This document shows positions 1 to 32,963 of a stretch of DNA of 32,963 nucleotides, in pieces (positions within the stretch are counted from its first letter, which is position 1; every line of letters begins with the position of its first letter). Origin of the DNA: Deltaproteobacteria bacterium (GTDB lineage Bacteria; Desulfobacterota; Dissulfuribacteria; Dissulfuribacterales; Dissulfuribacteraceae). The notes beneath the pieces are model-generated. The model did no database searches, was not told where the DNA came from, and worked only from the letters and a program-made list of their open reading frames with translations. The DNA lies in assembly GCA_026994795.1 (NCBI GenBank), contig JALWQB010000001.1:1-32963 (forward strand), given 5' to 3'. A program made the translations under genes and the position numbers.

Positions 1-37
1 CCATCTCATATCTGAAAGAAAGTATCTCCTGGCTCAT
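1..37 (-). CDS. start of an unidentified minus-strand gene (partial)
   Basis: Read on the minus strand, an ATG at 37-35 opens a frame (M-S-Q-E-I-L-S-F-R-Y-E-M) that runs off the left edge. A GAGGTG ribosome-binding site (complement of 45-50) lies 7 bases before it, which is the main reason to believe it. Twelve residues are too few to name a family. It is divergent from the YcaO gene. Confidence 0.45.
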   Translation of the reverse strand, partial: MSQEILSFRYEM

Positions 38-299
38 TACCTGTCACCTCTTTGATGATAGATTAAATCAATAAAATCTAATTTAACATATTGAAATCAT
101 AATATCTATAGCTTTTTTATTTTTTTAAAGTGGTGATTTAGGGTGAATCCAAAATCCACCGCTTATTTTTTATGAAAATACTTGGATAGCTCTTTTAAGG
201 GTAGTTTTTCAGGTATCAATATATTAATGTATTACGGAGTCAAGGGACAAACAGCGACAAGGGTTGTCGTTTAGTAGAATAATCGTAAAAGGAGATATC

Positions 300-2057
300 G
301 TGAGGCTCAAGACATGTAAAAAAGAAAAAGGGCTTTTTTATGATAAGGTTTACGCGCCAGAAGATACGATTAATTGGGCAAAAGGGCGCTTTTCATCTAT
401 GGATGTCCCTATATTAGAGGAAGTGGTTCGTATTGACAAGGGGCGTCTTGGCATACCTGTATATATAAGCAAATATACAAAAGAGGCCATGCAGATTACT
501 CATAACCTCAAACAGATGGGAAAGGGCGCAACTCCAGAGCAGGCAGAGGCAAGCGCTATAATGGAGCTTTCTGAGCGGTTCAGCCTATTTTATTTTAAGG
601 ATATGATAAAAAAGGAGATTGCCACTTTCAAGGATATTAATGAGAGAGACAGGCTTCCTTATGATGACTTATTTCTCTCCCTTCATGTAGAGCCGGACAA
701 AAGAGAAAGGAAGCTAATAGAGGAACTTCTTCAAGAGGCGCTGTTTGAGTGGGCGCTGGCCTTTTACCCTTATGAAGACAGGATGATATGGCTCCCTTGG
801 TCATGGTTTTGGCCTATAAACGAATTTAATGGCTCTGCTGCCGGCAATAGCTATGAAGAGGCAGGCGTTCAGGCGCTTTGTGAGATAGTAGAAAGGCATG
901 TATGTTCTCTGATTACTTATAAGAGGGCAGTAACCCCCGCTATTGACCCGCAATCATTTCATCACCCAATGGCAAAGGAGTTGATAGAAAGATTCTTGAG
1001 CGCAAATATCAATCTGATATTAAAGGATTTTACTATGGATATGGGCGTGCCTACTGTTGGGGCAATTGCGTGGGATGAGGCGACATTTCCCCATAGAAGC
1101 GAGATAGTTTATACAGCAGGCACTGCCCCAAGCCCTGAAAGGGCCGCAATCAGGGCGATTACTGAAGTGGCTCAGCTTGCTGGAGACTTTGATACAGATG
1201 GAAAATATATGGAAAGCGGGCTTCCAAAGTTTTCAACCCTGAAAGACGCCTCCTATGTGCTGGAACAATCGCAGATAAAGCCCATAAGTTCTATGGTAGA
1301 TATAAGCAATGAGGATTTCTCAAAAGAGGTCATTAATATCGTCTATTCCTTAAAGAAAAGGGGCTATAACTCATATCTTGTAGATATAACCCACCCTCAC
1401 TTAAGGATTCCTGCAGTCTATGCCATTGTCCCGGGCAATCACTTTAGAGACAGGACAATTAACGGCGATATGGTATTTCATATTGCAAAGATTGTTGCAA
1501 CACAGAAGATAGAGGAAAACAATGAATACAGCCGTCAAAGGGCAGCCTCTGTTTTGTCTTATATGGACGATATATTTCCTGATAGATATTATATTGCATT
1601 CTACAGGGCATATATAGAAGAATTGTCCTGTAATTTTAAGCAGGCTATAAGCCTTTATGATGAGGCTATCAGGAGGGGGGCAGATAAACGGGAGCTTGCC
1701 AGCATATATTGTCATAAGGGCGCATGCTACAGGGAGATAGGCGATATAGATATGGCGATAAAGGAATTTGAGAGGGCAAAGGGGCTTAATCCGCGCCTAA
1801 AAGAGGTAAGAAATCTCCTTGGAAACTGTTATTATCTTCAAGAAAGATTTTATGACGCAATACGGGAATTTGAAGCGGCAATAGATATTGACCCTTCATC
1901 CGCTATTGATTACGCAAACATAGGCTCAAATTTAAGGAGATTAGGCATGAAAGAGACAGCTATACAATGGTATGAGATGGCTATTAGCATTGACCCAAAT
2001 ATAGACTGGGCAAAGAGGCATTTAGAAGAATTAAAAGGGCGACTTAATAATACCTAA
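300..2057 (+). CDS. YcaO-domain protein with C-terminal TPR repeats
   Basis: YcaO proteins are ATP-dependent enzymes that activate amide backbones, for example in azoline or thioamide formation. The substrate here is unknown. The conserved glutamate-rich segments are visible: G-x-A-T-x-E-Q-A-x-A-S-A-x-M-E-L-S-E-R near residues 75-95, A-L-C-E-I-V-E-R near 190-200 and R-A-A-I-R-A-I-T-E-V-A-Q near 281-292. About residues 435-580 form three or four tetratricopeptide repeats (A-I-S-L-Y-D-E-A-I; A-I-K-E-F-E-R-A; A-I-R-E-F-E-A-A-I-D-I-D-P), a protein-binding module. I chose GTG 300 because AGGAG lies 5 bases before it; a longer frame from TTG 264 has no such site. No precursor peptide, dehydrogenase or protease gene of a RiPP cluster is next to it, so the target is more likely a host protein than a secreted peptide (inference). 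Confidence 0.85.
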   Translation: MRLKTCKKEKGLFYDKVYAPEDTINWAKGRFSSMDVPILEEVVRIDKGRLGIPVYISKYTKEAMQITHNLKQMGKGATPEQAEASAIMELSERFSLFYFKDMIKKEIATFKDINERDRLPYDDLFLSLHVEPDKRERKLIEELLQEALFEWALAFYPYEDRMIWLPWSWFWPINEFNGSAAGNSYEEAGVQALCEIVERHVCSLITYKRAVTPAIDPQSFHHPMAKELIERFLSANINLILKDFTMDMGVPTVGAIAWDEATFPHRSEIVYTAGTAPSPERAAIRAITEVAQLAGDFDTDGKYMESGLPKFSTLKDASYVLEQSQIKPISSMVDISNEDFSKEVINIVYSLKKRGYNSYLVDITHPHLRIPAVYAIVPGNHFRDRTINGDMVFHIAKIVATQKIEENNEYSRQRAASVLSYMDDIFPDRYYIAFYRAYIEELSCNFKQAISLYDEAIRRGADKRELASIYCHKGACYREIGDIDMAIKEFERAKGLNPRLKEVRNLLGNCYYLQERFYDAIREFEAAIDIDPSSAIDYANIGSNLRRLGMKETAIQWYEMAISIDPNIDWAKRHLEELKGRLNNT

Positions 2058-2112
2058 ATCTTGAATGGAAAAATGGAGGCAAAACGGAAGACTGAAAATT
2101 GAGGCAACAGTC

Positions 2113-2141
2113 TTGACAAGTCTATCTTTTAGATTTTATTA
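2113..2141 (+). promoter_or_regulatory. possible sigma70-type promoter before the SH3 gene
   Basis: A perfect TTGACA at 2113-2118 is followed after 17 bases by a weak TTATTA. It lies in the 178-base gap after the YcaO gene and before the structured repeat. The -10 match is poor, so this is tentative. Confidence 0.3.
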
Positions 2142-2145
2142 ACTG

Positions 2146-2210
2146 CTTAAATCCTGTTTTTGGCGAGTCTGCTCAAGATTTAAGGAGTGAGGGGCGCAGA
2201 CGTGCTTAGG
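2146..2210. repeat. pseudoknot-like intergenic repeat, copy 1
   Basis: CTTAAATC (2146-2153) pairs exactly with GATTTAAG (2177-2184). The loop holds GTCTGC (2167-2172), which can pair with GCAGAC (2196-2201), giving an H-type pseudoknot. Primary sequence and both pairings recur at 9949-10024. I do not recognise it as a known riboswitch class. Copy 1 reads in the direction of the SH3 gene, but copy 2 is antisense to the pilin gene, which favours an intergenic repeat over a riboswitch. Confidence 0.6.
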
Positions 2211-2236
2211 CGCAGGCCCCTGTATTATTGAATATT

Positions 2237-2935
2237 ATGAATACAAATAAAATGAGAAAGTTATATAACAACTTCTTCTTTAAGATTTTTTTTACAGTTA
2301 TTGTCCTTTTTTATTATCTTAATAGCCCTATCTGCGCGGAAACATACTTTGTTGCCCCAAGAGCGGAAATTCCATTAAGGGCAGGTCAGGGTATAGACTA
2401 CAGGATCATTACTATAATGCGTGAGGGGACAGAGGTGGAAATCATCTCAACAGATGGCGCATGGGCGAATGTAAGGCTTAAAAACGGCAAAGAGGGCTGG
2501 GTATTGACAAGATACCTTACAAAAAAAGAGCCTTTAAAGAGGAGCGTTGAGAGGCTTAAAAGCTCTCTTTTGTCTATTCAGGAGAAACTTCATAAGGAGC
2601 GGCAAAAGACCTCCAACCTTAACAAGCGTCTTCAAGAGTGTCTTTTAGCCAATACTGAATGTGAAAATAAAAGAGAGGAAGTAGCCAATAAATATAATTT
2701 ATTGGCTGAAGATGCAAAAAATATTATAAAATTTAAAAAACAGCATGAAGATTTGATGTTTAACTTAGAAAATCTTAAAAAGAAGGTAACAATATTAGAA
2801 AGAGAAAATTCTGACCTAAAAAAGGAAAAAAATATAACATGGTTCTTGGCAGGGAGTGCGGTAGTGATTGTCGGGTGGATATTTGGTTATTTAATAGGAA
2901 AAAAGGCAAGAAAAAGGACTTTTACACTGCTTTAG
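2237..2935 (+). CDS. SH3-domain, coiled-coil, membrane-anchored protein (SH3-and-anchor type)
   Basis: The layout is that of the YgiM-like SH3-and-anchor family: an N-terminal signal segment (I-F-F-T-V-I-V-L-F-Y-Y-L, cleavage likely after I-C-A), a bacterial SH3 domain over about residues 35-95 (P-L-R-A-G-Q-G-I-D-Y-R, then W-A-N-V-R-L, then E-G-W-V), a long heptad-rich coiled coil, and one C-terminal membrane helix (W-F-L-A-G-S-A-V-V-I-V-G-W-I-F-G-Y) followed by K-K-A-R-K-R. Such proteins are thought to sit in the periplasm tethered to the inner membrane, possibly touching peptidoglycan. No clear ribosome-binding site marks the start; ATG 2237 keeps a normal signal peptide, and ATG 2252 is possible too. 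Only 8 bases separate it from the next gene, so the two are probably co-transcribed. Confidence 0.75.
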   Translation: MNTNKMRKLYNNFFFKIFFTVIVLFYYLNSPICAETYFVAPRAEIPLRAGQGIDYRIITIMREGTEVEIISTDGAWANVRLKNGKEGWVLTRYLTKKEPLKRSVERLKSSLLSIQEKLHKERQKTSNLNKRLQECLLANTECENKREEVANKYNLLAEDAKNIIKFKKQHEDLMFNLENLKKKVTILERENSDLKKEKNITWFLAGSAVVIVGWIFGYLIGKKARKRTFTLL

Positions 2936-2943
2936 GTAATATT

Positions 2944-4554
2944 ATGTCTCATAATTTATTGATTGGATCAAAGGGACTACATAGACCGTCTTATAAGGTA
3001 TTAAACCTGAGATATGGCGATTTTATAAGCAAATTAGGCTTCTCATCCCATGAAACTATATATAACCATGACAATTTCCCTAAAGGGCACATTGATGTCC
3101 TAAATGGTGAGCCTGTCTATGAGATAAAAAATCCCTTTCCCTTTTATGGGGCAACATATATCTTAAAGTCAAGCGCAGACAAGTTCAAAAAAGAGCCTCA
3201 CACATTTTCCTTTAAGACCTGTCCCAAGAGGCAATATGAAAACAATGACGAAAAGATATTAAAGGACATTGACCTAAAGACATTATCTCGGCACTTATTG
3301 CTTTCTCTTGCCGTCAACTCAACTTCTGAAAAAATATTAAAAAAAATCGCCCACATATCTTGTGACTTCGCATTTTCTGATGAACATGGCGATGATAGGC
3401 GCAAAGGTTTAGAGCCATCGCCGACTGGCCTTTTATATGATGACAAAATGCGCCCTATCATTCATGATAAGGCCCTTTTTGAGGCTGTTGCCAACAACCC
3501 GCACCTTCCTGACAATTATAAGAGGATTATGGTCTTAATACCCGGAGCTCAAGGAAAAAATCCTATAGTCGGGGAATATATCGGGACAAATACCCATGTA
3601 TGGGAATACCTCAGAAAAAACAGCTATATCCCCTGGGGACATTATGCCTCTAACATGGCGCATGACGCAATAAGATATAGCGTCAATGACCTTAAAATGG
3701 AAGACATGAAAGGGCTTCGGTTTTTATATTATCAAAGGGTATATATGCAGATAGCTGGGTCATTGGGTTTATCTATTGCAGATAAACCGCATCCTCTTGA
3801 TGAAGATGGCCTTGAGCGCCTTAGGATAGAGGTATTAAATGGACTAATGGCCATTATCTCAATGGGAAAAATGCCGTTTTGGGGCAGTAACCTATGGGGC
3901 TGGAACTACGGCTTCAGCTATGCTTCAAGCGGCTACAGGTTACATGCCTCTCATCAACAGATTCACAATCAATATGCCCTTGTCCCTTATGGCATAGAAG
4001 ATACAGATATCAATGGCGGTATTATGTCTCCTTATATAATAGGAGAATTAGTCCATAACCATGCAAAAAACTTTAGAAGAGAAACTCAAAAAGATTTTTT
4101 TGAGAGTTATTTAAGCTCCATATATGACAATAAGCGGTTAGATAATGATCAGTCAGCGAATTGCTCCCTTATCTTTTTTGAAGATGACAATGTCCTGGCC
4201 TATGTCCCAAAGGCACAAAGGTTTACAGGAGAGGTGCACTTAATGGCAAAAAAGGATGTTGGCAACATATTAGAGGCAGATAATAAGATGAGAGCATCAA
4301 TTGATAGGGGGATACTCTTGATTATGAAGGCATTGTCATCTCTTGGGGCAGAGATGATAACAGTATATGAGGTATCAAAGCGATATTATCACATAGAAGA
4401 GAATCAATGCATATTTTATTGTTTTCTCCCGCGCTCAGAATATGCCCCTGGCTCAATGAGTGAGGCGCAAGGAAGGTGGATAATTGGTCATTATCCAGAA
4501 GACTTCGCCTCTTATATGAAAGATGCGGTAGAAAAGATTGAAATTAGATCCTGA
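2944..4554 (+). CDS. unknown protein resembling galactose-1-phosphate uridylyltransferase (GalT/HIT superfamily)
   Basis: A 536-residue soluble protein. The segment H-A-S-H-Q-Q-I-H-N-Q-Y-A-L-V-P near residues 340-355 resembles the nucleotidyl-transferring H-P-H-x-Q...V-P signature of GalT, and the part after it (N-V-L-A-Y-V-P ... G-E-V-H-L-M-A-K ... ending near P-E-D-F-A) follows the order of the second half of GalT proteins. This is inferred by eye from short motifs, and the histidine spacing is not canonical, so the sugar or nucleotide substrate is unknown. The start is set at ATG 2944, with AGG about 8 bases upstream; a longer frame from 2839 would overlap the SH3 gene and reads as out-of-frame sequence. 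It lies between an envelope protein and a pilus ATPase. Confidence 0.5.
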   Translation: MSHNLLIGSKGLHRPSYKVLNLRYGDFISKLGFSSHETIYNHDNFPKGHIDVLNGEPVYEIKNPFPFYGATYILKSSADKFKKEPHTFSFKTCPKRQYENNDEKILKDIDLKTLSRHLLLSLAVNSTSEKILKKIAHISCDFAFSDEHGDDRRKGLEPSPTGLLYDDKMRPIIHDKALFEAVANNPHLPDNYKRIMVLIPGAQGKNPIVGEYIGTNTHVWEYLRKNSYIPWGHYASNMAHDAIRYSVNDLKMEDMKGLRFLYYQRVYMQIAGSLGLSIADKPHPLDEDGLERLRIEVLNGLMAIISMGKMPFWGSNLWGWNYGFSYASSGYRLHASHQQIHNQYALVPYGIEDTDINGGIMSPYIIGELVHNHAKNFRRETQKDFFESYLSSIYDNKRLDNDQSANCSLIFFEDDNVLAYVPKAQRFTGEVHLMAKKDVGNILEADNKMRASIDRGILLIMKALSSLGAEMITVYEVSKRYYHIEENQCIFYCFLPRSEYAPGSMSEAQGRWIIGHYPEDFASYMKDAVEKIEIRS

Positions 4555-4629
4555 GAGGCAAAAGGGGGCAAATAGGAATATGAAAAATCAGAGTAAAATT
4601 CATGGCAATATTAAAGGAGTCAGATAGAT

Positions 4630-5709
4630 ATGGCAAAGATTGACGCATTTTTTAAACTTATGCATGAGCAAGGGGCATCAGACCTGCATCTGGCCTCTGG
4701 TTCTCCGCCTGTTTTAAGGATAAGGGGCGAGCTTCACAGGGTAAAGTATAAGACACTTGATAATGATGAATTAAAGGCGATGTTATATGAAATTGCCCCA
4801 GAAGACAAGATAAAGGTATTTGAGGACACAGGAGATATTGATTTTGGCTATGAGATACCTGGGATTGCGAGATACCGCGCCAATTTCTTTATGCAGAAAA
4901 ACGGCATTGCCGCTGTATTCCGTGAGATACCAAGCGAGGTGCTCTCAGCTGAAAAGCTGGGGCTTCCACAAATTATGACCAAACTGGCCATGCTTCCAAG
5001 GGGGCTGGTGCTGGTAACAGGGCCCACGGGAAGCGGTAAGTCAACTACCCTTGCTGCCATAATAGACCATGCGAATAAGCACAGAAAAGACCATATCATT
5101 ACCATTGAGGACCCAATAGAGTTTGTGCATAAGAGCAAAGGGTGTCTTGTAAATCACAGAGAGGTAGGCTCGCATACAAAGTCCTTTACCGCCGCATTAA
5201 GGGGCGCCCTTCGTGAAGACCCCGACATCATATTGGTTGGTGAGATGAGGGACCTTGAAACAATTTCCCTCGCTATAGAGGCGGCAATGACAGGCCACCT
5301 TGTAATGGGGACGCTTCACACAATAAGCGCCCCAAAGACTGTTGACAGGATAATTGAAATATTCCCCACCAATCAGCAGGAGCAGGTGCGCTCAACCCTT
5401 GCTGACGCATTGAGGGCAGTAATATCTCAGACCATGTTTAAGCGCATTGACAAGCCAGGCAGATGCGTTGCCTTTGAGATACTCATTGCCACCCCTGCAG
5501 TGAGAAATCTTATAAGGGAGGCAAAGACCTATCAAATCCCATCTGCAATCCAGACAGGTAAAAAATACGGCATGCAGACCCTTGACGACGCCATTATGGA
5601 CCTTCTTCAAAAGGGCTGGATAGACCCGAATGAGGCCTATAATAAGTGTGTTGACAAGGCCAAGTTTAAGCCTTATGCAACTCAAATTGATGATATAACA
5701 GAGGCATAA
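4630..5709 (+). CDS. pilT: PilT-family type IV pilus retraction ATPase
   Basis: A 359-residue hexameric secretion ATPase of the PilT/PilU group, which powers pilus retraction at the cytoplasmic face of the inner membrane. Visible motifs are the N-terminal G-A-S-D-L-H-L, Walker A G-P-T-G-S-G-K-S-T near residues 131-139, the Asp box I-T-I-E-D-P-I-E, Walker B with D-I-I-L-V-G-E-M-R-D, and the His box G-H-L-V-M-G-T-L-H-T. Length and order match PilT, including the substrate-proximal L-R-x-D/E-D-P-D motif; PilU is the alternative. An AAAGGAG site lies about 11 bases before the ATG. It is preceded by a 75-base gap and may be co-transcribed with the upstream genes. A PilX-like pilin on the far side of the ClC and acyl-CoA synthetase genes supports a pilus function for the locus. 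Confidence 0.9.
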   Translation: MAKIDAFFKLMHEQGASDLHLASGSPPVLRIRGELHRVKYKTLDNDELKAMLYEIAPEDKIKVFEDTGDIDFGYEIPGIARYRANFFMQKNGIAAVFREIPSEVLSAEKLGLPQIMTKLAMLPRGLVLVTGPTGSGKSTTLAAIIDHANKHRKDHIITIEDPIEFVHKSKGCLVNHREVGSHTKSFTAALRGALREDPDIILVGEMRDLETISLAIEAAMTGHLVMGTLHTISAPKTVDRIIEIFPTNQQEQVRSTLADALRAVISQTMFKRIDKPGRCVAFEILIATPAVRNLIREAKTYQIPSAIQTGKKYGMQTLDDAIMDLLQKGWIDPNEAYNKCVDKAKFKPYATQIDDITEA

Positions 5710-5769
5710 TCTATTATTTTCTAAAAAAAATTATTCCTATTATTATATAATACTTATAAATCATATATA

Positions 5770-7590
5770 ATGCAGTTTTTCCTGAAAAAACATCTCAACT
5801 TTATAAAGCCTGACAGTTTTTTAAAGATAAAAAGATGGCTTAAATACAGGAGGGTCCTGCTACTTGCCGTGCCTACGGGAATAGCTGCCGGGCTTGGCTC
5901 AGTTATCTTTTACTGCGCCCTTGACCTCTCTCACACATTTTTTTTGGATTTTCTTGCAGGCTACAGACCTGATGGCCCGATGGGTGAACACAACATATTC
6001 CCTGAGACGGCAACGGAGTTTTCAAGGTGGGCGTTGCTGCTTGTGCCAGCGCTTGGGGGCTTGCTCTCGGGCTGGATTGTCTATACCTTTGCGCCTGAGG
6101 CAGAGGGGCACGGCACTGATGCAGCTGTTGAGGCATATCACTTTAAGGACGGGCTTGTAAGGGCGAGAATACCCCTTATAAAGACCATTGCCTCTGCAAT
6201 CACGATTGGCTCGGGCGGCTCAGGCGGAAGAGAAGGCCCTATCGCTCAGATTGGCGCTGGCGTTGGCTCAATGCTCGCCCAATGGCTGTGCCTTACCCGT
6301 GAAGAAAGGCGGCTCCTGATGATGGCTGGCATGAGCGCAGGCATTGGCTCAATATTTCATGCGCCGCTTGCCGGAGCAATATTTGCCGCTGAGATACTCT
6401 ATAAAGACATAGACATGGAATATGAACTCCTTGTCCCATCCGCCATTACGTCAGTTGTTGCATACTGCGTATTCTCTCTTTTCTTCGGATTTGATAATCT
6501 TTTCTATACGCCTGATACATTTATATTTTCTCATGCAAAGGAGATACTCCCCTATACCTTACTTGCAGTTGTTGTAGCAATAGGCGCAAACCTTCATTCA
6601 AGGCTATTTTATATTGTAAGAGACCTCTTTTTATCCCTTAATACCCCTTCATACCTAAAACCTGCTATTGGAGGACTTCTTACAGGCATTATAGGTTTTT
6701 TTCTGCCTGACGCCATATATACAGGCTACGGGCTTCTTCAAAATGCGTTTTATGGCAGGGTGGATATAGGAGTATTGATTGCGGTTGCAGTACTAAAGAG
6801 CCTTTCTACCGCCTTTAGCATAGGTTCAGGAGGTAGCGGAGGCGTTTTTGGCCCGAGCGTTGTTATAGGAGGCGCGCTTGGCGGCACAGCTGGGATAATA
6901 TTAAACACTCTCTTTCCCTCATTTGTGCCTGTCCCTGAGGCATACTGCATTGTGGGCATGGCAGGCTTTTTTGCTGCTGCCGCAAGCACCCCTTTTTCTA
7001 CTGTGATAATGGTAAGCGAGATGACAGGGGGCTATGGGCTTCTTTTGCCTGCCGTATGGGTCTCAACCCTTGCTTTTTTGCTTAAAGGCAAGGTTGGCCT
7101 TTATGAAAAACAGATTACTACCCGCTTTGATACGCCGATACACCATGGGGATTTCTTGTTTGGCATACTCGGAAAACTCACTGTCCATGAGGCAATAAGG
7201 CGCTTTAAAAAGGATATGCCGTCCGCAGTTCCGTCAACCATATCTCTTGCGGAACTGCTGGGATATATGTCAAAATTTAACTATTCTGCCTTTCCTGTAA
7301 TATCACAGCAAGGTGAATATATAGGAATAATCCCCGCAATTAAGGTGAGAAAGGCTGTATCAGAAGGCGGCCTTGAAAGCTCAGATACAATAGAGGGGCT
7401 GATTGAACAGAGGCCTGTCGCCTATTTATGGGAGAGCCTTAGCGCTGCCCTTAAAAAGATGGCCGTTTCCAATGTGGATGAAGTAGCTGTGTTTTCATCA
7501 AGGGATAAGTTACAAGGAATAGCAGGGATACTCACCCGTTCAGATATACTTAGGGCATACGAAAATATGCTCTCAAGAGAGGGCGTATAA
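5770..7590 (+). CDS. ClC-family chloride channel/antiporter with C-terminal CBS pair
   Basis: An inner-membrane anion transporter of about ten or more helices. The ClC filter motifs are present in the G-S-G-G-S-G-G variant: G-S-G-G-S-G-G-R-E-G-P near residues 147-157, where the glutamate is the gating residue, and G-S-G-G-S-G-G-V-F-G-P near 353-363. About residues 475-600 form two CBS domains (S-A-F-P-V-I-S ... Y-I-G-I-I-P, then D-E-V-A-V-F-S-S ... G-I-A-G-I-L-T-R-S-D-I), which usually sense adenine nucleotides. No ribosome-binding site is obvious before ATG 5770. I see no fluoride riboswitch in the 60-base leader, so there is no sign that this is a fluoride exporter. Confidence 0.9.
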   Translation: MQFFLKKHLNFIKPDSFLKIKRWLKYRRVLLLAVPTGIAAGLGSVIFYCALDLSHTFFLDFLAGYRPDGPMGEHNIFPETATEFSRWALLLVPALGGLLSGWIVYTFAPEAEGHGTDAAVEAYHFKDGLVRARIPLIKTIASAITIGSGGSGGREGPIAQIGAGVGSMLAQWLCLTREERRLLMMAGMSAGIGSIFHAPLAGAIFAAEILYKDIDMEYELLVPSAITSVVAYCVFSLFFGFDNLFYTPDTFIFSHAKEILPYTLLAVVVAIGANLHSRLFYIVRDLFLSLNTPSYLKPAIGGLLTGIIGFFLPDAIYTGYGLLQNAFYGRVDIGVLIAVAVLKSLSTAFSIGSGGSGGVFGPSVVIGGALGGTAGIILNTLFPSFVPVPEAYCIVGMAGFFAAAASTPFSTVIMVSEMTGGYGLLLPAVWVSTLAFLLKGKVGLYEKQITTRFDTPIHHGDFLFGILGKLTVHEAIRRFKKDMPSAVPSTISLAELLGYMSKFNYSAFPVISQQGEYIGIIPAIKVRKAVSEGGLESSDTIEGLIEQRPVAYLWESLSAALKKMAVSNVDEVAVFSSRDKLQGIAGILTRSDILRAYENMLSREGV

Positions 7591-7651
7591 AGTTTTTCAA
7601 GACTATTATATCTAATTTTTTAATTTTGTAAAATTCACCTCTCAATCGTGA

Positions 7652-9322
7652 TTATAAGGTATCTATCTTCACGAGGTGCCTTTTTATCTTCTTTGTAGCA
7701 GTCTTTGGAAGTTCTTCATCCCTTAAAATAAATCCCTTTATCCTCTTATATCCTGCCAAGCTTGCATTTATTGCCCTTACTTCTCTTGATATTGTTTCCA
7801 TTACATCTTTATCAGCGCCTATTTTTTCATAATCAGGTACAATAACTGCCCTTACCTCCTCTCCACCAGTATAAATAGGGTTTCCATAGACCATTGCCTC
7901 CAGTATATAACGGCTTTCAATAAGAGACGCCTCTAACTCTTCTGGATATACATTCTTGCCTGCCGGGGTTACAATAAGATTTTTGGCCCTGCCTGATATA
8001 TAACAATAACCATCCTCATCTATAAAACCCATATCTCCAGTAAGAAGCCAGCCATCGTCAGTGAGTACGTCTTTTGTGGCAGTAATGTTTTTATAATATC
8101 CCTTCATTATCATAGGTCCTTTAAATGAAAGCTCTCCCATCCCCTCATTATTGGGTTCAACTACCTTTACCTTAACTGTAGGAAGGGGTCTTCCAATACT
8201 CTTATCTTTTGGATTATCTACAGGATTAAGGGTGAGAACAGGACTTGCCTCTGTAAGTCCATATCCCTGAAGCACATTTATACCAAGATATCTAAACTCC
8301 CTTATAATCTGTTCCCTTATAGGGGCGCCCCCTACAATAAAAAATTTTATAGCACCAAGCCCTGCCTTCTCTCTAAGGCCCTTAAAGATGCGCCTTCCCA
8401 TCCACTTTACGCCTGCCCTCTCCGCAACCTTAACAGAATTTAACATTGCCTTAAATGCGAGCCTTTTTGAAATAGGCTGTCTATCAACTGCCCTGTAAAT
8501 TCCCTCAAGCATCTTTTGAAACAAGAGAGGTACCCCTATCATTACAGTGGCCCTTGATGCCTTAAGGTCTTCTATTATATATTTTGACCTCAAGCTCCTT
8601 GCAAACGTTATCCTGCACCCGCTATAAAGAGGCAACAGAAATCCTGCTGTGCATTCAAGGGTATGGTGCATTGGAAGCACACTCAAAAAATGCTCATCTT
8701 CCAATATCCCTACTGCCTCATAACAGGCAGCGCAGTCTGATATGATGTTTCTATGGGTAAGCATCACCCCCTTTGGATTGCCCGTTGTCCCTGATGTGTA
8801 AATAATAGAGGCAGTATCATCAAGAGATGGAGGAGTATGGGCATTGGGCATTGATTTGTTTCTGCCAATTTCAATAAGTTTAGATATACTTTTCTCTTCA
8901 AGTATTATTAGGTTTTTATCAACTTCAAATGCGTCAGTCTTTTCAAGGATGGCGTCTATAAACTTATTAGAGATAAAGGCAAACCTTGCCCCTGAATCCA
9001 TAAGTAGGTGTATAATCTCATTTTGCGTAAGGAGTGAATCAAGCGGCACGCATACGCCGCCTGCCTTTAAGATTGAAAGATATGCCTTTGCCCATTCAGG
9101 AGAATTTGTCCCAAGGATTGCCACCCTCTGAGATGGCCTTAATCCCATAGAAACAAGGGCATTTGCAATAGACTCAACCTCTTCTGCCATTTCTGAATAG
9201 GTAGTAACAATATATGTATTACCCTGTCTTTTTATAAGTGCGGGACGGTTGTGAAATTCCCTTGCACCTCTTTCAATCATCTCTGGTATTGTGATAACCC
9301 CGCGTCCAATAACCTTTTTCAT
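7652..9322 (-). CDS. AMP-forming long-chain acyl-CoA synthetase (fatty acid-CoA ligase)
   Basis: Activates a carboxylic acid, most likely a fatty acid, through an acyl-AMP to acyl-CoA. The 556-residue protein has the full family signature: the P-loop Y-T-S-G-T-T-G-N-P-K-G near residue 175, the G-Y-G-L-T-E-A-S-P adenylation motif, D-G-W-L-L-T-G-D-M-G, the hinge G-R-A-K-N-L-I-V, and the catalytic C-terminal lysine region L-P-K-T-A-T-K-K-I-K-R. A purine-rich GGAGAG lies about 16 bases before the start, rather far for a ribosome-binding site. It converges on the ClC gene with only 61 bases between their stops and no clear terminator. Confidence 0.9.
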   Translation of the reverse strand: MKKVIGRGVITIPEMIERGAREFHNRPALIKRQGNTYIVTTYSEMAEEVESIANALVSMGLRPSQRVAILGTNSPEWAKAYLSILKAGGVCVPLDSLLTQNEIIHLLMDSGARFAFISNKFIDAILEKTDAFEVDKNLIILEEKSISKLIEIGRNKSMPNAHTPPSLDDTASIIYTSGTTGNPKGVMLTHRNIISDCAACYEAVGILEDEHFLSVLPMHHTLECTAGFLLPLYSGCRITFARSLRSKYIIEDLKASRATVMIGVPLLFQKMLEGIYRAVDRQPISKRLAFKAMLNSVKVAERAGVKWMGRRIFKGLREKAGLGAIKFFIVGGAPIREQIIREFRYLGINVLQGYGLTEASPVLTLNPVDNPKDKSIGRPLPTVKVKVVEPNNEGMGELSFKGPMIMKGYYKNITATKDVLTDDGWLLTGDMGFIDEDGYCYISGRAKNLIVTPAGKNVYPEELEASLIESRYILEAMVYGNPIYTGGEEVRAVIVPDYEKIGADKDVMETISREVRAINASLAGYKRIKGFILRDEELPKTATKKIKRHLVKIDTL

Positions 9323-9400
9323 ATATCAAACTATTTTTCTCTCCTTTATAAACTTTCTCTGTAAACTCTCAATAACCTCTTTCAACCCCTCTTAATCTTA

Positions 9401-9433
9401 CTGCCTAAATCCTATTGCCGCGCAGAGATTAGG
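9401..9433. repeat. hairpin related to the start of the pseudoknot repeat
   Basis: CCTAA (9404-9408) pairs with TTAGG (9429-9433). The segment CCTAAATCCT also opens copy 2 of the intergenic repeat at 9952. It lies just after the stop of the pilin gene and may act as its terminator or be a worn-down copy. Confidence 0.3.
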
Positions 9434-9443
9434 TAATATACTT

Positions 9444-9935
9444 TTACTGTACCTTTAGCACAAAATCTATATCCGCCCTTTCTGAAGACTTTATATTGGT
9501 TACAGTTATATGAAATCCATACATTGTATAGGGCTCTACAGCATCAGCATCATCTACAGCAAACAGATAACAGGCGGTAACAGTATAACTTGATGAATTA
9601 TACAGGGAAGTTGGAATAAATATATATGAGTTTGAGGTGGCAGGGCAGTTTATATTGTTTTGAGGAATACATATATTAGAGCCTGTTACGCCGCATTGAA
9701 GGCCGCGCGTTGCGCTCATAACAGTATTTGAAATAAAGGATGCAATATTTTTTCCTATATCAAGCGCCTGAAGGTAGTTCTGACTTATATTTGAAGTGGA
9801 AATAATTGTATGAGACATATAAGAGAGGACAATTATAATTGCTGCCCCAAATACGCCTAAAAGCATTACGGTAATAAGCGCAACGCCACTATCTCCCTTA
9901 TTTTTTAATTTGTTGAATAAAGATATTGATGTCAT
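9444..9935 (-). CDS. PilX-like minor pilin / pilus assembly protein
   Basis: 163 residues with a type IV pilin-like N-terminus: a short basic leader, then G-V-A-L-I-T-V-M-L-L-G-V-F-G-A-A-I-I-I-V-L as a single hydrophobic helix. This matches PilX N-terminal domains, which start with a glycine and often lack the glutamate of major pilins. The remainder is small, Ser/Thr/Asn-rich, with four cysteines that could form disulfides. It is probably exported and inserted by the pilus machine served by the PilT-type ATPase. No further pilus genes follow in the window. Confidence 0.7.
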   Translation of the reverse strand: MTSISLFNKLKNKGDSGVALITVMLLGVFGAAIIIVLSYMSHTIISTSNISQNYLQALDIGKNIASFISNTVMSATRGLQCGVTGSNICIPQNNINCPATSNSYIFIPTSLYNSSSYTVTACYLFAVDDADAVEPYTMYGFHITVTNIKSSERADIDFVLKVQ

Positions 9936-9948
9936 TGCGCTTCAAACA

Positions 9949-10024
9949 GCGCCTAAATCCTGCAATTGGCGAGTCTGCTCAAAATTTGAGGAACGATAGG
10001 AGGAGAGCAGACAAGCTTAGACGC
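9949..10024. repeat. pseudoknot-like intergenic repeat, copy 2
   Basis: Same element as 2146-2210. CCTAAAT (9952-9958) pairs with ATTTGAGG (9984-9991) with one bulge. GTCTGC (9973-9978) can pair with GCAGAC (10007-10012). An outer pairing GCGCCTAA (9949-9956) with TTAGACGC (10017-10024), one mismatch, closes it. The block TTGGCGAGTCTGCTCAA is identical in both copies while the stems differ by compensated changes. Confidence 0.6.
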
Positions 10025-10098
10025 TTCAAGCCTCAAGTTATCCATTTATCCCCTTTTATTATACAAAATTTAGACAGCATTTAACATAAATGCTTAGA

Positions 10099-10314
10099 TT
10101 ATTCCTCTTTTATCACTATCTGATATTTATCCTTTTCACCCTTCTTTTTAAGGTCAATTCCATCTTTTGCCTTATCAGCGCCTTTTCTTTGATTGTCTCC
10201 ACGGACATCGCATGTTGGCGATGCTCAGGAAGGCACGCCAAGGCGTGGCAATACCCACCTGTTTAAGGCATACCAGCCAATGATTAAAAGGAGCAGTAAA
10301 ATTATGTCTGACAT
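10099..10314 (-). CDS. candidate small membrane-anchored selenoprotein (in-frame UGA read as Sec)
   Basis: A 71-residue frame from ATG 10314 to TAA 10101-10099, interrupted only by TGA at 10227-10225 (codon 30). An AAGAAGG site lies 9 bases before the ATG. Residues 4-16 are one membrane helix (I-I-L-L-L-L-L-I-I-G-W-Y-A). Then comes P-R-L-G-V-P-S-U-A-S-P-T-C, a U-x4-C arrangement that could be a redox pair, followed by a strongly charged Lys/Asp-rich tail ending K-Y-Q-I-V-I-K-E-E. The bases after the TGA fold into the hairpin described at 10191-10209, as required for bacterial Sec insertion. I recall similar short membrane selenoproteins in anaerobic bacteria but cannot verify this. The alternative is a pseudogene with a nonsense mutation, giving a 29-residue peptide. 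It lies just outside the element. Confidence 0.6.
10191..10209 (-). promoter_or_regulatory. candidate bacterial SECIS hairpin
   Basis: Minus-strand GATGTC pairs with GACAATC (one bulged A), closing a 6-base loop CGTGGA. The loop's second base is G (10202), 23 bases after the TGA. As I recall them, bacterial SECIS rules ask for a G among the first two loop bases at roughly 16-37 bases from the UGA. A competing 7-bp hairpin (GCATCGC with GCGATGT, 10224-10205) starts directly after the TGA. Confidence 0.55.
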
Positions 10315-10396
10315 CTTTTTAAGCCTTCTTAACATTAATTTAGTGGATCGATTCCTAAACAGTATTTCTATCGACCGGAACTAAAATTTTCAGCAG

Positions 10397-10424
10397 GTAG
10401 GGGCACGTTGCAACGTGCCCCTAC
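10397..10424. repeat. 28-base perfect palindrome (dispersed REP-like repeat)
   Basis: GTAGGGGCACGTTG followed directly by its reverse complement. It resembles the short GTAGGGGC...GCCCCTAC palindromes scattered through many bacterial chromosomes. It lies between the selenoprotein candidate and the element and probably marks chromosomal sequence. Confidence 0.6.
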
Positions 10425-10489
10425 TTATCCGTAAAAGTATATCTCCTTTAAACAAATTCTGCAACAATTAATTAATTTTATATAAGAAC

Positions 10490-10540
10490 AAATATGTGCT
10501 GGCGGGCGATGCGGGCATTACTACCCGCCGTAACATATTT
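10490..10540. repeat. large inverted repeat near the left edge of the element
   Basis: AAATATGT (10490-10497) and GGCGGG (10501-10506) face CCCGCC (10524-10529) and ACATATTT (10533-10540). On the minus strand it follows the AlpA-like gene and could terminate it, though no T-run follows. It is also where an attachment site would be expected. Confidence 0.4.
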
Positions 10541-10586
10541 ATTTTAAATAATAAATCATACTAACATAAAAAATTTACTGCTATTT

Positions 10587-10787
10587 TTACTGTTGCGTTC
10601 GTTTTGCGTTAAGCCACTTGTCAACATCATCAAGTATCCATCCTACACGATTCAAGGACAATTTCAATGGTTTGGGGAACATATCCTTACGCATCAAACG
10701 ATAGATTGTCGCACGTGATAAGTCAACATACCTTGAAACTTCTTTGATATTCAAAATTCTTGGCATAATTTGGCTATTAGAGCGCAT
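10587..10787 (-). CDS. AlpA-like helix-turn-helix regulator / excisionase
   Basis: 66 residues forming one winged-helix DNA-binding domain of the AlpA/MerR-like excisionase group: I-L-N-I-K-E-V-S-R-Y-V-D-L-S-R-A-T-I-Y-R-L-M, then F-P-K-P-L-K-L and G-W-I-L-D-D-V-D-K-W. In prophages and ICEs such proteins steer excision or activate integrase genes. GGGGG lies 4 bases before ATG 10787; an internal ATG at 10766 also keeps the whole domain. It follows the primase-helicase gene with a 77-base gap in the same direction and may be the last gene of that operon. Confidence 0.8.
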   Translation of the reverse strand: MRSNSQIMPRILNIKEVSRYVDLSRATIYRLMRKDMFPKPLKLSLNRVGWILDDVDKWLNAKRTQQ

Positions 10788-10864
10788 AATTCCCCCTTTC
10801 CTTAATTTAAGGTTTGTTTTTTTAAAAAATTAACAAAAAAATAGGCAAAATGAGATTATACTGG

Positions 10865-13800
10865 CTAATTTGGCGGTCGTGGGTGTATCGGAACTTGCAT
10901 TTGGGCGTCTCCTTGTTGAAGTAATAATGGTAATTGTTCATAAGTAGGAGTAGGAGCAGTTGGCTCTTTAACATTAGAGGTGGAGCAAGTAGCCAACCAT
11001 GCCCCTCTCCATAGAGGTAATAAAATATTATTAGCCATAAAAGTTTTTAAATACTTGGGGATTCTGTTGTTAAATTCGGGATTGCTGTCCGTATTCGAAT
11101 CAATTAGATACGATTTGTATAAATTTATCATAGTTTGAATGTCAAAATTTACTGAAGAATTAAGAGAAGAAACAAAGTTGAGGTAAGCATTAGAGAGCTT
11201 TTGAGAGGCTTTAGGATTTGACAAAGGATTGTGAAGGCATAAGTCGGGAGCCCCCACAACATTGAGTATTTCATCATTATAGTACTCTGCAATTAATATT
11301 AAACGAGCATTTGGATTGTTAAAAAGTTGTCTGTGCCTGCCAATTGTTTGGATCATTTGAGCATGAGGCATCCATTGGCGATACGCTTCTTCTATCTCAT
11401 CATCATCATTAAATAATGTTCTCGCGGTTAATATGTATGCTTTTGGCTGTGCAATTGGCGCTCCTATGATCACCATTGTGTCTATTTTGTCGTAATTGTT
11501 ACTACCTCTTGTGTTTGGTGAGTAATGATAAGTAATATTTATATTATTGGTTTTACATTCAAGCCATCGAATCATATTCATCTTGCCGTCCACATTTGGC
11601 GCAATCCAGGCAGTATTGCCTATCGTTAAACGCTGTGCCATTGATATGGCGTAATCAAGTTGCCGATATTTACTGTTATCGTTGTTTAAAGCCTTTTTGA
11701 TGTGTTTGCGTGTTGCGATATCCTTCAAGTTGATTATTTTCCCTTCTCTCTTTGGCCATACTTTCAGTTCTTCAGGGTCATCAAGCCAATCAAAGACATA
11801 TTTGAGGGCCTCAACGCAAGCTGTGGCGTCCATTAGTATGGTCTGAGAGGGATTTCCCAATTTATTCCTGCTGAGGCGTCTCTTTACGGTGAAAAAAATT
11901 GATTTACTATCGATATGAATCAATAATTTGTTTTGCAACAAAGCAAATAGCAGGTTAAATGCGTCATAATTTATGCCAATCTCGTAACATACATCTTTAA
12001 TTTTGTTATTGATTAATACATATGTTGCGTCTTTCTCAAGGTTGTGTTCCTTTGCAATAAAAATGTCCCATAGTAACGCCTTGATGTCGTCAACTTTTGT
12101 TTTTAGTTTTGGGTTTACAATTGCTAACTCTCCAATTGCCTCAAGCAATCCTTTCAAGCATTCTTTCGCATCCACCTGTAATTGTTGATAATCAGTCCAT
12201 GAGTTATCTATTGTTAGCAATTCTTTTTTAGAGAGCAATGGTTTTATGTTGTGGTGTAAGCATATTATTGAATCTAGGAAATTATTGATTGCCGTATCAA
12301 TGGTATATTCATTCAAAAATGAATATATTGTTTTAAGTTTATGCCAGCTAAATTCGTACACTAATCTCTGAACAAAGATATCAACTTCATCGATAATCAA
12401 ATTCCCGCCTTGGTATTCTTCGTATATTTCAGGCTGTAAATGCTTCAGTATGGTAAATAAATATCGAGCTATGTCATGAGTGCAGAAAATTATGCTATCA
12501 GTCCGTATTTTTGAATATTGTTGAAATGCTTGACATACGCCACTATATTTATCTTTTATGGCAGCACATTTGCTGTAGTTACAAGTATGTGTATCGGCAT
12601 GTGGGTGATGAGCGCATTTGCCGCAGACCACATTTTCTGGCAAGTTAAGTTCGATCGCCTTTTGCAACAACTCAGGATGATAACAATATTTTGATTTTGG
12701 CTCTATTTTCACCATCTTATTGGCCAGTTCAGGGTGTAACAGTATAGCTTGATGATACTGTTCACTGACTAAATCATTTGTAGGAGCGCAAATAACAGTT
12801 AGCTTATTTTTTGCGTGTAATACGTCCAGGTTATAGAGTATCGATGTTGTCTTTCCTGTGCCCGTCCCGGCCATCACAATGGCATCTCTGCCCTCATTAA
12901 TAATGCTATCTATGGTTTGCTTTGTGAGCACTCTTGTTTGAGAAAGAGGCATTATATGATGAGTCTGATTGATTTTGATTTTAGGTGTTAAATTATCGCT
13001 CATGATATCGTTTATTTCATGTTCACTAAGCCCCATCGCCTTTAAAATATCTTGATTGATGACAGTAGTTTGATTCGTAGTGCATGAAGTCGAAAAACAT
13101 TTGCATTTTACAAATCGTCCGCTTGTCCAAATCGTAAAATTTTGTTTTTTATGCGAATGTGCACGATGACCACATATAGGGCACTTTTTCCACTGATAGC
13201 CTTTGATTTTCCCTTTAATTCTCACAATTTTGGGACTTCTATATTTTTTGACAAGGACATCAATTAGTTTAACAATTTGAGGTTTATTACTGGTTTTGAG
13301 ACGATATAGGTTCGGTTTAAAAATGGACTTAAATGTAGTTGATATAACTTTACCTTTCTCTCTTTTTTGTTGTTTTTCTTTTTCTTGTTTCAAAAAATTA
13401 GCGAAATCTTGAGGGGGGTCAAGCGTAAGATTATTCAACAAATCCTCTATATAGAATGCCCATATAGAGGAATGAAATGGCCTGCGGCACAGATCTAGAT
13501 AATTGCTATAGTTCAAAATTGAGGTAAGCTCTTCAGGAGAAACAGGTTGGGCTGTCATATTGTCACGGTTTCGAATTAGAGCAATTGGGGTTTGTGGCGA
13601 TATATGATCGATAAATAACAAGACAGAGACATAATATTCTTTCTTCAGTCTATCATATCTTATTAGTTCCTTCAAGTTGCTTTTTATTTTCTTTTTTTTC
13701 TTTTTATTTTTTATGTTTTGTTTAATAATTGAAATGGCATGACCAAGATCTGTATGATCATATTTGTCAATAATAATATTGGCCATACTACTAGAGATGA

Positions 13801-14245
13801 TTATTTTTTCATCTTTTAAAGTTTCAAAAAGGAAATTATTGTAATTATCAATATTATTGTGATTAATGATAAAAAAAGGTATGAACTTAAAGCCTTTTTG
13901 TCCTGATGCGATAATCTGCCCATTATTGCTGAAAAAAGAGATATTTGCCAATTTTTGGCTTAATTGAGGTATTAATACATTTAATACCTTAGTATTATTT
14001 GGGACATCGAAATCCAGTAATGGCCATAAGTCCCCACCCTCAAGAGCAGAGGCGATATATATGCCATCATCCTCTTTATTGCCCCATTTATTGGCCGCGA
14101 GGTCATGGACCATCCTTGGGATATCTTCAAAATGAAGAGTGTGGATGAGGCGTTCTGGGGGTTGACCTTTAGCCGCGGGGTTATCGGGATGATAGGATTG
14201 AAGACTAAAATTAATCTTGACTTTTAAGCTGTTGATGTTATTCAT
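10865..14245 (-). CDS. primase-like / zinc-finger / SF2 helicase fusion protein
   Basis: 1126 residues, probably for replication of the element. Near residues 75-79 L-L-D-F-D matches the D-x-D metal motif of archaeo-eukaryotic primases, and S-G-Q-K-G-F-K near 113 sits where the family has S-G-x-x-G-x-H, so the usual histidine is missing. A zinc cluster C-P-I-C-G-H ... C-K-C-F-S-T-S-C lies near 354-385. The second half is an SF2 helicase: Walker A G-T-G-T-G-K-T near 460, D-E-V-D near 617, a D-A-T motif, and Q-T-I-G-R-H-R near 967. A second cysteine set (C-G-K-C-A-H-H-P-H-A-D-T-H-T-C) near 540 may bind iron-sulfur or zinc, as in XPD-like helicases. Start ATG 14245 has AGGAG 7 bases upstream; the longer frame to 14359 overlaps the preceding gene. 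Only 20 bases separate it from that gene, so both share the promoter near 14780. Confidence 0.7.
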   Translation of the reverse strand: MNNINSLKVKINFSLQSYHPDNPAAKGQPPERLIHTLHFEDIPRMVHDLAANKWGNKEDDGIYIASALEGGDLWPLLDFDVPNNTKVLNVLIPQLSQKLANISFFSNNGQIIASGQKGFKFIPFFIINHNNIDNYNNFLFETLKDEKIIISSSMANIIIDKYDHTDLGHAISIIKQNIKNKKKKKKIKSNLKELIRYDRLKKEYYVSVLLFIDHISPQTPIALIRNRDNMTAQPVSPEELTSILNYSNYLDLCRRPFHSSIWAFYIEDLLNNLTLDPPQDFANFLKQEKEKQQKREKGKVISTTFKSIFKPNLYRLKTSNKPQIVKLIDVLVKKYRSPKIVRIKGKIKGYQWKKCPICGHRAHSHKKQNFTIWTSGRFVKCKCFSTSCTTNQTTVINQDILKAMGLSEHEINDIMSDNLTPKIKINQTHHIMPLSQTRVLTKQTIDSIINEGRDAIVMAGTGTGKTTSILYNLDVLHAKNKLTVICAPTNDLVSEQYHQAILLHPELANKMVKIEPKSKYCYHPELLQKAIELNLPENVVCGKCAHHPHADTHTCNYSKCAAIKDKYSGVCQAFQQYSKIRTDSIIFCTHDIARYLFTILKHLQPEIYEEYQGGNLIIDEVDIFVQRLVYEFSWHKLKTIYSFLNEYTIDTAINNFLDSIICLHHNIKPLLSKKELLTIDNSWTDYQQLQVDAKECLKGLLEAIGELAIVNPKLKTKVDDIKALLWDIFIAKEHNLEKDATYVLINNKIKDVCYEIGINYDAFNLLFALLQNKLLIHIDSKSIFFTVKRRLSRNKLGNPSQTILMDATACVEALKYVFDWLDDPEELKVWPKREGKIINLKDIATRKHIKKALNNDNSKYRQLDYAISMAQRLTIGNTAWIAPNVDGKMNMIRWLECKTNNINITYHYSPNTRGSNNYDKIDTMVIIGAPIAQPKAYILTARTLFNDDDEIEEAYRQWMPHAQMIQTIGRHRQLFNNPNARLILIAEYYNDEILNVVGAPDLCLHNPLSNPKASQKLSNAYLNFVSSLNSSVNFDIQTMINLYKSYLIDSNTDSNPEFNNRIPKYLKTFMANNILLPLWRGAWLATCSTSNVKEPTAPTPTYEQLPLLLQQGDAQMQVPIHPRPPN

Positions 14246-14265
14246 TGCAATACTCCTATATATTT

Positions 14266-14733
14266 TCAGTTTGTCCATAGGCTCTGCTGGCGCAGGGCCT
14301 TTGTTTGTGTGAGACAGTTCGCCTTGATTTGCCCCTGATAAGGTAATAATTCCCGCCACTTACGTTCTGTTTGCCTGTTATATCCTCTGACAGTGCGTTT
14401 TTTGGTGGGGGTGGGGGCAGAGGTAGGAGGGTTAGGGGGTACTGTCATGTTGATATCGAGTTCTGTTGCCCTTGTGATGGGATCGGGGCTTATATGGCCA
14501 TTTTGCCACATGTTTTTCTCTAATCTTTTCAGACGGTTGCGAAGGTAGATTTCTGTAACCCGCTCCCCTCTGGCTATTTTTGCTATAATATCAATACTTT
14601 CTGCCCAAATGTAACTGTTTTCCAGTATCTTGCCCTTTTCTCGCAAGCCATTCTCAAAATAAAAAGTTAATAATTCCAAGCACTTGTCCATACTTGCGCC
14701 TTCCGAAATAGTACTAATGATCCAAGATTCCAT
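14266..14733 (-). CDS. unknown small protein, first gene of the primase-helicase operon
   Basis: 155 residues, mostly helical in the first two thirds (L-E-L-L-T-F-Y-F-E-N-G-L; R-V-T-E-I-Y-L-R-N-R-L-K-R-L-E-K), then a Pro/Thr-rich linker and a basic tail with R-G-Y-N-R-Q-T-E-R-K-W-R. No family recognised. ATG 14733 is preceded by GGAGG at 9 bases and lies about 26 bases after a strong operator-covered promoter. Position suggests a replication accessory or regulatory role (inference only). Confidence 0.6.
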   Translation of the reverse strand: MESWIISTISEGASMDKCLELLTFYFENGLREKGKILENSYIWAESIDIIAKIARGERVTEIYLRNRLKRLEKNMWQNGHISPDPITRATELDINMTVPPNPPTSAPTPTKKRTVRGYNRQTERKWRELLPYQGQIKANCLTQTKALRQQSLWTN

Positions 14734-14753
14734 TTTATTTTGCCTCCAACAAT

Positions 14754-14781
14754 AATATGGTAATAATATTATTACCATATT
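14754..14781. promoter_or_regulatory. 28-base perfect palindrome operator over a promoter
   Basis: A perfect palindrome centred on GGTAATAATATTATTACC. It covers the -10 region, part of the spacer and the predicted start of the minus-strand promoter whose TTGACA lies at 14794-14789. Its 18-base core recurs exactly at 15384-15401 before the next gene. A repressor bound here would block RNA polymerase; the divergent XRE-family protein at 15691 is the obvious candidate. Confidence 0.7.
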
Positions 14782-14794
14782 GTTCTTTTGTCAA
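14766..14794 (-). promoter_or_regulatory. sigma70-type promoter of the primase-helicase operon
   Basis: On the minus strand TTGACA (14794-14789), 17-base spacer, TAATAT (14771-14766), about 33 bases before the ATG. Consensus -35 and optimal spacing indicate a strong promoter that is probably kept off by the overlapping palindrome. Confidence 0.7.
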
Positions 14795-14838
14795 GTCTTT
14801 TTTTGATGAAACGCCCCTAAAATTATACTTAATTAATG

Positions 14839-14905
14839 TTTGGACCATCTTTAATTATATTTTATTAATAAAATAAGATAGTTGGTTAATTAAAGACGGT
14901 CCAAA
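14839..14905. repeat. 19-bp inverted repeat with GACGGTCC-type ends
   Basis: The arm at 14839-14857 (TTTGGACCATCTTTAATTA) faces its reverse complement at 14887-14905 with one mismatch, around a 29-base AT-rich centre. A 14-base piece of the right arm, TAAAGACGGTCCAA, recurs in direct orientation at 21055-21068. It could terminate the 14935 gene or be a recombination or binding site; its function is not known. Confidence 0.45.
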
Positions 14906-14934
14906 TATAACCCTGATAAAATGCGGCGGATTAA

Positions 14935-15342
14935 TTAGCTCTTCTCTTGTCTTGTTGATAATTCTTCAATCAATAAATGTGTTGGTATCTTTTTAAGATA
15001 TGCTTTTTGTATTTTTTCTTTTTCTCCAAGCAATTCTGCTATGTCATCCCTCAATTCCAATGCCCACATCCGCTGAAATTTTTCACCTGTCCAATCTATC
15101 ACACATACACAGTCACCATTTTCCTTAACTTGATACACACAGACGCCAGGTCTTCTAGCACGATATTCATCAAAACAAATAAATATGTCGCCAGGCTCCA
15201 TGTCATACCATCCCCCTCGATCAAGAAATGAACCAAGATAACACCTTGCTGTGCTTTCACCATATTTAATGCCTTCAACCTTTTTTGCCCAACTTTTGTT
15301 TCTTGTGGGCGCAAATCTTCCTGGTACTTGTACTGCTATCAT
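14935..15342 (-). CDS. unknown small protein under the same palindromic operator
   Basis: 135 residues, soluble, no family recognised. The N-terminal part is rich in Arg/Gly/Trp (Y-L-G-S-F-L-D-R-G-G-W-Y-D), the middle predicts beta strands (G-D-I-F-I-C-F-D-E-Y-R; V-C-V-Y-Q-V-K-E-N-G-D-C-V-C-V-I-D-W), the end is helical. Clear start: AGGAGG lies 8 bases before ATG 15342. Its promoter carries the same 18-base palindrome as the primase operon, so the two are likely co-regulated. Confidence 0.6.
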   Translation of the reverse strand: MIAVQVPGRFAPTRNKSWAKKVEGIKYGESTARCYLGSFLDRGGWYDMEPGDIFICFDEYRARRPGVCVYQVKENGDCVCVIDWTGEKFQRMWALELRDDIAELLGEKEKIQKAYLKKIPTHLLIEELSTRQEKS

Positions 15343-15383
15343 TTTATTTATCCTCCTTTTATTTTGTTTATTAGTAACAATAG

Positions 15384-15422
15384 GGTAATAATATTATTAC
15401 CATATTGTTCTTTTTTTGTCAA
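15384..15422 (-). promoter_or_regulatory. second copy of the operator-promoter
   Basis: The 18-base palindrome GGTAATAATATTATTACC is at 15384-15401 and TTGACA at 15422-15417 on the minus strand. Sequence between is the same as in the first copy except for three extra A residues, which stretch the spacer from 17 to 20 bases. That should make this promoter much weaker, or leave it dependent on another factor. Confidence 0.6.
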
Positions 15423-15636
15423 GTTTTTTTATTATGAAAAAGATACGTATTTTGAGGTAACTATTCAGGGGTTTAACTAATTGATATTACATGTAATTTT
15501 TTTAAAAGTTTTTTTGCAATATCTGAATTACTATAAATGTAATCTATTAAAATTATTAACTTTTTAAATTTTAGGATTAAATATCTAAATTTTTCATTTT
15601 TTGTTATATTAATAGAATATATATGTCAATTATCTG

Positions 15637-15665
15637 TTGACACCCCGTCTGATGAAAGATAAATA
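15637..15665 (+). promoter_or_regulatory. promoter of the XRE-family regulator
   Basis: TTGACA (15637-15642), 17-base spacer, TAAATA (15660-15665), 25 bases before the ATG. No copy of the GGTAATAATATTATTACC operator lies here. Confidence 0.6.
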
Positions 15666-15690
15666 AAGTGAAGGAGGTAATATAAGGAGA

Positions 15691-16515
15691 ATGAAAATAA
15701 TAACTGCAAATGATAAAAAAATATATGGCGAACGCCTTAAAATAATGATTCAAGCCGCTGGAATTTCGCAAAAAGATATTGCTCGCGTCCTGAATATAAC
15801 TCCCAGAGCTGTCACTTCATGGGTCCAAGGCAGGACATTACCTCATTACGCTACTCTTTCTTTTTTAAATCAACATTTTGGATTTAATATTTTATTTTTT
15901 ATCAATGGAGATGGGCCGCCTCTTTTGTCTTTACGTCGTCCAAAAAAAAAAAAAATTACTAAAGAAAAAGAAACAACACTTTTTAGTGAACACCACAAAT
16001 TAATTTTATTATTGGAAAACTATTGCCATCCATGGAAAATTATCGACAGAGCATACAAAAATTATCTCACTGACCCTAATGTTGGTATTCTTGATAAAGT
16101 TCGAAGCGCAGGATTTGAGGGACATGCTGGTGCTGTGTTAGCAAAGCGGTATTGGTTCGCCGCTAATCCGTGGTGGGAAGAAGCAATATCATATTTATGG
16201 TCAGTTTATTTAGGTGTTCTCCAAAATAAAGAAATTAATGCTTTTGCTGTAGCCTATTTGGCGGTGATCCTTTATTCTCCTACTGATCCCGACGAAATAA
16301 ATAAAGCAGTAAATCTTCTTGTCCAGAGGCTGTCCGCAAAAATTAATAACAAACGAACAGAAGGAAGAGAAATTAAGGTTAAAATGCCTAAAGCCTGTAT
16401 GTCCTACTTAAAGGAAGCGGTTGAAAGCCTTGTTCAGTTGGTAGAAATGGATATTTTACCCTCATTCTGTTTTTATCATAATAAAGTCTATTGGTCAACC
16501 TGCCCAAAATGCTAA
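15691..16515 (+). CDS. XRE-family helix-turn-helix regulator with C-terminal helical domain
   Basis: 274 residues. Residues 12-65 are an XRE/lambda-repressor-type DNA-binding domain (I-S-Q-K-D-I-A-R-V-L-N-I-T-P-R-A-V-T-S-W-V at 25-45). A linker with R-R-P-K-K-K-K-I-T-K is encoded by a run of 14 A (15942-15955). The remaining 170 residues are helical with many aromatic residues and end in Y-W-S-T-C-P-K-C; I do not recognise this part, and it has no LexA-type Ser/Lys protease motif. GGAGG and AAGGAG sites precede the ATG. It is divergent from two operator-controlled genes and is the natural candidate to bind their palindromes. Confidence 0.75.
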   Translation: MKIITANDKKIYGERLKIMIQAAGISQKDIARVLNITPRAVTSWVQGRTLPHYATLSFLNQHFGFNILFFINGDGPPLLSLRRPKKKKITKEKETTLFSEHHKLILLLENYCHPWKIIDRAYKNYLTDPNVGILDKVRSAGFEGHAGAVLAKRYWFAANPWWEEAISYLWSVYLGVLQNKEINAFAVAYLAVILYSPTDPDEINKAVNLLVQRLSAKINNKRTEGREIKVKMPKACMSYLKEAVESLVQLVEMDILPSFCFYHNKVYWSTCPKC

Positions 16516-16537
16516 TAATAGTAATTTATACTTCAAC

Positions 16538-16561
16538 AGCAGGCCAAAAGACCGGCCTGCT
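16538..16561 (+). terminator. hairpin after the XRE regulator
   Basis: AGCAGGCC and GGCCTGCT form a perfect 8-bp stem around AAAAGACC. No T-run follows directly, so it is a weak candidate as an intrinsic terminator. A diverged copy lies in inverted orientation at 17047-17070. Confidence 0.5.
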
Positions 16562-16609
16562 ATCACAATTAATGTCCTGATTGTCGTTTTTATTCATAAG
16601 GAGATTAAG

Positions 16610-16969
16610 CTACTTAAAAAGCAGTTTAACCAGCTGGACAAACTGAGGATTAAACAGCGTCATTGCTGCTATGACAATGCCAATCAGCCAGTTTAATTTT
16701 GTATTTAAGTATTTAATTTCAGCTTTTAACTCAGCCTCTACTTTTTTTAATTCGCTTTTAACTCCAGCAAGATCAGCCTTTGATGCCAGTTCCTTGCTTA
16801 ATTCATCTTTTATCTCAGCCTTGAGTATAGGTCTTTGCTCCTGACATTTATTTTCAAGGGCAGCAATGCCGATGTTCAGGGCCTCAATAACAGGCTTTGC
16901 CTGTTCTTGCCCTAAAACACTCTCAATGGCCTTTGTCGCTTTAAAATATGCCTGCATGGTAGTTTCCAT
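16610..16969 (-). CDS. coiled-coil protein with C-terminal membrane helix (DUF1640-like)
   Basis: 119 residues: a helical N-terminus, a heptad-rich coiled coil over about residues 45-90 (E-L-S-K-E-L-A-S-K-A-D-L-A-G-V-K-S-E-L-K-K-V-E), and one membrane helix near the end (W-L-I-G-I-V-I-A-A-M-T-L-F). This is the layout of bacterial DUF1640 proteins, whose role is not known. No strong ribosome-binding site marks ATG 16969; ATG 16957 is an alternative. It is bounded by two related hairpins in inverted orientation and looks like a self-contained insertion between the regulator and the coupling protein. Confidence 0.55.
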   Translation of the reverse strand: METTMQAYFKATKAIESVLGQEQAKPVIEALNIGIAALENKCQEQRPILKAEIKDELSKELASKADLAGVKSELKKVEAELKAEIKYLNTKLNWLIGIVIAAMTLFNPQFVQLVKLLFK

Positions 16970-17046
16970 GCCTTATATTATATGTATTAAACGCCATCTT
17001 TTCAATAATTAAATATCCTTTCTTTGATCGCCGATTATACTTTGCC

Positions 17047-17070
17047 AGCAGGTCGGTCTTTCGGCCCGCC
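17047..17070. repeat. inverted diverged copy of the 16538 hairpin
   Basis: Read on the minus strand it matches 20 of 24 bases of 16538-16561. Its own stem is imperfect. It follows the stop of the coupling protein gene by 10 bases and may end that transcript. Confidence 0.45.
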
Positions 17071-17080
17071 TAAACCGCAA

Positions 17081-18994
17081 TTAAAGTTCTATCTCTTCTT
17101 CTTTTTCCTTTTTATTATCCTCTATATATTCCTCTTTTTCTTCTTGTTTCTCTTTTTGTTCTATATTATTGTTGTTTTCCTCTAAAGGTATTTCTTTTTC
17201 CTCATTTTTTCTTTCAATTTTTATAAACCCAGGGTGTTTTTCTGATAGTTGTAAATACTTCCATTTTACTTCTGCCGGGTCAAAATTGGCAATTTTAATA
17301 ATAGAAGTCAAATCAGGTAGTTGCGATATCTGTGTCGGCAATAGGACATATTTTTTGGCGACAGATCTGTTTGCGTTAACTCTATCATAATCATCAGCCG
17401 CTGTCATACTATGGCCTACCTGGCCCCCCTCTTCTATCTCTGCCTCACCTATAATTTTTGCAACAATTTCAGTATCTTGAGGATTATTGATGCGGAAAAA
17501 GAGGCGCGTATTCATATCAAGGATTGTCCCCGCGCCCTCATTCCCATACTTCTCTTTAATTGCTTGGACTGTTTGAGAACCGATAATCATACTCACTCCC
17601 TTACTCCGGCCCTCCCGGATGAGGCGCATGATTGTCTGTATTCGAGGTAAAGCAGGCAATTCATCGATAATCACAAAACGGCGGCGCATAAGGTCATCTG
17701 GCCACGTTAAGGCTTCAAAAGTGAGGATATTAATTATCATTGAATAATAATTACTTAAAAGTGCCTCATATGCTGGGGGCAAGGTCAAAAAGGCGACTCC
17801 CGGACCATCTTTTTTCCACCATCCTCTCAAGCTGAAATCGTTATTTTTTGTTTGAATCAAACTAAAAATGTGACAAAATTGCGCTAAAGTTGACATTATC
17901 CCCCCTATTTGACCTTCAGCCCCCGTTTTATGGATATGGGCGATTCCGGTTTCAGTCGCTGTGGGTGGATGATCTTGTAAGGTATCGCGTAGTTTTGTCG
18001 GTCCAATGGCGATGAGCTTTACAATCTCCGCAGGGGTTATATCTTTTTTATTTAATGTTTTCAGATATTTAATCATCACTGACAGCACATCGGCACTTGC
18101 CTCGCGAAAATACTTCTCTGTCCCATCACCACCACCGGCCGGCGGGGGGATAATCGATGCTGCCACATCTCTTACTTCAAGGTCTAAATCGTTAATATCA
18201 TTAAGGAAATTCCACCCGCAATATCTTTCGTCAAGGGGATTGAGAATAAGGTCTATATCAGGACTATAAAATTTCTGGCAATAGTCCCCTTTGATATCAA
18301 ATAACACTATTTTTTCGCCTCTGTCTCTCAATTGCTTTAAAATATAGTTGATTGCATTAGTTTTCCCTGTTCCCACTGCTCCAAGGATGAGAATGTGCTG
18401 AGTTTCGATGGCGGGAGGGAACGAAATTGGTCCAAGCTGCAGAGGGCAGGTAATAGGGGCCTTTTTCTTTTTTATTGATGGATGTTTGTTAATTACCCGG
18501 TTGAGCTTTTTAGCTGCAATGAGCCGCGTTCCGCGAATGTGTTTGCTTTTATGGAGATCGCGAAAGGCTTTTTTACGGAGAACCACGGTCCCGATAACAG
18601 TCAAAAATGCAAAAATTACAATACTATATACCGCTACAAAGGCAATACTGTCAGCACTATCTCTTCTTATTATCGGCACCGCCCACGTACATATATCTGC
18701 GACTCTATATTGTTTTTCTGATTTTTCACCATTTAAATTATAAATTTTAAGTGTTATTAGTTGCTCCGGATAAATATATTTTATAAGGCAGGAATAAGCA
18801 ATTTTTACTATATTTTTTCTTACATTTACATTAATTTTATCAGTTTTAAAAGCAATAAATATAATTATCGCCATTGCGATCGAAGTCGCCAAAAATGACA
18901 AGAGCATTTTGCCCACCATGGCAGTTTTGTGCTTTACTATCTCGAATCCTTCCCATGCGTGAGGATCTCTATGGCTGTCATGGGGTGTCTTCAT
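17081..18994 (-). CDS. VirD4/TraD-type type IV coupling protein
   Basis: A 637-residue hexameric ATPase of the inner membrane that hands the relaxase-DNA complex to the conjugation channel. Two membrane helices (about residues 27-50 and 117-140) bracket a small periplasmic loop. The ATPase domain follows with Walker A G-A-V-G-T-G-K-T-N near 203-212 and Walker B F-V-I-I-D-E-L-P-A-L near 440-449, then the R-L-I-R-E-G-R-S-K-G-V-S-M-I-I-G-S-Q-T motif typical of TraD/TrwB. The C-terminal 60 residues are a Glu/Lys-rich acidic tail; TraD-type proteins use the C-terminus to contact relaxosome partners. GGAGG lies 7 bases before the ATG. It is divergent from a small membrane gene across a 46-base gap. 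Confidence 0.92.
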   Translation of the reverse strand: MKTPHDSHRDPHAWEGFEIVKHKTAMVGKMLLSFLATSIAMAIIIFIAFKTDKINVNVRKNIVKIAYSCLIKYIYPEQLITLKIYNLNGEKSEKQYRVADICTWAVPIIRRDSADSIAFVAVYSIVIFAFLTVIGTVVLRKKAFRDLHKSKHIRGTRLIAAKKLNRVINKHPSIKKKKAPITCPLQLGPISFPPAIETQHILILGAVGTGKTNAINYILKQLRDRGEKIVLFDIKGDYCQKFYSPDIDLILNPLDERYCGWNFLNDINDLDLEVRDVAASIIPPPAGGGDGTEKYFREASADVLSVMIKYLKTLNKKDITPAEIVKLIAIGPTKLRDTLQDHPPTATETGIAHIHKTGAEGQIGGIMSTLAQFCHIFSLIQTKNNDFSLRGWWKKDGPGVAFLTLPPAYEALLSNYYSMIINILTFEALTWPDDLMRRRFVIIDELPALPRIQTIMRLIREGRSKGVSMIIGSQTVQAIKEKYGNEGAGTILDMNTRLFFRINNPQDTEIVAKIIGEAEIEEGGQVGHSMTAADDYDRVNANRSVAKKYVLLPTQISQLPDLTSIIKIANFDPAEVKWKYLQLSEKHPGFIKIERKNEEKEIPLEENNNNIEQKEKQEEKEEYIEDNKKEKEEEIEL

Positions 18995-19000
18995 TTTTTT

Positions 19001-19033
19001 ACCTCCTTTTTTGTTATTATAACAAAAAGGAGG
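19001..19033. promoter_or_regulatory. mirrored Shine-Dalgarno palindrome between divergent genes
   Basis: CCTCC-T6-GTTAT, then T, then ATAAC-A5-GGAGG. It gives each of the two divergent genes a GGAGG site at normal spacing. The centre reads TATAAT on the minus strand (19021-19016), so it may also hold overlapping -10 elements, leaving very short leaders. The core TTTTTGTTA/TAACAAAAA recurs before other element genes. Confidence 0.65.
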
Positions 19034-19040
19034 TTTTTGT

Positions 19041-19361
19041 ATGAACGGACTAATAAAAGCTCTGATGACAATGGCACCTGTATTTATTATTTGTTTGGTT
19101 ATCTATCTGAATTTAAACGAAAAATTTGATTTTGAATTTGAAAGGGAGTCATTGAGATTTGAGCAGCAGTTTGATCAGGCAGCAGGGTTTGAAGGTGATA
19201 AATGGCTGAAAGAGCAAGAAAAAAACCTTGATTTAAGGTATAAGCACGCACAAAAGGCATCTGATCGTCTTCGGCAGCTGCAGATCGATTTAGACGATTC
19301 TTTAGCCCATGACAATGTCACTGTCAGCAATTTGACAAAGGATATGCCTTTAACCCCCTAA
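19041..19361 (+). CDS. small membrane-anchored coiled-coil protein
   Basis: 106 residues: one N-terminal membrane helix (M-A-P-V-F-I-I-C-L-V-I-Y-L), then a charged helical region (E-K-N-L-D-L-R-Y-K-H-A-Q-K-A-S-D-R-L-R-Q-L) likely in the periplasm. GGAGG lies 7 bases before the ATG. No family recognised. Pairing with the coupling protein gene suggests a transfer-related role, such as a pore or exclusion component. Its stop overlaps the stop of the convergent helicase gene by 4 bases. Confidence 0.6.
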   Translation: MNGLIKALMTMAPVFIICLVIYLNLNEKFDFEFERESLRFEQQFDQAAGFEGDKWLKEQEKNLDLRYKHAQKASDRLRQLQIDLDDSLAHDNVTVSNLTKDMPLTP

Positions 19362-20698
19362 GCTGCAAGCCGCTGATATGTTCTGTTTCTTGCTTTTGCC
19401 TGATATCTAAGAATGTCAACCTTTAGGTCCTGATAGTCATATATAACAGGCGTTTTCCCTTCTTTTGGCCGCAAAATACGCCCAATCGTTTGAATAAGAC
19501 GCCCACTAAATTTAATAGGACTCGCGATAAAAAGAGTGTCAAGCCCTGCACAATCAAAGCCCTCTCCTATAAGGGATAAAGTAGAAAAGACAAGGTGAAG
19601 GCGTCCATCCTGTAGGCTTTTCACAATCTCCCTGCGCTTTTTCTCTGGGGTCTTTCCTGTCAGCAGTTCGCCATAAGCCTCTGGGGATGTCATACTCTGC
19701 AAGGTCTCAAGGTGGGCAATCCTGTCTGACACCACAAGGCAAGTGCGTCCTTCTTTTGCAGCCTTGATAATGTCTTGAGATATTAGATAATTACGCTGTT
19801 CATCCTTTGTAAGAGCGGTGATCATTTGCGGGTAATTGTCAAGGTATAAAAATTTAAATGGCGTCTGTCTTTTAATGATTTGAGGCTTTAATATTGCTCC
19901 AATTGCAGTCAGTTCATTTTGAAAAATTATTGCCTTATGTGTCCCGCAATACCACCCTATAACACTGTTTAGCCCATCTCTGCGGTAAGGGGTAGCCGAT
20001 AACCCTAAAGAATACCAGGCAGGGAATGCACTCACCGTCTGAGTGAAGGTGCTGGCTGGGGTTCTGTGGCATTCATCCACAACAACATAGCCAAAACGCT
20101 TAGGCAGGTCTTCAAGGTGCTTTCTGGCAGTCTGGACCAGGGCAATAGTCAAGGGTTTAACGCTGTAGTGCCCATCGCCTACCAGCCCTATTTCACTCTC
20201 TTTAAGCCCTAAAAACTGCATAGCCCTGTCCCGCCACTGATAAAGAAGCTCTTTCGTATGGACAATGATAATAGTTGGCTGTTTGCGCTCTGCAATGCTG
20301 GCAAGGGCCATGACTGTTTTTCCGCCCCCTGTTGGCACAACAAGGGTTGAAAAAGCCCTCTGATGAGCTTTTATTATGGCCTTTTTTTGATAAGGTCTTA
20401 ATTCGCCCTTAAAACCAAAATCCACCTCTGGACACCTTAAACGAGCTTCTATATATTCAGGATCAGGCTTGAGCATTTTCCATATTTTTATGGCATCGCC
20501 ACGGGGGATAATTATTTTATCTTTATCTTCTCTGTAATACTCAATTGTTCGCGGGATTAAATCTGTCGGTTCTCCACGTTTTTCAGCCTCTTTATACTCA
20601 GAATTGAGAACTGTATACTCTTTTTTAATTTTTTCTTTTATTTTTAAAGGTAAATTTTCTAAAATTACAAAATTTGCAAGATTAAAGATTACGCTCAT
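19358..20698 (-). CDS. SF2 DEAD/DEAH-type helicase (XPB/SSL2-like)
   Basis: 446 residues with a complete SF2 helicase core: Q-K-K-A-I near the start, Walker A V-P-T-G-G-G-K-T, D-E-C-H-R, motif III G-L-S-A-T-P-Y-R-R-D-G, and the second lobe with F-S-T-L-S-L-I-G-E-G-F-D and R-L-I-Q-T-I-G-R-I-L-R-P. It resembles the stand-alone XPB/SSL2-like helicases found in phages and plasmids, thought to remodel DNA-protein complexes. Start at ATG 20698 is supported by GGGGG 5 bases upstream; the frame extends to 20743 without a better site. A TAACAAAAA box lies 33-41 bases upstream. Confidence 0.85.
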   Translation of the reverse strand: MSVIFNLANFVILENLPLKIKEKIKKEYTVLNSEYKEAEKRGEPTDLIPRTIEYYREDKDKIIIPRGDAIKIWKMLKPDPEYIEARLRCPEVDFGFKGELRPYQKKAIIKAHQRAFSTLVVPTGGGKTVMALASIAERKQPTIIIVHTKELLYQWRDRAMQFLGLKESEIGLVGDGHYSVKPLTIALVQTARKHLEDLPKRFGYVVVDECHRTPASTFTQTVSAFPAWYSLGLSATPYRRDGLNSVIGWYCGTHKAIIFQNELTAIGAILKPQIIKRQTPFKFLYLDNYPQMITALTKDEQRNYLISQDIIKAAKEGRTCLVVSDRIAHLETLQSMTSPEAYGELLTGKTPEKKRREIVKSLQDGRLHLVFSTLSLIGEGFDCAGLDTLFIASPIKFSGRLIQTIGRILRPKEGKTPVIYDYQDLKVDILRYQAKARNRTYQRLAA

Positions 20699-21100
20699 TT
20701 TTACCCCCTTATTCTTGACTTTTAATTTAGTAACAAAAATCACCTTTTAAATACCAACAAAATCAATCCGTTATAATGATTTTTTGATTTAAGGGGCTTA
20801 TTTTGAAAACATAACCTTTGGTATATGAGGATGTTTTTTTGATAAAGAAGTTGAGAATAGGGGTAAAAGTTACTTTATTCCTTTACAAGGATTACTACAT
20901 ATTGTGGTTAAATGAGCTGGATTGCTTGCCCAATTATACTATATCTTGTGGTCAGGTTCAGAAAATAATATCCTTTTTTACTGTTTAATTTTCCGGTCCA
21001 GCTTTTTATTTTTTATTATAAACTAACTTATTAGAATGATTAGCAAAATACATATAAAGACGGTCCAAGCATGACTCTAAGAGCACCTGGCGTTATCCTT

Positions 21101-21400
21101 ACCTCTCAGTGGGAGAGCCCTACCTTTTAGGAAACCGTCCGCTTCCCCCCTTTAGGGGGGACGGGAGGGGGGTAAACAGGCGTGATAATATCGCTAAGCG
21201 AGCGAAGCGCAGCGGGCGCACTTGCTTGCCCTTGACCGCCCGCAGGGTGGCGAGCGCAGCGAGCCATCCCAAAACGGCATGGTAAAATGCGAAATCAGAT
21301 TTGGGGTTCATTGACCCCACCTCTCAGTGTAACCGCCAAAACCATCCGCCCTAAACCATGCCGTTTTGGGACGGTCAAGGGTGCGACCGCAAGCGGAGCG
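21101..21400. other. candidate oriT/oriV: GC-rich nested inverted repeats
   Basis: Nested arms: CCCTTGACCG (21229-21238) with CGGTCAAGGG (21372-21381), and a 17-bp perfect pair at 21267-21283 and 21355-21371 (TCCCAAAACGGCATGGT and its complement). Inside lies the hairpin TGGGGT-TCATTG-ACCCCA (21302-21319). A C6-TTTA-G6 hairpin sits at 21145-21160. ACCTCTCAGTG occurs twice (21101, 21319). Such nested structure in a gene-free island of a conjugative element is typical of an origin. I cannot identify a nic sequence. Confidence 0.45.
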
Positions 21401-21448
21401 TATCTTTTAATGCATAAGTGGTGTAAGTGCCCTATTATATGATTCACC

Positions 21449-21492
21449 GAGCGCACCATAGCCCCCCCTCTTGGGGGGGCGTTAGTGCGCTC
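21449..21492. repeat. strong two-part hairpin
   Basis: GAGCGCAC (21449-21456) pairs with GTGCGCTC (21485-21492). After a 4x4 internal loop, GC7 (21461-21468) pairs with G7C (21473-21480) around TCTT. The plus strand then runs CTTCCTTTTTT, so it may terminate transcription rightward; it could equally be part of the origin. Confidence 0.55.
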
Positions 21493-21563
21493 CTTCCTTT
21501 TTTATTGTCCCTCATCTGTAATTTTTGTTCAGTTTAAAAAGACACTCTTACAGGGGACTTTTT

Positions 21564-21854
21564 ATGTTTAAGTACTGGCTTTTATCACTAAGTTTCCTTT
21601 TTATATTAAATGGATGCGCCCATCAAAATAACTTTAATCCTAAAATAATGAGAGTCGTTCTTAATGTCAAAAAAGCGGCCGCCAATGTAGATATAGACAA
21701 TGCTGTGTGGCTCAAAAATTCAGCAGGAGGACATCTTGAATGTATCATCATTCAAGACGCCCCTTCAAGCGCATATGGCAGCTTAAAATGCCGTTTTACA
21801 GGCTATTCTCCCCCTTCAAATAGTTCTGATTTTGCTATCTCTGTAAAGGATTAA
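21564..21854 (+). CDS. small outer-envelope lipoprotein
   Basis: 96 residues with a lipoprotein signal: M-F-K-Y-W-L-L-S-L-S-F-L-F-I-L-N-G-C, the lipobox cysteine at residue 18, followed by A-H-Q. The start is ATG 21564 with AGGGG about 8 bases upstream; the frame to 21525 would hide the signal peptide. The mature part is about 78 residues with two cysteines and no recognised family. Small lipoproteins in conjugative elements often act in the mating pore (VirB7-like) or in entry exclusion. It overlaps the convergent gene by 20 bases. Confidence 0.6.
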   Translation: MFKYWLLSLSFLFILNGCAHQNNFNPKIMRVVLNVKKAAANVDIDNAVWLKNSAGGHLECIIIQDAPSSAYGSLKCRFTGYSPPSNSSDFAISVKD

Positions 21855-22881
21855 GGTTCAAACTGATTTTACCGCTTTTTAACATCTGTAAGACATTTTT
21901 CTTAACAAGAGAAGCTTTAGTTACATTCCCCGCCTTTTCCATACGGTCAATATACATGACAACATTTTTCATTATGTCTCTGCTCTCTGCCTTTGTCCTT
22001 ACAGTATCCCATGCTCTGGCAAGGCTCCATCCAGCATTGAGCACATAAGAGCTCTCAAGCCCCGCTATAACCGTGGGAGAAAATATTACAAGGCTCCCAC
22101 TGCGCACTTCCAGCTGAGGGGTCCAGTTTATACTGACAGTTCCGCACCTCCATCTTGAAATCTCTCCTTGAAAATTACAGTCTTGATTAAAGCCACTCTT
22201 TACCGGCCATATAAGATTATGTATCACAGGATGAGGCTTTTTTATCGCCTTATCAATCATTGCAGGTACAATCCTCTGTATGTCTTCAAGCCCTGTCCAG
22301 TCTTTTGATATTTGCTGTATATATTCGTTTATATAATATACCGCGGACCCCATAACCTCGGCATACCCAACTGCGCAATCTATAAGAGGCTCAATTGATC
22401 GGTTTGTCTCAACTGCCCTTTGAGCTTTAGCCGATTGTTCAAGATAATCTTTGAGATTACTATATATTACGCCGTTTTCTTCCCAAGATATGCCATAATC
22501 TCTCATTTTAGGCCGATGAGTGTATAACCTGCATTTTCCAAATATACCCTTGTTTTCTTTCTCTTTTTTAATTATTTCATTGCTTACAAGAGCCAACATA
22601 TTGACTTTAATCTGAAATCCTTTACTGTTCTGTCCCTGTAATGATTTTCTTACAGCTTTTGACAGCATCTTACTGATACGGGTTGCATTAGATTCGTCTT
22701 GACGCTTTCCTGTATTTATAGTTTTTTCTCTGCTTTTTTCTGTGCTTATACCCTTCTCTCTGTTTAATTGCTGGGTCTTTCCTTTTTCTTGGCCAATTCC
22801 TAAAAATGCCTGAACTTCTGCTGTTTTTATGCCTGCGACAAAAAACACTGCCAGTATGATTAAAATTCTTTTCTGCCACAT
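21835..22881 (-). CDS. exported protein of unknown function, divergent from the relaxase
   Basis: 348 residues with a signal peptide (R-I-L-I-I-L-A-V-F-F-V-A-G, cleavage near V-Q-A) followed by a low-complexity Lys/Glu/Gln/Thr stretch to about residue 70. The mature part has four cysteines and aromatic-rich segments (V-I-H-N-L-I-W-P-V-K-S-G; N-A-G-W-S-L-A-R-A-W-D-T-V). No family recognised; a periplasmic transfer component of the TraU/TraW kind is possible, but I cannot show it. GGAG lies about 7 bases before the ATG, and the 51-base gap to the relaxase gene holds the mirrored TTTTGTT/AACAAAA box. Confidence 0.6.
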   Translation of the reverse strand: MWQKRILIILAVFFVAGIKTAEVQAFLGIGQEKGKTQQLNREKGISTEKSREKTINTGKRQDESNATRISKMLSKAVRKSLQGQNSKGFQIKVNMLALVSNEIIKKEKENKGIFGKCRLYTHRPKMRDYGISWEENGVIYSNLKDYLEQSAKAQRAVETNRSIEPLIDCAVGYAEVMGSAVYYINEYIQQISKDWTGLEDIQRIVPAMIDKAIKKPHPVIHNLIWPVKSGFNQDCNFQGEISRWRCGTVSINWTPQLEVRSGSLVIFSPTVIAGLESSYVLNAGWSLARAWDTVRTKAESRDIMKNVVMYIDRMEKAGNVTKASLVKKNVLQMLKSGKISLNLNPLQR

Positions 22882-22889
22882 TTTTATCT

Positions 22890-22925
22890 CCTTTTTGTTT
22901 TTAATTTAACAACAAAAGTAAGGAG
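22890..22925. promoter_or_regulatory. mirrored box before the relaxase
   Basis: TTTTGTT (22893-22899) faces AACAAAA (22911-22917) across 11 bases, flanked on the left by CTCC and on the right by AAGGAG, the ribosome-binding sites of the two divergent genes. Same plan as 19001-19033. Confidence 0.5.
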
Positions 22926-22932
22926 TCATCTC

Positions 22933-25900
22933 ATGCTCAGTATTTCAAGTGTAACAGCAGGTCAATCTTCAAATTATTTCTTCCACGACGAAGGCAAAGA
23001 GTCTTATTATGAGGCCGAAGGCAAAGGAAAGGCGCTCAGCGGGTTTGAATCTGATACTGTCACATGGAAAGACGCTGAAAAAATAGTTTCTGAAAGGGTT
23101 AAAGCCAATTCGGGACGATCCCTTAACCCAGATAAAGATAAATTCGCTGAAGACCTTACTTTTTCCGCAGCCAAAAGCATAAGCGTTGTCTGGGGACTTG
23201 CAAAGGCCACTGGTGATGAGAAGACGGCAGGAGCTATTGAAGAGGCTTTTGATAAGGCTGTCAAAGAAACTTTTGATTTCATTAAAAATAATCTCATTCA
23301 GACGAGGGACCAAGATGGAAGGCCGACAGAAATTAATCCTGAATCAGTAAAGGCCATTCAGTTTAACCACCATCTAAGCCGCGAAAAAGACCCCCAGCTC
23401 CATGCCCATGTTTTAATTCTTAACGCTGTAGAAAGAACCTCAGATGGTCAGACAAAAGCCCATTATTTAGAACAACTTTATGAAAATAAAAAAGAAATAG
23501 GCGCAATGTTTCAGGTCTTCATGGGTAATGAGCTTGAAAAAAGAGGGTTCAAAACTGAGCTTCAGCAGGATACACGACACGGCAATACTAAAGTAATAGG
23601 CATAGCAGGGCTTAACGAGGAGCAAATTAAGGCTTTCAGTACCCGTTCCCAGCAAATTCAAGAAAAAATGGAAGAAAAAGGCGTTACTGGCGGCAAGGCT
23701 GCTGAGATGGCCGCATTAGATACACGTCAAAAAAAAGATGATTTAACCCCTGAACAGCAAAGTGAAATTGAACAGGAATGGATAGACAAAGCTCAAGAAA
23801 ATGGAATTGATATTGAATCGTTAAAATCAGCAATCTATGGCGTCAAAACAATATGGGAAGAATTAAATCAAGGCAAAACTCAAAGTATCGCATCAGAACA
23901 GACCGTAGCCAGTATATTAAATCTTCAAGGCAAAATCACCCAAAAAGAAGCTATAATGAAGGTAGTATCTGCTGTAAGAGATCACGGTATAAGTATGTCA
24001 ATGTCAAATCTATTGAAAACGGTAGGGCGAGCTCTGAATGAAGTCGGAGCAGCACAAAAAGGCCTCTTAACCCTCAAAGATGGAAGCCTCAGCACCCGCA
24101 GTCAGCTTGCAGCTGAATTTAAGAGCAAAACAGATTTTGGCTTTAAAGCAGGCACAAAATTAAATCAGAACCTTGTTAAATACCATTTAGGCTACTATAA
24201 CGCCAGCCTTAAAGCTAAAAAAGGCTATAGTTTAAGCGATAAACAGAGTCAAATGGTAATAGGAGCTCTGTCATCTTCAAATCATGCATTCGTGGAAGGC
24301 TGGGCAGGAGCCGGGAAAACTACAAGCCTTCATGCCGTAAGAACAACAGCAAAACACCTCGGATATAATGTAATAGGCATCGCCTCATCAGGAAGCGCAG
24401 CTGATAAACTCAGTCAGGAAATAGGTATCAAAACCTATACCGCAGAAGGGATCTCTATGGTTGACCGTGAACTGCTGCAAAAAAGATATGGCCAAAGTAA
24501 AACAGTAATGATTGTTGATGAAGTCTCTATGCTGAGCTCCAAGCAGGCCTCTGCAATCCTTGATACCGCTCAATCAATCGGCGCAAAAGTCATAGCAGTA
24601 GGTGACAGGGCACAGCTCAAAAGCGTTGGCCAAGGCAATGTATCTCAAGACTGGGTAACAACCGCTAAAGAAAATGGCGCTTACTTTGAACTGAATGAAG
24701 TCCATCGTCAAAAAGGCGAATACAGAGAAATTGCAGCTGATATGCGCCCAGACTCAGGCAAAGGCGCTGAGACGATAGATCTCTTAAAAAATAAAGGCTG
24801 GCTCAAAGAACATGATAACTATGAACAAATGGTTGAAAATACAGTCAAAGAATATATCTCTAATACAGTCAGCGGTAAAAATACTATGGTTATAGCAGAC
24901 ACAAATGCACTGGTAAACAGACTAAACGAAAAAATAAGAGGACAACTGATTGAAAAAGGATTGATTAACACTGACCGCAAGGTGTCCTTTGAAGCCCATG
25001 ACTCTCAATTCCAATCAATCGGTAAAAAAGATTTTGCAATAGGCGATCAAATTATGTTTCTTCAAAATTCAAGGGATCACGAAGTATCTAACGGAGAGAC
25101 AGGTAAAATAATCAATATTGACTCTCATGGCAATATGCTCGTCCAAAAAGACAATGGTAAAACTGTTGAGATTAACACCCGTAAAAAATTTGAAGTAGAG
25201 CCGATAACAGTCAAAGGAAAGCCTGACTATAACCTTAAAGTCAAAGATTCATACAGGGCAATAACACATGCCTATGCCCGGACCATCCATAAAAGCCAGG
25301 GACATGAAGCTGATAATGTAATCGTGGCTACCACAGGAGCGCGCAATGTTGATGCCAATATGCTCTATGTTGCTGTCTCAAGAGGAAAAGGAGAAGAAGG
25401 GTTAAGCATTCATACCACTGACCTTGAAAGGTTGAAAGAATGCTCAATGAGACAAACTCAAAGCCCGGATATCATTGAAGAGTTTACCGGCGCCAGTAAA
25501 GAACAATACGAACCCATAATAAAAGAAATACAGACTGAAGGAGCTCATGATCACCATTTCAATAAAGGCGTATTAGATGATGTTATAAATCAGACATCAG
25601 GAATTGATATGAATGAACAGCTAAGTAAAGAGACAATACAGCAGTTTTCAAGAGCGTCTTATCTGGGTATATCCAAAACGGATAAAGCTGAGATTGAATG
25701 GATCAGCGATACTAAAATGCTCCTTAAAGCAATTCACGGTGAGGTTGCCAAAAGCGATAAAATTGCCCCCAAAGAGGCACATTACACTGCTGTCAAAAAG
25801 ACCTTTAAGGATTTAAAAGAACGGATTGCCGGCCATAAAAAAGATAAGAATAAAGCCTCTAAATGGGATAAAAATGAAAGGATAAAGGACCGTAATAAGG

Positions 25901-26274
25901 ACATTAAAAGGCAGGATAAAGAACACAAAGAGGATAAAAAAAGAGATATTAAAGAACATAATAAAGAGAATAAATATGATCATAAAAAGACAATAGAGGC
26001 CTCTGATAAAAGGTTAAATGACAGAAATAAAGACCAGAATAAGTTTGATAAAAACGAAATGAAAAATGACTTTAAGAAAAATGAAAAAGTCAAACAGGGG
26101 GGTATAAAACCAGGCGATAAAGGAAAAGACAGAGAGAAAGAAAAGACAAAAGAAGATAGAGAAAGAGATATGTATGGTCAATTTGGGGGCGGTCAAGGAG
26201 TATCAGATAAGAGCGGAAAAGATACAAGCAGTGCTGGTAGAGGTGGCGGAAGAGGCGGCGGTGGCGGAAGATAA
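22933..26274 (+). CDS. MobF-family relaxase-helicase (TraI/TrwC type)
   Basis: 1113 residues. It nicks oriT, stays bound to the 5' end and unwinds the strand. Catalytic tyrosine candidates are Y15 and Y25-Y26; the usual first Tyr pair is Y-F here. F-S-A-A-K-S-I-S-V is followed by H-H-L-S-R-E-K-D-P-Q-L-H-A-H-V near 143-159, the three-histidine metal site. The second half is a RecD-like helicase: Walker A G-W-A-G-A-G-K-T-T near 455-463, V-D-E-V-S near 525, and T-H-A-Y-A-R-T-I-H-K-S-Q-G near 778-790. Residues 960-1095 are a highly charged Lys/Asp/Glu region and the end is a Gly/Arg tail (G-R-G-G-G-R-G-G-G-G-G-R). AAGGAG lies 7 bases before ATG. Shorter than F TraI (about 1750) and closer to TrwC (about 970). 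Confidence 0.93.
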   Translation: MLSISSVTAGQSSNYFFHDEGKESYYEAEGKGKALSGFESDTVTWKDAEKIVSERVKANSGRSLNPDKDKFAEDLTFSAAKSISVVWGLAKATGDEKTAGAIEEAFDKAVKETFDFIKNNLIQTRDQDGRPTEINPESVKAIQFNHHLSREKDPQLHAHVLILNAVERTSDGQTKAHYLEQLYENKKEIGAMFQVFMGNELEKRGFKTELQQDTRHGNTKVIGIAGLNEEQIKAFSTRSQQIQEKMEEKGVTGGKAAEMAALDTRQKKDDLTPEQQSEIEQEWIDKAQENGIDIESLKSAIYGVKTIWEELNQGKTQSIASEQTVASILNLQGKITQKEAIMKVVSAVRDHGISMSMSNLLKTVGRALNEVGAAQKGLLTLKDGSLSTRSQLAAEFKSKTDFGFKAGTKLNQNLVKYHLGYYNASLKAKKGYSLSDKQSQMVIGALSSSNHAFVEGWAGAGKTTSLHAVRTTAKHLGYNVIGIASSGSAADKLSQEIGIKTYTAEGISMVDRELLQKRYGQSKTVMIVDEVSMLSSKQASAILDTAQSIGAKVIAVGDRAQLKSVGQGNVSQDWVTTAKENGAYFELNEVHRQKGEYREIAADMRPDSGKGAETIDLLKNKGWLKEHDNYEQMVENTVKEYISNTVSGKNTMVIADTNALVNRLNEKIRGQLIEKGLINTDRKVSFEAHDSQFQSIGKKDFAIGDQIMFLQNSRDHEVSNGETGKIINIDSHGNMLVQKDNGKTVEINTRKKFEVEPITVKGKPDYNLKVKDSYRAITHAYARTIHKSQGHEADNVIVATTGARNVDANMLYVAVSRGKGEEGLSIHTTDLERLKECSMRQTQSPDIIEEFTGASKEQYEPIIKEIQTEGAHDHHFNKGVLDDVINQTSGIDMNEQLSKETIQQFSRASYLGISKTDKAEIEWISDTKMLLKAIHGEVAKSDKIAPKEAHYTAVKKTFKDLKERIAGHKKDKNKASKWDKNERIKDRNKDIKRQDKEHKEDKKRDIKEHNKENKYDHKKTIEASDKRLNDRNKDQNKFDKNEMKNDFKKNEKVKQGGIKPGDKGKDREKEKTKEDRERDMYGQFGGGQGVSDKSGKDTSSAGRGGGRGGGGGR

Positions 26275-26298
26275 AAAAGGGGGCATTGCCCCCCTTAA
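26275..26298. terminator. terminator after the relaxase gene
   Basis: GGGGGC-ATT-GCCCCC (26279-26293) directly after the stop codon. On the minus strand it is followed by six T, on the plus strand by TTAAAA, so it mainly stops leftward transcripts. A near-identical 24-base block recurs at 26573-26597. Confidence 0.7.
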
Positions 26299-26348
26299 AA
26301 ACGGCTGGCTGGTGCAGTAATAACGGCAATCAAAAAGGTGTTTATGAA

Positions 26349-26570
26349 CCTTTAATGAGCTCAATTAGACTCTTTAAACTCTTTAAAAAGAGCATATATG
26401 TATCTCCTTAATGAAGTCTTAAAGAACATTAACAGGTACATTAAATGCCTAAAATGAGCGTTTTAAACTCCTTTAAAATTCTTCTAAAAAACATCCTCCC
26501 CTTCCTTTTCAGCTGTCTTTGTTGTCTTTTAAATGAAGGTAATACAGAGTCTTTAATGACTTTTTAAAAA
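26349..26570. repeat. helically phased degenerate repeat array 1 (unit about 11 bp, consensus near CCTTTAAnnnn)
   Basis: About 20 units of the form C-C/T-T-T-A-A/T start at 26349, 26372, 26381, 26406, 26418, 26427, 26439, 26448, 26460, 26470, 26481 and so on to 26560. Single spacings vary from 9 to 14, but the mean over the block is 11.1 bases. The period rules out coding. It lies between the relaxase terminator and the RHH gene and is bounded on both sides by the same G5C-hairpin block. Confidence 0.55.
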
Positions 26571-26572
26571 TT

Positions 26573-26599
26573 AAAAAAAGGGGGCATTGCCCCCCTTTT
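26573..26599 (-). terminator. terminator of the RHH gene
   Basis: On the minus strand GGGGGC-AAT-GCCCCC is followed by seven T, a good intrinsic terminator, 17 bases after the RHH stop. Its core is the same as that at 26275-26298. Confidence 0.75.
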
Positions 26600-26615
26600 A
26601 ATGATACGTTTAATG

Positions 26616-27158
26616 TCAATTATTTAATCGTTGCAGTGCCTTTTTATATTCTTCCATCATTTTATCAAGCTCTTCAAGCTCAGGAGAATTACGCAGTTCA
26701 TAAATAGTATTGCTCGGATCATAACCCCCAAAAAGACGCATTACTTTGTTAGCTGAAAAGGAAGCAATTGACTGCCAAATGTGCTGAAATTCAATCACAT
26801 ATGTACCCTTTTGTTTCAAAACGCAAAAAAGTCTACTGAAATTCCAGTAAAAATTCTCGGCCACCCAATACGCAATTACCGCGAGCCCTTTCTTAAAATT
26901 TGCAAGGGTCTGGTTAAGTTCAGCAAGCTCAAAACGGTTGCTCTGAAGGCCCTCTAACAGAGTCCTTTCCATCTTTTGGAGACGCATATCAATACTGTGT
27001 TCAAGCTTCTCAATCTTGACAGGGAGCTCCTTCTGGAGCTTCTTTGTGGCAAGGTATTCGTTTAACAGTGTTCTTATTAAAGAAGAAATGTTTTCATTTT
27101 CCTTCTTTAAAACTTCGTATACATCTTCATCAATCCGAATCAAAATAGCTTTTTTCAT
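26616..27158 (-). CDS. ribbon-helix-helix DNA-binding protein, candidate centromere or operator binder
   Basis: 180 residues. The first 45 form a ribbon-helix-helix domain: strand K-A-I-L-I-R-I-D-E-D-V-Y-E-V-L, then helices with N-I-S-S-L-I-R-T-L-L-N-E-Y-L. A coiled-coil part follows (K-L-E-H-S-I-D-M-R-L-Q-K-M-E-R-T-L), then an aromatic-rich region (Y-W-V-A-E-N-F-Y-W-N-F) and a helical end. ATG 27158 has GGAGG 7 bases upstream; the frame to 27209 is an AT-rich extension. It lies between two arrays with an 11-bp period, and its own upstream region has four CATT-type boxes. RHH proteins of the ParR kind bind 11-bp iterons, so a partition or relaxosome role is plausible. No ParM- or ParA-type ATPase is visible. 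Confidence 0.75.
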   Translation of the reverse strand: MKKAILIRIDEDVYEVLKKENENISSLIRTLLNEYLATKKLQKELPVKIEKLEHSIDMRLQKMERTLLEGLQSNRFELAELNQTLANFKKGLAVIAYWVAENFYWNFSRLFCVLKQKGTYVIEFQHIWQSIASFSANKVMRLFGGYDPSNTIYELRNSPELEELDKMMEEYKKALQRLNN

Positions 27159-27203
27159 AACAATACCTCCAATTTTTAGTTTAAAAATATAACAAAAAAT
27201 ATA

Positions 27204-27300
27204 TTCCATTTTGATATAAAATATATTTCATTATAATATCTTTTTTTTAAATATTTTTCTTAATGATGTATTTCATTTTGATATTACTAACTTTCATTTT
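27204..27300. promoter_or_regulatory. four CATT boxes upstream of the RHH gene, possible autoregulatory operator
   Basis: TTYCATTTTGATAT occurs at 27204-27217 and 27271-27284, and shorter TTTCATT at 27226-27232 and 27292-27298. The CATT positions (27207, 27229, 27274, 27295) are 22, 45 and 21 bases apart, close to multiples of 11, so all face one side of the helix. Confidence 0.4.
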
Positions 27301-27540
27301 TAAATATTGTTAATTAACTGTTTTTACAAAAGAAAGATATAGGATATATTTAAATAATATACAATGAGATATTATTTTAAAGTAAGCAACAATACCTTAC
27401 TAAAAATCTAAAAACTAAACTATTATAATAAGTTATCCCCCAAAAAAGCCATCAACGCCAGTTGAACGGGTGTGAATAATATTTCTCTCTCTGGGGTGGG
27501 GGTAAAAGGGGTCTCCCCTTATGGTGATCATTAAAAGTGC

Positions 27541-27884
27541 GGTTAAAGGATACCTTTATCTGCTTTATAAGTTCCTTTATGTCTCTCTTTGCGATCATAT
27601 AATGTTCCTTTTAAAGCTCCTTTATCACCCTTTTGATATTCCTGTTTGTAATCTTATTGCACCCTTTAATGTTGATTTTAATGTCTCTTTATCGCTCCTT
27701 TAATTCTCATTATAGGTCAATTAAAATGCAATTTAAAAGCGCTATTATCTGCCCTTAAAGTCCCTTTATAAGTTCCTTTATAACTGTATAATAGCCTTTT
27801 AAAAACTCCATTATAAACTTTTTAATAATCTTATTTGTGTCTTTTATTGTGTCCTTAAAGTATCCTTTAGACCTTTTAATAAAA
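27541..27884. repeat. helically phased degenerate repeat array 2 (unit 11 bp, consensus CCTTTATnnnT)
   Basis: About 30 units in 332 bases, mean spacing 11.07. Unit starts include 27552, 27563, 27574, 27585, 27596, 27607, 27619, 27630, 27641, 27653, 27664, 27675, 27687, 27697, 27708, 27719, 27730, 27742, 27753, 27763, 27775, then to 27873. Most steps are 11 or 12. Best-kept units read CCTTTATAAGT, CCTTTATGTCT or CCTTTAATTCT; others keep only the TTTA or TTAT core. The motif has the same strand orientation as array 1. Too short and too degenerate for CRISPR. Confidence 0.65.
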
Positions 27885-27912
27885 ATAAAAAAAGGGGGAT
27901 ACCCCCCTTATT
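27885..27912 (-). terminator. terminator of the small-gene operon
   Basis: On the minus strand GGGGG-TAT-CCCCC is followed by seven T, 37 bases after the stop of the 27944 gene. On the plus strand it closes array 2. Confidence 0.75.
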
Positions 27913-27943
27913 ATTTCTTTTTTAAAATAGCTCTTAAAAAGAG

Positions 27944-28276
27944 TTAATGAATATCACAGGCGTCCTTTTGTGGACCTTCATTCTGAGATACCGGACCATT
28001 AATGGAAACTTTATTATCTTTTTTTATGTCCTTTTTAACGACCTTTTGAGATTTAGGCACTTCCACAAATGGAGCTAAAAAGACTGCTAATTCATCCAGT
28101 CTGGAAGGAAGTAACAAGTATTCTTCTGCCTTTTTTGCCTTTACAACTTCCTGCCCTAAACGATAAAAAGCTTCTTTTATATCTGTATCTAACTCATTTT
28201 TTAATTCTGTATAGGTCTCAATATTTACCTTTAATCGTCTCCAAAAATCTTGTTTAGTCCTTTTTTTGCGTGCCAT
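27944..28276 (-). CDS. unknown small basic helical protein
   Basis: 110 residues beginning M-A-R-K-K-R-T-K-Q-D-F-W-R-R-L-K, a basic N-terminus that could bind DNA, then helices (Y-T-E-L-K-N-E-L-D-T-D-I-K-E-A-F-Y-R-L-G-Q-E-V) and a Lys-rich, poorly ordered tail. Start ATG 28276 overlaps the previous gene by 23 bases; GGAGG lies 13 bases upstream, rather far. Last gene of a four-gene minus-strand operon. No family recognised; it sits beside array 2 and could contact it (speculative). Confidence 0.55.
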   Translation of the reverse strand: MARKKRTKQDFWRRLKVNIETYTELKNELDTDIKEAFYRLGQEVVKAKKAEEYLLLPSRLDELAVFLAPFVEVPKSQKVVKKDIKKDNKVSINGPVSQNEGPQKDACDIH

Positions 28277-28427
28277 TCTTTTTTTTAGACCTCCCTTTAT
28301 TGCAAACTTCAATGACTATAATCGCCTTGGATTTATCTTTTATAATCTCCCTTAAAACATCAAGAAATTTGGCATCAGCTTTTTTAGGATAGCTTACGTT
28401 TAATGTGACTACTATTTCATTATCCAT
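28254..28427 (-). CDS. unknown 57-residue protein
   Basis: Pattern of strand (E-I-V-V-T-L-N-V-S-Y), helix (F-L-D-V-L-R-E-I-I-K-D) and strand (A-I-I-V-I-E-V), ending in a Lys-rich tail. ATG 28427 has GGGGG about 7 bases upstream and starts 14 bases after the stop of the preceding gene. No family recognised. Confidence 0.5.
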   Translation of the reverse strand: MDNEIVVTLNVSYPKKADAKFLDVLREIIKDKSKAIIVIEVCNKGRSKKKNGTQKKD

Positions 28428-28441
28428 TTTATCACCCCCTT

Positions 28442-28942
28442 TTAAAACCCAGGTAAAAACATAAAAGGCTGACATAAATAAACCAGTAAATCACTGACAG
28501 GAATTAATTTATCATTAATATAAAGTTCTCCATCTATTTTATTAGCACATTTTAAATGGCCTTCTGGACTCAGATAAAATCCGTAAATCCAATATTTCAA
28601 TTCGTTAAATTGAACATTATAAACCCTGCCCATAATTCCATATGCACTAAACCCGTTCAGTTTAATAATTAAAAAAGGGAACTCATAGCCCATATCTATA
28701 TCGATATAACCGTCCATCTTAACCGGCCATGCTCCTAAGTCCTGAACATATGAATCGGCATTAACCCGACAAACAACACCACTCATAACATTACAACACT
28801 TAACCTTTAACCGCCCCTCTTTACCCTTGATTTTAAGCTTATGACAATCACTATTGATAAAATCAAGAAATCCAGCTTGGGCTATTTGGGCTATACTGAC
28901 ATTAAAAATCATAACCATAAAGATAAAAATTAAGTATCTCAT
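28442..28942 (-). CDS. exported cysteine-containing protein of unknown function
   Basis: 166 residues with a signal peptide (L-I-F-I-F-M-V-M-I-F-N-V-S-I-A, cleavage near A-Q-A). The mature part is beta-rich with six cysteines (S-D-C; K-C-C-N; V-V-C-R; K-C-A-N; L-C-Q), which suggests a disulfide-bonded periplasmic protein. The start overlaps the end of the upstream membrane gene by 4 bases, so translation is probably coupled. Likely a transfer-apparatus or surface gene by position only. Confidence 0.6.
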   Translation of the reverse strand: MRYLIFIFMVMIFNVSIAQIAQAGFLDFINSDCHKLKIKGKEGRLKVKCCNVMSGVVCRVNADSYVQDLGAWPVKMDGYIDIDMGYEFPFLIIKLNGFSAYGIMGRVYNVQFNELKYWIYGFYLSPEGHLKCANKIDGELYINDKLIPVSDLLVYLCQPFMFLPGF

Positions 28943-29184
28943 CTTATTCTCCTTTTTCTTCTTTGTTTAAAATTTTTAATACCGTTAAATAGAATATGGA
29001 TTGCAATGCCGATCATCAACAAGATCATTAAAAAGGCTAAATTATGATAATTCTTTGCTTTTCCATATAAGGCTACTGCCATAAAAAGATACATCAGAGC
29101 TGTATTGATCTCTACCTTTTTCTTTTGTGGCTGAGTTAAATACCAATCTTTGATTCGCCAATAAAGACCTTTTAACCTTTGCAT
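28939..29184 (-). CDS. small two-helix membrane protein
   Basis: 81 residues: basic N-terminus, two membrane helices (A-L-M-Y-L-F-M-A-V-A-L-Y-G and L-A-F-L-M-I-L-L-M-I-G-I-A-I-H-I-L-F) and a very basic end (K-Q-R-R-K-R-R-I-R). First gene of the minus-strand operon 29184-27944. GGGGG lies about 6 bases before ATG 29184; the 67-base gap to the divergent gene has the TTTTGTTA/TAACAAAA pair. The two helices and size recall small conjugal pore proteins, but the match is not specific. Confidence 0.55.
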   Translation of the reverse strand: MQRLKGLYWRIKDWYLTQPQKKKVEINTALMYLFMAVALYGKAKNYHNLAFLMILLMIGIAIHILFNGIKNFKQRRKRRIR

Positions 29185-29194
29185 AATATCCCCC

Positions 29195-29245
29195 TTTTTG
29201 TTAATCTAAATGAGATTGCTTTTTTAAAATAACAAAATTAGGAGG
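29195..29245. promoter_or_regulatory. mirrored box between divergent genes
   Basis: TTTTGTTA (29196-29203) faces TAACAAAA (29230-29237) across 26 bases, with CCCCC on the left and GGAGG on the right as ribosome-binding sites. Third example of this arrangement in the element. Confidence 0.5.
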
Positions 29246-29251
29246 TGTAAT

Positions 29252-30217
29252 ATGTATGGCAATCAAAAAGTATTTTGGGTTTTATTTTTGGGATTTGTTT
29301 TGAGTTTTGTAGGTATAACAACAGATGTTAAAGCACAAAGCCTGCGGAGCTTTCTTAAAAATGATAAATCCCATAAGGCTCATGTTCAAAAAGATAAGCC
29401 TTATAAGACAAACCATACTCAAAAAATAAATACAGAAGCCACTGAAAATGAAAAAGGCACGTGCGGTATGGTCTATAATACTGTCGGTATTTACAGTTAT
29501 TATCTTGCAGCAAATAGAAAATTTGATCCTTCAAGAGATATAGGTTTTAATGATCAGGTAGATAGATGGGCATATATGAGCAAAGTTGATCATTTAATTC
29601 AAACAGGAAGGTTGCCTAAATTAAATACCATTATAACAAACAGCTTTATCAACTCAAAAACAAACATAGAGATAACATGGCTGAACTTATTAGAAAATTT
29701 TCAGTATGTCTTGACACATGATAACTTAACTCGGGAAATATATTTTTTAACTGAAACTGTCTTTAATAATAAAGATATACCATTTATACATCCAAGATTG
29801 GCAATTTTATTCTGGGGAGTTTCAGATTGGGGTAAAGCAGGTGATGTGCTTAAAGAACCAAAGATTAAAATAGATGGTTTACTGTGGTGGACAGAAGCCA
29901 TGTATCGTAACAAGGGGATTTCTTTTTTTGCAAATCCAATACTTATAAAATTATTTCAGCGTATTTTAATGCATGATACAAAGAGCATAAAAGCAATGGC
30001 TCATCAGCATCCTAAATGGAAAAGTTGGAACAGTATTTTTAGCTCTCAGGATGATATGATATCAATAGGCAATGCGGAGTTCTTTTTGTTAATACAAGCT
30101 TGCTTCAATGATAAATCACCACTGCCTTTTGTTTACCCGCCATCATGGTTGCGAGAAACTCATTTATGTAAAGAATTTCCTAAATTTTGTAAAAATCTTT
30201 ATGACCCTTCACTATAA
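29252..30217 (+). CDS. exported helical protein of unknown function
   Basis: 321 residues. Signal peptide V-F-W-V-L-F-L-G-F-V-L-S-F-V-G-I, cleavage near V-K-A. A Lys/His-rich spacer follows to residue 60, then a helical, aromatic-rich domain (W-L-N-L-L-E-N-F; W-T-E-A-M-Y-R-N; W-K-S-W-N-S-I-F) ending with three cysteines. GGAGG lies 7 bases before ATG 29252. No family recognised. The convergent neighbour at 30255 is a lipoprotein of similar helical, Trp-rich make-up, so the two may work together at the envelope. Confidence 0.6.
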   Translation: MYGNQKVFWVLFLGFVLSFVGITTDVKAQSLRSFLKNDKSHKAHVQKDKPYKTNHTQKINTEATENEKGTCGMVYNTVGIYSYYLAANRKFDPSRDIGFNDQVDRWAYMSKVDHLIQTGRLPKLNTIITNSFINSKTNIEITWLNLLENFQYVLTHDNLTREIYFLTETVFNNKDIPFIHPRLAILFWGVSDWGKAGDVLKEPKIKIDGLLWWTEAMYRNKGISFFANPILIKLFQRILMHDTKSIKAMAHQHPKWKSWNSIFSSQDDMISIGNAEFFLLIQACFNDKSPLPFVYPPSWLRETHLCKEFPKFCKNLYDPSL

Positions 30218-30221
30218 CAAT

Positions 30222-30250
30222 AAAAAGGGGGGATAATTCCCCCCTGTCTA
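30222..30250. terminator. bidirectional terminator between convergent genes
   Basis: G6-ATAATT-C6 (30227-30244), with AAAAA on the left that gives a T-run on the minus strand. It lies between the two facing stop codons. Confidence 0.75.
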
Positions 30251-30254
30251 TAAT

Positions 30255-31910
30255 TTAATAACTATTTAAAATATTACGATAATATACTTCCTTTTGCTTA
30301 TTTTTCGTTATCATAGCATGATAATCCGCTAAAAATCGCAACATCTCTTTAACATACTCCTTCCCTGCAGAACTGTCTCCCTGTCTAATAAAATCACCTA
30401 ATAAAGAAGTAAACGATTCAGCAAATATAACCGCTCTTTTCAAAGTAACCTTATCTATCTCATCAATCTTTGAATGTTCTGCCTGCCTGTATGCATCCCA
30501 ATACGGAATAAAATATTTCCAATATCCAGTAAGACCGCCTATCGCAGTTTCCTGATGAAGCCTTTTAAAATATTCCTTGTCTCCATTCTTAAAAAACAGC
30601 CATAATTTTTCCCATGAATATTTATGTTGATAATCATATGAATGATTATGCACATCATCGTAATCCAATAAAAAATAAGCCAAAATATTCCTGATATCTT
30701 CAAGAGTTAAATCCTTCTTTCGGCTTTTTAAATAATCATACCATGTAACAATAATTTTTTCATCAGAAGATATTTTTTCGGCAAAAATAATATCAACAGC
30801 CTTTTTTAGCCAATTATAATCTTTTGTCTGCTGAAAATACTTATAGGCAAAATTAATCTTCTCTTTAGGATCATCTGTCAATTCATACGCCCTTTTGTAT
30901 CTTTTTAGTAATACAGCAATATTTTTGGTCGGTATTTCCTTGTCTGGCTTGTCTTTATAAACAAACATCCATGCGGTCTGCTGTATCCTTTTATCCCCCG
31001 GCCATGAATGGCCATAATATAAAGGCCATATAATCTTTAGGGCCTCCATATTATAACCCGCACAATATTTCATATCTTCCGATTCCTCAATCTTGTTTTT
31101 GCGGGCCTTAGACGATATATTATATGTATGAACTAAAGAACGACACTTTTCAGCCTTCTCTTTCGTTAAATGTATATTATTTCTCTGATTTGAAAGCCAT
31201 AAAAAGAAAATATCATCCGTAACTGCCTCATTTGGACTAATTTTAAAGTCTATTCCATGCCAGTGAGATGACAGCCACTTCCAATGTAATAAATGTTTCT
31301 TTTCTGCTTCTGCCCATTCTTTATGGCGATTTTCTTTAATTAAAGTATCAAGAAAAGCTATAATGCGTCTTTCATCAGGTTTTATTTTACCGCATCCATC
31401 TTTTATAATTTTGTAGGCTACTTGCATAGACTCAAATGTATTACTTTTACCGCAGTATAATAAAATATCCTCACATACATCTTCCCCTTTACGAGTATTG
31501 GCATTCCACCACCGGGCTTTGGCACACAAAAGATCTATCTGATTATCAGTTGCCTTACCCTTACTGAAGGCCTTTTTAGCCTCACAGAATTTTGATAATT
31601 CAAATTCTTTGAAGCCATCACTTTGACCAATCTCTTGATAAGACGTATATCGCGGCTTTTTTTTCTTATCGATCGCATCCATAATATTGACGGTATTTGA
31701 CAGCAGCCATGCTGTTCCAGTAAGAGGCGACATAATAGCTGTAAGGGTTGCCCGTGAAGCTGTTCCAGCAATGCCGCAATCAGGCATAGTTCCGGGCAAC
31801 CTTGTACTCTTTTTTTTGTATAAGAGAACATTATCAGCATCAATTCGTTTCATACAAGATGTTGACAATAAAGACATTATTAAAATCCCAAAAATAAATA
31901 ATTTTTTCAC
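30255..31910 (-). CDS. large helical lipoprotein of unknown function
   Basis: 551 residues with a lipoprotein signal (L-F-I-F-G-I-L-I-M-S-L-L-S-T-S-C, Cys at residue 19). Near residues 50-75 a hydrophobic stretch (A-T-L-T-A-I-M-S-P-L-T-G-T-A-W-L-L) may touch the membrane. The rest looks like a helical solenoid with repeated short helices (F-C-E-A-K-K-A-F; L-C-A-K-A-R-W-W; I-N-F-A-Y-K-Y-F-Q-Q-T-K-D-Y-N-W-L-K-K-A), similar in feel to Sel1/TPR-type repeats though I cannot assign one. AGGAGG lies about 12 bases before the ATG. It follows the Cys-rich protein gene by 29 bases and is probably in its operon. Confidence 0.6.
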   Translation of the reverse strand: MKKLFIFGILIMSLLSTSCMKRIDADNVLLYKKKSTRLPGTMPDCGIAGTASRATLTAIMSPLTGTAWLLSNTVNIMDAIDKKKKPRYTSYQEIGQSDGFKEFELSKFCEAKKAFSKGKATDNQIDLLCAKARWWNANTRKGEDVCEDILLYCGKSNTFESMQVAYKIIKDGCGKIKPDERRIIAFLDTLIKENRHKEWAEAEKKHLLHWKWLSSHWHGIDFKISPNEAVTDDIFFLWLSNQRNNIHLTKEKAEKCRSLVHTYNISSKARKNKIEESEDMKYCAGYNMEALKIIWPLYYGHSWPGDKRIQQTAWMFVYKDKPDKEIPTKNIAVLLKRYKRAYELTDDPKEKINFAYKYFQQTKDYNWLKKAVDIIFAEKISSDEKIIVTWYDYLKSRKKDLTLEDIRNILAYFLLDYDDVHNHSYDYQHKYSWEKLWLFFKNGDKEYFKRLHQETAIGGLTGYWKYFIPYWDAYRQAEHSKIDEIDKVTLKRAVIFAESFTSLLGDFIRQGDSSAGKEYVKEMLRFLADYHAMITKNKQKEVYYRNILNSY

Positions 31911-31939
31911 TTTTAAAATCCTCCTTATGTTTTTATTAA

Positions 31940-32963
31940 TTAATCCTTAACAGGATATATAGCCTGTCGGCCATGTTCAGTGATCATTACAACTGACCCG
32001 TCCGCAGCAGTCTGAAATATCATACCTTTATTAACAATACTATCTAAAATATCTTTAAAAGCAGGAAACGCAATATAAGGTTCGGGCCGCCATTGCGTCT
32101 GTACACCATCAGGAGATATAACAGTTAAAATGCCGGTCTGACGATCAAAACTGCCATCATAACATCCTTCATTCAAAATCTCCAGCAAACGATCTATGCC
32201 CTCTATATATGGCACAATTGTCCGAATATAACCATTTTCATCCGTAAAGTAGGATATGCCTTCTCCTTCAACAAAAGGCACTGATGCAGGAAATGACAAG
32301 GCGTAAATTTCTTTATGGTCAGAAGATGTTATCCTTATAATACCATCTTCTGAAACTTCCACCATATCTCCATCATTTATAGGCACTGATGATGCTATTC
32401 CATTGTTTAATGGTGCAAGGATAAGCATAATATTGTTAGCAATCAGCATTATACGGCCATCTGATACAGTAGATGCAGTATTTTTAAACCCTTCAGGAAG
32501 ATACCATACTCCGGTAATTATAACAGGAAAAACAATATCATTAATCTTTATTGTATTGTTTTCAATAACAGCATTTAAAGACAGCGACTGCAAGGCAGAC
32601 AAAATTATATCTCTGAATAAATCAAGATTGAGAATAGCAAAACAGCGTTTAATATCAAAACTGATATACTGAAGCTTATCAAGAGCTCCAGGGCTCATAG
32701 CTATTTTATAGTTTAACTGTGTTATATTACTATTTAAAGCAAGGCTTATCATCTGCTCAATATCTCTGAAATTCCTATTTGTAACCTGCTGGCGAGCCCA
32801 GTCAAGACACTCAATATCATGACAGGATTTATCCCACCAGTACCCCCCGGCATTAAGACAATCATCTTCAAAAGTGCACCATTGTAAATCAGAGTAAGAA
32901 CATATCTTATTACTAAGACATCTGCCTGTATTACTCCATACCCAGCCATTATCCTCACAATCT
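31940..32963 (-). CDS. Cys-rich extracellular protein, C-terminal part (start outside window)
   Basis: The frame is open from the right edge to the stop at 31940, at least 341 residues; the ATG at 32752 is internal. The first visible part is Cys-rich: D-C-E-D-N-G-W-V-W, then C-T-F-E-D-D-C-L-N-A-G-G-Y-W-W-D-K-S-C, like the C-x5-C-x-x-A-G-G-x-W-x-x-x-x-C units of surface proteins in environmental Gram-negative bacteria. After a helical linker come four or five D-G-x-I/V-x-I-type strand repeats (D-G-R-I-M-L-I; D-G-I-I-R-I-T; N-G-Y-I-R-T-I; T-G-I-L-T-V-I-S-P-D-G; D-G-S-V-V-M-I-T). Probably secreted or a TraN/adhesin-like surface protein of the element; function not shown. Confidence 0.6.
   Translation of the reverse strand, partial: DCEDNGWVWSNTGRCLSNKICSYSDLQWCTFEDDCLNAGGYWWDKSCHDIECLDWARQQVTNRNFRDIEQMISLALNSNITQLNYKIAMSPGALDKLQYISFDIKRCFAILNLDLFRDIILSALQSLSLNAVIENNTIKINDIVFPVIITGVWYLPEGFKNTASTVSDGRIMLIANNIMLILAPLNNGIASSVPINDGDMVEVSEDGIIRITSSDHKEIYALSFPASVPFVEGEGISYFTDENGYIRTIVPYIEGIDRLLEILNEGCYDGSFDRQTGILTVISPDGVQTQWRPEPYIAFPAFKDILDSIVNKGMIFQTAADGSVVMITEHGRQAIYPVKD

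Follow-up and report, generated by a model that had tools for sequence, protein, structure and literature searches.

SELENOK and SELENOS are small eukaryotic membrane selenoproteins, with one helix and a selenocysteine (Sec) that lies in a flexible cytosolic tail, near the C-terminus. The KCU-star / DUF466 selenoprotein carries its Sec at the extreme C-terminus. For prokaryotes, a 2026 census counts 119 selenoprotein families and states that nearly all selenoproteins have homologues with cysteine (Cys) and that the leading discovery methods depend on these (PMC13188914). It also gives the rule for the bacterial SECIS hairpin (bSECIS): a loop of 3–9 nt whose first or second base is G, a stem of 4–16 bp, a distance of 16–37 nt from the UGA, and an energy of at most -7.5 kcal/mol (PMC13188914).

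The window (the whole stretch of DNA analyzed, 32,963 nucleotides) contains a frame of 71 codons on the minus strand, from 10314 to 10099, in which a TGA at codon 30 is the only break before the closing TAA. An earlier note on this DNA had proposed such a frame, broken by TGA alone, without giving the strand; translation with TGA read as Sec (U) agrees with this and places the frame on the minus strand. The predicted product is MSDIILLLLLIIGWYALNRWVLPRLGVPSU-ASPTC-DVRGDNQRKGADKAKDGIDLKKKGEKDKYQIVIKEE, followed by the TAA. The features of the locus are the following:

10099..10314, minus strand: complete selenoprotein candidate frame with Sec at codon 30 (translation; homologues all with TGA; profile match of 68.9 bits, E 7.1e-19)
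10324..10330, minus strand: Shine-Dalgarno-like AAGAAGG, 9 bases 5' of the ATG (sequence)
10240..10311, minus strand: single membrane helix, codons 2–25, with the NRWVLPRLG signature at its end (AlphaFold2; alignment A1 of 34 members)
10225..10227, minus strand: TGA, codon 30, inferred to be read as selenocysteine (TGA at the same alignment position in 89/89 members)
10210..10212, minus strand: Cys, codon 35, at +5 from Sec, probable resolving thiol (Cys at +5 in 70/89; Cys 4–10 residues past a Sec in 89/89)
10102..10209, minus strand: charged tail, predicted to be disordered, codons 36–71 (translation, AlphaFold2, family comparison)
10191..10209, minus strand: hairpin at the bSECIS position, loop CGUGGA with G second, 23 bases past the TGA (top match of covariance model R1; weak alone)

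The other parts that had been ascribed to the gene in the earlier note were recovered as well. The AAGAAGG at 10330-10324 (minus strand) fits the claimed ribosome-binding site, and Shine-Dalgarno-like motifs, defined by a loose pattern, precede 81 of the 89 family members collected. A longer in-frame start is available at 10335; homologues begin at the shorter ATG (10314). The claimed membrane helix is predicted by AlphaFold2 at residues 2–25, where the first two ten-residue blocks have mean pLDDT values of 97 and 94, and the model as a whole consists of one confident helix and a disordered tail (mean pLDDT 69.8). The U-x4-C motif corresponds to the TGA at codon 30 and the Cys at codon 35, and codons 36–71 following this Cys do encode a charged and predicted disordered tail, which is longer than that of the relatives (median family length 53 aa; predicted full-length products of relatives have 47–66 residues). 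Just upstream of the selenogene, at 10397-10424, lies a perfect 28-base palindrome, GTAGGGGCACGTTG/CAACGTGCCCCTAC, possibly an element of a repeat family. A search with Rfam near the gene returned chance matches only.

A search with the single sequence identified homologues in 51 of 99 related genomes, all with TGA. The profile derived from alignment A1 (34 members) matched 169 of the 395 genomes sampled from the phylum, a sample that takes in genomes publicly named Deltaproteobacteria (L039, L040), and 35 of the 46 genomes of the order. Some 20 of the phylum matches, intermediate in strength, were not inspected individually. Family residue counts are based on 89 collected members, read from DNA, and exclude two weak matches from the first search (L095, L096). 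Among these members the Sec position is invariant (89/89), and it is surrounded by Pro at -7 (87/89), Gly at -4 (87/89), Thr or Ser at -1 (82/89) and Cys at +5 (70/89); a Cys is found 4–10 residues past a Sec in every one of the 89. Some distant members (L174, L179, L181, L182, and L192) lack the Cys partner, which indicates that the Sec-Cys pair is not obligatory.

Every full-length match that was inspected has TGA at the same position, as do all of 23 further, mostly weak matches that were read. The earlier note had expected either TGA or Cys codons at codon 30 of homologues, and took an unrelated residue there as grounds for rejection. The first part of this expectation is met, as the homologues have TGA and no unrelated residue; the Cys variants were not encountered in the phylum. 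No Cys at the Sec position was present among the matches from the phylum, order or weak-hit searches (the profile was not applied to other phyla). The bias by codon position continues past the TGA, with 82, 69, and 155 differences at the first, second and third positions, respectively (a third-position excess). Lack of conservation downstream of the TGA would have refuted the proposal, and the frame is conserved there in homologues, above all at Cys +5 (70/89). Several apparent matches were rejected. For four from Latescibacterota and Gemmatimonadota (L041-L044), which are solute-binding proteins outside the cell, the resemblance is confined to the helix, and a match on a Methylobacterium plasmid (52% over 21 residues, E 6) is due to chance. 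Two weak phylum matches that seemed free of a stop (L183, L191) end just short of the Sec position, and their full frames contain the TGA.

Most homologues can form a hairpin at the SECIS position past the TGA, and it covaries strongly. Twenty-eight of them could be aligned without gaps, with a hairpin of 8 pairs and a 3-base loop; 89.3% of the cells pair and 59 cells have changed on both sides. The covariation score is 0.688, compared to 0.245 for shuffled and at most 0.231 for slid alignments. As these 28 were picked for a common loop register, the percentage paired is biased upward, and the covariation less so. Across the 89 genes, this region folds more strongly than its synonymous-codon shuffles (mean z -1.93), with 48 genes at p ≤ 0.05 and 20 at p ≤ 0.005. 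Of 70 loops, 68 have a G as first or second base, against 54% expected, and all bSECIS constraints, including the energy, are met by 62 of the 89 members.

In the window itself, the hairpin can be folded as GAUGUC-CGUGGA-GAC(A)AUC, from bases 16 to 34 past the TGA and with a 6-base loop. The earlier note held that it is as bacterial SECIS elements require. Its geometry conforms, with a G as the second loop base and 23 bases from the TGA, but its energy misses the limit of -7.5 kcal/mol. Folded alone, it reaches -2.6 to -3.5 kcal/mol, and 61 of 200 shuffled sequences fold equally well (p 0.235 with synonymous-codon shuffles). By the strict rule it is among the weakest of the family, at -1.8 kcal/mol. 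Covariance model R1, built from homologues without the window, nonetheless ranks this site first in the window at 17.3 bits (E 0.0093), with the next at 11.5 bits. With the downstream frame conserved and the site the top match of R1, it is more than a chance hairpin. A rival hairpin, GCAUCGC/GCGAUGU at 10208-10227, lies directly past the TGA and overlaps the one at the SECIS position. It is the stronger of the two (-9.6 kcal/mol for the region) and competes with the latter. A weak SECIS together with a competing hairpin means that the copy in the window may be poorly decoded or decaying.

Nine loci of one genus encode two Sec residues (L053, L062, L063, L064, L069, L071, L072, L077, and L078). 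In these, the first Sec is no longer followed by its Cys, and a further motif, (I/V/N)PTU-DG-x-SC or similar, has arisen close to the C-terminus. The second TGA has a strong SECIS hairpin of its own downstream (-6.8 to -13.5 kcal/mol).

The host genome encodes the machinery for decoding. Checking for selA, selB, selC, and selD had been suggested in the earlier note, and all four are present: selA (E 4.4e-173), selB (E 2.7e-107), a tRNA-Sec with anticodon TCA on contig C35 (G000:C35, 72.7 bits), and selD (E 9e-110), which itself contains an in-frame TGA. No relative with the gene lacks both a full match to selB and a strong tRNA-Sec. Five genomes positive for the family lack a full selB match; as a strong tRNA-Sec is present in all five, this probably reflects a limit of the assembly or the search. 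As the Sec machinery is present in nearly all relatives, its co-occurrence with the family carries no information in this sample. Five relatives (L203, L204, L205, L206, and L208) contain a second, divergent selB beside a tRNA-Sec-like gene with a GCA (Cys) anticodon. These tRNA-Sec-like genes score 56–60 bits to RF01852, and their anticodon is not UCA. A similar pair with the anticodon UCA is found in L207. The pairs with GCA resemble the reported selC*/selB* systems, and in these five relatives Sec might be inserted at UGC or UGU codons.

Taken together, we regard it as very likely that the family is a selenoprotein family. The sequences show that the frame is conserved, that the TGA is universal, that the hairpin covaries and that the host has all the genes for decoding; Sec insertion itself is inferred, and no expression or selenium data are available. 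That the copy in the window is itself decoded is likely, with somewhat less certainty. In the proposed mechanism, SelB and tRNA-Sec would decode the UGA at codon 30, aided by the hairpin approximately 20 bases downstream. The product would comprise a short acidic N-terminus, one helix, and a conserved N-R-W-x-L-P-K/R-x-G-x-x-T/S-Sec motif at the membrane surface, followed by the Cys five residues later and a flexible tail rich in lysine. Ahead of the helix, 94% of members have a charge of zero or below, and all (100%) are positively charged over the 13 residues before the Sec. By the positive-inside rule, the positive charge after the helix implies that the Sec and the tail are cytoplasmic. 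The inferred topology is therefore probably N-out/C-in, with the Sec at the cytoplasmic face of the membrane, which would be the inner membrane.

A function in thiol or selenol redox chemistry at the membrane is inferred as well, and we favor it with modest confidence. The Sec would react first and become oxidized by a substrate at the membrane, which may be a peroxide, a disulfide in a protein or a partner in electron transfer; of these, peroxides or protein disulfides seem the most likely. The nearby Cys may then resolve the oxidized Sec as a selenenylsulfide, and thioredoxin or a similar donor could re-reduce it. The signs of a link with thioredoxin are indirect only, namely an upstream thioredoxin gene at three loci (L087, L163, and L164) and the Cys near the Sec. 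As a whole, the reading of a SelB/tRNA-Sec-decoded, membrane-anchored mini redox selenoprotein appears well supported to us.

The gene neighborhood bears on the alternatives. Neighbor counts refer to genes immediately upstream on the same strand; the names MEMO1, gltX, and FmdB were read from sequences, and FmdB is backed by Pfam Zn_ribbon_8. Redox genes are common as neighbors and vary by lineage, and no partner is constant. An Fe-S protein of ferredoxin-like type is encoded upstream together with a cytochrome c7 at about 16 loci, and NrfD at 8 loci, several of which have a MerR regulator. An FmdB zinc ribbon precedes the gene at 6 loci, thioredoxin lies 23–63 bases upstream at the three loci named above, and MEMO1-gltX are neighbors elsewhere. 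The selenoprotein could be an accessory component of an electron-transfer complex in the membrane, of the NrfD / Fe-S / cytochrome c7 type, in which the Sec serves as metal ligand or electron relay and not in thioredoxin-linked thiol redox. The position of the gene directly after the ferredoxin-like and cytochrome c7 genes in one family of the order, and after NrfD and the MerR regulator in sister families, is in line with this. However, most other lineages differ (FmdB, thioredoxin, MEMO1-gltX or none of these), which makes an obligate complex unlikely, and the NrfD-MerR pair of the window's genome is on another contig, without the gene. Moreover, cytochrome c7 is periplasmic, whereas the Sec is predicted to be on the cytoplasmic side. 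We consider this alternative unlikely, albeit the most viable of those examined.

A slightly less probable alternative accepts the family and concerns only the window's copy, which would have been relocated, be decaying and no longer be efficiently decoded. None of the redox neighbors of the relatives (Fe-S/cytochrome c7, NrfD, FmdB or thioredoxin) accompanies it. One flank consists of genes for an AlpA regulator, a helicase, and a coupling protein of the TrwB type; the other, of genes for an unassigned 163-residue protein and an AMP-binding enzyme. The three genes of the first flank fall within 10587-18994, where the DEAD helicase match belongs to a protein of 1164 residues and the coupling protein is of the TrwB/TraD kind; they suggest that a conjugative element adjoins the selenogene. 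As the NrfD-MerR pair of this genome is located on contig C225 (L198, G000:C225) without the selenogene, the latter has probably been relocated. The lost neighbors, the position beside conjugation and AlpA genes, the weak SECIS and the longer tail are all compatible with decay. Against it, the GVPSUASPTC motif and the helix are intact, as are the start site and the reading frame through the TAA; this is the sole copy in the genome, and the SECIS model still finds its hairpin.

It is also conceivable, but doubtful, that the Sec acts as a ligand or sensor for soft metals (mercury, arsenic or copper) at the membrane. MerR-type and ArsR-like regulators are found upstream at some loci, and metal binding is suspected for several of the selenoproteins catalogued so far (PMC13188914). 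No metal-transport or resistance operon consistently adjoins the gene, however, and no more than one Sec and, usually, one Cys is conserved. Finally, that the TGA is an ordinary stop, ending a 29-residue membrane peptide and leaving the remainder untranslated, is highly improbable despite the weak hairpin of the window and the existence of many small single-helix membrane proteins, since residues past the TGA are conserved across the phylum, the hairpin covaries, and TAA or TAG replaces TGA in none of the 89 members, where a true stop would drift among the three.

The selenoprotein family preferred here appears to be uncatalogued. Scans of 34 members against Pfam, NCBIfam, and PDB gave no match beyond noise: the best E-values are 0.0021 for NCBIfam (single members to unrelated families), 0.033 for Pfam, and 0.046 for PDB (to ribosomal eS26). 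In the census, its supplementary tables aside, none of the 119 families has this architecture or a U-x4-C motif (PMC13188914). An unnamed presence in those tables, or in the groundwater MAG study using deep-Sep that is cited as reference 66 of the census (PMC13188914), is not excluded. Gene finders overlook the family because its Sec codon is normally read as a stop, and in our own explanation it escaped discovery because it is Sec-only and approximately 50 residues long. On balance, we think it probable that this is a widespread Sec-only family of single-helix membrane proteins without Cys versions, missed because discovery methods rely largely on Cys homologues and on proteins of annotatable length, and with the Sec motif duplicated together with its SECIS in one genus.

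Should this be confirmed, about 40% of the genomes sampled from a phylum where nearly all sampled relatives carry tRNA-Sec would encode a selenoprotein that neither the reference libraries nor the census consulted here includes. The selenoproteomes of sulfate-reducer-like bacteria would then be undercounted for very small proteins. A Sec family without a Cys form is rare and would, likewise on confirmation, make it possible to test directly which abilities of selenium sulfur lacks. The family would also add a great many natural SECIS elements that covary, two-SECIS genes included.

Compared to known systems, the family resembles KCU-star / DUF466 (NF033934) as a very small bacterial selenoprotein of unknown function, but the latter has a CU motif, and the family has no NCBIfam match. 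With SELENOK and SELENOS it has in common one membrane helix and a Sec in a flexible cytosolic tail, which for the family is a prediction. In those proteins the Sec is near the C-terminus, whereas here it is close to the end of the helix, and the family is of bacterial origin with a bacterial SECIS. From the catalogued bacterial selenoproteins it differs in that none of 34 members matches an NCBIfam selenoprotein model above noise, and in that no Cys homologues were found, which nearly all selenoproteins have according to the census (PMC13188914). With these same catalogued selenoproteins it shares the in-frame UGA, the downstream hairpin at the bSECIS position, the Sec-Cys pair and a host equipped with the Sec machinery.
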